DNA of 64,000 nt from Rhodosporidiobolus odoratus (taxonomy: Eukaryota > Basidiomycota > Microbotryomycetes > Sporidiobolales > Sporidiobolaceae), in NCBI GenBank assembly GCA_034387635.1, contig JAOANU010000011.1, positions 528,501 through 592,500 of the forward strand, in the 5' to 3' direction. The translations under genes and the position numbers were made by a program. The notes under the pieces were generated by a model. It did not search any database and was not told the DNA's origin. It saw only the letters and a program-made list of their open reading frames with translations. The first letter of the stretch is position 1, and each line of letters opens with the position of its first letter. This document shows, one piece after another, positions 1 to 64,000 of this stretch.

Positions 1-545
1 TGCCGGAATGCACGAGATGCGGAAGAGCAAGTCGATGGCTTCGTCTGAACCGACGCCGAGGAAGAAGTTGTCGACTGAGGGGACGCTGCGGAGGGTGCAC
101 AGGCGTTGTTTGATGTCGTAGTGGGTCGGGGAAGGGTAGCGGTTCAGGTCGAGCGAGTCGAAGGAGGCTGCAGGGGAAGGGGAAAAGAAAAAAAGGTCAG
201 TACAGGACGAGGTCAAGATGCGCTACTGTGGCGTAGAGCGACGAGGGAGCTGCATCAGCCAGCGACAAAGGAAGGCGGGGACTGACTGTCAATGGCGACT
301 GCCTGATCGTCTTTGGGAGGCAATGCATGGCCGATGGCGTTTTCGTTTGCGTCGAGCAAGATTCCATCCGAATAGTCGTCGCGTGCGCAGCGGTAAGGCT
401 GGAGTGCGAGGATGTTTTTGCGAATGGCCTTGTCTAGTTTGAAGTGATTGGGCTTGGGTGAAGCGGAGGGAGATGAAGAGGCGGAAGTAGGAGTTGGTTG
501 TTGACCGAGTGAAGGGGCGTTGGGGACGGGGTGAGGGGTGGTCAT
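1..545 (-). CDS. HIS5: Histidinol-phosphate aminotransferase, 5' part
   Basis: PLP-dependent transaminase of histidine biosynthesis, converting imidazole acetol phosphate to histidinol phosphate with glutamate. Two exons are visible: 545-287 and 167-1, joined by an intron with a GTCAGT donor and a TGCAG acceptor. The gene runs off the left edge, so about two thirds of the protein and the PLP lysine are missing. Recognisable family segments are ALQPYRCARDDY, LDANENAIG (the LDANEN substrate-binding motif), LNRYPSPTHYD and FLGVGSDEAIDLLFR. The first ~35 residues are Ser/Pro-rich and not conserved in the family. The start is the first ATG, 148 bp from the divergent CIAO1 start, so the two genes probably share a promoter region. 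Confidence 0.88.
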
Positions 546-693
546 GCTGGCCGATTCAGAGTGGAATCGAGTGGTAGGTAGCTAATACAGACCCAGAGCA
601 GAGAGTAAACGTCGAGATGAAAGTGACTCTTGCTGACCTCACTCGAACTAGCTATTTGACTACAGCTGCTGGTAGACGGCGTACAGTCTCACT

Positions 694-2238
694 ATGGTAC
701 ACATCAGAGAGTTGCAGACTCTGACTGGACATCAGGACCGCGGTCAGTTCCAGTCTCCCTCCTCCTTCCTCACTCACCTTCCCATCTCAATCTTATCTCA
801 CCTTGTTCCACTCCACAGTCTGGAGTCTAGCCTGGAACCCCGCCCAACCCACTCTCGCCTCGTGCTCAACCGACAAATCAGTCCGACTCTACTCCTACTC
901 CCCCTCTTCTTCCTCTGCCTCCTCCTCTTCCTCCTCAGATTACCGCTTCAACCTCCGCTCTACCATCCCCACCTCCCACTCTCGCACCGTCCGCTCTCTC
1001 GCTTTCTCTCCAACCGGTCAGACACTCGCAACCGCCTCCTTCGATTCCACCGTCGGAGTATGGTGTCAGGTCAACGAGGCCGGCCTGGACGATGGAGAGA
1101 ATGCAGGAGCAGGACGAGGTGACGAGGAGTGGGAACCTGTCGATCCCTTGGAAGGGCACGAGAGCGAATGCAAGAGTGTGGCTTGGAGCGCCGACGGTCG
1201 CTTGTTGGCCAGTTGCTCGAGGGACAAGAGCGTGTGGGTCTGGGAAGGTCCGTCTTTCACCTCTCTTTCCTCCCCTTCAGCAGTCCCTCTCTGACCTTCT
1301 TCCTGTCCCCCCCGTGCAGCGGTCGGACCCGCCGACTTTGAATGCCTAGCCGTCCTAATGGAACACTCTCAAGACGTGAAATGCGTCCGATGGCACCCCA
1401 CCGAGGAACTTCTCGCCTCGGCCAGTTACGACGACACGATCAAACTGTACGCCGCCGATCCCTACGACGACGAATGGCAATGCATAGCTACGTTGTCGGA
1501 ACATACCGCTACCGTCTGGAGTGTCGCTTTTTCACCTTGTGGACGGTATTTGGTTAGTGCCGGGGATGATTTGGTCATCAAGATTTGGGAGAGGGTAGAG
1601 GTGGGGAAGGAAGGGAAGGACCTAGGCGCACTAGGGGAGGCAAAGAGGGAAGACGGGGGTAGGATGGGACCTTGGAGCAGTGGAGGCGTCAGGATTGGGA
1701 TGAAGGAAAAGTGGAGCTGGGAATTGAGGGGGCAGATTGAAGGCGCACATGAACGGACGGTTTACTCGCTGGATTGGCAGAAGGGGGGTTTGGGTGAGGT
1801 GGAAGGGGGGCTGGGGAGAATCCTGACCGGGGGAGGGGATGGTCGAATCAATGTGTTTCAAATGGTGCGTTCGTGTCACCGACTAGCCCTGTTCTCTCTC
1901 CGCTGTAAAGTCCAGACTGATCACAGTTTTGTCTGCAGTCTGAATCGACATCCCCCAGTTCCCCACCGACACACGCCCTTCTCCAAACCCTCGAAGACGC
2001 TCACGGAATCTCAGACGTAAACCACGTCTCCTGGTGCACCCTCTCCCCCTCTCGAGCAGCCGCCACTCTCCGAGCGCTCGAAGGCGGTGACGAAGTCGAC
2101 CCAGACGCCGCTCAGGATGAGGAGGATTCGCCGGCGACGAAGAAAGATGAGGAGGACCCGAGGTGGGCGGGGTCGAGGAACATGTTTGCTAGTGCGGGGG
2201 ACGATGGGACTGTCAAGATTTGGGTGGTGGAGCCGTAG
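694..2238 (+). CDS. CIA1: Cytosolic iron-sulfur assembly WD40 protein CIAO1/Cia1
   Basis: Seven-bladed WD40 scaffold of the cytosolic Fe-S targeting complex, which with MET18/MMS19 and CIA2 hands clusters to cytosolic and nuclear apoproteins. Exons are 694-742, 819-1247, 1320-1864 and 1939-2238 and phases agree throughout. WD repeats are evident: VWSLAWNP, LASCSTDKSVRLY, ATASFDSTVGVW, LASCSRDKSVWVWE, LASASYDDTIKLY and AGDDGTVKIWVVEP at the C-terminus. The segment around MEHSQDVKCVRWHPTEELL resembles the characteristic CIAO1 inter-blade sequence. An acidic insert (EEDSPATKKDEEDP) lies just before the last blade. CIAO1 versus another WD40 protein is inferred from overall repeat order and the HSQDVK segment. 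Confidence 0.87.
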
Positions 2239-2441
2239 CCCTCTAGAAATCTTCACAAGCATTGCACAGAGCGGAACGTAGACATCAAGTCCAGATCTGA
2301 GAAGGTCAACAGCAAGAATCCCGATGAGAACCCGGAGAGTGGCAGTGGGAATGCTGAGTGGACATTGACACGGAATAGCAGGCTACAACAACAACACAAG
2401 CAGTATCCAACACGTCTCATCCCGCACCGCATCACTGCCGA

Positions 2442-4364
2442 TCACACCGGCGACCTGACATCACTACTCTTAGTCTCCCTCTTCTCAATCATAGGCGCAT
2501 GATCAACCACCGTCTCCTGCCGACTCAGCCTCAGTCCAAGTCGAGTATCTTCGCTCGAGGTGGTCGGAGAGGTGAGGAATGTTGGGGGAATGTGGGCCAT
2601 GTGCGTGGTGGGGTGGGAAGAGAGGACGGGAGAAGGAGGGCGGGAGATGGCGGCGCGGAGCCACTGTGACAGGAGATTCGTCAGCGCGCTGATACGAGCT
2701 GGGGAGAAGAAGCGAAAGAGAGAAAGAGAAAAGGCCTACAGGGTGTTCAAGCGCTTCGGCTGCAGTTGGTCGCGCATCTTCGTCCACCGTTAGAAGCTGG
2801 CGGATAAAGTCTTTGGCTAAACACACAAAGGTCAGACGTGGTAAGCAACGCTTTCGTACCATCATCGAGGAGGAACTGCGAGCGCACCTGTTTCTGATAC
2901 GCTGTCCCATGTTCTCGGGAAATACAGCTTTGTCGATCTTGCTTCGTCCGCCTGTCATCAGTACGAGACGGATGCATCAGCACGAGCGGATAGGTGAGGG
3001 TACTGCAGGTCAACGGCATATGATTGGAAGCGTGACTTACCAACTCGACCGGGTCCGTCTTCTTGTAAGGAAACCTCCCACCCATACAACAGAACGCAAC
3101 CACGCCCAAACTCCACACATCCGCCTTGAGTCCATACCCCTTCCCTTTGCCAATCCCATTCACGACCCCTTCAGGTGGATACATCTCTGGAGCGCTGTAT
3201 CCCGCCGAACCGGCGATGGTATGCAATCTGGTTGAACTACGAGGGTCGACGTAGGCGGCTAGACCAAAGTCGGAGAGGACGCAGTCGTCGTGACCTATTT
3301 CGGGATGAGAGCCGGGTGGGGTGCGGTAAAGAACCTGTGGCGCGGTGGCAGGTTGGCGAAAGGTGAGTGAGCGGTGGGAAACGGAGGAAGAGTAGAGACA
3401 GGATGTACGTTCTCGGGCTTGATGTCTCGGTGCATGATGTTCTTACTGTGCAGGTAGCTGACGCCATCCTGCCGGACAGGGTTCAATTGACAGTCATGGG
3501 GGAAGGGTGGGAAAAAGGAGAACACGCACGACCAAAGCGTACATAACTTCTCTTGCTTCCGCCTCGGAGAATCTGCAGCAGCGGGTCAGACACGTATGTT
3601 TCAGAGGAGTATGGAGTCGGAGCTTGACAAGGCGCACCGGTAATTCGGGCTTTCGATCAAATGGTCAAACAGCTCTCGACCTGCCGCCAGCTCGAACACC
3701 AGGAAGTACCTGGTGGAGGTGACGAGGCACTCAGCGCTACTGGCCGAACGGGGGGAGGCTGGGAGCAGTAGAGAGCAGGAGGACAGAAGATGGGAAGCAA
3801 GAACAGCCACGCACCTTTCCTTGCTTTCAAACCATTCCTTCGTCTCGATGATGTGCGGGTGCTTCAACGCCATCAGCGTGTTCTGCCTGAAGATCTGCGC
3901 CTTGTGGTCTTTGATCCGAGACTTGTGAATGATCTTGATGGCCACCTGTTTTCATAGCAGAGAATAAATATAGGTTCAGTTCCTTCAGGAGTTCACAAGA
4001 GCCAAGGCGTCGCGCGTCGTCCCCTTCGAGGTGCGCGACGCAATGCGCTGCCTGAAGATGACTGCACGCACCTCGTTCCCGGTAGCTAACTCGATGGCCC
4101 GCTTGACTTCTGCAAATCCACCTCTGCGAGTCCGAGTCGTCCGACCTTGTCAGCCACCGTCGGCCAGCAACGCAGCAGAGAGAGGAGTACGTACACTCCC
4201 AATGTGTCCTTGAACGCATACGCCCTCTTGCGATGACTGCGTAAAGTGAGTCGTCGGAACCGGCGGCAGTCGGGATCAGTTCAATGCCGAGATCAAGTTG
4301 GGCGAGCGCAGAACAAGACGCACTGAGTCGAGGGTTGTCCAGAGAGGTAGTCTATCAGATGCAT
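2442..4364 (-). CDS. CAMK-family serine/threonine protein kinase
   Basis: Predicted 365-aa kinase in eleven exons: 4364-4324, 4236-4195, 4123-4072, 3945-3815, 3709-3638, 3572-3530, 3468-3409, 3334-3041, 2951-2888, 2816-2740, 2663-2442. All catalytic landmarks are present: glycine loop GVGGFAEV (~27-34), VAIKII lysine (~49), HRDIKPEN (~140-147), DFG at ~169 and an SAPEMYPPEG activation-loop end. The WDSVSETAKDFIRQLL segment and the short flanking regions are typical of calcium/calmodulin-dependent kinases of the CaMKI class. The 75-residue tail is Ser/Pro/Thr-rich and I cannot recognise a calmodulin-binding helix in it, so regulation is unclear. The first exon is only 41 nt. The start was chosen because it gives an open frame through the donor at 4323. 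Confidence 0.85.
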
Positions 4365-4777
4365 CTTGCTGTCAGGGTAAAGCGATGATAGCTAAGGCGA
4401 GTCGACCGGTGTGAGAGTGATCGAAAGTTAAGCCCGAGGGGAACTTGCCGAATTTGAGCCGCCGAGAGGCGGTCAGCATGCCGCTTATTCAGAATGTCCA
4501 AAGGGTTGTCCTCGGACGACAGTCAGCAAACGCTCACGAAGGAAGAGCAACGACCGCCGTCCGAGGAGCGGATGTGCGGCGAGGGCGCGTGGAAAATAAG
4601 GCGATGAAAAGGTACCTCACACTAACGAAGCCCAAGATCGTGCATGGTACGGCGTGAGGGCCAGCTTACACCTCGGACGAGATCGTACCGACACCATATT
4701 CCACTAAGCGCGAGCGAGGATGCAGAAGATACACGAGGACGTCGACTTGCCATTCTTTTCTCCTGTTGCCTGCAAGG
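4365..4777. other. Intergenic region, kinase to aminopropyltransferase-like gene
   Basis: It lies between the 5' end of the kinase and the 3' end of the next minus-strand gene. No convincing coding frame, RNA gene or repeat is seen. It presumably holds the kinase promoter and the terminator of the upstream gene. Confidence 0.5.
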
Positions 4778-7134
4778 TCACCACGTCGCCCACCCCTCCT
4801 CCGTCAACACCTTGCCCATCGCCTCCCAGTGCATCCCCACCTCATCCCGCTGCAGCCCTTCCACCTTCTTCTCCATCCCCTCTCTGAACATCCACCTCTC
4901 CCTCTCCCTCTTCCCCCACTCGTCCTTCTCATCGAACTTGAACCTTCTCGCAAAATCAATCTCTTGCCGCCTGAAGCGGGAGAAGATGAGTCTCCTGATA
5001 TGTGGGGAGGGACCAGAGGGGAGATAGTCCCCCTGTGCCGGTTCGCGAAACTCGATCGGAAGAAAGTAGGATTTTGAGCAGAAGATGACGAGGTTTTTGA
5101 ACCCGTCTGGGTTGTTCAGTTGGGCTTTGGCAGTTTCGGAGGAGGTAGTTGGAATGTCTTCGAAGGCGGTGCAGTGGGGGAAGGTAGAGAAGAGGGTGGA
5201 GAGGATGTATTTCGAGGAGGGGGAGGAGAGGCTGCCGGCGAAATTGATGGCCAGAACACCGGAAGGATGCAGGAGGGGTTTCAGGGACTGCCAGAATTCG
5301 ACAGTGAAGAGCGAGGAAGGAAGGGAGCCGCCAGTGAACTGCAAAGACGGCATGGTCAGCGATTTATGCTTCAGAGGAAAAACGAGATCAGCAACTTACG
5401 ACGTCGTGAATGATGTAATCGAATGCCTACAGACAGCACTGTCAGATTCATACCTGCGCATCGGCAAGCGAGGAGACAGCGTACCTTCCCCTTTCCCTTC
5501 TGCCCCCTGACCCACTCGACCGCATCCTCGAGCACCACCTCCGCCGGTCTCTCAACCCCAAAGAACCCCCTAGCAAGCTCATACACCGCCGAATCGATCT
5601 CGCAGATGGTCAGGTTGGCGCCGTGATGCTGCAAGGCGCGGGCTGAGAGACCGGCGCCAAGGCCGCTGCGTGACAGACGAGAAAATCGGTAAGAAGGGAG
5701 CCTAGCGTGTGTCGGATCCAGGTGGAGGACGTACATAATGAGGCCTTGCTCGGGTGATTGATGAGGCAGATCGGGCGGAGGCTTGACCAGGCGGACAAGC
5801 TCTTGCAGGATGAACGTCGACTGTCGATTTCAAGCACTCTGTCAGCCTAGCCCCTCTAGTCGTCGAGCAGAAAACGAGAGAGACAGCGAGGAAATCTTGA
5901 CGTACATAGATGCTCTCCGCCCGCTGAATTACCGCCTTCTCGCTCACCTCCACCCCTTCCCCCTTTCTAGCCTGCAATTCATCCCTACTAGGCCCGACCC
6001 AAAGTCCTCCAAGCAAGCTATGATCCGCCCTTAAATACCTGAACGTCATATCCATTCCTCCCTGTTCAGGTGTGGGTGGAGGGACGGTCTGTTCACCGAC
6101 GACGATCCAGCCGGTGGTAGATTTGCGGGAGGTCAGGATACGGGAGTTACCGCTCACTTGAGTGAGGCCGAGGACCGGACGCGGAAGAGATGTGGGACAG
6201 TGAGTCGACGTGAGAGCGGTGGACTGTGCAAGGATGAGGAGGGAGGCGAATGCTAAAGTGCGGACGAGCATGGAGAGCGGCGCGGCTGCGGGCAGGATCG
6301 GCGGCTTCGCCTTGAGGGTACGGGGCGGAGACCGAGGCGCGCGGACGTGAGCTTGCTGTGGGAATGTCAGGCGTGGTGCGAAAAGGGCGATAGCAGCGAG
6401 TAGCAGACCGTGCAGTTGAAGCTGTGAGTACGAGAGGTGGTCAAGCGGTTCTTGCCCTTCAGGGTATAAGCAAAGCCACATACGAGGTAACACTCGGGCA
6501 CAAGCGGAGTCATACGGCGGACGTATCGGCTGACAGGAGCCAGCGAGGAAACGAGATAGGCGCATGGGATCCACCATCGAGGGAGGAAAGCCTTCCTCTG
6601 CACGAAGCGGAAGCGAGCTTGATAAGCCAGCAGGTGTTCGAATGAGACAGCGTGCAGGCGCACCTCTTTGCTAGACCAACTCTCCCAGATCCATGCCCAC
6701 AGAGCCAATGTCGGGACTGCTTCAATCAGCACTCTGCCGCAGATTACACCTGGCATCAACCCCAGGCCGAGCAGTTTCTTACTCCCAACTCTGATCAGAC
6801 CTTCGCTGACGATCTTCCAGGCGCCTATGACTACCCATAGAGTTCTCCACCCTAGTCTGCTACCGCTCGGGTTGCCTTTTCTCGCAGATAGGAGAAAGCG
6901 ACTGGCAATAAAGGCAACGGCGACGACGGCGTGTAGAGTCCAGGTAGCTTGGGTAGAAGCGACAGGTGCAGATGAGAAGAGGGGGAAGAGAAGCTCAGTC
7001 GGAATACCGGCGAAGAGGAACGGGAGGAGGGAGGCGAGATGGGACAGAATCGGCTCGGCAGGAGGCAGCGGGCGGCGAACACCGGTGGGCGATGACTCCT
7101 TTTGCGTACTGGGCTGGGCGTGTTTACGAGGCAT
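4778..7134 (-). CDS. Membrane-anchored spermidine/spermine-synthase-like protein
   Basis: Predicted 651 aa in seven exons: 7134-6664, 6597-6484, 6421-5906, 5820-5735, 5665-5485, 5426-5400, 5338-4778. The N-terminal ~270 residues contain several hydrophobic membrane segments (for example around SHLASLLPFLFAGIP, ATWTLHAVVAVAFIASRFLL and LVRTLAFASLLILAQ). The C-terminal half is a SAM-binding Rossmann fold: LIIGLGAGLSARALQ (glycine-rich loop), ICEIDSAVYELA (acidic ribose-binding strand) and FDYIIHDVFTGGSLP, followed by the hydrophobic GVLAINFAGSL strand. This is the aminopropyltransferase fold. The classical DSxDP-type catalytic loop is not obvious: the corresponding place reads HDVFTGG. It may therefore be a methyltransferase-like relative rather than a true polyamine synthase. 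It lies 241 bp from the divergent ferredoxin-fusion gene. Confidence 0.8.
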
Positions 7135-7375
7135 CGGCCGCCCTCGTTGCTCGTGCAGATGAGATTAAAGTGATTCAGCGATGAGAAGAGGAGAAAGGGG
7201 TGCAAGCGTTGGGCGGAGCGGCTGAAAGTGTCGCCGAGTGTCGGACGATGCTGATTTCGCTACAGGGTAGTCTGTATGGGTATCAAGCAGTTGCTGAGCG
7301 AAATTCAGCGGAACGAGCGAATGAAACTAATTTCGACTTCTTACTTCTCCTACACTCAGTCGATCTACTCAGACA

Positions 7376-9066
7376 ATGCTCTCCCTGAGACCTTTAGGAC
7401 CATCATTCCCCGCAGTCCGAACAGCCTGCGGCCGGTCACGTCGCTCGAACGTGATCTCTCTGCCGGTCCGACTCTCGTCGACACGCTCCGCCTCATCCAT
7501 CCCATCGGTAGTCGGAACAGCTCCTAACATGCAACGACATCTCCTCGTACACGCCCCTCAATCAGCCGATTCATGGCCCTCCCACCTCGACTCTGCCTCG
7601 TCCTTGTACCGCCAACTCGGCAATATCTGGTCAACCAACCCAGACCTGCAGCACATCGGCTTTAACTTCACCGACGCCGGCACCGGAAAGGCCCAGCCAT
7701 GGGACAAGAACCGGAACAAGTTTGAAATGCCAGACGAAGCCGGAGAACCAGAGTTCGCTTTTTCCCCCCTTTTTCGTTCCCCCCTTGCTCTTCCTTCGTC
7801 GCTTCTCTGCTATGCTCACTCAGCTACGCCACGCAGAGTCTACTCAGCTACCCTCTACCCTGACTTTCTCCCTATCGACGAATTGTCCGTGTCCTCCCTC
7901 CCATCTCTCCAGAAAACCCTCGCCTCCCTCCTACCCGTTTCTGCACCCGCTTCGCCTTCATGCTCCTCGATCCCGCCTCGCACCCACATCTTCATCTGTA
8001 CACACACTTCCCGAGACTGCCGCTGCGGCGACCTCGGCGAACCGCTCTACCAAGCCCTGGTAAAAGAAGCCGAGCGGAGAAAAGTTGGCGGCGAGTTGAA
8101 GGGCAAGTTGAGCGAGAGTGGGGTAAGAGTTTCGAGGGTTGCACATGTGGGCGGGCACAAGTGGGCGGGAAACGCGCTGGTGTATAAGGAGGGTGGGGCT
8201 GGAGACTGGTACGTTTTCTCTCCTCGATATCGCCCTATGTAGGCCGTACCTCGTTACGCTGCCTTTACCTGCTCTTGCCGGGTACCTACTCCTCATCAAC
8301 GAGGATGCCCGTTGCAGCCGCTGACCCAACCTTGACTCAGGTATGGCCTTCTCCGCGCCTCTGACGCCCCTCAACTTCTTGACTACGCTCTCTCCCCCTC
8401 CCCTTCACCATGGTACGCCCGCTGGCGAGGACGCCTCGGAATGTCCTCCGAAGCGGTGCAAGCAGAGTATCTCGCACAAAGCGGGTTTGCAGAGGCAAAA
8501 GGCAGGAAGGAGACACGGCGGAATGAGCTGGGCGAGGTGGTCGAATTGAGGTTTGTTACGTATGAAGGAGAGGAGAGGGCGGTGAAGGGGTACAAGGGTG
8601 AGACGCTCATGGTGTGTCCGCTTTGCTCTGCTTTGCAGAAATGCTCGAAGTACGCTAACCCGCTTGGGCTGGCAGGAAACCGCACGGCGGCATGACCTTC
8701 CTTCGATTCTCGCAACTTGTATGTGGTTTCCCTGCTACCGCGTATTGGCTACTGTGTCCTTCTACTGACGTGGTGTGAACCTGTGCTGCAGGTGGCGGTC
8801 ACTGCGAATGCGCCACTTGCCATGTCCACCTCCCGCCTCTCCGGCCTTCCTCACCCTCTTCATCTATCGCACCATCCTCCTCGCGGCAACCAGCCCCCGT
8901 ACCTCAAGACGCTCCGACACCAGGAATGACCGACGAAGAAGACGAGCAACTGGAGTTTGCAATCGGAGCTGATGATCATTCTAGGTTGGCTTGTCAAATT
9001 CCGGTCACGAGGGAGTTGGGCAAGTGGTGCGCGAAGGGGGGGAGGATCGAGCTGCCGAGGTATTAG
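7376..9066 (+). CDS. AIM32-like thioredoxin-fold ferredoxin fused to adrenodoxin-type [2Fe-2S] ferredoxin
   Basis: Predicted 445 aa in five exons: 7376-7752, 7837-8208, 8341-8611, 8676-8718, 8792-9066. The N-terminus is rich in Arg and Ser, lacks acidic residues and looks like a mitochondrial presequence. Residues ~55-300 form a sucrase/ferredoxin-like (AIM32/Apd1) domain: FICTHTSRDCRCGDLG (C180, C187, C189) and HVGGHKWAGNALVY (~225-238), the family's Fe-S and His signature. Residues ~315-445 are a plant/adrenodoxin-type ferredoxin with C355-x5-C361-x2-C364 (CGGHCECATC) and a fourth ligand C422 in SRLACQIPVTREL. All exon phases agree across the junction, so the two domains are one protein. 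About 35 Pro/Ser-rich residues interrupt the ferredoxin after its third cysteine. Mitochondrial location and an electron-transfer role are inferred. Confidence 0.85.
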
Positions 9067-9465
9067 AGCTAACATAGAGGCCTGTTATAGCTAACTAGCT
9101 CTTACTACAGCAGACTAACTATTGATGCGAGATTGAGAAGGTCAAACGCACTTCGGCGTTCGCTCCTCGCACGGCTCGCAGAGAAGCTCTTGAGGCGCTC
9201 TGTCCAACAGCACGCGCTCCTCGGAACACTTGCGTCCTCTTGTCTGGCCATGCTGCCCCTCCAGTGCCTTCCGAGCCATTCCCTCCTTTTGAGACTGTTT
9301 ACGCATGTGTCGGTTTTCGCGCGGCGGACGGCCTTCTTCCTGGGGGGATCAGGCGAGTACTACATAGAACAGTCCGCTGCCGAAAACCTCGGGTCATACA
9401 GACTTGCCTGTCACGCCTCACTCAGGAGCATTGCTCCTTGCCCACGCCAAAATTGTTTCCCTCGT
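9067..9465. other. Convergent intergenic region
   Basis: Space between the stop of the ferredoxin fusion (+) and the stop of the orphan copy (-). Only short, low-quality reading frames are present. I see no gene. Confidence 0.45.
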
Positions 9466-10511
9466 CTACATGACGAGAAGGAGGTGCTGATGACTTGTAA
9501 AGAGGGCCGAGCCTGAACTGAGAAGCTGGTTACTGATTACTGCTGTCCAACAAGCTTGTAGACATTGACTCTCTCCGCGCTGACTGCCTTGCTCCCTCTC
9601 TGTCCCGACGGCGGAGTCGTAAGGAGGTGGCAGTGGATTCGCCGGAATCTCCTCGTTCCTCTCGGTCCCCCCAACAACGGCGGCTGAGTGGACCGCTTGC
9701 TGATGCCCCTGGCCCACTTCTTGCAAATGCTGATATCGGAGACTTGAGACCATGTACCGCGAGATATCCATTTTAGGGGGAAGATGGGCGATGTATATGA
9801 GCAGTTTGCAGATGGGAGAGACAATGTCTTGTGGGATTCGGTAGGGGAGGGGCCATACTGCACAGATGGAGTAAAGTCAGGACGGAGAAGAGCTTCTCGA
9901 TCTGGGCTTTCACCGAAGGGCACAGCCAAGGTAGGAGCCCTAAGTCGAGACAGTGAGACGCTTAGCTACGTACCGCTATGTCGCGGAATCTTCTTTGCAG
10001 CGTTACCCTCCATCGAAGTTGTCCGAGAGATGATCTCCTCGTCCGTGTTGTGCAGATTGGGCCCGGTAGAAATCGAGATGCTTTTCGCGGAGGTAGTGGA
10101 GGTCTGGGAAGTACGACTGTGTGAGCTCGAACGGGTTTGTCAGGTCAGATTAGAAGGAATAGCTCACTATGAAGACGAGCAAAGCTTGCTCGCTGGTCGT
10201 AAAGCGCCCGCTGAAACTCCGCCTTCCCGATCTCGATGTCTGCATAGGTGATGCCTATCTGATAGCTCCAATCCCTGATGTCCTGCGCATACTTCCCTAA
10301 CACATTGTAATCCTCCTTCAAGATCTGCCAAGTCTTTGGGTGGAAGATCCCGTAGGTTGATTCGAGCCAGCCCGACCACGGCGGAGGCGCTAGCACATTG
10401 ACAAAAGTTCTGTCTGTATCACTGGGACGAAGCGATTTGTATGAGGGAGACGCGCTGGTGCTCGGTCGTCGTACGCTGAGATCGGAAGTACATACTGTAC
10501 TCATTCAACAT
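9466..10511 (-). pseudogene. Orphan-family protein, minus-strand copy, apparently frameshifted
   Basis: Head-to-head paralog of the gene at 10712-11940. Exons deduced by alignment to that copy: 10511-10496, 10413-10168, 10103-9974, 9857-9466. Shared segments are PPPWSGWLES/LPPWTGWLES, FHPKTWQILKEDY/IHPKAWAILDEEY, NLHYLREKHLDFY/CLHYVREQYLDYY, KKIPRHS/RSRVPRHS and VWPLPYRIP/VWPLPCAIP, with introns at identical places. The third exon is 130 nt against 132 in the sister copy, so the frame before and after TACCGGGCCC does not match and the protein would stop early. Both flanks remain well conserved and spliceable, so decay is recent or the base calls are wrong here. Its true start may lie upstream of 10511. 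No function is recognised. Confidence 0.55.
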
Positions 10512-10711
10512 CGACAAGAACCGAATGTGGGCCGGCAAACGCGGCAAATGTGGGCTCGCGCTTGTTCCCCTCTGTCCATTGATATCCCGCTTGGTTGACA
10601 GCGATCCAGCCTACAGTCAACAGCGAAGCGCAGCATCGTTACCGCGCACACCTCCGCCCTCTACCTCTCGCGCCAGAGTCATCGGCCCACCGCTATCACT
10701 CGCACCTCGGC
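10512..10711. promoter_or_regulatory. Bidirectional spacer between head-to-head paralogs
   Basis: Roughly 200 bp separating the two divergent orphan copies. It could serve both, or part may be 5' exon sequence of either gene, since the reading frame of the minus copy stays open for some codons above its first ATG. Confidence 0.35.
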
Positions 10712-11940
10712 ATGTCGACCACAGCCACGCTGACAGGCTCCGCGATCACCTTTCATCCCATGACCATACTCAGTCTCGACGGCGCCTCTGGTGCACCGCC
10801 GCTCTGTGCCCCGTCACGTCCAGTTCGCCCCCCTGTCTACTCGCCCACTCCTGGCCAAAGCCACTCAACGACACTGCAGTCAGCCAGAAATGCCACCAAA
10901 CCGCCTCTTCCGCCTAAACCACAATACCCGCGCCTCTCTTTCAACGTCGACAACCTTCCGGTTTTCATGGACTTTTCCACTTACGCCGAATACATTGCAC
11001 CTTGGGCCGACTACACCTTCACGGACGACGACGTACCCGCCCCGCCCGGTCTGCCTCCCTGGACTGGATGGCTCGAGTCGTACTACCAGGCGATTCATCC
11101 CAAAGCCTGGGCAATCCTCGATGAAGAGTACAAGGCTCTGACGAAGTACGTTGGTGACATGTATCACTGGGTCGAGGTCAAGCGTCGTCTCTGGGAACTC
11201 TCGGTCGCGGAGGTTGACTCAGAGACACGAGAAATCCGGTACGCCAAGGAGGAAATGAAGGATCGTTTCGAAATCCTTTATTGTAAGCACCGTTCTCCCT
11301 CCGTCACACGCTACTCTCTTTGTGGCTGACACTCTACACTGTCCTGGCGCCTCTATTTACGCATCCTCGACGCCTCTCTTGCACGCCTCTTCTGCTCTGT
11401 AGGTCTCCACTACGTTCGCGAGCAATACCTCGACTACTACCGTCGCCTGCTGCCGGGCAACTCGGACGACACGATTATTGCCCAGACCACCACTGTGGAT
11501 GGAAAGCTAAGGAGTCGGGTGCCTCGGCATAGTGGTGCGTAAACTTGCCTCTCGCTGCTTGGTCGTTTCCCCCCCCGTCTGGTGCCTCGGCATTTTCGAG
11601 CTCGCGTCCCTCCTTCCCTTACCTGTAGCTCCTTTGCTGACGTCATCTTTCCTTTCCAGTCTGGCCTCTCCCATGCGCTATCCCTCGCGACCCTTCCTCG
11701 CCAATCCGTCAGCCTCTTACTTCCGTCGGCCACCTTTCATCTAACACGGCCGAATTCACCCCTTATCGAGTTCCCAATGTCTGCTCAGAAAGGACAAGGC
11801 ACCTCGTGGCAGCGGCTCGTGCGCTGTACTCACGACAGCCATTGACGAGCTCTTCAGCTATGCCAAAGAGTACCGGGAACACAATCGTCGATTCGCCGCC
11901 GGCGTACGAACCGTTTGTGGCGCCGGCTTGCATCGGGTGA
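10712..11940 (+). CDS. Uncharacterised orphan-family protein, plus-strand copy
   Basis: Predicted 327 aa in three exons: 10712-11282, 11403-11534, 11660-11940. I do not recognise the family. The first ~80 residues are Pro/Ser/Thr-rich (TKPPLPPKPQYPRL). A central helical part follows with aromatic-rich WTGWLESYYQAIHPKAW and YKALTKYVGDMYHWVEVKRR, then a charged helix and LHYVREQYLDYYRR. The last exon is Pro/Ser/Thr-rich with PPAYEPFVAP near the C-terminus. No signal peptide or membrane segment is seen. Reading frames starting with TTG upstream were ignored and the first ATG in frame was taken. The sister copy on the other strand supports both intron positions, since exon boundaries and flanking residues are conserved. 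Confidence 0.65.
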
Positions 11941-12731
11941 AGCTCACACCGAGCTTCTATAGTGATCGCAGTTGCCAGTCTTATTGTTTCTCGGTTTCAA
12001 TTGTAGCGTTTCGGAAGCTTCTCGACTGCATCGGTGTTTGTGAAGTCGAGGTATATGCGGATGCAGTCTGTTACTGCTGTTTCAAGCGTCAGCACTGGCT
12101 GCAGTGGAGAACAGAAGGATACAGAAGAAGAAAGAGGTCAGGCGGAGAGCAAAGAAAAGCGGGAATGCTGATGAGAAATGATGCAAGGATGCAAAACGAA
12201 AGTGGGCTGGAAGAGAATCGCGAGGAGACGAGGGAAAGGCCGAGACCCCGGGGGCTCTGCGCCCTGGGCGCTGCACGGTAGGGGACAGGGAGGAGAAACA
12301 AAACGGGGCACGAATATTTGGTAATTGCATGCGAACGGCCGAATGAGTATGCAAGAGCTGACAAGGCGAGAGCGGAACGCGATGTAGAGTCCGAAGGCGA
12401 AAGGGGTATTCGAGGCCATACGAAACCTCTAGGAGGAAGAGAGGAAAGAAGAATAGGCGGCGGTGGCAGAAGGGCTTTTACGAGGATGACTGGGGGACGA
12501 AACCGCGTTGTGCCAAAGACCATACACCAACGAGAAGAACAGACCATCACGTCGGCACGCTAAAAGATCAAGACAAACGAGGAGAAAACGCACCAATCCG
12601 GATCGCTCGATGCCAGCACCGTCAAGTTCTCATTCGCGAGATAGTCAACCCGCCCGGACTCTCAGCATGGAAAGAGTATTTCGCCAGCGCCGTGTTTGGC
12701 TGGTCGTCCTCTCCGTAATCCGATCCATGGC
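11941..12731. other. Gene-poor stretch beside the RAX2 remnant
   Basis: A 791-bp region, purine-rich on the plus strand. The longest reading frame (minus, 12089-12550) is Ser/Pro/Leu-rich with no start-context or domain support and looks spurious. It may contain the terminator of the orphan gene and that of the former RAX2 gene. Confidence 0.5.
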
Positions 12732-14510
12732 TCATAGCTCCTCCCGCACCCTCAAAGGGAGAGGACCAGCAATCGAGTCACGGCCTCCGCCTGCTCCTCC
12801 GCCTCCTGCGGCGAACCCGCCGGCGTGGTGATGACGTACGTTTTTCTCGCCCTTGGGGTCGAGCAGAACGGCGGTCGCAGCGCTGACCGTCTGGAGGAGG
12901 GATGTTGGGCGACGAAGTCCGCTGACGGAGGACGCTTCGCTGCCAGTTCCAACTCGAGCGGCACCAGGGAGAGGGTACTGCGGGTCGTATTTTCTTCGGG
13001 CGAGGGCGATGAGAAGCCCGATGAGGACGAGGAGGAAAACGATGCCGACGGCGATAGCAATCGAGATGAGGATTACGATACCTGGGGAGAGCTGCGAGCG
13101 GCTTGAGAGAGAGAAGTCGGTGATGGAGAAGAAGAGCTGGGAACCAATGCCGGAGGAACCGATGGCAGAGGTGGCGAGCAGGTAAGGGTACCAGGTCTCG
13201 CCATCATACAGCACCGACGCAATGGAGGTATCGTTAATGGTCAGCTGAACTGAAACCATCAACATGCAGTTCAACTCGATGATGTCGTTCGGGAGACGTG
13301 CGAGGACTGGAGCGGAACGAAAGCGAGAGACTGCACGCTATAGCCGGCGGCGAGAGGGATGTTGTCGACGTCGTTCCAGGCGGTTCCGTTCCAGTAGAGG
13401 AAGTGCGGTGCGTCGGAAGTCGAAGAGCCGGCGACAAAGACCTTGTCCTCGTTGTGATTGCCGGCGGAGAACGTGGTAGCCGGTCCGGGAAGGTCGGTAG
13501 CGCTGCCAAGAGACTTCCATGACAAGATTTTGTAGTGCATGGGTGACGTAGCGGGTCTCCGAGGCGAGGGCAAAGTTGCCGCCAGCGAGGAGGCTCTCGG
13601 ACTTGGAGTCAGTGAGGACAAGCTGTCAGTGCTGGATCACGAAAGGAGGAAGAGACTAATGCGTAACCCCGTGAAGTCGATAGCCCCAACAACGCCTCGC
13701 AGGCCCATCGCTAAGTTCGACCTTTGCAGTTGTCCGGATCCCACAAGCAAATGCTATGACACGGCAGCAAACCAGCAGATACGAAGGCGCCTGCAACGGG
13801 AATCTGATCATTGTAGCCGAGTCGCTGGGCGATAGCGTGGCCTGCAAAAGACAGAGAGTAAGAACAAGGCACGGAACGACCCGAAGAGTGACACGGGAAA
13901 GAAGGTGACAGACTGGGAGACTCACCCACCCACCCCGGCATTCCCTGCCCAGCGTTCTCCCCCTCCATTTCCCAAGTCACCAATCCCTGCTTCCCATTAC
14001 TCGTGAAGCTGCCTTCAAGCCAAAGCGTATGATCAAACCTTCAAAGCCGTGACCGTTCCATCGATCTGTCCCTCCGTCGCCGAAGATCCGGAAAGAGGTC
14101 GAAGGAGTTCAGACTTGGTATCGTAGCCGCCGACAATTCGCACGGAGGTTGAGGAGTCTGACGACGACAAAGGGGTAGAAGTAAACGGTTCGGGATGATC
14201 ACAACGTTCGTCGAGCCGTCCTTCCAGAACGCGCCAGCGGGGATTTGGTCGGGCAACGAACGCATCAGATACAACATCGTGAACAGCGAGATGCATGAGA
14301 TGTGCCCCCCTCCCCGTGTCGCGACAGAAAGTCTTGTAGATCTTAAGCGCTGTCTGCCCGTTGACAGTCGACATGCGGAAGAATTACTCTGCGTTGGAGA
14401 ACAGGAGCAGCCCCTCTTGGATCGCGCCAGCAAACCTGGGTACCGGTTGAGGGTGGGAGGAGAGCAACGACGGAAACGATGGTAGAATCAGCCGAACTGT
14501 TCATGCCTAC
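12732..14510 (-). pseudogene. RAX2: Truncated, frameshifted RAX2 (bud-site selection membrane protein) remnant
   Basis: The end of the reading frame is a clear RAX2 C-terminus: DGETWYPYLLATS, then one strong membrane helix (PGIVILISIAIAVGIVFLLV) and a basic cytosolic tail. Upstream pieces carry typical RAX2 beta-propeller text: GAFWKDGSTNVVI, GSFTSNGKQGLVTW, PVAGAFVSAGLLPCHSICLW, GLRGVVGAIDF, KVFVAGSSTSDAPHFLYW and SLAFVPLQSSH. These lie in different frames. Shifts are needed near 14190, 14035, 13725 and 13275, with further ones likely near 14315 and 13540. At least one intron (13928-13842, GTGAGT to TTGCAG) is still intact. RAX2 proteins are usually over 1,000 residues. Only about 1.8 kb fits here before the neighbouring stop at 14555, so the N-terminal part is gone. 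Localised sequencing error is the alternative. Confidence 0.75.
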
Positions 14511-14554
14511 TAGCGCGAGCATGCGTACCTCTTGGAACTAACAATGAGGAGCAC

Positions 14555-16168
14555 CTATCGGACTGCACTGCCCTTCTTCCCCTGCACCCACTCTACCGCC
14601 CTCCGCTCCGCCTCTACCCGCCATGCCTGCTCATCCACCCTCTCCGCATCCTCCCAGCTTTCGCTCTCAGTCAGCTTCGTCGAATTCCCTGCTCGAACGT
14701 GCTGAGTCTGATCTGCCTCAGCTTCGAAGCTGAACAACAGCCCATCTGCAAGCCACCCAGCTTGATCCGGCGGGAACCGATAAGCCCGCTCCACCGTTGC
14801 CCACGCCCGGGCTCTCATGGTCGGCACGAATGATCGCAAGAGCGCAGCCAGGGGAGAGAAAGACGGCGGGAGGTGAAGGGCGGTTGCATGTGCGTTGACC
14901 GCAGGAGGAGGGATGGGGATGGAGGCGAGAAGGCGAGCGAGGGAGCTGTAGGAGTTGCGTACGAGGGCGGTGCATAGCGCTAGAAGGAACCGGATCGAAA
15001 GATCGACATGGGTGTACGAGCCTAGGTGGGTGGGGTGAAAGGTTGGGTGGGGGAGATGAGCAGCGCGGAGAAGGGAGAACAGGCTGGAGAGGAAAGTAGA
15101 GAGAGGAGGGGCGGAACTTGCGACGCCAGATGGCGTAGAAGTGTTCGATGGCGAGGCGAACGCGGGCATGAGATGTGAGTGAAGGAGGTGCAGGGTGAGG
15201 TAGAAGGCGATAGTTGCAGAGTCGGTCCGAGTGGCTGGCGACGAGGAAGAGATGGAAAGGCTGGACAGCGCTGTCGCCAGCGGTTCAGGCCTCGCTTCCG
15301 CGGTGGCGGAACGAGTGGCAAAGTGCAGGTGGAGAACGAGAGGAGGAAGGGAGCTGGCGAGTTGAGGTGTATTCGAGGCGAAAAGTGAGAGCAGAACGGA
15401 GGCTTCGTAGACTACTAGTGTGCGAGGTCAGACCCGGGAGTTTATGGTGTCAGACGTCTTTCAAAGCTGAGCAGAGGCGCACCTTCGCAGGCAAACCGGT
15501 CCACCCGGCGGATAGAAGTGATGCCTTCCCGTAGTTTTCCTGTGCAAGGCGCATCCAATCAGCATAAAACAAAGGCGCGAGTACGATAGGACCGTACGTA
15601 GATCCAATAAGATGATGCCCAGCTCCTCATCTCGCCTCGTGCGCTGCTCGAGCGATATAGCCTTCACAGAATGTGCCGTCGCCCATTTTCGCAGCTTGCC
15701 GTCGATGTGTTGACGGAACCGCTGCTGGACTTCCGGATTACGTAGGCTGCATAGCGAGTGGTCAACAAGCGTATTGGGCCGGGGGCAGAACGTGAACTAG
15801 ACTTACGATACCACGTCCTCGTCACCGCCTTGCAAGCCTCGACTCGGGGATAAGAGCATGTCCATCTCGGAGGGTTTCCTTCCGATATCCTTCCGAGCCA
15901 TCCTGAGTCCATCTCTTGCGATACCGCCGCCATCGGCTGCTTTCGCTCTGGTTTCCCCACTTGCCCCTCTAGCGGACGAGGGAGAATAAGCCCACCTGGA
16001 TGCCCTGTCGCGCGCAGGTTGCGCCGGAGTCGCGCCGCCTGTTCGCCAGGGTGTATGTGCGCTCATTATGGGTTGTCGAGTATGAAAGCCAGATTGAGAA
16101 GGTTGAACGAGATCAAGCTGAGCTCGAGAGGGAGATGGAGACATCTTGGCTACAACTGCTTCTTCCAT
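14555..16168 (-). CDS. Conserved helical protein, possibly SAC3/CSN8-PSMD8-like
   Basis: Predicted 475 aa in four exons: 16168-15807, 15746-15598, 15539-15483, 15414-14555. The N-terminal 120 residues are basic and probably disordered. The middle reads NPEVQQRFRQHIDGKLRKW, RTRRDEELGIILLDLRKLRE and VDRFACEVYEASVLLSLF, which looks like consecutive amphipathic helices. The C-terminal half is Ser/Pro-rich with LLALCTALVRNSYSSLARLL and AWATVERAYRF. This helical layout recalls SAC3/GANP or CSN8/PSMD8/eIF3K (PCI-type) proteins, but no diagnostic motif settles it. The N-terminal ATG is the first in the open frame. UTP13 starts 124 bp away on the other strand. Confidence 0.6.
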
Positions 16169-16292
16169 ACTGCTATGAGTGCTACAAAGCCCAGATTCAA
16201 GACGAGGTAGGCTATACAACACTCTCCGCCATTCGCCGGTCCATAATCCAGCCGCGGACGGCCATCCGAGCCAAAACAAGAAGCACGAGGAG

Positions 16293-19200
16293 ATGAGGCC
16301 CGGGCAAGCCAACACTGGAACGCGAGGGTATCGCAGGGTGTGCAGTAGGGACACAGGGCAAGAGTGCTGCTTTGCTAGCAGCTACGAGACCGGGCGTGCC
16401 GGCACGCGAGTTGGAGGACTCCCTCGAGGCGAGCAACCCCTACTGCCAATCGACGCATCGCTGACCAAAGCCTTCTTGTCCATTAGCTTTCGCGCAGCCA
16501 AAACTTACTCACCCATACACACGGGCGGGAAAGCCGTCCTGTCCGGAGATGGAAGCTGGCTCGTCTCGACGCTCAACGACCAGGCGCTCGTAACCGATAT
16601 CGAGACGGGAGAGCCGGTGCAGGAGCTCAAGGGCGTACGTACTCTTCCCTAGCTGCTCCTTGACTCCACTTAACACGCCTTGCTACAGGACACCTCCGCT
16701 GTTACAACCCTCTCCATTACCCCTTCCCCTCTTTCCCCTCGAGATGGCGGCTACCTCTTGACCTGCAACCGGTCTCTCGCCCTCCACATCTACTCGGTCC
16801 CTTCGCTCTCCCTCCACCGCCACATCCCACGCGCTCATGACGCCCCGATCATCACCTGCTGCGCCGACCCCACCGGAACCCTCTTCGCAACCGGTTCAGC
16901 TGACGGTATCGTCAAAGTCTGGGACGCAGCTCGGGGCCACTGCACGCACGTGTTCAAGGGCCATGGAGGAGTCATCTCTGCCATGGTCTTTGACATTGCG
17001 AGTACTGGCGATGGAGGGAAACAAGGACGGGCAACGCTCGTCACAGGCGCGGACGACTGCAAGATCCGCGTCTGGGACTTGCGGTCGCGGGGGTGCTTGC
17101 ATGTCTTGGACGGGCATGTGAGCGTTGTGAGGGGCTTGGACGTGACGAGGGACGGAAAGATGCTTGTCAGTGGAGGAAGGGACAAGGTGGTCAACGTGTG
17201 GGATCTCGAGCGAGGAGTACTGAGGAAGACGATGCCGGTGTTCGAGACTCTCGAGTCGATTGGGCTGGTCGAAGTTCCGGAAGGCGAGTTGAGCAAGAAG
17301 GGGAAGGGAAAGGAGACGGGCGCAACGAGGATGGCAGTGTTCACTGGAGGAGACAAGGGTGTCTTGCGGCTGTGGGATCTGAAGTCAGGGGAGCAGATCA
17401 AGACGCTTGCGGACGAGGCGACGGCGAGCGGGAAGGTTCACGAGATCCTTGATGTCATGTAAGTCTTTGTCGGCTTTTCCTCCTGTTTCGTTGGGGCTGA
17501 ACAGATTGCTACCGCAGCCACACCCCCGCCACCTCTTGCCTCACGGCCATCTTCGTCGACCAGAACATAGTTACTCGCGCCCTTCCTTCCCTTTCCATAT
17601 CCCGGCAAGTTATCGGTTTCAACGACGAAGTCATCGACACGTGCTTCCTTTCATCTCCGTCTTCTCCTTCTGCCTCAACAGTGGAGCCCTCTTCTTCGGA
17701 GTCGCATCTAGCCATCGCCACCAACTCCGACCTTGTCCGCGTCTACGACCTGAATAGGTTCAACACGCAACTGCTGGAAGGGCACGACGATGTTGTACTG
17801 TGTCTGGGGCGATCATCGGACGGAGAGGTTCTAGTAAGCGGGTCCAAGGACAACACTGCGCGGGTGTGGAGAGCGTTGCCGGCGGAGGAGGAAGGGGACG
17901 CACCATCCTGGTCTTGCGTGGGACGAGCTGAAGGTCACGTCGAGTCCATTGGCGCTGTGGCAGTGTCAAAGCGGGACCGACACCTTCTCATCACCGCCTC
18001 TCAGGACCGCACCGCCAAACTCTGGGACCTTGCCTCGCTCCTTTCTCCCACTTCTTCCTCTCCGCCTTCAGATCCTCCTACGGCCCTCCGTGCACTCTCG
18101 ACAACAAAGATCCACGACAAGGACATAAACTCACTCGACATCTCCCCGAACGATAAGCTCTTCGCCTCTGGATCCCAAGACCGCACCGCCAAACTCTTCT
18201 CTATCTCTTACACCCCCGCCACGAAATCCTCCCCGCCTCAAGCTCAACTCGCCCTCCTTGGTACTTTCAAAGGTCACAAACGCGGTGTTTGGAGCGTTAA
18301 GTTCTCCCCTGTCGATCAATGCCTCGCCACCGCTTCGGGGGATCGAACGGTCAAACTGTGGAGCTTGCAGGACTTTACTTGTGTAAAGACGTTTGAGGGA
18401 CACAGTAATTCTGTTTTGAGGGTTGACTTCTTGACGAGGGGAATGCAGTTGGCTACGGCGGCGAGTGATGGGTTGGTCAAGATTTGGAATGTCAAGGACG
18501 AGGAGTGCGCGACTACATTGGACAACCACGAGGAGAAGGTGCGTTGCCAGCGTTCGCCTTCCGTGCTCTCATCGTGAACTCACTATGCGCTATGCTTCTG
18601 CAGGTCTGGGCGCTGACCGTTGCGAAGGATGAGCAATACGTCGTTTCGGGAGGTGCGGACTCGGTCATCACCCTCTGGGAGGACGTGACCGAGACGGAAG
18701 AGCTCGAGAAGGAGCAGGAGCAGGCGGAGCTCGTGCTCAAGTAAGCTTTCCTTCTCTAAATCGTATCTTAGCTCGTAGTTGACAGAAGGGTTCACCACAG
18801 GGAGCAAGACTACGAAAACTTCCTGTCCCTCAAAGACTACTCCAACGCCATCCTCCTCGCCCTCTCCATGAACCAACCCCGCCGCCTCCTGAATCTCTTC
18901 ACGGAAGTCCGCCTCAGTACCGGAAGTTCCTCCACCGACGCCTCAAACAACGCCGCCGACCTCCTGTCGTACACCGGTTCTCGACACGTCGACCTCGTTC
19001 TGCAACGCCTTTCTCCCTCTGAGTTACGACAACTCCTCGGCTACATCAAAGACTGGAACACGGTTGCGAGGTCGGCGGATGTCGCGCAAGGTGTCTTGCA
19101 CGCCATCTTCAAGTTCCACGATGCGGATCAACTGCTCGAAACGTTGGAAGGGAAGAAGAAAGGCGAGGGAGATGATGAGGAGCTGGATCTGACGGCGCTT

Positions 19201-19461
19201 GACGGAGGCGGGGACGACGAGGGTCCGGAAGAAGATGGATTGGGCGCGTTAACCAAGCGCAAGGGGAAGAAGCCGCCACCAGCGGTTAAGGCTTCCGACG
19301 TTCTCGGAGCGCTCATTCCGTATACCGAGAGGCATATGGCGAGGGCGGATAAGCTCGTCAGGGAGTCATTCATTGTCGAGCATTTGTTGGGGATGATGGA
19401 GGGATTCGATGATTTCGATGTGGCACCCGGGACAGGGATGGAAGTAGACGACGAGGAGTAG
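16293..19461 (+). CDS. UTP13: U3 snoRNP WD40 protein UTP13 (TBL3)
   Basis: Component of the UTP-B (Pwp2) subcomplex of the 90S pre-ribosome, needed for early 18S rRNA processing in the nucleolus. Exons are 16293-16634, 16689-17458, 17518-18538, 18604-18740 and 18801-19461, about 976 aa. Many WD repeats are visible, for example FATGSADGIVKVWD, LVTGADDCKIRVWD, LVSGGRDKVVNVWD, LITASQDRTAKLWD, FASGSQDRTAKLF, LATASGDRTVKLWS and VVSGGADSVITLWE, forming two propellers. A C-terminal Utp13 domain follows (YENFLSLKDYSNAILLALSM, then RHVDLVLQRLSPSELRQLL). The first codons are uncertain. A good acceptor at 16484-16489 suggests that a short upstream exon may replace the first ~65 residues of the open frame. 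Confidence 0.87.
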
Positions 19462-19718
19462 CGTGCGGCCTTGTAACTCGAGGCGGCCCATACTTCGTAC
19501 CCAGCCTGAAGTGGGCCGGCTGCATGGACCCTTAGGTCTGAAACCCTAGAAGCGAAACACGTGCAAAACAGAAGGAAAGCAGAGACCGAAAGCAATTCGC
19601 TAGCACTTCTCCCGTCTGATCAGCGCTCCATGACTACGTGACCCAGCCAAGTTTGCTCCGTCTCTGCTGACACGAAGCGTAAATAACCTGAAATCGCATT
19701 TTACATTTCCTGCATCGT

Positions 19719-20260
19719 CTAGTGGTGTCCGTCGTGCCCGTGCGCCTTCTTTGCCGCGGCGTTGACGGTCTCATCGTAGGCGACGTAGGCGGTGAACGCA
19801 ACGACGGCGAGGCCGAAACCGGGGAAGAGGTTGCGGAACCTGCGTAGGAGAAAAGGGGAAGGGAGAAAAGTCAGACGAATGTGTAAGAGCGTGGCGCAAT
19901 GGGTCAAGCACAGTGGAGACTCTGAGAACGGCCCAGACTTCGTTTGCGGTACAGGAGCGTGACCTTACATTGCTCGGTTGGAGAAGACGGGCGACTGTGC
20001 GAACGGAAGTAAGTAAAGTCAACTCGAGATGGTCGTCTCAACAAGCGGGGCAAGCAAGTCGTACCTTCCTCCATGCCTCACGCTTCGCCCACGGGTCTGC
20101 GATTGAGCCAGCACGAGCGAGGTCAGCCTAGTCGAGGAGACTGGAGCGAGATGAGGGGAGCGGGGTCGAAGGCGCACCGCGATAGAGTTGTTGTGCGGGC
20201 ACTGTGCGTGACGAAGAGTTCAGTACGCATGCCCCCGAGGCTGACCAGACAGTACTTACT
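19719..20260 (-). CDS. Mitochondrial complex I B12-type (NDUFB3-like) subunit with intron-split start codon
   Basis: Predicted 67-aa protein in five exons: 20260 (with the 5' leader), 20201-20178, 20096-20065, 19994-19969, 19839-19719. The motif DPWAKREAWRKSPVFSN followed by FRNLFPGFGLAVVAFTAYV, a single membrane helix, and a His-rich tail (HGHDGHH) match fungal NADH:ubiquinone oxidoreductase B12-like subunits of the inner membrane. The frame has no ATG in genomic DNA. Joining the A at 20260 to the TG at 20201 across a GTAAGT...CACAG intron creates an ATG in a good context (CAAACATG). All downstream phases agree with that start. Assignment to complex I is by resemblance only. TOP1 begins about 230 bp away on the other strand. 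Confidence 0.75.
20202..20259 (-). other. 58-nt intron interrupting the start codon (A|TG)
   Basis: Donor GTAAGT directly after CAAACA and acceptor CGCACAG directly before TGCCCGCAC. Removal gives ATGCCCGCAC, the only way to start the downstream complex I subunit frame with methionine. Confidence 0.65.
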
Positions 20261-20491
20261 GTTTGAGGAGCGTGACGAGGTGTGGAGAAAGCAAATGAAT
20301 TGATTACGTTTGGATTACACTAAGCGAGTTGCCCAGTGGTAATGCTGAATACAAAGGTAGAATTGAGGTGAGGTTGAAAATCGGCTAAGTCGAGCTCGAG
20401 TCGGGACTTAGCGAAATCATCTCTCTCTCCTTCACCTTGACCTTACACTAAATCTCACACCTCACTTTCGCTTGATCAGAGCAAACACGAC

Positions 20492-23400
20492 ATGAGTAAA
20501 CCTTACAAGAAGAGGGTCATTCAGGCCGACTCCGACGGCTCTGAAGACGAACAACCTCAGGTCAGTCCCTCCACTCTTCCTGCCACTCCACCGCGACTTC
20601 CACGCGTCGCTCTCAACTTGTGCTATATTTGTCCAGCCAGAAAGCCACCACTAGACTTGTAGACCGGACTTGAACGCTGACCTGCACTTCGCGCCCCACA
20701 GCTCAAGCGTCCCAAACCCGAAGATGATGCACCAGCGGCTGCCGCTTCTCCCGTCGCTGTCGCCAACGGTGATCTGCCGTCGGGTCAAGTAGACACCGTC
20801 ATGAACGAGGACACCATCGTCGCCCTCGACCCGAAGCATAAGCTCGCCGTCTTCACTACCGGTTCCGACTCTGAAGACGATGTCCCGCTCGCCGTCGCCA
20901 CCACGTCGAACGGCAAATCAGACAACAAGAAGAAGGAGAAGAAGGAAAAGAAAGCGTCGTCGAATGGCAAGGAAGACCAGAAGCCGGTTCTGGAGGAGCA
21001 GATGGCTCAGTCACTCGCCCAGCAGATTCAGGCCGACGCGGACGACGAGTCTTCCGAGGATGAGAAGCCGCTTGCCGAGGTCACGAAGGAGAAGACCAAG
21101 CGCCCTAGGGCTTCCACGAGCAAGGCCAAGCCGAAGAAGGAGGAATCGGATGAGGAAATGTCGGACTTGACGGAGCAGGAAGAGGAGGACGACGATTACG
21201 ACTCGCCCGACTCGGACGCGCCAAAGAAGAAGGGCAAGGCCAAGGCGGCGCCGAAGAAAGCTCCGGCAAAGAAGGAGAAGAAGGCGCTGGCGAAGAAGCC
21301 CAAGAAGGAGGAGCCGGATTCGCCCGCGCCGAAGAAAGCTGCAGCGAAGGCGAAGGGCAAGGGTAAAGCGAAGAAGGAGGAAGACGAGGAAGAAGCCAAA
21401 TCCGGTAGTGGTAGTGACGCAGATGAGCACAAGTGGTGGGAAAACCAGAACGACACAGACGAGAAGGTGCGTAGTATTTCCTTTCCCGTTATGCGCCACT
21501 CTCGCTCAATCTATATAGCTGTTGACCGCAGTGGAAGACTCTTGAGCATGCTGGCGTGCTCTTCCCGCCCGAGTACGAAGCTCACGGCGTCAGAATGCTG
21601 TACGAAGGTGCGTTCCTCAGCCTTCTCAGTTGACGACTTAGCCATTTCTAATTCTGTCGTCCACTTGTTCGCAGGCAAGCCCGTCAAGCTCCCGCCTGAG
21701 GCTGAGGAAGTCGCTAGCTTCTTTGCTGCGATTCTCGAGACGGACTACCCGAAGAACCCGACTTTTGTTCAGAACTTTTTCAGCGATTGGCTGAAGGTGC
21801 TGAAGGACCACCCTCCTGTGCGTCTCTATCGTTCACCGTCATACTTTTTGAGCTGAGTGGTTGCTTTATAGCTCAACGACGTCAAGATCAAGGACTTCGA
21901 CAAGTGCGACTTCCGTCCCATCTTCAACTACCTCGAAGCCGAGAAGGACAAGAAGAAGTCGATGACGGGGGCTGAGAAGAAGGCGGCAAAGGCTATCAAG
22001 GATAAGGCTGAAGAGAAGTACAAGACGTGTTTGCTCGATGGGCGCACCGAGAAGGTCGGAAACTTTAGGATTGAACCGCCCGGCTTGTTCAGGGGACGCG
22101 GTGAGCACCCCAAGACGGGTATGCTCAAGGTACGTTCTGCGATCATCTGTCTCTTGTTGCGCTCGTGCTCATTCCGTCCTACCTCGGCAGACTCGCGTAC
22201 GCCCCGAGCAGATCACCCTCAACATCGGCAAGGGTGTGCCCATTCCGGTAGCCCCGTCAGGTCACAAATGGAAGTCGGTCGTCCACGACAACAAGGTGAC
22301 CTGGCTCGCGACCTGGAAGGAAAACATCAACGGTAACGTCAAGTGTGTTCCCACGCGGTCGCTCTTACTCTGAGTCTTCTGTACTAACTTTCTGCCCTCC
22401 ACAGGTACGTCTTCCTTGCTGCCGGCTCCTCACTCAAGGGTCAGAGCGATCTCAAAAAGTTCGAAAAGGCTCGCTCCCTCAAGGTACGCACGCTTTCATC
22501 CTTCTCACCCTTTTCTGCATCGGCTCACCTGGCCCACTCCGTAGGAACACGTCGACCGCATCCGCAGGGACTATACCAACGATCTCAAAAGTAAGGAGAT
22601 GGCAACCCGTCAGCGCGCCACCGCCGTCTACCTCATCGATCGCTTCGCCCTTCGTGCTGGTAACGAAAAGGGCGAGGACGAGGCCGATACCGTCGGCTGC
22701 TGTTCCCTTCGTTTCGAGCACGTCACCCTTACACCGCCTAACAAGGTCACTTTCGACTTCCTCGGTAAAGACTCTATTCGTTACGTCAACGAGGTCACCG
22801 TCGACGAGCAGGTCTTCAAGAACCTTAAGATCTTCAAGAAGGAACCCAAAGCAGTCGGAGACCTGCTTTTCGATCGCCTCAACGTGAGTAGCATGTGTCC
22901 ATATATACACACCCTAGCTTACACGTCCTTCGGCGATGAACGCAGACTTCGACCGTCAACAAATACCTCACTTCCTACATGGACGGCCTTACCGCCAAGG
23001 TATTCCGTACATACAACGCTTCCTGGACCTTCGTGCAGCAGCTCAAGCACACGCCTACGGACGTCTCTGTAGCCGACAAGCTCCTCCACTACAACCGTGC
23101 CAACCGAATGGTCGCCGTCCTCTGTAACCATCAACGTTCCGTCTCGAAGGGCCACACCGCTGCGATGGAGAAGATGGCAGACAAGGTAAGCAGCTTGTTC
23201 CCTCTCCATTGAGCTATCCGGCTTACCCGGTTGCTCGCTTGCAGATTCGCGCTCTCAAATACCAGCGTATGAAGCTTCGCAAGGCACTCTTCGCTACAGC
23301 CGACAAGCCAAAGAAGTACAAGGAGGAATACGGCTCGGACGAGTCGGACCTCGATGACGAGTGGATCCAGGAGCACGAAGCTAACCTCGTCGTGCTCGAA

Positions 23401-23939
23401 CGCGAGAAGATTCGCAAAAAGTTCGACAAGGAGAACAAGAAGCTCGAGGAGGCCAACGAGAAGGTTCAGCCGGAGAAGGAATTAACGGAGCGCCTCAAGG
23501 CTGCGGATGAGCTTGCGAAGAAGATCAAGAAGGAGAGGAAGTCGGGGTATACCGAGACGAACGCGGGCGAGGACAAGTTGGTCACTCAGTTGAGAAAGAT
23601 GGACGAGCGTATCTCAGTCGCGAAGACGAACCAGCTTGACAAGGACGAGGGCAAGGGTGCGCGGTCTCGCTTGTTCGCGCTTCTATCGCCAGTGCTGACT
23701 CTTGCACGATCACAGAAATCTCGCTCGGCACATCCAAGATCAACTACATCGAGTGCGTTCCTCGTTTCTGCCCTCATATCTCTGGACCACTGTACTGACT
23801 CCTGCACTTTGCCCCCAGCCCCCGTATCTCTATCGCCTGGTGCAAGGAGAACGACGTCCCCGTTGCCAAGGTCTTCTCCAAAACCCTCCTCGAGAAGTTC
23901 ACCTGGGCGCACCACGTCGAAGCCGATTTCGAGTGGTAA
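20492..23939 (+). CDS. TOP1: DNA topoisomerase I
   Basis: Type IB topoisomerase that relaxes supercoils ahead of transcription and replication forks in the nucleus. Predicted 896 aa in twelve exons: 20492-20560, 20702-21466, 21532-21607, 21675-21817, 21872-22129, 22191-22342, 22405-22483, 22545-22883, 22946-23185, 23245-23656, 23716-23752, 23819-23939. The first ~270 residues are a highly charged Lys/Glu/Asp/Ser-rich nuclear domain. The core includes [60 protein letters not shown] and the charged linker. The C-terminal active-site segment is [11 protein letters not shown] with the catalytic tyrosine near residue 855. It ends in [21 protein letters not shown] text. The boundary of exon 2 could alternatively use an acceptor near 20639. 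Confidence 0.95.
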
Positions 23940-24423
23940 GCAGCGCATGGAGGACACTGCGTGTACAGGTATAAAGGCTAGAATGGGGCTGTACGGGTCG
24001 CTTGCTTGCTTACTTGCTTGTCACGGTGGACTTTCCTTTCCTTTCCCTCTTTCTCTCTCTCCTCTCGGGCCACATCATTCGCATCAGCTGTTCTTCCTCC
24101 TCTCCTCCCAGCTTGTCTCAGCATACCTCTCAATCTCTGCCTTGTGTAACAGACGAATTTGCTTGTCTCGTGCTTCTGGCGCCGAGAGCGTTGGCAGGGG
24201 AAGGCAAGGAAAGAGAAAGAGAAAAGTGCGGGAGTCGCGACGGCTGTAAGTGGGGCTCCGTGTCGCTAGCCGAGCTGACGGGAGCATGGTCGCTTTGCAA
24301 AATAAGCGTCCGTTGACCAAGCGGGACTTGCGAATGTCAGTGTAGAAAGATGGGAAGAGCCCATTCGGCTGGCTTCAGTTTAAACAGTCTCAGCGTGCAA
24401 GCAGCCAAGCTCAAGCGGTCTGA
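23940..24423. other. Intergenic region with CTTG-rich tract
   Basis: No gene seen. A short degenerate tandem of CTTG units (near 24001-24022) and long pyrimidine tracts follow the TOP1 stop. The region should hold the TOP1 terminator and the promoter of the downstream transcription factor. Confidence 0.5.
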
Positions 24424-27400
24424 ATGGCCTCGTCAAGCTTCACAGGAGAAGCGAGCAAGGCATCACCGCCGGCAGGTCATGCTCCGGATGGTGGTGCCGG
24501 AGGTGAGAAGAAGCGGGGAACGAGGGGAGTGAGGGCCTGCGTAGAGTGTCGGAGGAAGAAGAAGACGGTGCGCCGTACTGCCTTACCCCATCTAGTCTGC
24601 TGGCTGACCGAGTTGCTCTCCCTCTGCTGGCCGCCGATGCCTTCTTTGTCACCCTTCGCGCTCGCTCGTCCTCCTGTTTTGACTTGTGTCAACTCGGACA
24701 GTGCGAAGGAGGCGGACCTCCATGCAAGCGCTGCCACACTTCTGGTTCAGTCTGCGTTTTCGATAAGCCCAGCTCTGCTATAATCGAGGATGCGTAAGCT
24801 GTTTTGTTGCTCATTTTCTTTTTCTTTCTTTTCCTCCTGAAGGCGGGATCATGCTGACAAGAATGGCCCGGGCAGAGGCATGACGCGACTGTCGAGTATA
24901 GAAGCCGCCTTGGCGGCAAATGACCAGCGGCTTGCGGTGCTGTCGCAGAGTATGGGCGAATTCGGTTGTGAGCCGGTTTCTATTCCTTCTTCCTTTCTTA
25001 CGGTCAGTTGAGAGCTGAGTAGAGTCCGTCGACAATAGCGGCACTTCAGGAAGTTCTCGCCTACATCCGCTCATCCGGCGTTAGCCAACAGCCGCTGCAA
25101 CCTCCGAACACGATACCTCGTGTCCCATCTTCTTCGTCCTTCGGCCCCGCCGCACCCTTGTTCCCTCATCCCGACCCCACCTTACCAACAACATCCCTAC
25201 CTCCAACCTACGCTCTACCTCGCCCGCCACCACCACCCTCGACTGCCTCCGGCGTGGTAGCCTTTCAGCCTTCTCTAGATACCGCTGCCTTGTCCCTTCC
25301 GCCTTTCTCGAGTGCTGTTTTACCCACTGTTCCTTCTTCCATTCACCACTCAGCTACATCTGAGCCACCCAAGGCGGACTTCTCAAGTGGTCTCGACGCA
25401 CTTGCAAGTCTCGCCTCGAACTCGCCCGACATCCATCGCTTCGCGACCAGAATGGGTCAGCCTATCTCTGCGCTGGCCGATGCTGTCGCTCAGCTAGGGG
25501 ACGGTGAAGATCAGCAGGGGGAGGACGTCAAGGCGGATGTGGTCGCAGGAGGGGAATCTAGAGCAGGAATAGAAAACTGCGCGGAGAAAGGCTTCCCTGA
25601 CCGCGAGCGCCCTGCGAAGAGGGCGAGAACGGCGCCGCCGCCTCCACCGGAAGCACAGCCGCGATGCGACCTGGTATCGAAAGGGCTCATCTCGGACGCT
25701 GATGCAAGAGCTGCGGTATCGCTGTAAGTCGTCCTCTTCCTGGTATACGGGCGTTTTTCACCTTTCCTTCTGGCAACAAGGTGGATGTCGCAATGTCAGC
25801 CGTTTTGCTCGGTCCTCAACCCCGCGGTCGACACCTACGATTCCATCCGTCGTCGTTCGGCGTTCCTCCTTAATGTTGTGGTATATACCGCCCTTCGTGC
25901 CCAAGGAGGCAACGCGCCACCTTCACAGATACTAAAAGATGCAGCGGAGGAGACGAAGAGGTTCGCTCGGAACGCGGTATTTAAGCCGCCGTTACTCGAG
26001 GATGCACAAGGTGAGCATATGCTTCACCCGTCACTTTGCTGCCTGTCGAGGCTGACAGTGGTGCCCTTCTCCAGCGCTATGCATCATGGCCTGCTATCAC
26101 CAGGAGCCGTAAGTCTTGCCTCTTGCCGAGCTGGAGGCCCCGTGGACAACGAGGCGGTTCGCAGCTTCTTCCGGACTCGCTCACTTTTTATCGCTTCTAC
26201 AGCTACATTCTCTCCGGCATGGGACTCCGCCTCGCCTTATCCGCCCGCTTTGAGACGACATGGGCGCAGATAGAGGAGCATGGGTTTGACCAAACCGACG
26301 ACAAGGCTCAACGGCTAGCCAGTCAGTTCAGATGCTGGCTCTACATTCTACAACTCGATACAAAGCATTCTCGTTACTCCGGTCGCCTCATGCTGGTCCA
26401 GCCCGGTGACCTCGAAACGACGATCCAGCAGGCCGACCGCTTCCTATCGCTTCCCGTAGCCATTCAGACTGACATTCGCAACGTTGCCAATCTGCGCCTC
26501 GTTGGTATCGAACGCCAAATCTCCCAAGACACGGCCAGGATGGGCGAAGCTGGCCTTGAGCAAAGGCTCGAGTACCTTCACGAGATGAGGGGAAGGATTA
26601 CTGAGTGGCACGCGCAATACGATCACGTCCTGGTGAGCCACTATACTCGCCTTTCTTCCTTCGAGTTTATTCAAACCTTCTCGCATGTGCAGTCTCAGTC
26701 CGAGCCCTCGCCGCTGGGTTGGCCCCGCCGCAGCCACTCCCGCATGTATTGGGACGCGAACCTCTTCCTTGTCGTCTCGATCTTCAACCAGCATCTCCTC
26801 GAAGGCTCGCACGCCATTTCAAAAGACCTCGAGCAGGTAGCTCGAGACGGTCTACGTCATGCTCGAACCGACTTGCAGATGGTCCTCGCATCTCCCGTGT
26901 ATCGCGAAGGCATGCGCTGGAGCGGATACCTGCTACGAGTCGACCTTTCCTTCGCTGCGATCTTCCTTTTAAAAAGTGCAGCTGCTTACCCTCATCGTAT
27001 GTTCTGACTCTTCTCTGTCTTTTCTGCGTTTTTCGGTCTGACCGTGTCCTGCTGCCGCAGTTGTCAATCGCGACGAGGTGGCCACGGAGGTCCAGCAGGT
27101 CGCCGACTTGCTTCACGACCTCGCTGGCTCGCAACGCTACTCCTCCCTCCTTCGGTACTGCTATCGTTCTCTCTCATCCCGTCCCTCGCTGCTGACCCTT
27201 CGGCGTCCATAGAGTTGCCCGCGAGCAGTATCTCGCCCGCGCTGCACCGTCTCCGATGCCCGGTCTCCCGCAAGATCCTGCCGGCGCACCAGCGTCGCTT
27301 CAATCCATCCTTGGTCCGCCTCTTCCTATGTTACCCGCTTCAGTCTCAAGCTACGGTACGGCGACAGCATCGTCCGCCGCAGCCATCGCCTCACCTCCCT

Positions 27401-27609
27401 CCCATATCCTCTCGCCTGCGACCTTCCCGAATGCTCCAACTTCCGCTCCTGTTGGTGCGAGCGGAACAGCAGCCCTTCTGCCTGGAGAGCTCGACTTCGA
27501 CTGGTCTCTCACGGTTGCACCGTCTCTCCTCGACGATCCAAACATGCTCCTCAACCACGACTGGACGCAGCTCACGGTAGGAAACACGGGCTGGCTTGAC
27601 GAACTTTGA
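24424..27609 (+). CDS. Zn2Cys6 fungal transcription factor (first)
   Basis: Exons: 24424-24567, 24702-24793, 24843-24967, 25039-25723, 25781-26010, 26075-26108, ~26131-26632, 26693-26996, 27061-27154, 27213-27609. The binuclear zinc cluster spans the first intron: CVECRRKKKTC then GGGPPCKRCHTSGSVC, giving the six cysteines in correct spacing. A Ser/Pro/Ala-rich stretch follows, then a fungal-TF middle homology region (LWMSQCQPFCSVLNP, QALCIMACYHQEP, FYRFYSYILSGMGLRLAL, SRMYWDANLFLVV) and an acidic/Pro-rich C-terminus ending WTQLTVGNTGWLDEL, a possible activation domain. The link after ACYHQEP is odd. Keeping the frame there needs a 22- or 28-nt intron starting at 26109. Target genes are unknown. 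The molybdoenzyme gene lies just downstream, but a regulatory link is only a guess. Confidence 0.82.
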
Positions 27610-27879
27610 AGTGAAAGCCAGGAGAAAGGTATGTGTAGGGCATTATAATAGGGCACAACAACTAATTTTCGCTACCCAAAGCCGAATGCAGAATAGGGTA
27701 CAAACTGAGTTGCTCACGGCGGCTGCCGCTGTCGCCGTTCGTCTGCCATGCGCTCACAGGTCCTTGTTGCGATTGTTGTCGTTCGTGACGTTGACGGGGA
27801 CAATGAGAGTCTGGGGCGCCGAGACCTTGTTCTGGTCACTGCGCGAGCAAAGTACAAGGTGAGCACAGCACAGACAAGA

Positions 27880-30800
27880 CTATACTAGAACGAGAACGTA
27901 CAAGCACCAAGATGCGGCCTGAGAAAATGACTTGGTCGCGTTGGTGCAAGCAGCGGCAAAGTCTTCGTCGTGCAAGGCGAGAGCGGCCGGCGACATGCAG
28001 GCAAGCCAGCCAAGAAGGCAAGAGATGAGAGTGTGAAGACCATTGAGGCTGTGGATAGCAGCGTGTTAGCGGGCTGCGGCAGCGTGAACGCCGGAAGAAA
28101 GGAAAGAGGCAAACGCACTCCATCAAGCGCTTGTAGGTCTTCGAGCCCATGCGGTGCTTGGGGAACAGCGCTTTGACAAGCACCTCCATGTCCATATTTG
28201 CCTGCTTATTGTCCTCGCCGAAGTGGTCCACAAAAGGCTGAACCTTCTTGGCTTGTTCAATGCAGAGACGGTGGTGAAGCTTGAGTCCGAGACGGACCTC
28301 CCTGCGCACAGGTCGTGTCAGTTGCTTGTCAGCAGAAAAGATGAAGAAGGAGACAGCAGAGGTAAAGCTAGAAAGGACGACGCACATGTGGTCAGCGTGA
28401 GTTTTCGCCATCTCTTCCATCTTCTCAAGCACAGCCTTCGAAAATACGTCCCACTGCACCAAAAAGCAAGAGTAAGTATGAGTCTATTTGTGACCGAACT
28501 CGCAAGAAGACTGACCTCGCCGAGGAGGTCCTCGAGATGGCGGTGGTGTTCCTCCTTCTTCTGCTCATGCGCTCCGTTGTTCTTGATGGCTTCGACTTTT
28601 GCCTGCTCGGCCTTGTACTGGTGCGAGACGGCGTAGATCTCGACGCCTGGCTCAGCCTTGCGAATACGCACAGCGCCGCCCTGCGAATGAAGACACTGAG
28701 GTGAGCCACGAGCAGGGGAGCTAGTGCGAGACGGAAAGAAGCCGCACCTTGAAGGTCGGCTGCTTCGAAACGAAGTCCCAGCTACTCTCAGTCAAGTCAT
28801 TCGCAGCCCTCGAGCGAACCGGTTTGCCATCGTCGTTGGCCTGATCCGCAGCGCCGTAGTGGAAAGGCACGAAAACGTTCCCCTTCGCGATCTCGCCGAC
28901 TTTGGCAGGGACTTCGAGGTTCCCACGACGAGACTCGACGACGACCATGTCTCCGTTCTTGATGCCGTGCGCTTCGGCGTCTTCCTCTGACAGCTGCACG
29001 AACGCCTCAGGCGCGGCATCCTCGAGAACCTTCGAGCGGCCGGTCTTGGTACGGGTGTGGAAGTGGTGGACAACACGCCCGGTGGAGAGCCTGAGAGGAA
29101 AGTCGTCATCGGTGAACTCTTCAGCTGCCTGGTAATGACAAGCCTTGAGGATTGCCCGTCCGTTCGGGTTCATCGCCTTGAATGTCTCAGGCGAGATGAC
29201 GGTACCGGTGAAGAGGTCGTGACCGTAAGATTCGACGTTGGCGTTGTCGGTAGGGAAGATGAAGTCGTCGTACAGGCGTGTTTTGCCGTCTGGGTACTTT
29301 TCGTTGCATGGCCATTGGATGCCGGATCCGCCGGTGAGTTCTGTTTGAGGAGAGTGAGCGATGGTACGAGGCAGGGAAGCACAAGGACCGCTCACTTTCA
29401 TAGGACAGTCCAGTGTAATCGACAGGGCGGCCCTTGGTCGACTTGGCCCAGTGATTGAATGCCTTCTCGGTTTCAGTGAGCCACGGGATGAGGTCATTGC
29501 CGTCCTTATCCTGGAGAATGTAACGAGTCAGGGGGAAAGCCCTCGAGACGAAGCGGAGGATCCACGCACCTTGAACCCCATCCTGCGTCCGTAGTCGGCG
29601 AAAATCTCCATGTCGCTCCGGGCTTGGCCGGGCGGCTCAACGGCTTTGTAAGCGATGTGCACGGTGCGGTCTACGTTCGTGAAGCATCCGGTCTTCTCCG
29701 ACCATTGAGCGGCGGGGAGAACGACATCGGCAAGAGCAGTCGTCTCCGTAGGGAAGATGTCCTGCGCGATGACGAAGAGATCCTTCGACGCGAAATTCTT
29801 GCGGACACGAGCCAGTTCAGGCATCGAGACTGCGGGGCTGCAGCAAAGTCAGGGTTGACACAACAGTCTATGATTGAAGACGTAGAAAGGAAGACGGACT
29901 TGGTACCGCTGATCCAGAACACTGAGCAGAAATGTCAAGTCAGTCCGGTTTGAGAAGGTCGGCGAGGAAGTAAGGGTAGACGCACTCTTCACGCTGCCGT
30001 TCTCGATGAACTTGAGCAAGTTCATGATGTGCGTAGGCTGTCCCCAATGCGGGATCGTCTTCACGTCGACATTCCAGTGATCCGCCAAGTCTTGCATGTG
30101 GTCGGGGTTGGAAGGATTCTGCAAACGGCAAAAAGATTCAGTGCGCTGCTATTGGTCACGGTAGATGTCTAGATCGTGGTCAGGAAGGGGAGGACCAGGC
30201 TCGATTAGACCAGAACAGCTGGGCGAGACGCGGAACGGAAAAGTGACTGAGGCAGGCCAGGAAGGAAGAGAGGAAAGAGATTGGTAACCTACGCGGAACC
30301 CGGGAAACTCGCCATCGCAGCCGCACTCCCTGTTGTTCTGTGTATGGTGCAAAAAAAGTAAGATGGTCAGCGAGATACAGAAGATGGTGCGCGGGAAGGA
30401 CGGTGTAGATAGTCCGAGCGGTAAGGGCAATGTTCGGCGATGCTCGAGAGCTGAATCTCCAGAGAGAAACGGGGTTAGACAAACCTGGGCGGTGGGCTGG
30501 CCGTTGAACTGGAAGACGGCGGCGCCCTTCTTCCCGATGGCGCCCTTGACGAGGTTGATGTTGTTGACGGCACAAGCAGACGCAGTAGCTTGGTTGGATT
30601 GGCTGTGGGTAAGAAGGTAGTGAGCCGAGTGCAAGAGGAGGAGATCCAGTTGAGACCTACTAGACACCTTGCAGGCAAGTACTGACGAGCCGCTTGCTCT
30701 TACCGAGGGACTCGGCAGCACGCTGGATGAGGTCGACGGGCACATCGGTCAGTTCAGAGACGTGCTCCACATCATAGTCCTTGACCGTCTCCTTCAGCTC

Positions 30801-32258
30801 GTCGATACCGATCGTGTGCTTTTGAATCCAGTCGGCGTCGTGGTACTCCTCGTTGTCGAGGATGATCTTCATGAGACCGTTGAGCAGGGCGAGGTTAGCG
30901 CCAGTCCTGACCGCTAGATGGATACCGCCGTTCTCCACGGCAGCGTGACCGACTGAGGTGCGGCGAGGGTCCATGACGATCAGGAAGGGAGGGTTGGGAC
31001 CCGCAAGACGGTCGAGGACGCGCGCCCAGAGAACCGTCTGCGTCGCAGCCATGTTGTGGCCGACCACTGCAGGTAGCAGCCCAAGTCAGTCGCCCGCCGG
31101 AGCTATTCAAGACAATCTCGAGAGCGCACTGAAGAGGGTGTCGCAACAGTCGAAGTCCTCATAGGAACCGGTCTGGCCATCGCAGCCGAAAGATTCACGC
31201 ATAGCAGCTGCAGCAGTGGCCGTGCACTGACGGAGGGACAAAGGCTGAGCGAGCTTCAAGAAAATCCTGCCATTGAGAGGGCTTACAAGGCGAGTATTAC
31301 CGTCCATGTGCAGGGTGCCAAGACCACCTTTCCTGTATGAGGCGAATACACAGTTAGTAGTCTGTATGAGCGAAGACCGCAGGCCTGTTGGCAAGGGGTA
31401 GAGAGAAGGGCGACGGCAACCACGACTCAGGAGAAAGAAACGACGGACCCCACGAGCGCTAGGGTGTGGTACTCCTCCAAGAAAAGCTGACCACTCGTGT
31501 AGAACGCGATGGAGTGAGGCGTGTAGTGCTCGATGAGCTCCTTCGACTTGCGGACGATGAGGCTCATCGCTTCATCCCAGGTGGCCGGCTCCAGTTGGCC
31601 GGTTTCTTTGCTGCGGATCATCTACATACCACATATCGATCAGTACTGGACACTCTCTACTGCTACGGCGCTATGAAGCGCATGCCCGGATACAAAGCCG
31701 GGGCAGGTTGACAGGATCGAGGAGGAAGACAACTTGAACGGAACGAGCTTGTCCGTACCGGCGTGGTTAAGCGGTCTTTGCCATGGATGCTCGTCCAGCC
31801 ATACATTCTGCGATCAGTGGCCAGCGCAAAGTTGGTACTGTGTAGGCAACCTTCCGCACTCGTGGTGAGGGAAAAAACGGTTTACCCTTTCGGACCGAGC
31901 CTTCCCTTGTTGACCCTGTCTACGGCCCTACCGCGCACGCCGACAACCTTGCCTTCTTTGACGCCGACGTCAATGGCGCATCCGTTCGAGCACAGGACGC
32001 AGCAACTCTGAACCCATTTCTCAATCTTTTCCTCCGGTCTGCGAACCGCGACTGGTCAGCTATTCCTCAGGTAGTCGCGGGTGCACGGAAGAGAATTACG
32101 TACTCAAGTAACATATGATCGACCCTTTCTTCCCATTCCGTCTCGTTGCCGTTGAAAGGCCTCTTCTCCCCCCAAAGCTTGTCGACTTCGGCCGACTTCC
32201 TCGATTCGCTGACCACGCTGCCGAGGTCGTCAAGCTTGGGAAGGAACCGACGCGGCAT
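27880..32258 (-). CDS. Prokaryotic-type (NasA/NarB-like) Mo-bisMGD oxidoreductase
   Basis: Predicted 985 aa in 18 exons: 32258-32104, 32038-31886, 31807-31759, 31621-31449, 31332-31287, 31226-31130, 31066-30661, 30602-30485, 30337-30293, 30118-29986, 29921-29900, 29837-29570, 29510-29396, 29340-28748, 28680-28516, 28453-28386, 28301-28119, 28048-27880. Phases agree throughout. N-terminal [4Fe-4S] motif CCVLCSNGC (~64-72); the usual fourth Cys position reads RLGPKG. Mo-binding core: IRSKETGQLEPATWDEAM, NTRLCTATA with the probable Mo-ligand Cys193, SFGCDGQTGSYEDFD, VGHNMAATQ, YQSNQATASACA, VFWISGTNPA and PTETTALADVVLPAAQWSEK. The molybdopterin-dinucleotide C-terminal domain has LSTGRVVHHFHT and GDMVVVESRRG. 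About 195 helical residues rich in Lys, Glu and His follow. DMSO-reductase-family enzymes use bis-MGD and are bacterial/archaeal. Assimilatory nitrate reductase is the nearest resemblance, but substrate and electron donor are unproven. Fungal NiaD is unrelated to it. Confidence 0.88.
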
Positions 32259-32446
32259 AGCTATGTGTGTGTATGGTGTATGGTGTAAGAACGAGGTGGG
32301 GCAGCGTCAACCGATTCCCCTGGCTCGCCGATGCCGCTTCTCCGACTCGGGATTCGTTCAGACGATCAAGACACTTCACCGAAGGGCAAACAAGGTGGGG
32401 TTCCAACCGCCAGCGCGCTCTTCTACCTCTTACCAGCTCACTAGAC
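32259..32446. promoter_or_regulatory. Divergent promoter region of the molybdoenzyme and MobA-MoeA genes
   Basis: About 188 bp separate the two start codons, so both genes must take their upstream signals from this short stretch or from each other. It contains a TGTGTGTATGGTGTATGGTGT direct-repeat-like segment next to the reductase start. No known factor site is identified. Confidence 0.5.
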
Positions 32447-34787
32447 ATGGCTGCTGTACCGGGTCTCGCTGTGCTGCTCTTGCTCGGAGGCAGATCGACG
32501 CGAATGGGAGAGCCGAAGCACCTCCTCCCGCATCCGCTCTCCAGCCAGCCGCTGTACCTGCACCATCTCGACATGCTCACACAGCTCGAGCGCGATGAAT
32601 ACTTTCCGAGCGGTGTGTTTGTCAGCGCGAGGGAGGATCAGCGCGATGGACTGAAATTGCCCGAGGTGCGTTTTCTGTTCCTCCTCCTCGTTCCCGTACA
32701 GCCGGCTAACGCTTGTGTACCCAGACCGTTCAAGTCATACTAGACGACCCTTCCCTCGACATCGGACCCGCCGGCGGAATCTTACAAGCCTTTTCCTCCC
32801 GCCCGAATGCGACTTGGCTTCTCCTCGCCGTCGACCTCCCCTTCATCACCCGCGACTCGATTCTGCACCTTCTTTCCTCTCACTCACCTGTCTCGCCTGT
32901 ATCCCTCTACCTCCACCCCGAAGACGGAAACCCGGAGCCGCTCTTCTCCATCTGGACGCCGCCCGCCTTGAAGCAGCTCGAGGAGAACTGCAAGAAGGGG
33001 AAGAGTGGACCGTGCCGAGCTGCCAAGGATATTTGGGGCGGCAAAATCATCGAGGGAAAGGGTGGTGTGAAGGTGCTCGAAGAGAATTGGGTGCGCGATG
33101 CCGACACGAAGGAAGAGTGGGGCGCGGCGATTGAGGCTCTTTCTGGGGGAATCAAGGTGAGTTCACACTTCCTCCTTCGCTCCGAGCGCCTTAGACCTGA
33201 CGGGGTCGTCGTTAGTGCCTGTAGACCGCGAAGTCGCTTCCGCCAACTCCCCTTCTTTTTCCCGATGTTTCCGTTTCTTTCTCGACCGCGCAGCCAACCT
33301 TTGCGCCCAGACGGCGTCGTCACATCCCCTTCGCTTCCGCCATCGATCGCATCCACGAACTCTCCCTATGCCGTCCTGCTAGCAGTGCACCGCGCCCCTT
33401 ACCATGTCCTCCCTCGGCCTTCTCAGCTACGACAACCAGCGCATCTTCCTCTCCCTTGCCTACTCTACCGCTCACACATGCTGTGGGCCATACCAGCGCC
33501 TCCGATATCCTCGCCGTCTTTCCACATCCTCTGCAAGACAACTCAGCCATGGACGGCTATGCCCTGCCATCTTCTCTTCTGGCCTCTGCTTCACCTTCTT
33601 CTCCCACTTCCCTACCTATTCTCGGTCGCATCATCGCCGGAGACCCTCCTCCACCTTCAAGTTATGTCAGCGCACTCGGTACGCAAGGTTGCTGGGAAGT
33701 CATGACCGGCGCCGTCTTTCCATCAGAAGCATCCGATGCGGTGGTCAAAGTGGAAGATGCCGAGCTTACGCAGGAACGGGACAGCGAGGGCCGAGCTTTT
33801 GTGCGTTTCTCGGGATCTGTCAGAGAGCGGCAGAATAGGCGGAAGAGGGGTGAGCAGGTTCAGCGTGGAGATGTCGTGCTGAGGAGAGGTCAACGGATCA
33901 CGCCGGAAAAGGTGATGCTCCTTGCGGCCGTCGGGGTGGCGGAACTCGCCGTCCAGCCAGACTCGAATGCGTCACAGCCTCGGCCAGCGCACAAAGGAAA
34001 GGTCGGAATCCTCAGCACCGGCAAAGAGATCATCTGTCTCGCATCTCTCTCCCCCGGCGTAGAACCTTCTCCTGGACAAGTGATCGACTGCGTAACGCCG
34101 TATCTCTCCGCCGTCCTCTCCTCTCTCGGCTACGACCCCATCCTCCTCCCCGCCTCCGGCGATTCCTCCTCCTCCTTCGCATCCTCCGTCTCCGCTGCCC
34201 TTTCCCCATGTTCATCCTCTCCTGTCCCGCTCGACATGCTCAGTACCACCGCCGGCGTTTCGCTCGGCGTAACCGACCATCTCCCTTCTACCCTCTCCTC
34301 CCTCGGTCTCACCCAAATCTTCCATGGCGTTTCCATTCGCCCTGGAGCGCCAGTCATGCTTTCCCTCCACACCAACCCTGATACCGGCAGAAAGACTCCG
34401 GTCCTATCGTTGCCCGGGAACCCGATGGCGTCGGCGGTGGGGATGAGGAGTTTCGGGAGAGAAGTCCTGAATTGTTTAGGAGGCATCGAGGGGAGGGAAA
34501 CAGGGTGGGAGGAGTTCGAGGTTCCCACATCGGAGGGTGGGGTAGACGAGGAGGAAGCTCGAGCGTGGTTTGAGTTGGTGGAGAAGGTAAAGGAGGGATC
34601 GACGAGCTTCTTTGCGCTCCCGCTTGATCAAGAGGGGAAGAAGCCGATGTTGATGGTGCCAGGACGGCATTCGAAGGGAATCAGGGTCGGGCCATGCGCT
34701 TTAGGGAGTCTGGTACACGGGCAGGCTTGGGTAAGAATCGAAGGTGTCGAGGGTGGAGGAAAGAGGGCGATGTGGTGTAGGTTCTGA
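32447..34787 (+). CDS. MobA-MoeA fusion: molybdenum cofactor guanylyltransferase joined to molybdenum insertase
   Basis: Predicted 714 aa in three exons: 32447-32665, 32725-33156, 33294-34787, all phase 0. Residues 1-217 are MobA, which transfers GMP to Mo-molybdopterin: LLLLGGRSTRMGEPKHLL (nucleotide-binding loop LxGGxxxRMGxxK), DIGPAGGILQAF, LLLAVDLPFI (the metal/GTP Asp) and NPEPLFSIW. Residues ~218-714 are MoeA, which inserts molybdate: HAVGHTSASDILAVF, DNSAMDGYAL, RIIAGDP, GCWEVMTGAVFP, RRGQRITPEKVMLLAAVGV, GILSTGKEI, TTAGVSLGVTDHL and LPGNPMASAV. No MogA domain is present, unlike the eukaryotic Cnx1/gephyrin fusion. The join is spliced in frame by a GTGAGT...GCGCAG intron (33157-33293). 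Its divergent neighbour is an enzyme family that requires the cofactor MobA makes, so coupled function is inferred. It converges with RPR2, whose stop lies about 120 bp away. Confidence 0.88.
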
Positions 34788-34905
34788 TGCACTTCCCCAC
34801 TTTCCAGCATTTCTCCCGTCCTCCGAAGCGTACAGCGCTGTACGGTGCCTACCACTCGCTATACCTTGTACTTGCTCTCCGGCTAGCCCGCGCGGCAAGT
34901 CCACT

Positions 34906-35787
34906 TCACGCCTGGCGGTATTCGTCCTGCGCCAATACCTCGTTTCCCCTGATCGTGACGTGGCCCTCCCGCTGGAAGAGAGGCGGCTGACGCGCCTGCC
35001 TGCGTTCACGCTCCTCTCGCCTTGTTCTCTTGCTCTTGCTCAGTGGGGCAGTCGAGGCAACGGCTTCAGCGAGAGGCGCCTGGGCGGCATGTTCGGCGGA
35101 AGCAGCAGGGGCCTCGGGGCAGAGGTGGGGCGACGCGGGAAGACGCCGTTGGCTCTGGCAGGAGGTGCAGGTGTGGACGACAAGGTGGCCGTGGGGACCG
35201 GAAGCTGTACATGGAGTTGAGGTCAGCATTACTGCCTGCTACGACGACTGGAGAAAGCGAAAGACGTACGCTTGATTCGGACACGCGAGGTCATTCCGGG
35301 TACGAGAACACCACCGCAGCCTTTGCACTTGGTCCGCTTGACCGCAGGATCCCTAGACATAGCAAGGGTCAATCAGGCGAGTGGGGAAGACGGGACGGAT
35401 AGTAGTGCACATTCTGACGGTCGCTTTCTTCGCAACCTCGACCATCTCCTTGGCGAGGTGGCGCGAGACAGGCAAGAGCGAGTCTTTTGCTCTTCGTCGC
35501 TGCCTTGGTGGCTTCTTTGCCCCGGCGGGCTGTCCCTCCTTGACATGCATTTCCGCATCCGACATGGGAGTGTCTTCCTCCCTCGCTTGCTGATGCACGT
35601 CCTTTACGAACGTTCTCGTGTTCTTTGTTCGGCGCTTCCCTGGTGTCCGCGCCTGGGCCGTAGGCGGGAGTGCCGAACTGATGAGGACGGATGCCTGATA
35701 GAGGTAGTTGAGGCGTTGTAGCGCATCCCGGTTGACGACTGGAGTAGCGGGAGTAGGCGCCGAAGGTTCTTTCTGTTTTTTGGCCAT
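34906..35787 (-). CDS. RPR2: RNase P/MRP protein subunit Rpr2/Rpp21-like
   Basis: Predicted 252 aa in three exons: 35787-35411, 35352-35270, 35204-34906. The family core is visible: NRDALQRLNYLYQASVL, SRHLAKEMVEVAKKATVRM, RTKCKGCGGVLVPGMTSRVR and LVVHTCTSCQSQRR. The CxxC pairs (CKGC and CTSC) form the zinc ribbon of Rpp21/Rpr2/Snm1. These proteins bind the catalytic RNA of RNase P, which removes tRNA 5' leaders in the nucleus. A basic insertion of about 60 residues (GKRRTKNTR, PPRQRRRAKD) sits between the N-terminal helices and is longer than I expect in the family. The C-terminal third is Ala/Arg-rich. Whether it serves RNase P or MRP cannot be told from sequence. Confidence 0.8.
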
Positions 35788-36103
35788 TCTAGTGGAGATT
35801 GAGCGAGCAGAGTGAGATCGAGGACAACAAGTTCGCTTTCACCAAGTCTCCGTGTCCTCAAATCTCTTTTCATCATCTCGCTTCTCATCTAGCATCTCCC
35901 GAGCGCACCCAGAACGTCGACCACAATACAGTACGGTACCGCCGCCAAGTGAGCCTGATTTGCCGCCTGCTCTCCTCGCCGTAATCCCCTATCCGCCTCT
36001 GTCCGATCAGCAAGCCGCCGTTCGCTTCAGCACCTCGCCAAGGACGCCAAAGGGCAGACGCGCAACCCACCTCGACTTTCCGCACAGCAGTCCACCTTCG
36101 GCC
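35788..36103. other. Divergent spacer, RPR2 to MFS transporter
   Basis: A 316-bp gap between two divergent starts. An open frame continues upstream of the transporter ATG but has no ATG of its own (it begins GTG), so I treat it as leader or promoter sequence. Confidence 0.5.
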
Positions 36104-38399
36104 ATGACGTCGAGCTCGACGGAAACAACGCCTCTGCTGGCCCGAAAATCGGAGGACGATGTTGATGACCCGACAAGAATGCCAAAGGGCAGGCGCAACA
36201 TTATTCTCTGCGCCGTCTGGCTCGGCGTATTCCTTGGTGAGTCTGCCCTCACCCACCAATTAGGGCAAGGCTGACATGTGACCTGTGCAGGCGCTCTTGA
36301 CGGAACTATTGTTGGTATTTTCTTCCTTTCCTCCTGCGTCTCGTCTGTTCTACCTTGTACTAAGTTGTCCAATACTTTAGGTTGCCACCCTCATCTCGGA
36401 CGTCTCTTCCTCCTTTCAAAAGTCCAACCAAGCCGGTCTCCTCGGGACAAGCTACCTCCTCAGCACCGCAACTTTTACTCCCCTGTATGGCCGCCTGGCA
36501 GACATTATCGGCAGGCGGAACGCTCTCTTGATGGCTCTCACCCTATTCACCTCGGGTACGGCGCTATGCGGCTTTGCGCCGTCCATGACTATGCTGCTTA
36601 TCGGCAGGTTGATCGCTGGGATGGGAGGTGCGCCCTCTCCGTCTTCCCCTTATTCCACGTGAACATGTCTAACTTGCATTCGACCGCAGGTGGCGGTCTG
36701 ATGGCTGTTTCTTCCATCACTTGCTCCGACCTCGTCCCGCTCAAGCAACGAGCCCTATTCCAAGGCCTCGCCAATTTGTGGTTCGGAGCCGGCTCAGGCT
36801 TGGGAGGTCCTCTAGGCGGCTTCATCTCTGACAGATTCGGCTGGCGAACAGCTTTTATCGGTGAGTCCTCTCTATACTCGTCACGGGGCGATACAGATAC
36901 AGCTGACGCGTTACTCACCACAGGTCAACTACCTATCCTCGTCTTCGCTGCTTTCCTCGTCTTCCGCTACTTGCGATACCGTATTCCCGGTCAAGGCAAG
37001 AGCAAGCGCGAAATGGTCCGAAGAATCGACTACCTCGGCTCCCTGACGCTCGTCATCAGTGTGCGCCCGCTTTCCCTCCCTCACATCTCGTGTTGCTCCC
37101 GCTTATCATGCGATTTCTGCACTGTTGCAGCTTGGCTCCCTCCTTTTCTCCCTTTCGTTCAAGAACGACCGCAATCTGCCATGGAGCAGTCCGCTCGTAT
37201 GGGTACCATTGGTCATGTGGGCCGTTGCCGGCGTAGCCTTTGTTCTGGTCGAGGCCTACTGGTCCCCTGAGCCTGTCATGCCTCTGCGGTACGCTCCATA
37301 CCCTCTAGAGCTTCGTATGAGTGCTCAATCCAATCCGTCACAGCCTCCTCGGAGATCGCAACGGCCTCTTCGTGGCCCTCGCCAACTTTACCGTCTCCTT
37401 CGTCTCGTTCTCGATACTTTACTTCTTCCCACAATTCTTCGAGATCGTTAAGCAGAACACGGCCTCTCAGGCAGGCGCCCACCTGTTGCCCAACTCCATT
37501 GCCCTGTCCATCGGTTCCCTTTTTGCCGGTTTCGTACGTTTCCCTCCCCTCTCTCTCTCCTCCATTCTGACTCTTCGCCCTCCTGTCGCTATCGCTATTG
37601 GTTCTGATGGTACGCACGTACGCAGGTCATCCGCAAAACAGGTCGCTACTACTGGCTCATCGTCATCTCGTCCTCCTTCCCCATCATAGCCCTCACCTCG
37701 TTCGTCTTCCTCGACGAAAACAGCGGTTGGGTCCAATCCTGGCTCTCCATACTGCCGAGCGGCTTCGGGTTCGCGAGTGTCATCACGGCGGGTCTCAGTG
37801 CGTTTTCATCTCGTTCCTTGCGTCCCTTGTAGTTCGCTATTGACGAGAGAACTCTTCCCAGTCGCTCTCATCGCCTCTGTCGACCGGTCAGAAATGGCCA
37901 CCGCTACCGGATTGACTTATCTCTTCCGCTACGTCGGTCAAGTCGTCGGAGTCGCCTCGAGTGCTTCGGTCCTTCAAACCGTCCTGAATGATCAGTTGCA
38001 GAAACGTATAACGGGAGAGGGGTCTGCCAAGGTTCGCTGCACTCCATCACGAGACGGTCACTCGTCCCCCCTCTTTTCTAATTGCGTTCAGTCACTCACG
38101 TTTCGACTGCTTTTCACTCGTAGATCATCGATCAAATCCGCCATGTCTCGACTTCGATTCCCTCCCTCCCTCTCCCTCTGCAACAAGCCGCCCGAACCTC
38201 CTACCACCTAGCTCTTCGCGCCGTGTTCCTCCTAAACCTTGTCGTGGCAGTATTGTGTTTCTTGTCGACTTTGCCGATTAGGGAGATGAAGTTACCGGGG
38301 AGTTTTGAGGAGGAGGAGGTTAGGCGCGCAGCGGCTAGGGGGGAGGGGGACGAGGAGGGGGGACCCGAGCGAGAGGGAGGGGGAGATGGACAGGCCTAG
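36104..38399 (+). CDS. MFS multidrug/amino-acid transporter, DHA2-type (14 helices)
   Basis: Predicted 557 aa in ten exons: 36104-36236, 36291-36310, 36381-36627, 36690-36860, 36924-37060, 37131-37288, 37344-37533, 37626-37797, 37862-38031, 38124-38399. A short charged cytosolic N-terminus precedes the first helix, which ends in the DHA2 signature LDGTIVATLI. The major-facilitator motif GRLADIIGRR follows helix 2, and GGLMAVSSITCSDLVPLKQR and GGPLGGFISDRFGWR match motifs of helices 4-6. The total of hydrophobic stretches suits 14 membrane spans, as in vacuolar basic amino-acid (VBA) and drug:proton antiporters. The C-terminal tail is Glu/Gly/Arg-rich. Exon 2 has only 20 nt. Substrate is unknown. 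It could sit in the vacuolar or plasma membrane. Confidence 0.85.
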
Positions 38400-38577
38400 T
38401 TGGGCCTGTCGATCAAACTAGTAGAAGAACAGCGGAGATTGGTTTCTCGCGTGACTGCCATAGAATGTGTGTCTTGAGTTATCTCATCCTTCATTCATCT
38501 GTCACTCTCGCGCGCCTCCGAGGATATCAGACAGACAGACGGGTATGTAAGCTACATCGGGGTTGTGGACCACTCCC

Positions 38578-40692
38578 TCAGCCCTCCTTCTTGACCTTCC
38601 ATCTCACCAATTCCAACGCTGCCGCAGCATCGTCCTGAGCACTATGTCCTTGCGTCGGATCGCCTTCCTGAATGAACTGCACAAAACAAAATCACACTCA
38701 GCTCGGGCTCATGAATCGTAAGCCATGAGTGGGCCGGAGGGGGGGGGCGCACCTTGCCCAGGATTTCCTTTGTCAGATTGCGCAGGGAGTGGCGCCAGGT
38801 CCCACCATTCGGATGTGGGAAAAGCTGCTCGAATCATCGATGTCCTGTCAGCAGCCCCTCTCTTGACGAACCTTGAAAAGCGAAGAGGAAGGAGTAGGAG
38901 GAGAAGAGAAAAGAGAGACGTACGATAGCGGTATCGATAACTCTATCATGCACCACCCGCAACGCTTTCAGATCATTCTCCAACCCGTGACCCACCAACA
39001 CCGTCTTCTCGTCCACAAACTGTCCCAGCGCAGCCCTGACTCCATAAACATCCAACACGGCTTTGTCCCTATCCAAATCTCCCAGTTGTACCCCACTGAA
39101 ACGCGTGTTGAGGTCGATCATGGTCGAAGAAGGGGGAGGACGAACGTGTTCGTCTAGAAGAAGGGAACCGGTGGAGGAGAGGACGGTGAGACGGGCGAGG
39201 GACATGCCGGAGGTGGTGTAGATTAGTTCGCAATCCAAGGCGGCTAGGTCGACGGCTGTCGGGAGTGTTGCAAGTGAGGTAGAGGAGGAAGTCTGGCGGA
39301 GGGACGAGGTAGGGATGAAGGGAATTCGGGAGTGAAGGGCGATGGGGTCTGCGTCCTGTTTATTCGACATAAGGTAAGTAGGCGATGACCAGCGAGAAGC
39401 CAGTAGAGACAGTACCTTGAAGACGTGAGGACCGGTTTGACAAGGTGGCGCACTGGCAGATGGACAGCAGGACCAGACTCGTTGACGAGTTCCTGGCGGG
39501 TAAAAGGCAGAATCAGGTCAGGCTAGCTCGGGGCCAAGCCTCGCAAGAGACGAGGCGACGAACCTCCGACTTTTTCCGTTACCATCCGCCCGTAATGGTA
39601 GGCGCACGCATGGAGGTCTTCCTGGTACGGGAAGACAGGGTTGGGCACGAGGTTGACCTTCTCAGTTTGGACCAAAGGAAAAACACGACGTACTGGCCCT
39701 AACTGCCCCTTGACCACATAGTCCCTCTTGCATCTATCGCACGCCTTCACGTTCCCTTCCTCCGTCACGCGGTCCCCTCCCTGCCCACTGGGCACTTCCA
39801 ACAAGTACCCAAACCTACTGAGCACCTCGCGATCATGCATAAACCTGCTCACGCGTTCCCCAGTGAGTCGTCCTTTCGCCTCTTCAGCCTGGTTCGCTTG
39901 TCGCGCCACTTCGTCCTCCAGTGTTCCCGTGTCTTGGACTGTTCGAGCGGGTGATCGCTTTTTCAGCCGGGCGAGGGCTCCGATACAGGCGTTGCGGTAG
40001 GTGGCTTTGGTGGAGCGTGTGAAGAGGGTGGCTTCCTGCGTGAGGGCGTGCTTGGATGCGAGAGTGTGGCGTAGGGATGTGGGCAAGATGCCGGGCGAGT
40101 AGATGTCGAGGAACCTGTCGGAGAGGTAAAGAGCATGAGTGGGAGCGTGGTAAGAGCAGCTAGAGTTGGCCGCACTGATTGTAGAGGGTGGTGAGCATCT
40201 TTTGACGGGTTACGGTCGGGGTGTGAGCGAGGCCCTTTGGCATGGGAAGTCGGGGAGGACCAGCCTGTCGGGGTAAAAAAGGTTCAGCAAGCACGATTGT
40301 ACCAGTAAAGGTGGGTGACCCACATTCGGGGGCAGATCTTGAGTTGCTTTGGCCGGTACGGCGGTGCTCGATGTGGCTGGTCGTGCGTAGCAAGCAGCAG
40401 GATTACCCCCCGGAGCTGAAGTGGGGTTTGAGGAGGTCTTGCTCGTTGGTGCCGCCTCGCTCGCCGGGGTCTTCGCTGCGGCGTTGGCTACCTTTTTTGC
40501 TTTGAGCTGCTGTGCGGCATCTGTAGGGGCTGTACGCTTTTGCGGGAGGTGTCGAGTTGTGCTGTCCGAGGTAGTGGTTGGAGTGGGTCTGGCGGTCGAG
40601 GGACCGGGGGGCACGTGTGAGAACAAGCAGTTGTACGCTGTGCAACTTCTCCAGTCTGGACAAGTTCCAAACAAGCGAGTCGACGGGAACAT
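38578..40692 (-). CDS. REX3: REX3-type RNA 3'-5' exonuclease
   Basis: Predicted 562 aa in seven exons: 40692-40324, 40264-40176, 40114-39564, 39492-39416, 39355-38924, 38824-38753, 38676-38578. The N-terminus MFPSTRLFGTCPDW and YNCLFSHVP is the Cys/His segment found at the start of Rex3/REXO1 relatives. A mid-region zinc-like cluster reads CDRCKRDY, ACAYHYGRM, WSCCPSAS and GPHVFKDADP. The C-terminal DEDDh domain carries LDCELIYTTSGMSLARL (ExoI, with Glu), HGLENDLKALRVVHDRVIDTA (ExoII) and GHSAQDDAAAALELVRWK (ExoIII). The fourth residue of ExoI reads DCE as expected. Rex3 matures RNase MRP RNA in yeast, and its position near a gene for an RNase P/MRP subunit is probably coincidence. Confidence 0.85.
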
Positions 40693-40948
40693 TAGTCGAA
40701 AGTAGGTAAGAGGGGAACCAAGCCCTCTGGATCTGCTCGTCTTGGAGTGCCAAGCGCTCGTGGACGAATGGGGTGGATCGACAGCATACTAATCTACGAG
40801 ACGTATCCAGTCCTCGCTTGCTCGCTTTGCTGGGTTCGACCCGCTTTGACCTCGGTGGCTCCTTTTCCCCCTCAATTCGTGTCAACTCTGCTCTGCTCTG
40901 CTCAGCTCTGACAGTTTGTCCAGTACAGACACTCACTTTACGAGCACT

Positions 40949-41424
40949 ATGCTCGCACTCCAGGCTGCTGCCCGCGTTGCTCGTCCTGTACGTACTCTTC
41001 TGAGCTGGTCGTCGTCTCTCCTCTCCTCCTCTTCTGCCCTTCCCATCCTCTCCCATGAGCTTACGCTAGATTGCTCCCCAGGCCACTCGCCACATCCGTC
41101 AATTCCACGTCGAGAATAACGTCAACAACAACTTTCCCTTGTCAGCCCAGCTTTCGCTGCTTCTCCTGGCGTCCTCCCCGGTCCTTCCCGTTCCTTCTCA
41201 AGCTGACCTCTTCCCCCCTTGCCACCTCGACCAGCAAGTATGAAGGGCCCTCAAAGGTCAAGTTTACCGCTGGACTGATCGGCCTGTTTGGACTCGGAGC
41301 GGTAGCTCCTTTCCTCGCTGCCGGATTCCAGCTGTCAGTTTCGTTTTCTTCTTTCCTGGTCGATTGGACGGAGACAGCCGGCTAATCAAACGGGCGAGTC
41401 TACAGTCACAATGCGGCAGCTTGA
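40949..41424 (+). CDS. Cytochrome c oxidase small subunit (COX8/COX7C-like), copy 1
   Basis: Predicted 71 aa in four exons: 40949-40987, 41082-41140, 41235-41333, 41406-41424. A short Ala/Arg presequence (MLALQAAARVARPATRHIRQ) is followed by FHVENNVNNNFPFKYEGPSK and a single membrane helix (GLIGLFGLGAVAPFLAAGFQ). The H-x-E-N...N-x-P-F pattern before one helix is that of mammalian COX7C / fungal Cox8, in the inner membrane. The last exon adds only LHNAAA. A second, related gene lies 270 bp downstream on the same strand. Confidence 0.8.
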
Positions 41425-41695
41425 ACGTACCGGGGAGGCACAAGAGCGTTGTACAGCAGCTTGAGCAACTCAAGAAGGCTCTGGAGAAGCTTCGCTGCTT
41501 TTACCCCTCGACTGTTCCCAACGACTCTCGCTTCTTCTCCTCTCACGACTTCCTTCCTTTGCTGCGTACCCCTTCCCCCTTACTACGACGAGACGCATGT
41601 CCCTTGCTTTGCCTCGGTATCCTTCGGAACCGCTTCGCTCGTTATTTTCTTTAGCAGCTTTTGCCTCGAGACCTCCATACGTCGACCACACCTTC

Positions 41696-42113
41696 ATGCT
41701 CGGTGCCTCTTTCCATCGCTATCTGCTACCCCTTCGCGCGTCCGTCCGTTCGGCACGCGGCTATCATGGCGAGAACAAGGTCGGACAGAACTTTCCCTTC
41801 CGTGCGTTCTTTTCCTCCATCCCCTTGGCCAGCTCCTCCTTCTTCCTCTTCTTCCCCGGCGTACTTGCCTGCCCCGCCTCATCGAGAGGATTGAATACTC
41901 GTCCCTTTGAAGGCTACGGTGGTACCTCCCGAGCGCGTTTCACAGCGGCCTATTGGGGTCTCCTCGTCGGAGTCGGCTTCTTCGGCGTTCCCGGCCTTGC
42001 CTGGTGGCTGCAGACGGTGCGCTAATCGCTGATCTCACTCTGGTCTTGTGCCATTCCGAGCTGACTCTTCTGTCGAGTCCTTTATGTAGGGCAAGTTCAA
42101 GGGTACCCTCTGA
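41696..42113 (+). CDS. Cytochrome c oxidase small subunit (COX8/COX7C-like), copy 2
   Basis: Predicted 77 aa in three exons: 41696-41801, 41913-42016, 42090-42113. It aligns with the gene just upstream: GYHGENKVGQNFPFRYGGTS against QFHVENNVNNNFPFKYEGPS, with an intron at the same place after NFPF. One membrane helix (YWGLLVGVGFFGVPGLAWWL) and a basic tail (GKFKGTL) follow. The N-terminus (SFHRYLLPLRASVRSARG) suits a mitochondrial presequence. The helix is more aromatic than in copy 1, so the two have diverged a good deal. One may be the canonical subunit and the other an isoform or a different small subunit. Confidence 0.72.
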
Positions 42114-42260
42114 GCCGAACAATCAGTAACAGGAAGTAGTGCAGCAGTATAGTATGACAACAACGAATCGGATAGTACTACTGCCAAGACGGACCAGTTC
42201 GCACAAAAGAGACAAACAAACGAGAGGAAAACCGAAGATCTATGAGAAAAAACCCTCCTT

Positions 42261-45200
42261 TTACTTCTTCTTCTTCCCCGACCCCGTCGTCGTCTTCCCC
42301 GCCGTCGCCGCCGTCTTTCCCCCCACAGAGCTCCTCGATCTCTTAGCCTTCGGCCCCGCCGGCTGTTTCCCACTCCCACTTGGCTGTTGCGCTTCTTCAT
42401 CACTGTCCTCCAAGGTCAAAACCGTTCCTGCCGTGGACCCCGAACCTGAAGCTTTGCGTTTCGTACCCCTTCCCGTTGAAGTCGTCGTGGTCGAGGAAGA
42501 TGACGCAGACGGAGCCGGCGCCGACCTCTCTTCCACCTTTGGTTTCTTTCCCCCACCCGCCGCACCCCCGACCGCACCCGCTCCCGCACTGACCGCCGAA
42601 CCCTGAGCTTGCACAACAGCCTGCATCCCCCCCTGTTCAATCCTCGCGGCCAACAATTTCGTAATCGTCAAAGTCCTTCGATGATCCCTAGCTGGAAGAC
42701 TCAGAGTCGTGCAAGGGGTCTCGAAATCGAAATTGGTTTGAACACCTTTCTCGAGAATCGAAGAGGAGGAAGTCGAGGTGGAGGTGGAGGTCGTGGTTGT
42801 AGAGGAAGAGGTAGTGCTCAATGCGTCGAGAGCGGTGACGGCGGGAATGGTTTCGAGGATTTTGGTTCGGAAAGAGGCTAGGTCTATCGGGCCTAGGTTG
42901 GTGATGTGGTTTGGGTGTGGGGTCGTACTACTGCCCGACTGACGGACAAGAGAGGTGGAAGTGGAAGCGTCGGTGTGATCGAGTAATTCCCACGGGTTGG
43001 GAATGAGGGAGGTAGGCGTTGCGTGACCGAAGAGACAGGTTAGACGGGAAAAGGTCGAGTCGGGAATCATGTCGAGGTTGAGGGGGGAAGGACGGTCCGA
43101 GGAGAGGAGACTGAGGAAAGAAGGTGGGCGGGAAGAGGGGGATAGGTCGGGCAGAGCGTAGAGGATGTGCAAGCAGACGTCGAGGAGTACAGAGGCTAGT
43201 TCGCAATGCTGAGGTCTGCCTTTCGAAAGCGCCTGTACAAGAGCAGAGTACGAAGTCAGCACTTGATAGGTCGAAGGGAGGAATGTCAGCATACCATGGC
43301 GGTTTTGGCACAAAGCGTCAAGCAATCCCGGTACAGCTCCGCAATGACCTTCTCAGTCGGCTTCTTCGTACACCCAAGAGCGACGACGAGCAGATGTGCG
43401 CCATAGAGGACAACCTGCCGAGTCGACGGATCCGCAAGCGCTTCTTGCTGGCCGAAATCATCTTGCGAGAAGAACCCCTTGATTGACTTGAGCAGCTCAT
43501 CGAGGGCGGCCGAACGACTTGAGGCGTTCCCTGCTCGGAGGAGAGTGTCGAGCAGACGAGACGCGCAGCGAAGGGTGGTTAATGCCGAGGTGCAGTCTTC
43601 TTCGGAAGAGTCGGCGCTGGATAGGGAGGTGAAGGCATTGGCGAGGCGAGAGAAGGAGACGCTGACGAGCTGTACTCCAATACAGCGTCAGTACAACGTC
43701 AATTACGATCGGCCTCAACAAAGACCTGACGAAGGGCTCACCTCGTCCGATGCCGCGCCATGATAACACTTCACCACCTGTTCCCCGAGGTAGCTCTGGC
43801 CTTCACCGCTGCATACGCGATCGATGAAATGCTGAGAGAGGGCGTTGAGCGCTTCGGCCTTATCGGCTGGCGTGAGAGACGAATCGAGGTCAAGCCTTTC
43901 AAGGCAAGCCTCGACTTCGACCTTGGAGATAGGCAGTCGCCAGAGGGTAAGACCGGAAAGGAATAGGTCCCAATCTTCGGTCGAAACGAGATTGGCGGGT
44001 GTGTCTGCAAAGGCCAGGCAGTGAGCAAACCGGTTGAGAAGGATCGAGAGGGAAACCATACCAGCTCCTCCGTCCTTGAGCAAGAGGAGAACCGCCGCAA
44101 GTAGCTTGGGCCGATATTCCTTGGCACCTGGTATATTCTTGATAACCACTCCGTCAAGCATACTAGCCCTCAGCCCCTTCGGATCGCCGCCAAAGAGCCC
44201 TTGGACCTGCGGAAGCGCCGAAAGCCTGAGGAAGAGCGAGCTCGCCTCATCAGCGGCGTTAGGTAGCGAGGCGGTGGTGAACCCTTCTTGCTGTAAGACG
44301 AGGAGGGAGAGAAGCTGTGCAAGAATGGGAAGGTTTACTCGAGTGAAGAGGGCGGCGCTACGACCTGCTTGGCGCTGCTGGGCGGCGAGAGCTGAAGGTA
44401 GGACGTCCTGTACAGGTGCATTGTCTTGCTCCGTCATCATCGTCGGTTCGAGCGCCAGCGTCGACAAAATCAGGTCGGTGACGAGGGCATGAAGCGCCGC
44501 GAGCGCGTGAACGAGGGCGGGATCGACTTGACGAGGCTGGCTCTCGGTGCCGACCGGCAAAAGCTGGACGACAAGGGCTCGCATAGCTGGCAAGACGACG
44601 CCTTTGAGCATGTCCGGTGCTGAGACGAGACCATCGAGAACGGCGCCCGCGAAGAAATTGACGACGAGATTGCTGGCAGGCCCGTTCAAAGTAGCACTCA
44701 GCTGCGCCGCGCTCATCGTCACAATCCACTGCGAGAGAGTGCCTGTGACGACGAAGTCGCGCTCCTGCAGAGCTCGCACAAAGGCGAGGGCGACTTCGAC
44801 AGAGAGTAGTTGCGGAAGAAGCTGAACGACGCCGGCGAGAGCCACTATGGCCCAATTGCTGTACGCCGCATAACGCGAGGATACGGACGTCGCGAGCTGG
44901 GCGAGGGCGGGCGGGGAAGAATCGACGAGGAGGGATTGAAGCTCGCCAATGAGTGCGAGGAGGGGTTGTGAACGGACTTGCGAAGGAGGAGGCGCGCGAC
45001 CAGAGGATCGCTGGGCTTCGGCGTGGACGGTATCTCTGGCATTGGTAGATAGGTGTCCTGCTGAGGCTAGTTCCTCGAGGAAGTAGAGAAGGCGGCGGGG
45101 TCGCTCTCCATCGCTTATCTTCTGCGCTGCCTCGTGGAAGGCGAAAAGAGCGTCGCCCAGCTCACTCAGAGCTTCGAGAGACGTCCAGACGGAGGGATAG

Positions 45201-48200
45201 GTGTCGAGAACATCAAGGATGTGATTGAAGAGGTTCGGTTCAGGGGAAAGCCGTAGAAGGACGACGAGAAGCTGCAGTACAAGCTGGTCAGAGGGAAGCT
45301 TTCAGTTACTTACGTGAAGACGCACCTGTAGAAGTCCCTCGAAGTCGTGAGTCGCCTCATATACCGCCACCACCACGGCCAGTTCATCTCTCCCCAGCCT
45401 GACCTTCCCGGCTGCGGCGTCCACCTTGGCTGACAGACCGTCCGGTATCATCTGCCTCGTGACACTCCAATGTGCTCCGACGTCGACGAGTCCCCGAACA
45501 CGAGACAGCAGCGGGTCTGCCGACTGCTCTCCTTCCGGCGAGAAAGGGGAGAAGACAAGCTTTGCCAACTCCCGCTTCACCGTTTGGACCCTTTCCTCCG
45601 TCTCAAGCGTCAACTCCATTCCCTCTTTCCCTCCCACCGCGACCCTTCTCCGCGCCCCGCCTGTCCCTCCGACAGCACCAGGCGGTCCAACCGTCTCCAC
45701 CGCAAGCGGTACCGTCCTCAAGATCCACAGGTGAATGGAGGGCTCCCCACCCTGAGCATCGTCTCCTTCCCCTCCTTCACGTTCACCACGCGGTTCCGTC
45801 TCTCCCCGAGCGATCATACGCTGCAAGTAGGCCCCATAGCTCATCACTCCCGCTCTGATCAGCTCCTCCGCCAGAAGCCGAACGTCGGCTTTGTCAATAT
45901 CGCCGGCGCCGTTTGTGATCGTCGAGGTACGGGAGGAGAGGAAGTGAGACGAGGCGGGAGTGGTAGGAACTGCAGTAGCGGCGGGGAAGGCTTCGTCCAC
46001 CCATTGAATGAAGGCGTCTTCGATGCTGACGCTGCTTTGTCCTTCCCGACTCTTTGCGCTGAGCCTCGCGCTCGAGCGAGGTGCGCCTGCGCCGTTGGTA
46101 GCAGAAGAGGACGTGGATCGTCCTGTCCTTCGGTCCACTTCCAGTGAGATAAGTCGTGCGACGGCGTAGCGGCGATGAGGAGCAGCAGGGCGGGTGGGAG
46201 ATGTGGCCCAGGTGAAGAAGAGGGGCAGCGCAAGCTCGAGAGGGATCGATAGGGCGGATTGCGAGGTGGACGAGGACGAAGGGACGCCGGATGCAGCGGT
46301 TGAATCGGACGCCGGAGCGCGTAGTCGGCTGGAGGTGGGCTGGGAAGAGCTTGATGTCGTCTTGGCCATGCTGTTCGACGGGGAAGAGGGTGCGGAGGCC
46401 GTCCGCGCCGTAGCGGGCGTAGAGGAGATGAAGAGCGCGCGGTGCACTTCCCGCATCTTCACCGGAAACTCGATGTCGTCGAGCTTTTTGAGCGCAGCGA
46501 GAAGCACGCGCTCGTTATCCGACGACCCCACAGCTGTCATGATGGCTGGTCCTCCAGCGTCGCCGCTTGACGACGGCTCAACCTGATTAACAGCTGACAA
46601 GGCCGCTAGGGGAAACGACCTCCTGAGCCGGATGTCCTCGAGATCCGCCTCGATAGTCTCGCGAAGCACAGAGTCCCCATCCGGATCTGTACCTTCCGCT
46701 GACAGTAGCTGGTCCAGTCGTCGCCCACGGTCGGCCTTCGCGGTGGAGGAAGCCGAGGTAAGGAGAGGATAGACAGGTGAAGGAAGCAGCGAAGTGAAGG
46801 CATCAGGATTCGCGAGGAAGGCGGATCGTATCAGAGAGGCGAAAGAGGAAGATAAGCTGCTGCTGAGGGACGAGGGCGGAGCATTGTCAAGCTCGCGCAA
46901 TCGGAGCAAACAGCCCCGCGCGAGTCTCGCCGTTGCCGGTTCGCTGGCGTAGATATCCGAGAGGTGATTCTCGATGAGAAGGAGAATGAACGGAAGTTGG
47001 CCAATTGGCGACGAGGTGGGAGGGGCGGGCGGTTCGAGGAGGTTGATGAGGAACCGGAGGAATTGCGGGCGGTCAAGGAGGGACTCTTCGTAGAGTAGAG
47101 ATGCGAGGCGGATACTGCAGCGTAGCAGCGTGAATACGCTGAGCGGTAGCGAGATGAGAACTATCTGCAGACGCACGTGTATTCGAACTTGCCTTCCCAC
47201 ACCTTCCGCTTCTCTTCGTCCATCAACCCCGGACTGGCCGCAGCGATGCCTGACTTTGCTGCGGTGCCGCTTAGCGACCCACTGCGAGCACGGGGCGTGC
47301 CTGCGGAAGGAGTGCCCGGCGTGCCAGGAGCGGGCGTAACAGGCAGAGTGCCGGGAAGAACGACCTCGGCAAGCTGCTTGCGCACGAACTCAGACACGAC
47401 CGTGGTGAATTCGCTGGTGTAGAGGGAGACGGCAAGTGGCAATGGACGTGTCTTTGCGAGTGATTGCTGCAAAGGGGAGCTTGGTGAGTGCACACAAGGC
47501 GGAAACCGAGCAAAGGCAAGACAAGACGCACGATCTCGACGCCCCCGAACGCTCTTACGAACCAGACTGCCCTCGGTACATCTACCTTCCGGGTTGAGAG
47601 CATGTCCAGCCCTTTCTCGCCCTTGTAGCCGTGCGGCACGCTTCGGCTTAGTTTCGACAGCGGGACAGCTGGCGAGGCCAAGTCAGAAAACCAGGCTTCG
47701 CGTTTGGCGTCAGTAAGGGTGATTCGCGAGGGAAGGCGGAAAGCAGATGGCCTGCGAGAAAGAGAGTGAGCAAGACTATTTTGCGACGAGGCGAGGGAAA
47801 AGCGTACCCGTAAGATGGCAGGCTCGCGTTCGCGTTCGCCTGCACAGCCGACACTAGCCTCGAAAGGTTGCCGAGGATGTCGTTGCTCTTCAATTTCTCG
47901 TAAATGTGCTGATGCGCTGAGAATGTCTCGGCCTGCGAGAAGACAATCCGGTTTCAACAAAGGAGAAAAGCAAAGATGGGTACCGAAATGAACGGGATCA
48001 GACGTACCGAAACGACAGCCTTACTCGCAAAGCCAGCCTTGACGACTGCCTCAGTCATCTGGTCCTCCTCCATGCCGTCCCTCGGCGAATAAAACATTGG
48101 CCACGCTTTTCCTCCTTCGCCATTCTGCCCAGCCGTTCCCGCCAGTCCTGCCAGCCCGTTTCCTGTCGACGCGGACCTGGTGGGCGGCCGTCCCGTTGTA

Positions 48201-48421
48201 GCCGAACTTCCGGAGGCCGCTCCGGCAGCAGGTGAAGGCTCGGCAAGCCAAGGCGCTCTCCAGGACGGCGGCTGGAGGTGATAACGGTGTAGACCTTGTT
48301 CGGCGAGGATGGCATCGAGCGGGCTGGGGAGGAAAGCGTGCGATGCACTCGGTGTCGTTTGAATTGCTGTCGCCGGTCCTGTCGTGGTATTGCTGGTCTG
48401 CGAGCGACCTTGTCGGGACAT
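42261..48421 (-). CDS. SRB8: Mediator complex subunit 12 (Srb8/Med12)
   Basis: Predicted 1,885 aa in nine exons: 48421-48008, 47932-47808, 47751-47532, 47466-47177, 47114-45326, 45271-44062, 44004-43742, 43669-43295, 43232-42261. Subunit of the Mediator CDK8 kinase module that represses or tunes RNA polymerase II. The diagnostic Med12 domain is near residues ~170-260: ITLTDAKREAWFSDLASP, VPLSKLSRSVPHGYKGEKGL and VDVPRAVWFVRAFGGVEI. The long middle is helical (LEV-rich). The C-terminus is Ser/Thr/Lys-rich with stretches such as TTTTSTSTSTSSSS and a terminal KKKK. The intron at 44061-44005 is 57 nt and would not break the frame if retained, so it was placed by its splice signals and by the odd residues it would encode. 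Confidence 0.88.
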
Positions 48422-49068
48422 GCCAGTCGCCTAGACGAGCGACACTGGTAGGCGGCGGAGCGGAGACTGGCGATTACAGCAGCGGCAGAACTTTGTAGGA
48501 CGCTGCAAGCCAGCACAGCTACGATGAGACGAAGGCGGGCGTAGACACTGTGCGGTGGGGGAAGCGGAAAATGAACAAGTCCGGCTTGTCTCCGGCCTTT
48601 TTCTTCTTGACCGGCGGACACTGATCAAAGCATGAGATGCTGTACAGTTGATTCTCCAGTGTACCTAGGGGGTAGACAGCAATATAACAACTTTGAGGAT
48701 GTTTTCACCTAGCACTTTGTCAGTAGACGCACGATTCAGCTAGGAGATTCAGACGCGCCTGAATGGATTTCTTACGTGTGTCACTATGGGCTCAGTGTGT
48801 AAGTCAGACTAGTAGAAAATTAGCGCGCATCCGAGACCGCGTCTCGAAAGTGCCAACGCCTCGATCCCCTTCATCTCCCCTTCACACTCTTGCATTCACT
48901 TGTTACTCGTCTGCCAGCTGTTTAAGGAGCTTTAGTCAAGCCTCCCTTACCTTCACCTTTCACCGCGCACCCTTCTCGCGCCTCTATCCTTCGCTTCCTC
49001 CTTGTTCAACTTGTCGTCAACACACCTCGTCGCTCCTTCCACCTGCAGACAGACATACAGCAGCCGCC
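48422..49068. other. Divergent intergenic region, MED12 to aspartic protease
   Basis: A 647-bp region, one of the longest promoters here. The side facing the protease is strongly pyrimidine-rich just before the ATG, as expected of a fungal 5' leader. No gene or repeat is seen. Confidence 0.5.
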
Positions 49069-51748
49069 ATGCACACTTCAGCCGTTCCTTCCTTTACCGC
49101 ACTCGCTGCCGCTGTCCTCACCTTCGGAGCCACTTCGACCCCCGTCTCAGCAGCCAATTCTCACAATGAACCTCGATCAGCAGGCGTACACCGCTTCTCG
49201 AAACGTATGCTCGATGTCAGGTTCGACTCGGGAGAAGTCAACCATGAGTACGTTGGCCGTCTTCTCTTCCATTTAGCACCACCGGCCTTCCAGCCGCTTC
49301 TCCGCTTCGACGAAGGAGAGGTGCGAGCGGTGCGGTGCGGCATGCAGCCCCTGATACGCGTCGCAAATTCGCCTCGGTGCAAGAGAAGGTGGTATGTGGT
49401 GAGTCGGAGCGTGTAGATTGGCAGGAAACGCGATGTACGAGGCAGCGATCACGCTTTGCCGAATCTGAGAAGGTCAATCCATGCAGGTGTTGGTCGAGCG
49501 GTACTGGCCCCCCTCGCTTCGGCAGAGTGCCATGATTGCCCTGCACGGGGACACAGGCATCTTGGAACGCGCCCTCTGCGCCGTCCTCCTTCGCCCTATT
49601 GACGATGTCCCTCCCCTCAATAGCTTCCTCGCGAACGACTTTGCCCGTGTCTCCCGCAAGTTCAACAAGGGTATCCTCAACTTCAAGCAGAACCATGTCG
49701 TAACCGCCAAGAACGCCACTGCCGCGGCTCGTCTCGCTCGTCGACGTGAAAACGTGTTCGAGCGCGCGCAAGAGTTGGAAAGGAGGAACCTGGCGGAGGA
49801 CAAGAGGATGAAGAGGGAAGTACAGGGCAGCATGGAGAAGAGGGCTGCTAGCGGAACTGTTGACCTGACGGACTACTGTACGTTCTGCCGTTGAAAGTTT
49901 TCTGGAGCATCCGAGGCGGAAGAGCTGAGTTTTCTTTTCCCGTCTTCCTGGCATCCCGCCTATCTCGCAGTCTCTGGAGGCAACGATGCTGCATACTTCG
50001 GTGGGATCGGTATCGGCACGCCCGCACAATCCTTCGGTGCGATTCGCTTTTCTGCATCGCTGTCAAGGATCGTTACTTACCCAGTGTTGCTTCCTCAGAT
50101 GTCATCTTCGGTTCGTTTCCGCCTGCTGTCAGCCACTACGCCTAGCCCGCTAACTGTCCTTTGCGGTGCAGATACCGGCTCGGCTGATCTCTGGGTACCT
50201 TCTTCGAAGTCTTCCACCTCGCACGACAAGTTCTCCACTTCGGCGTCCTCTACCATCGAGACCTCCACAGCTGAATGGGATATCACCTATGGTTCGTCTC
50301 GTTGCCTTACGCGCTTTATCGAACACATCGCTGATAGCTCGTCAACGTCTTCGCAGGTACCGGCTCTTCAGAAGGTTACCTGGCCCGTGACGTCGTTACC
50401 GTCGGCGGCCACTCCGTCAACCAGCAGATCTTCGCCCTTGCCGACAGCTCCGCCGCAGTGGTGGATGCGCTCCCCTCAGACGGGATCTGCGGCATGGCCT
50501 TCTCGACCATTGCGACATCCGGCGCCCCGACCTTCTTCGAGAACCTCATCACGCAAGGTGGAGTTAGCCAGCAGGTCTTCTCGTACTACATGACGAGGGC
50601 GAAGGATTCGACGACCAAGTCGAAGGGCACGATTGCAGGCGGCGAGCTTTGCATCGGTTGCATCGACTCGAGCAAGCACACCGGTAGCCTGTCCGTCCAC
50701 TCTCCTTACTCCTTGCGCCCTTCCTTTCTGTGACTGACACTTGCCCTCTCGCAGCAACTACGTCCCTGTCGCCTCGCAGTCTTACTGGTCTGTTAAAGCC
50801 GATGGCGTGTCGGTTGACGGAAGCGTCGTTTCCGGCACCTCCATGCTCGCTGCCATCGACACCGGCACGACCCTCATCTACGTCCCCACTACTGTCGCCA
50901 AGGCTCTCTACTCCCAAATAGGCGGCAGCCCCGTGAGCGGTTCTGCTGGCGAATACCACGTTCCTTGCGTCTCTTCCTTCGGTACCATCGGTCTCAGCTT
51001 TGGTGGCGTAAACTACAACATCCCCCTCGACGACATCTTCCTCGGCTACGCCTCTGCCAGCACTACGAGCGAATGCATTCTCGGAATCTTCGCTTCCGAC
51101 ATGTACGACGCCGAGGGCAACATGGTCGCAATCATCGGTAACCTCTTCCTCAAGACTACCTACACCGTCTTCTCCTACTCTCAGGGTGGGTCCCCCGCCG
51201 TCGGTTTCGCCCCCTCCATCACCTCTGGCGTCAGCGGGTCGTCCGCCTCTTCTGGCTCTTCCCCCTCGTCGCAAAGTGGCGGTTCTTCGGCCGCACTCGG
51301 AGGGTCTGCCTCAGGCAACTTGACCGGCTCAGCGCCCGTCAGCTCCTCCCAATCCGCCTTTGGCTACACCGCCACCAACGTTGCCGAAGTGACCGCCGAA
51401 CCCGGAGTAGCCTCGTCTGTTTCAGCCTACTCTGCCCCTCCCGCCACCGAGACTGTCTCTGCATCAGGCAGCTCAAACTCGACCTCGAGTGGCAGCAGCG
51501 ACAGCGGAAACATCGCCGGCGGGTTCACGTTCACCGTCTTCTCGGCAGCGGCTCCGGCTTCGACCGGAGGAGCGTCCAGCAAGGGCACTTCGACCGACTC
51601 GAACGGGAACGTGGTCAGCCCGGCGGAGCAGAGTGGGTCGGCTGCAGAGACGACGGGGGCTAGCAGTGGGGCGTCGTCCCTGCTCAGGTTTGGTGGGTCT
51701 GCTAGTCTCGTCGTTGCGCTGGTCGCCGCGGTCGCTGTTCTTGCCTGA
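49069..51748 (+). CDS. GPI-anchored pepsin-like aspartic protease (yapsin type)
   Basis: Predicted 652 aa in seven exons: 49069-49247, 49624-49877, 49971-50036, 50099-50110, 50172-50291, 50357-50690, 50755-51748. A signal peptide (AAAVLTFGATSTPVSA) is followed by a basic propeptide with dibasic sites (ARRREN, EKRAAS). The pepsin fold has YFGGIGIGTPAQSF, first catalytic DTGSADLWV (Asp ~171), ITYGTGSSEGY flap text, DGICGMAF, and the second catalytic IDTGTTLIY (Asp ~357). A Ser/Gly/Thr-rich stalk of about 150 residues ends in a C-terminal hydrophobic helix (ASLVVALVAAVAVLA), typical of a GPI signal. One exon is only 12 nt (50099-50110). The first intron (49248-49623) is unusually long, so an extra exon inside it is possible. 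The target surface proteins are unknown. Confidence 0.87.
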
Positions 51749-52314
51749 TTGGCCTCACCCCATTCCCCATGATCGAATCTTGCTCTGTCTAGTTATTGTC
51801 TTGTCTCCTTTTCTTATCATTCTCTCTCGTCTCTCTCGCAACCCTTGCTTATCGATACCTCACCGTTCTGCGCGCGCAACTTGTCCGATCCACTGTCACT
51901 ACTCGTCTCGTCCTATCTTTCCTTCCCCCCTTTTTTTTTGTCGTCCCTTCTTTCGCACTACTCATTGCTCCTCAGCTCCGTCACTCGTTCTTCTTCCCTC
52001 GCATTGTCCACATCTCCGTTTGTTCTCCATTCACATCTACCCTCTCGCTCTCTGAGCTTTCCGTCGTATCTGTAAAAGGGTGGTCAGAAGGCGCGCGGCG
52101 CGTGCGAGCGCTGGGTAGTTCCCGCGCAATAGACACTTCTGCCCTTCTTCACGAGCTGAATCCCGCCCTGCCGCAGATTCGTAAGCAAAGCCATGCAAGC
52201 GCAGTGAAAGCGAGAGCAGTCAACGCGGAAAAGGAAAGCCAAGCCATCGATCGAGGCTGTCCCCGAAGGTGGCCTCAGGCTCAGCGTACATTGCCAGCAG
52301 GTACCAAGAAGCGC
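51749..52314. other. Convergent 3' region with poly-C/poly-T tract
   Basis: Between the protease stop and the MYND gene stop. It is very pyrimidine-rich, with six C followed by nine T at about 51925-51939. Probably 3' untranslated and terminator sequence. No gene is seen. Confidence 0.5.
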
Positions 52315-53443
52315 TCAATCCATCTCATCCTGCTCCAGGCACTGTGGCTCGTCGACCCCCTTCTTCGCCTTTTTCTTCTTCTTCCCGTTCTTCCTCTTCA
52401 TCTGACCCGCGACAGCGGAACTTTCCTCCTTCTGAGCTTCTTGTCCCGCCTTCTGCTTCTTTTGCATCTCTTCGAGTTGACAAGAGACGACTTGAGCGGT
52501 CTTGACGCGGATAAGGTGTAGATCGGCGGAGAAGAAGGAAGCGTCGGGAAAAAGAATGATGCCCCTGTTGTAAGACAGCAAGTCAATTCGGGGCCAGCAA
52601 GAGGAAACACCGCAGCAGAGTGGTACGGGAAAGATGAGGGAGGCGTACTCTTGATGACCCGAGCGATCTCGGCATCCTTCTGGATCAACTCGCACAACTC
52701 CGCAAATTCTCTCCAGCGGTTCGTCAAAGAGTCAGTCCTGTCCCCTTCTCCATCGTTCGCCTTCTGCATCTCACTCTTGGCCAAAGCTCGATGATGAAGC
52801 GCTTCCTCCCACGTCTGGATCTCGAAAATCAAGCGAGCATGCATCTCCGTCCAGAGGATATGTGGTAGGCTCAACTTCGATTTCTCGTTTGCCTTGACGA
52901 TTAGACTGGCATCGGCATTAGTATAGAGGAGCACCGCCCCAATGCAAGCGGGTTCGAGCTGCAGTATGGCTTGACAGGCAATTGCGCGAAGGGTAGAAAG
53001 GAGAGCAGAGCGGCGGTTAACGGGCATGAGGTGGTCGGGGAGCCTGTGAATCAGGGTAGTCCCGGCCGAACCGGTGATCCCAAGTTCCATCAGGAAAGGA
53101 CTGGAGATGATCGACAAGCGCTTTGCGTTTCTGCGCGATATTGGGAAGAGTCGAGGGAGGGGAAATCGGCACGCTGAAGTCTTTTGTGCAGCTTAAAGTG
53201 CCGCACCTGGCAGTCGCTGTGGAATTGTAGCTCGGCGCGAAGACGTAAAACAAACGAGCGGCAGACAAACGAACCTGCTGCAGTACCGAACCTGCCGACC
53301 TTTCTGAAGGCATCGCGCACAGCTCAGGAGCTTAGTAGCGTCTGTGACAAGCGTGCAGGTCGGGATGCGATGGGATAATAGTCTGTCAAGGACTTGCCTC
53401 GGTGACAGCCCGCGCAGCCTTCCACGGTCGCCAACTTGGCCAT
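52315..53443 (-). CDS. MYND zinc-finger protein (gene model partly unresolved)
   Basis: Exons supported: 53443-53398, 53341-53275, then 53216 downward, ending with ~52591-52315. The start MAKLATVEGCAGCHRD continues into CARCLQKGRQVRYCS and SDCQVRHFKLHKRL, a complete MYND zinc finger (~10-50). The first intron is GC-AG (GCAAGT donor). After HKRL the frame cannot be joined to the next coding stretch (MPVNRRSALLSTLRAIACQA... RFEIQ-like helices, 53030-52640) with GT donors. A second GC donor or a frameshift near 53170 is needed. The final exon is reached by a GTACCA donor and encodes GIILFPDASFFSADL and a very Lys-rich tail (KRKNGKKKKKAKKG). MYND fingers bind proline-rich partners. The function here is unknown. 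Confidence 0.6.
53342..53397 (-). other. GC-AG intron in the MYND gene
   Basis: 56-nt intron with donor GAG|GCAAGT and acceptor GTCACAG. Only its removal joins the first and second cysteine pairs of the MYND finger in frame. Confidence 0.7.
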
Positions 53444-53789
53444 CTTGAGCAGATCCTTCTTGCGCGAGGTTGTCGATGAACGACCTGACAGCTTGGCTAT
53501 GCGGCACTGGCGGCGCGTACTTTGGTCACTGTACTCGGTATTGACTTGGCGGAATGTGGCGTTGAAGCGTTCGGAGTGCGGGAGGCTGGATGAGCAAGTG
53601 GAGTGCGGACTGAGGGGGAAGGGGTCGGCGTGGTGGGAGGGCGCAGGGGGGGATAGAACGTAGCACCAGTATCAGTGATTCACTTGACGAGTGTAGTCGA
53701 GGTGAACAAACGTTTCGATTTCGAGTTGTCGAGTTTCATCTTGTTTTCGCATTCCCTCTTCGTCCCACACCTCAAGATGGATCGCAAGC
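53444..53789. other. Divergent spacer, MYND gene to RNase H2 subunit B
   Basis: A 346-bp gap between two divergent starts. A run of eight or more G (about 53642-53651) is the only notable sequence. No gene is seen. Confidence 0.5.
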
Positions 53790-55332
53790 ATGTCTGCATA
53801 CTTCCAAAAGGTAGATACACGCTTTCCTCGAGTACGCCGTCCTGCTGACCCCATCTCGGCAGATGTCGCCGTAGACGCTTCCTCTCCCTCGACGCGTTTC
53901 TTACGCCTGCCACACCCTCGAACCCGTACGCCCTTGCCAGACTCTCGCCCAGAAACTTGTCCTGACCGTAGTGACGCGCAGACCAACCCGCCCTCTTTCT
54001 CCCTTACACTCGCGATGCTGGCCTCGAAACCGCTCGCCCAGGCTTGCTCGAGGTACAGAAAGTCCGCTTAGACGCAGACAAGCAGAGATGTTGGTTCGTG
54101 GGGCAAGAAGTCGTATCCGGTGCGTGTCGCGCTGCGTAGTCACCCCGTCTTGTCGCTAACCTCCCTTTTCTCCTGAAATGCAGACGGTTCAATTTCAATA
54201 TTCTCCCCTGTCGACCCTGTCTTCCTCGTAATGGCCTACCTGTCCGCCATTCAACCTCACTACCTCTCCTATGCCGACCTTTGGGACGCCATCGCCCAGC
54301 ACCGCTTTGAATCGCCGAGTAACGGAGATGAAAAGCCTGCAGAGGACGATCAAGAATCTCCTTTCGCAGAGGACTTGCTGAGGCTAGGTCAGATGGACTG
54401 TGTCAAGGAGAGGTTGGTCAAAGTATGCGATACTCAAGGTACGCTCATGTTCACACTTGGCCGCAGCGAACCAGTCCTGACCTGCCTTCGCACTCCGCAG
54501 AACACGATGGCACGACCCTCTACCGCCTCTCGCAGCCCGCCATCCTCTCTCTCCTCAAATCCAAAGTCGACGCACTGGTCGATGCCAGTGAAGGCGTCTT
54601 TGGAGCGCTTGAATCGACTAGCCCGGGAGAGGAAAAGGCTGAGAAGGTGGAAGCGTCGCAGGAAAATGACGAGAACTCGCCTGCTCCCGCCAGTACGAAG
54701 CGAAAGTTTTCTATGGTCACACGAGGATTGGGCAAGGAGGGCGCAGGGAACGGGCACGGGTTGAGCGAGCAGATTCAGACAGGTGCGCCGCGTCTTCCGT
54801 CGTCCCTTCTTGATTTCCTTTTGCTCCCAAACTCACTGACGGGGCATGTCGTCCACCGCTTGCAGAGTCGAGACAGAGATACGCTATTGGAATTATAGCC
54901 AACTACCTTCCCCCTGCCCTCGCGCATACTCTCCTTTCTTCCCACTCGTAAGCTGCTCTTCCATCCTCTACTCTGCGTCAGCCTCGACCGACCCATGCTC
55001 TGTCTCCTTCTGGCCGCAGCTTTTCCACCCTCACCGCCTACCTCTCCTCCTCCTCCACCTCCACCGTCCTCGGAACGACCTACCTCCCCGGCCGCGCCTC
55101 TGCCAAACTCGAAGCTGCCGAACTCGCTCTCGGTCTCGGTCTAGGGGGTGGAGCCGCCGCTAAGAAACGTAAAGCTGAAGCTTCGAAAGGAAGTAGGGGA
55201 GTTGAGGCGCTGAAGAAGGTCAATACGAAGGGGATGACTAGTTTGAGGGATATGTTTGCCAAACAGTCGGCGAAACCGACGGTGGCGGAGAAGAAGGAGG
55301 CGTCGGCGAAGAAGAAGGCCAAGAAGGCTTAG
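53790..55332 (+). CDS. RNH202: Ribonuclease H2 subunit B
   Basis: Predicted 401 aa in six exons: 53790-53925, 53982-54119, 54184-54438, 54501-54782, 54866-54947, 55020-55332. Structural subunit of the heterotrimer that removes RNA and single ribonucleotides from DNA in the nucleus. Family landmarks are LRLPHPRTHQPALFL, KQRCWFVGQEVVSDGSISIF, SPVDPVFLVMAYL and RQRYAIGIIANYLPP. The triple-barrel N-terminal part and the following helical part are present. The C-terminus is Lys/Ala-rich and includes GMTSLRDMFAKQS, which resembles a PCNA-interacting (PIP-like) motif, followed by KKKAKKA. The start gives a short N-terminus with SAYFQKVDTRFPRVRR, not obviously conserved. Confidence 0.85.
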
Positions 55333-55519
55333 AGCTGTAGGGGGCTTAGACGGGGGTTACATGGGTTTGCCGCTTGTATCGGGGCTCAGGTTGCTTATGT
55401 CGTTTTGTGATATCCCTGTTCGTGTCTGTAGCGTTGTACCTCTTACCGTCATCGCATGCCTTATTACGTCCCGATCTAGAATTCTACGAGAGATGCGCAC
55501 ACCAGGGTCAGATGCCACT

Positions 55520-58271
55520 TCAATGCGGCCCCAAGCGATACTTCCCTCCCCTCCTCGCCAACTCGCCCAATGCCTTGCTCAACTCCTGATCTTCCTTCGA
55601 AAGCGCCTGGAGGGCTTCCTCTGTCTCCCCAACATGCGGAAAGAGGAAAGCGAGGTCACCGTCACAGCGCGTATCAGGTGCAGGAAGAACGCCCTCGAGG
55701 AGGTAGGCTCGATAAGCCTTGGCGGTGCAGAGGGAGGGATGGGCGATCGAGCAGTGTCCATACCTGAACCATGAGATCGATGCGTTGTCAGTACCTCGAC
55801 GAGAGGGAAACGGGAAAAGAGTGACGGCGCACCCGTTCTGGACGAGAAGTCGAGCGGAATCGTTACCGAAGCCGGTGACCATCTTTTGGGCCGATCTGAG
55901 TGGAGTGACTGGATCGGCCGTTTGGGAGAAGAAGAGCATGGGGTTGCTGCACGGAGAGGCATGCTCAGTAGGCCTTTTGATGCAGCAGAGGACGGAAGGA
56001 GGATATGGCGCACCTCGTTTTCTTCAAGCCAGTCTCGACCGTCCAGGGTCCTTCGTCAGGAGAATATGCGTCAGCATACACGGAAGAGAGGACGAACGAC
56101 AGATGCCTACCCCGGTACGTCTCAATCGCCTTGACCTTCCAATGCCTACAAGTCGAAATCCAAATGGACCAAACATCCGCGGTGGGACTCTTCGTCGTCC
56201 TCCTCAAATCTTGCATGAAATCTCTTAACCCCCTCACCCCACTCGTCTGACCAAGAACCTCACTATCCGTATCACCGCACATGATGGTCGCAGAGCTAGC
56301 CATGAAACTTTGCATGGCTCGGTGGAACGGGTTGGGGGAGTGTCGACCTCCCGTAGGGTTTTTACGACCTAGTTTGGCGGAGAAGGCGTTGGAGAGGCTG
56401 TAGAGTTGGCTACCGTCTCCGGACGCGGTAAGGGAGAGAAGGTGAGCTAGCTGAGGCCAGTGGGAGGGTTGGTACAGGGCGTGGAACATCTAGAAAGACA
56501 ACGCGCTGAAAGGTTGTGAGCCCGACCCTCGGTATGTTGAGACGGGTGCAGAGACGAACACGCACCGTGTACTGTACATCCGACGCGGTGAGAGTTCCAG
56601 GTCCTACATCGCTCGTACCGACCGGCAACGGAGATTCCCTCAAACTGTTGAGCAGTGCATCGTACCGCCCTTCAATCTCCTCAGCAGTTGATTCCTCCTT
56701 TGCAAACTCGCAGCCAGCAGGTCCAGATCGTGCACAATGGGTGAAGAAGCCTTCGAAGGTCTGCAGATTGAAGTTGAGCGAGACGAGCCGGAAGGAAGGA
56801 CGGGAAAGATGGATGCGTACCTTGCGAGTGTCGACCATACCGGAGCGGCCCCAATCCCACATGTTGTTACCGTAGGAGTCCGCATCGGATACGCCGTCGA
56901 GGATGAAGCCTAGCAAATGTACAGGTGAATCTTGTCAGCGAAGCGAAGACAACGGGAGACGGTGACCGATACTAGAACGACTCACGGCCGACCAGCTCGG
57001 GGAACATGGCAGCGAAGGTAGCACCGACAATGGTGCCGTACCTGTGACCCAGAGATCGATACGAGCGGGAGAGTAAGCAGACAACCAGGTGAAATGAGAA
57101 GGTCAACCTCCACCAATCGACCTCGAACAAGCAATCAAGACACGCACGAGAACCCCCAATAATTGACCTTCTCCTCTCCCAAAGCTTCCGCAATACTCTT
57201 CATATCCCTTGCAGTAAAAGCCGTCGAACTTGCCCGCAACATCCCTTGATTTCCGTTCGCTCCGCAGGCTTGAACGAGGGCGAGCGCGAAGCGGTCGAGC
57301 TTGGTGGTCCACATTAGTTCGGAAGCGTTGGCGGCGGCCGAATCGAAGCCGAGAGACGGGGAACCGCGAGCTTCTGCAGATGAGGCATGGCGGACATGGA
57401 AGGAAGAGCAAGGAAGGGGGCCAGAATTGGTAGAGAAACAGCATCAGTGGCAGTCTTGTCAGGTACGGGTCGAAGTGCTTGTGACTTGCCGTAGCTCAGG
57501 CCTAGGTGTTCGATATCACGAGTGAAGCGGTTTGCATCGCCAACGGTAGGGAAACAGCCAAGGGCAGGAGCAGTCAAGTTGACGCCTCGGGGATCCCACG
57601 AGATCAGGTTGTAGCGACCTATGGGCAGAGTCTGTGAACTCGAGTGTGAGAGAACAGGCGAAGCAGGAGTGGTATACCCTCGTAGATAGGGGCAAGGTAA
57701 GGTCCGAGGTCGACGAGAGCACCGGTGCCAGAGCCGCCTGGACCGCCGGGGTTCATGCTGCGTGAGAAGAAGTCAGGATGAGCTGAACCATGGCGAGAGA
57801 AGCGAGGGAAGCTAAAGCACAAGAGGTAGCCCAGTTGGTCGTTCGCAGGCGCTGTAGCGGGGAGCATTCGAAGAGCAAGTGAGACGGTCTCGTTCGCCCT
57901 GGGATTTATGTAATCTGTACAGGCGCTTCATTCAGCAAACCATACTGCATGGCGGGGCAGAGGAGCTAAGCTTACCCAAGGGCACGTTGAGGAAACCGCA
58001 GTAAGATCCGACATGGTCCGGACAAGGCGACCAGTAGATGCCGCCGGCGCGAGGGTTGAGCACAGCCTACGGATTCGGTACTTAGCACACTCCCCATCTG
58101 ATTCAGCGTACCGATACACACCTCAAGCCGGTCACTGTGCCACCATCTTGGAGCGGAGAATTGGATAAGGCCGACAAGGAGAAGGGCGAAGGCTGCACCT
58201 AGACGCTTGGCGGATCCGGTGGACCGTGTACTGGTAGCTGCTGGTGGGGGTAGACCCTTTGTCCCGAGCAT
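55520..58271 (-). CDS. TAP-like alpha/beta-hydrolase peptidase (S33 family)
   Basis: Predicted 627 aa in thirteen exons: 58271-58122, 58066-57976, 57914-57821, 57757-57678, 57618-57490, 57373-57148, 57041-56986, 56909-56821, 56760-56566, 56489-56111, 56050-56014, 55946-55833, 55763-55520. The N-terminus has a membrane anchor or signal (LGAAFALLLVGLIQFSA). The hydrolase fold shows FMNPGGPGGSGT (oxyanion region), NLISWDPRGVNLT, GFSYGTIVGATFAAMFP with the nucleophilic serine, SQTADPVTPLRSAQ with the probable Asp, and YGHCSIAHPSLC with the probable His. This arrangement matches Streptomyces tripeptidyl aminopeptidase and fungal TAP-like proteins. One intron is GC-AG. Substrate is unknown. It may be secreted or membrane-tethered. 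Its start is 83 bp from the divergent glyoxalase start. Confidence 0.85.
57374..57489 (-). other. GC-AG intron in the TAP-like peptidase gene
   Basis: 116-nt intron with donor TACG|GCAAGT and acceptor CATCTGCAG. Splicing joins LGLSYG to EARGSPSLGFD in frame, while no GT donor nearby does so. Confidence 0.65.
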
Positions 58272-58354
58272 TCAAGCGGTTGGTCGAAGCTAATCTTGCT
58301 CCGAAGCTCCGCCTGATCAGATCCGGCGGACAGTTTCTCTGTTTCTCCCTTCGA

Positions 58355-59553
58355 ATGCTCAGAACGGTTCTACGCTTTCCTGCACTCTCATCTACTCGCA
58401 CATTCACCACTACTGCTGCTACCAACATGCCCTTCAAATTCAGTGCGCTAGTTACCTCCACTTCCTCCTCCCCGTCTATGACGTTCAGAAGAGTCGCACC
58501 CCTACACCTATACAAGGCGACGGGTCAGCGTCGGATGATGCCTGACATGAGAGCTCACCGCCAACCTATCTGTCCGCGCAGATCACACCATGATGAGGAT
58601 CCGTGACCCCAAGGTGAGCCCGAATTCCATCGCACCCTCCTCCACCGGGCTCTGCTGATCTCGCCTTGAACGTAGGTCACCCTTCCCTTCTACAAGGACA
58701 ACTTCGGTATGGAGGTCAGTGAGTCATGGCCTTTTCTCCCTTGGTCGACGGCACTCCCGGAGGAAGAATCGCAGCGCTGACCTGAGTCTCCTGTCACCTC
58801 TCCCTTACAGTCCACGAGATGGACGGCGGCGACTTTGTCAAGTAAGCTTCCACGAGAAGATGCAAGGGCGGAGGAGGTATCGAGGATAGTGAGGGTGAGA
58901 TGGTGATGAGTTCGGTACAAGCGGAATGCTGACCTGGCTCCACCTTTCACGCTTACAGCTATTTCCTTGCTTTCCCCGAGGAGGGCAAGGAGAACCTTTC
59001 CGAGGAGGAGAAGGCGTCGCGCAAGTTCCAGCGTGAAGGTGTTCTGTACGTTTGCTTCTTTTCTCAGTCTGCCTTCTTCCTCCGTCTTCCCAATCTGGCT
59101 ACTCGAGATCCTGCCATCCGAGGCTTCGTCCCAAAATCATCCGGTTCAGCCTCATCTTGCGTCAACGCGGGCTCGAGACGCAAGACTCGAAACTGACCCT
59201 TCGCGACACTCTTGTCCTTTCCTGTTCCCGCTGCAGTGAATTGTGCTGGAACAAGGGCACCGAGTCAGACGCCGATTTCAAGGGCTACGCCAACGGTAAC
59301 GAGGAGCCTGGTCGCGGCTTCGGCCACATCGCCTTTTCTTGCGACGACGTCGACACGGAATGCCAGCGTCTTGGTGCCCTCGGCGTCCAGTTCAAGAAGC
59401 GCCCGGAAGAGGGCAAGATGAGGCACATTGCGTTTGTCTACGACCCCGACCGTTACTGTACGCCTCGGTGACTTTCTTTCGCTTGATTCCGTGGCTGACC
59501 GCTTTGTTCTCGCAGGGATCGAAATTGTCCCGACTGGCGGCCTCAAGAAGTAA
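58355..59553 (+). CDS. GLO1: Glyoxalase I (lactoylglutathione lyase)
   Basis: Predicted 179 aa in seven exons: 58355-58442, 58582-58613, 58676-58718, 58811-58841, 58959-59045, 59237-59457, 59516-59553. It isomerises the methylglyoxal-glutathione hemithioacetal to S-lactoylglutathione. Typical text: FNHTMMRIRDPK, LPFYKDNFGMEV (Zn-site His and Glu regions), LELCWNKGTE, GRGFGHIAFSCDDV with the second metal His, and FVYDPDRYWIEIVP with the last metal Glu. This is a single-length eukaryotic form, not the double-domain yeast type. The first 25 residues (MLRTVLRFPALSSTRTF) look like a mitochondrial presequence. A second ATG follows (TNMPFKF), so alternative starts could give mitochondrial and cytosolic forms. 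Confidence 0.92.
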
Positions 59554-60355
59554 TTGCCTTCCCTCTCCCAATCGCACATAAACCGTACAGCAAGACCACA
59601 TAGTAAAGCGATGAATTATACTCTCCTATTGAATGGTACCAGGAACGTCAAACAAGCCCCTCATGCCGACGACTCGGTTCGACCATTCTGTCACACCGAC
59701 TTTCTCGCTCTCAGCCAACGTTGAGGTCCCCCTTACCTTCCTTGCTTCTCTGCCTGCTTACTCGCGGTCTGGCATTGTGGTACGTACGCCACCGCGTCAG
59801 ATGACTGCTCTCAACCTGCGCCGACTGCTCCTTCCCCTCACGCTTCGCGACTATGCGACGGCGACCCGTCAGTACCCGTCATCAGACGTACATCTCAGTA
59901 CCGTCCCAGCCAACGTATACTCAATTCTTCACCCCAGCCAAAGCCGGAACGGCAGGACGGAGGAAAGGGAGAGAAATGCATTGCAGCGTCTTTTGTGATC
60001 TTTCCCCCCCCAGCTTTCAAAAACCTGCGGAGACAAGCGCGGCTCTCTGTTAGATATATTCGGAACGGGAACGTTACGGGAGAGTAGGCTTTGGCACCTC
60101 GTCGCATGATCATGATCCCCCGAGGCTTCTTCCCGCGAGTTCCGCTGGCGCTGCTGCTTCCGTTGTTACACCGGACGTCCAGCCAGCTAATAGATCAGCG
60201 ACTGCTCAAGCTGCGTTTCTTGAGTGGGCGCTGAACAGGGAGAGTCGCAGAATAAACGGGGCTTTGGGGGTGGTCAAGCCAGGTCCGGTCAACCCATTCT
60301 CGTTGACCACTCACGTCGTCTCGCTCAGAGTACACCAAATCTTCACCCGTAGGCT
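59554..60355. other. Gene-poor stretch between glyoxalase and transcription factor
   Basis: An 802-bp region. The only longish frame (plus, 59633-59998) has no recognised domain and no splice support. It likely holds the glyoxalase terminator and a long promoter for the Zn2Cys6 factor. No repeat or RNA gene is seen. Confidence 0.45.
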
Positions 60356-63300
60356 ATGTCAGACGACGATGCATCTGCTGGCGTCGGGGAGAAGCAGCCG
60401 CAGAACGAGGTACGCTTGATTCCCTCATCCCACTGCATACGGAATCGCTGTATCGTCCTACTGATCCTCGTGCTAATGCTTACTTCCGAATGTGGCCTCG
60501 CTACTGCCTTCTTTGGTCTCCGGGTCATCTGGTCCCCATGCGACCGCGTGTAGGCTTGCACCAACTGCCGCTCTGTACGTCCCCTCTACCCTCGCAACTG
60601 GCTCTCCCAGCTGACATGCACCTCCTTCAGGTAAAGCGACGATGTATCAACAGTGGCAATCATGCGCCTTGCGTTCGTTGCACAAAGAAGCAGCTCGAAT
60701 GTGCCTATCATCAGCAGAAAAGAGGAAGGAAAGCTGGTGCTTCGGTAACTGCGAGGCCAAGGTAGGCCCTTTCGTATTTTTCCTGCTGCATCGAAAGTAA
60801 AGGCATCGGAAGTGGAAGTAAAGGCGGGATTGACCATTGCTGACGAGCAGAAAGAGGCGCGCTGCGGAGTCGCCGGAAACGACGGAGGAACCGGAAGAAG
60901 ACATTCACAAGTTACCGTCGGAGCCAGCGATAGGAGGAGACTGGCTAGCCGACATGCTCAGTACAACCCTTTCAGTCCGGTCTTCACATCTCTGACATGC
61001 CTGACGGGTCCTTCGCCGACAGGGAGTCAGCAAGCTGAATCGTCTGTCGTTTCGAACGCACCGCCAACCGCCGCCTACACTGCTCACGTTCCTGCCGCCG
61101 GCGCCTCCTTTCTGCCCCTTCCGCAATCCCCTCAAACTTCGCGAGTACCACAGGCCCCCTCCTCCCATCCGCATCTTCAGCCCATATTGCCTCGCTGCAC
61201 CACGACTCAGAGATCCGCAGCGCCTCGTCCTCCAACCTATCCTCCCATCTATCCCGCCGCTGTCCCATCTTACCCAGGCGGTCCAAGTCCGGCCGCCGCC
61301 ACCTATCCATCCGCCGAAGCTGCGTCTTCCCCGCAGTCGGCGGTACAGGCTACTCCCGCAACCGGCGGCTTCTCGCTGGTGAAGATTCTGAAAGAGAATC
61401 ATGGCGGCTCGGGTGAGAACGGCGATCGAGATCCGCCGAGACACTCTCTAGCGGATGCTTTCGCGACCGAGGCGGACAGGAAAACGATAGGAAGGAAGGT
61501 TGAGCGGGAGAGTGAAGATATAGTTGCAGCAGGCATCTTGCCCGAGAGTCAGATCTTGCCGCTATGGGACTTGTGCGTACCTCCTCCCGCTGCCCGCTGT
61601 TCTCTTCTGCATCGACTGAGCGATACCGCCCTTTCTTCCCCTGTTATAGCTACTTCCTCCACCTTAACCCGATGACTAGTCTTCTCGACCCTCTTCTCCA
61701 CACCGTCGATTTCTGCCGGTCTCGCTCCGCCCTCCTCTTCACAGCCATACTGACCGTGGCCTCCAAGGTCGCTCTTTCTGCACTCTACCCGCCCTCGCTC
61801 AAGTATGTCAAGATGCTACTCGGACAGGCCTTCGAAAGCGGGGTGAACAGCCTTGAGCTAGTCCAGGCCATAGCGACCATGGTGTTCTGGGCGGACCCGA
61901 CGGACGATTCAGGGGCTAGGAAGGTGAGACGGCTTCTTGAGCGCCTTTGCTCGCCCTGAGAAGCACACTGAGTTCTTTGCGTCCCTTCCAGCTCGCCTAT
62001 GCTATTCGCTGCGCTTTTGAGCTGGGTATCCATAAGCGGGGGAAGCGGCCGTTGCCAGAAGACAAGGACGAAAAGCGAAGACTGCTCAATCCGGAACGGA
62101 CCTGGTTCTGTACGTCCCTCGACCTCCTGACCTCAGGCGTCGGACTGACTTTGCCTTCGAGTTGGGCGCAGACATCACGATCGGTCCGTTTCTTCTTTTC
62201 TAGGCTCTTCTTCCTCCTGCGACTTGGCCCGTGGCTTCTGCGTTCTAACGCTAATTGCTCGTCCACATACAGCCGATCATCGCTTCAATACGCAGCGCGG
62301 TCTGCCCAAGATGATCGACAACAGCTACCGCGCCGATGCCGTCTCCTGGCTGCTCGAACACGGCGAGGCTTTCTGTCCACAAGAAGCCGGAATAGTTCCG
62401 CTCGTCGAGTTGGGAAGGATTCTGGATTTCTGTGCCGTGCTCATCTCGGCAGACGATGGACTGCCGTCGATGGAGCTCTTGAAGTGTCTGGAGAGAGAGG
62501 TAGAAGCTTGGCGTTGCAACTGGTCTCTCGAGCGATGTACGTGCTTCTTCTCCTCCTTCCTCCGATGCAAGCTCACCCTTCGTCGGATACCATACAGCGT
62601 CGATCACTCTTCAGCCAGCACAACGCTCTCTCGTCCGGTTCTATGCTCAGGTTCTACAGTGGCAGCTTGGCGAGGTGAACCTGTGCGTAGCGATCAAGCG
62701 CCAATCGGACTCGACCGAAAGTCATTTTTTCGACCCGCGCAATTCTCCTGTGCACGTCTTCAGGCTGGTGATCAAGGAAGCCATAAAAGTGCTAGAGACG
62801 GTACGTCCCAGACCTCCGCTCTCTTTCGCCTCTTGACGCTTCCGCTGGCCATGCTCATCTTGAATCTGGCTGCAGATGGAACGCGAACTTCGGTTCATGG
62901 TTTACTCTTTCGACTCGATGTGGGTAGGCACAGCTTCGAGTGCAATTTGGCTTACGCAGGTATGCTCCCTCTTTCAATACCATTACGCCGCGCTGCCACT
63001 TCTCTCCCTTTATCCTTTGCGATACATCGGCTTATGTCAATGCCCTCGACTCAGAATCTCGCCGGCATGGATCCTCGCGACCGCGGACTATCGCTTGAAG
63101 CGATCTCTCGACTACAGAACGCCTGCACGGAGCATTCGTCGTCCCCACAAAGCATGGCCGCCTACACGAGCCGCCTCCTCTCCCACTTACTCGAGAAGGT
63201 GAAGCCTACCGACGACGTCGCAGGTGCCTCACAAAACACCGCCATCCAGAACCCGTCCTCCTCGTCTGCCGAGAACGCCGTTCCGTCTTCCTTCACAGCC

Positions 63301-63835
63301 GTTCAGCAACAACCCGCCTTCGTCACCGCCAGCCTCAGCGCGCCGTCCTGGGGAACTGATAACACCCTCACATTTCCCGCCACCGCAGCTGGCGCACCCG
63401 GTGCGTCGACAAGCACGAGCGTTCTTGGCGGAATGTTGGGGTCCTCCACGCAGCTTGGGGGTCTTTCATCGACTGCTTCGGTCGAAACGCAGCCACCTTC
63501 GTGGAACTACGGTGGTCCGGCGGATCAGCAGCAGCAGCAGGCGCAACCAGCGTTTGACCCTCTCGGAACCAATTTTCTTGGCACGATGGTTGCCCCGACG
63601 TGAGTACTCCCTCTGCCTTTCGCTCGCCGAGAGCACGACGTTGAGGCTGACCCTTTTGGTTGCTCTTCAGACAAAGCTCCGGCGAGCTCCCGTTCCCTGC
63701 AGCAGACGATGCGTTCTGGTAGGTTTCCTCGTTTTTCTTCTTCAGTAGGGCCGATGGCCGCCAAATGCTTGCGCTCACTCCACTCTCATTCTTAATAGGC
63801 AATCGCTGTTCCCTCTCTTCGCTACGGAATCCTAA
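60356..63835 (+). CDS. Zn2Cys6 fungal transcription factor (second)
   Basis: Exons: 60356-60409, 60554-60574, 60631-60761, 60851-60960, 61023-61572, 61650-61923, 61992-62109, ~62273-62536, 62598-62800, 62876-62959, 63055-63599, 63671-63718, 63799-63835. The zinc cluster is split over two introns: ACTNCRS (a 21-nt exon), VKRRCIN, then CVRCTKKQLEC. A basic RKRRAAESPE stretch and a long Pro/Ala/Ser-rich linker follow. The fungal-TF middle region has PLLHTVDFCRSRSALLFTAI, ALYPPSLKYVKMLLGQAF and LAYAIRCAFELGIHKRGKRP. The C-terminus is Ser/Thr/Gln-rich with a QQQQQ run and ends WQSLFPLFATES. The join near 62110-62272 is uncertain, since an acceptor at about 62205 is also open. Targets are unknown. 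Confidence 0.8.
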
Positions 63836-64000
63836 TCTGTTGCGTTTTGTCTGCGATCTGTAGCTGTGGCCCACCTGTCCTGTCTATAGGGTACTTTCCA
63901 GGGAAGCCTTTTGCTGTCTCTCGCGACGAGTAAAGCGCAATCGCATGCAGCAAACCTGAGCGCAAGATACCTGCCATTGCGAACAAGGACCTAGGGTAGG
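63836..64000. other. Window end, 3' flank of the second Zn2Cys6 gene
   Basis: 165 bases after the stop codon, probably 3' untranslated sequence. No coding frame is seen. Confidence 0.4.

Follow-up and report, generated by a model that had tools for sequence, protein, structure and literature searches.

Two adjacent genes in Rhodosporidiobolus odoratus suggest a fungal molybdenum dinucleotide cofactor system: a DMSO reductase family enzyme and a MobA–MoeA fusion

Two divergently oriented genes are found in the window, which is the whole stretch of 64,000 nucleotides of R. odoratus DNA that was analysed. The first (27754..32258, minus strand) encodes a DMSO reductase family molybdopterin oxidoreductase of 1006 amino acids, as judged from a splice model, Pfam domains, homologues and the modelled structure of its R. 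odoratus orthologue. It consists of 19 exons (32258-32104, 32038-31886, 31807-31759, 31621-31449, 31332-31287, 31226-31130, 31066-30661, 30602-30485, 30337-30293, 30118-29986, 29921-29900, 29837-29570, 29510-29396, 29340-28748, 28680-28516, 28453-28386, 28301-28119, 28048-27902 and 27838-27754) and 18 introns, all of which are GT-AG. The second gene (32447..34787, plus strand; exons 32447-32665, 32725-33156 and 33225-34787) encodes a MobA–MoeA fusion of 737 amino acids. The start codons are located at 32258 and 32447, respectively, and the 188 bp between them (32259..32446) are presumably a shared divergent promoter. The presence, orientation and spacing of both genes, the DMSO reductase family domains of the enzyme and the MobA–MoeA gene beside it are as given in a preliminary description of this DNA. 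Its model of 18 exons and 17 introns can be reproduced (957 amino acids, 17 GT-AG introns), but the last ‘intron’ of 280 bp conceals a real exon of 49 amino acids (exon 18, 27902..28048, minus strand); also, the enzyme gene does not stop at 27880 but continues to 27754, 126 bp further left. The enzyme has the same length as R. odoratus protein P0002 and is identical to it, without gaps, in 991 of 1006 positions; the fusion, with its three exons, is identical to protein P0122 in 710 of 737 positions.

Concerning the conserved domains, the enzyme (957-amino acid form) contains Molybdop_Fe4S4 (PF04879), Molybdopterin (PF00384) and Molydop_binding (PF01568), all above their gathering scores, which is the full domain set of the DMSO reductase (bis-MGD) family; Oxidored_molyb (PF00174), the hallmark of NiaD, was absent in the Pfam search. 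The amino acid which would bind Mo (Cys, Sec, Ser or Asp in such enzymes) is Cys193 in the motif DGNTRLCTA (exons 5–6, 31130..31332, minus strand), and a cysteine is found there in all 27 fungal rows of the alignment. The iron–sulphur motif C65-x2-C68-x3-C72 is encoded by exon 2 (31886..32038, minus strand), where Gly100 (GRLGPKG) takes the place of the fourth cysteine; the fungal site is therefore C-C-C-G and not the usual, though not universal, four-cysteine FS0 site. C65 and C68 are kept in 26 of the 27 fungal rows, C72 and G100 in every one. Family membership is no guarantee of activity, since most actinobacterial members in the alignment lack the FeS cluster and many of them also the Mo ligand. 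In a structure comparison, the model of the R. odoratus orthologue (mean pLDDT 88.9) matched NapA of D. desulfuricans best, with a TM of 0.91 over the target at 32% identity. The earlier label ‘NasA/NarB-like’ holds as a resemblance only: the 957-amino acid form scores far below the curated NCBIfam cut-offs for NasC (396 vs 1100 bits), NapA (342 vs 904 bits) and formate dehydrogenase alpha (TIGR01591, 472 vs 666 bits), the last score still being above those for NasC and NapA.

Exons 15–19 (27754..28680, minus strand) mostly encode a C-terminal helical domain (approximately residues 805–1006), whose bacterial counterpart is either fused to the enzyme or encoded next door. Where the bacterial counterpart is a separate protein, its predicted fold is ferritin-like, with the four helices of ferritins. 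The diiron ligands of ferritin-like proteins are E and ExxH; no such conserved columns are present among the 14 separate bacterial proteins of alignment A3. Against Pfam (E up to 1) these proteins give weak matches only, with DUF892 in three of the 14 members (best 0.0047), and the single PDB match under 0.001 is a designed coiled coil. Two traits can be added to the preliminary picture of the family: the missing fourth iron–sulphur cysteine and, as modelled, a ferritin-like domain.

The fusion protein contains PF12804, PF03453 and PF00994, all above their gathering scores. Its MobA half (NTP_transf_3, PF12804; 32447..33156, plus strand) carries the motif LLGGRSTRMGEPK, GP-x2-G and D110-L-P, and both GG-x3-RMG-x2-K and the D-x-P metal site of MobA are found in it. 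Residues K24, G87, P88, G91 and D110 are kept in 17 of 17 fusion proteins, and G14, G15 and R19 in all 14 rows which extend that far. The score for the NCBIfam MobA model (TIGR02665) is below the cut-off (39.7 vs 151.85 bits). In the 24.8-Mb genome, NTP_transf_3 matches only at the fusion locus. The MoeA half (33225..34787, plus strand) contains MoeA_N and MoCF_biosynth; domain IV (MoeA_C, PF03454) is too diverged to be detected with Pfam, although an aligned C-terminal stretch exists. Of eight positions in the active site of E. coli MoeA, five are kept and three are substituted (D142 to Q, K275 to G and K279 to R). A reading of the MoeA half as dead, with domain IV and most catalytic residues lost, was dropped because the domain IV stretch aligns, the STGKE and RPG motifs of this half also occur in other MoeA-like proteins, and those five positions are retained.

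The enzyme is not special to this genome: the homologue search returned relatives from many Ascomycota and Basidiomycota, whose database entries already bear names such as ‘nitrate reductase’ and ‘4Fe-4S Mo/W bis-MGD-type domain-containing protein’. The enzyme and the fusion have consecutive locus tags in seven of the seven related yeast strains in which both tags belong to one series. Stand-alone MobA is found in four named Ascomycota; MobA and the enzyme are each on a contig of length 556829 in A. unguis and of length 656044 in A. undulatus. In Microdochium, MoeA and the enzyme are each on a contig of length 2037821, and one Monosporascus gene model joins the enzyme and MoeA. NiaD-, NiiA- and CnxE-type genes are found elsewhere in the same genome. 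A nitrate-assimilation cluster of the NiaD type (NiaD-, NiiA- and NrtA-type matches) is located on contig C4, and the PF00174 matches of the genome are on C4 and C1.

According to a review (PMC9370521), the missing dinucleotide cofactor and the missing MobAB are differences of eukaryotes from prokaryotes, which agrees with the starting point of the preliminary description; a genome survey (PMC6147048) states that the SO, XO and MOSC (mARC) families are the only ones represented in eukaryotes. Among the matches listed in a search of openly licensed literature, no paper on a fungal DMSO reductase family enzyme or a fungal MobA was found. Judging from the gene content and conserved residues, the two genes probably form a eukaryotic bis-MGD enzyme system. 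Mo-molybdopterin would be supplied, presumably in the cytosol, by the ordinary fungal pathway (CnxE); the MobA half would add GMP to give Mo-bis-MGD, the MoeA half possibly acting as its metal-handling or docking partner, and the cofactor would then be loaded into the neighbouring enzyme. If expressed, the enzyme, with Mo on Cys193 and a three-cysteine iron–sulphur site, would most likely reduce an oxyanion, the best guess being nitrate to nitrite, alongside the regular NiaD nitrate reductase.

That the enzyme of the same bis-MGD system uses formate, an N- or S-oxide or an oxyanion other than nitrate is a serious possibility, which we rate somewhat below even. The formate dehydrogenase model gives the best score of the three, though under its cut-off, and the genome already has the nitrate-assimilation matches on C4. 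Nitrite reductase was not found among the 15 bacterial neighbours scanned with Pfam (10 + 5). Formate dehydrogenases have a His after the Mo-ligand residue; the fungal enzyme, in contrast, has a Thr after the cysteine, and its best structure match is to a nitrate reductase-type protein, NapA. The neighbours of the bacterial enzymes also point to nitrate or nitrite: an HPP-family membrane protein lies less than 700 bp from the enzyme in 8 of 80 loci and a SLAC1 anion channel, at the same distance, in 6 of 80; neither is nearby in 66 loci (65 if one unclear match is counted), and 5 kb is present on both sides in only 58 of the 80. An HPP protein transports nitrite (PMC4137279). The bacterial neighbour clusters are small (39 of 80 loci compared). 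A DyP peroxidase–encapsulin pair is located upstream of the enzyme in two of the 80 loci, both of Rhizobiales, and is taken as incidental. Nitrate is kept as the best guess.

It is unlikely that the MobA half performs another nucleotidyl transfer (e.g. with CTP) and that the enzyme is loaded with bis-Mo-MPT or lacks a cofactor. Such a reading is consistent with the sub-threshold TIGR02665 score and with E. coli YdhV, which shows that there are bis-Mo-MPT enzymes without nucleotide (PMC9103625). It is opposed by the dinucleotide-binding domain PF01568 of the enzyme, by the pairing of enzyme and fusion in all seven yeasts and by the retained MobA-type GG and GP-x2-G motifs, which bear on the choice of GTP.

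Concerning the origin, the fungal enzymes sit within a set of bacterial relatives. Two trees place the fungal rows, together with unnamed metagenome rows, in one clade that contains no named bacterium (support 100 in one tree and 100/96 in the other), and the acquisition therefore looks old. The MobA tree contains 40 rows, most of which are unnamed metagenome proteins. A bacterial origin, as first proposed for the whole module, is favoured for the enzyme and disfavoured for the module as a single acquisition. Transfer of the whole as one operon is very unlikely: the tight pairing in yeasts and the linkage in some Ascomycota would fit it, but MobA was near the enzyme in none of the 80 bacterial loci and MoeA in one, an outgroup locus, whereas the same profiles detect E. 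coli MobA (E 4e-19) and MoeA (E 7e-122). E. coli MobA used as a query also gave no match in these loci. Nothing in these loci indicates that the helper accompanied the enzyme, and the pairing of the enzyme with the fusion more likely arose in fungi. None of 24 pattern matches in the viral contigs searched encodes a relative of the enzyme. By term search, molybdenum does not occur in the main text of a survey of genes transferred to fungi (PMC11708051). Bacterial contamination or a dead gene is extremely improbable, since the gene is nuclear, intron-rich, conserved (98.5% identical in R. odoratus, with relatives in both phyla) and similar in coding GC to the window (0.578 vs 0.571), and chance is excluded because a 3-kb spliced frame is open and conserved.

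On these comparisons of sequences we lean towards the view that Dikarya make and use a Mo dinucleotide cofactor: the enzyme would have been acquired from bacteria a single time, in the ancestor of Dikarya or earlier, and a MobA serving it, fused in these yeasts to a derived MoeA, would have joined it within fungi. Such a system would be the first of the bis-MGD type in eukaryotes, with an unusual three-cysteine site and a ferritin-like domain, the enzyme acting as a further oxyanion reductase, probably for nitrate, besides NiaD. If the system works, the rule that eukaryotes have no dinucleotide cofactor would cease to hold in a large share of fungi, and tractable yeasts would allow a direct test. 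Fungi would gain an unstudied Mo enzyme whose substrate may be nitrate or a comparable oxyanion, and the natural MobA–MoeA fusion could be used for studying cofactor handover from metal insertion to guanylylation.

Compared with known systems, the fungal enzyme shares with D. desulfuricans NapA (PDB 2nap/2jio) the fold, the Cys at the Mo-ligand position and the Lys after the FeS motif; it differs in sequence (32% identity), in the Gly in place of the fourth FeS Cys, in the extra C-terminal helical domain and in that no export signal was seen by eye. The last trait and the domain order are common to bacterial NasC/NarB, whereas the three-cysteine site instead of four and the score of 396 against the 1100-bit cut-off set the fungal enzyme apart. 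Another likeness is to a bacterial ‘molybdopterin oxidoreductase family protein’ (Hymenobacter, Adhaeribacter, Salinarimonas and others), with 53–60% identity (named rows), the GRLGPKG motif and the C-terminal domain, fused or next door; that group, however, lacks a nearby MobA in the 80 loci and has MoeA in the one outgroup locus only. Fungal NiaD, of another protein family (PF00174) and encoded on a different contig of this genome, possibly catalyses the same reaction. Profile and sequence searches relate the fusion to E. coli MobA and MoeA, with which it shares the key residues of MobA and five of the eight active-site positions of MoeA; the fungal halves, in contrast to the separate E. coli proteins, are in one chain, with the other three MoeA positions changed and no PF03454 match. 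MoeA–MobB fusions of gammaproteobacteria, mentioned in PMC13197769, likewise join MoeA to a late-acting Moco partner, which is MobB in these bacteria and MobA in the fungal fusion.

The locus is best read as a putative eukaryotic bis-MGD system, composed of a molybdopterin oxidoreductase gene (minus strand, 27754-32258) and a divergent gene for MobA fused to MoeA (plus strand, 32447-34787), in a host genome of 24.8 Mb and 45 contigs. The surprising locus of the preliminary description is real, and its 18-exon model of the enzyme gene, which as rebuilt encodes 957 aa, is not borne out. Alignment with relatives reveals 49 residues absent from this form; they are encoded by an intact exon (28048-27902) inside its last 'intron', so that the corrected model has 19 exons and 18 introns, all GT-AG. 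The 957-aa form served as query when sequences were searched for homologues and against NCBIfam, Pfam and PDB. The corrected enzyme is identical to the Rhodosporidiobolus odoratus JCM11641 protein at 991 of 1006 residues, gap-free, and the fusion, encoded by three exons, at 710 of 737, which makes the host this species or one closely related to it. The start codons of the two genes are 188 bp apart. Concerning the flanks, ORF pieces at 25023-27606 (plus strand), resembling by eye a fungal-specific transcription factor, approach the enzyme gene from its 3' side; a 204-aa piece of these has no Pfam match. A weak Rpr2/Rpp21 match under the gathering score (35356-35835, minus strand) is perhaps an RNase P subunit gene, and MFS transporter-like ORFs lie at about 36100-38200 (plus strand), with a weak TIGR00886 match (E 4e-4) at 36384-36632.

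The enzyme contains the three DMSO-reductase-family domains (Pfam, 957-aa form), and the same form reaches none of the curated function models of NCBIfam. The predicted structure of P0002, a database protein of R. odoratus (AlphaFold2, 75-row alignment; mean pLDDT 88.9), has as its first Foldseek match the NapA of D. desulfuricans (TM 0.91 over the target, 32% identity), followed by formate dehydrogenases and other NapA proteins. All 27 fungal rows possess the Mo-ligand cysteine, and in all of them the fourth cysteine of the FeS motif is Gly; the remaining three are complete in 26, the exception being Filobasidium, which may reflect a gene-model error. The database gene models of P0042 (Filobasidium) and P0065 (Exophiala) are disturbed at the iron-sulphur motif, and these are probably annotation errors.

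The MobA half of the fusion can be aligned with E. coli MobA, and the MobA signature residues are kept in every fusion protein covering those positions. In the MoeA half, five of eight active-site positions of E. coli MoeA are kept (D59, T100, E188, D228 and D259), D228 being unsure as the gapped alignment nearby differs between two alignments; the other three differ (D142 to Q, K275 to G and K279 to R), and some of the changes are shared with other MoeA-like proteins. Across the whole host genome PF12804 matches are found at this locus only, and MoeA_N is found twice: at the fusion and in a CnxE-like gene on contig C25. In the described pathway the metal is inserted by MoeA and GMP is attached by MobA (PMC13197769), and TorA, a bis-MGD enzyme of E. 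coli, needs GMP for insertion (PMC9103625). A single MobA–MoeA chain would couple metal insertion to GMP attachment, and would provide bis-MGD for the enzyme encoded next door. Among the matches listed in a search of openly licensed papers, no publication on a putative fungal bis-MGD system was found.

Enzyme and fusion carry consecutive locus tags in all seven strains with both tags of one series (JCM11641, JCM8547, JCM8097, JCM3770, JCM3775, JCM10296v2 and JCM1840). For R. nylandii, whose tags come from two annotation versions, the longest contig is 1740723 bases for both proteins. Four of the 39 MobA matches come from named fungi, namely Coniochaeta, Pyricularia, A. unguis and A. undulatus. 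Enzyme and MobA are on equally long contigs in A. unguis and A. undulatus, as are enzyme and MoeA in Microdochium; equal length suggests the same contig and says nothing of adjacency. In Monosporascus one gene model joins the enzyme to MoeA.

The homologue search with the 957-aa query scored 7999 candidates, 7010 of them at E <= 1e-3. The best 120 of these 7010 include Sporidiobolales, Naganishia, Filobasidium, Crassisporium, Saitoella, Fusarium, Pyricularia, Verticillium, Trichoderma, Aspergillus, Penicillium and black yeasts. The putative bis-MGD system is shared by a wide set of fungi and is not peculiar to the host genome. A 103-row tree places all 27 chosen fungal rows and 12 unnamed rows in one clade (SH-aLRT 100), which divides into a basidiomycete side and an ascomycete side, each supported at 92. 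In a 43-row mixture-model tree, 14 fungi and three unnamed rows form a clade (100/96) containing none of the 26 bacterial rows, and the basidiomycete rows do not come together as a single group. The unnamed rows within the fungal clade may be fungal. The simplest reading is that the enzyme was acquired once, long ago, and then inherited, with losses.

Among the 80 bacterial loci, counted by phylum, the three-cysteine motif with Gly at the fourth position (C65, C68, C72 and G100 in the fungal enzyme) is found in all Pseudomonadota (11), Planctomycetota (2), Nitrospirota (2), Chloroflexota (1) and Cyanobacteriota (1), in 11 of 12 Bacteroidota and one of two Acidobacteriota (one gapped row in each), and in 2 of 12 Bacillota. 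All four cysteines are kept in 8 of 12 Bacillota and in the three other outgroup rows. Of the 34 Actinomycetota only one keeps the FeS motif and 33 are without it (one of these gapped); the Mo-ligand cysteine is also replaced in 15, with one further row gapped. Judging by these residues, the 33 actinobacterial relatives (among L031-L080) are apparently cofactor-poor or repurposed members. The family thus seems to lose its FeS cluster stepwise, with the fungal branch at the three-cysteine stage. In 14 bacterial loci (L019, L022, L025, L026, L028, L029, L031, L033, L034, L040, L042, L046, L050 and L057) the ferritin-like domain has a small gene of its own directly after the enzyme, and in other bacteria it is fused; the separate protein matches no Pfam family solidly.

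In the same 80 loci, 58 of which extend 5 kb or more in each direction, the MobA profile has no match, nor does E. coli MobA as query, and the MoeA profile matches in one (outgroup L083); as a positive control, the same profiles recover E. coli MobA (E 4e-19) and MoeA (E 7e-122). SLAC1 matches are found in six loci, all on the opposite strand to the enzyme and at most 654 bp away (confirmed by Pfam for L022, L030 and L036); that of L028 is in three pieces. Beyond these six, L039 has one overlapping match of doubtful meaning. SLAC1 relatives are anion channels, nitrate included. HPP matches are found in eight loci, all on the enzyme strand and at most 589 bp away (confirmed by Pfam for L012, L033 and L041), and a plant HPP protein is reported as a nitrite transporter (PMC4137279). 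Mainly because of these neighbours, nitrate is preferred as the candidate substrate. HPP and SLAC1 matches are also present in the host genome, on contigs other than that of the enzyme. In Mesorhizobium composti (L037, 8079-9945) the genes directly upstream of the enzyme are those for DyP peroxidase and encapsulin; similar ones lie upstream in Shinella fusca (L024, 4646-6551), with other genes between.

Outside the window, contig C4 of the host carries at about 291.8-301.8 kb a NiaD-type nitrate-assimilation cluster, based on profile matches and reading by eye (L005, L095 and L097). An Oxidored_molyb match with a stretch that by eye resembles cytochrome b5, a nitrite/sulphite reductase match and NarK/NrtA-type transporter exons (E 3.5e-25, yet each exon below the curated cut-off) are all found within about 10 kb. 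The enzyme of the window therefore seems to exist alongside NiaD instead of replacing it.
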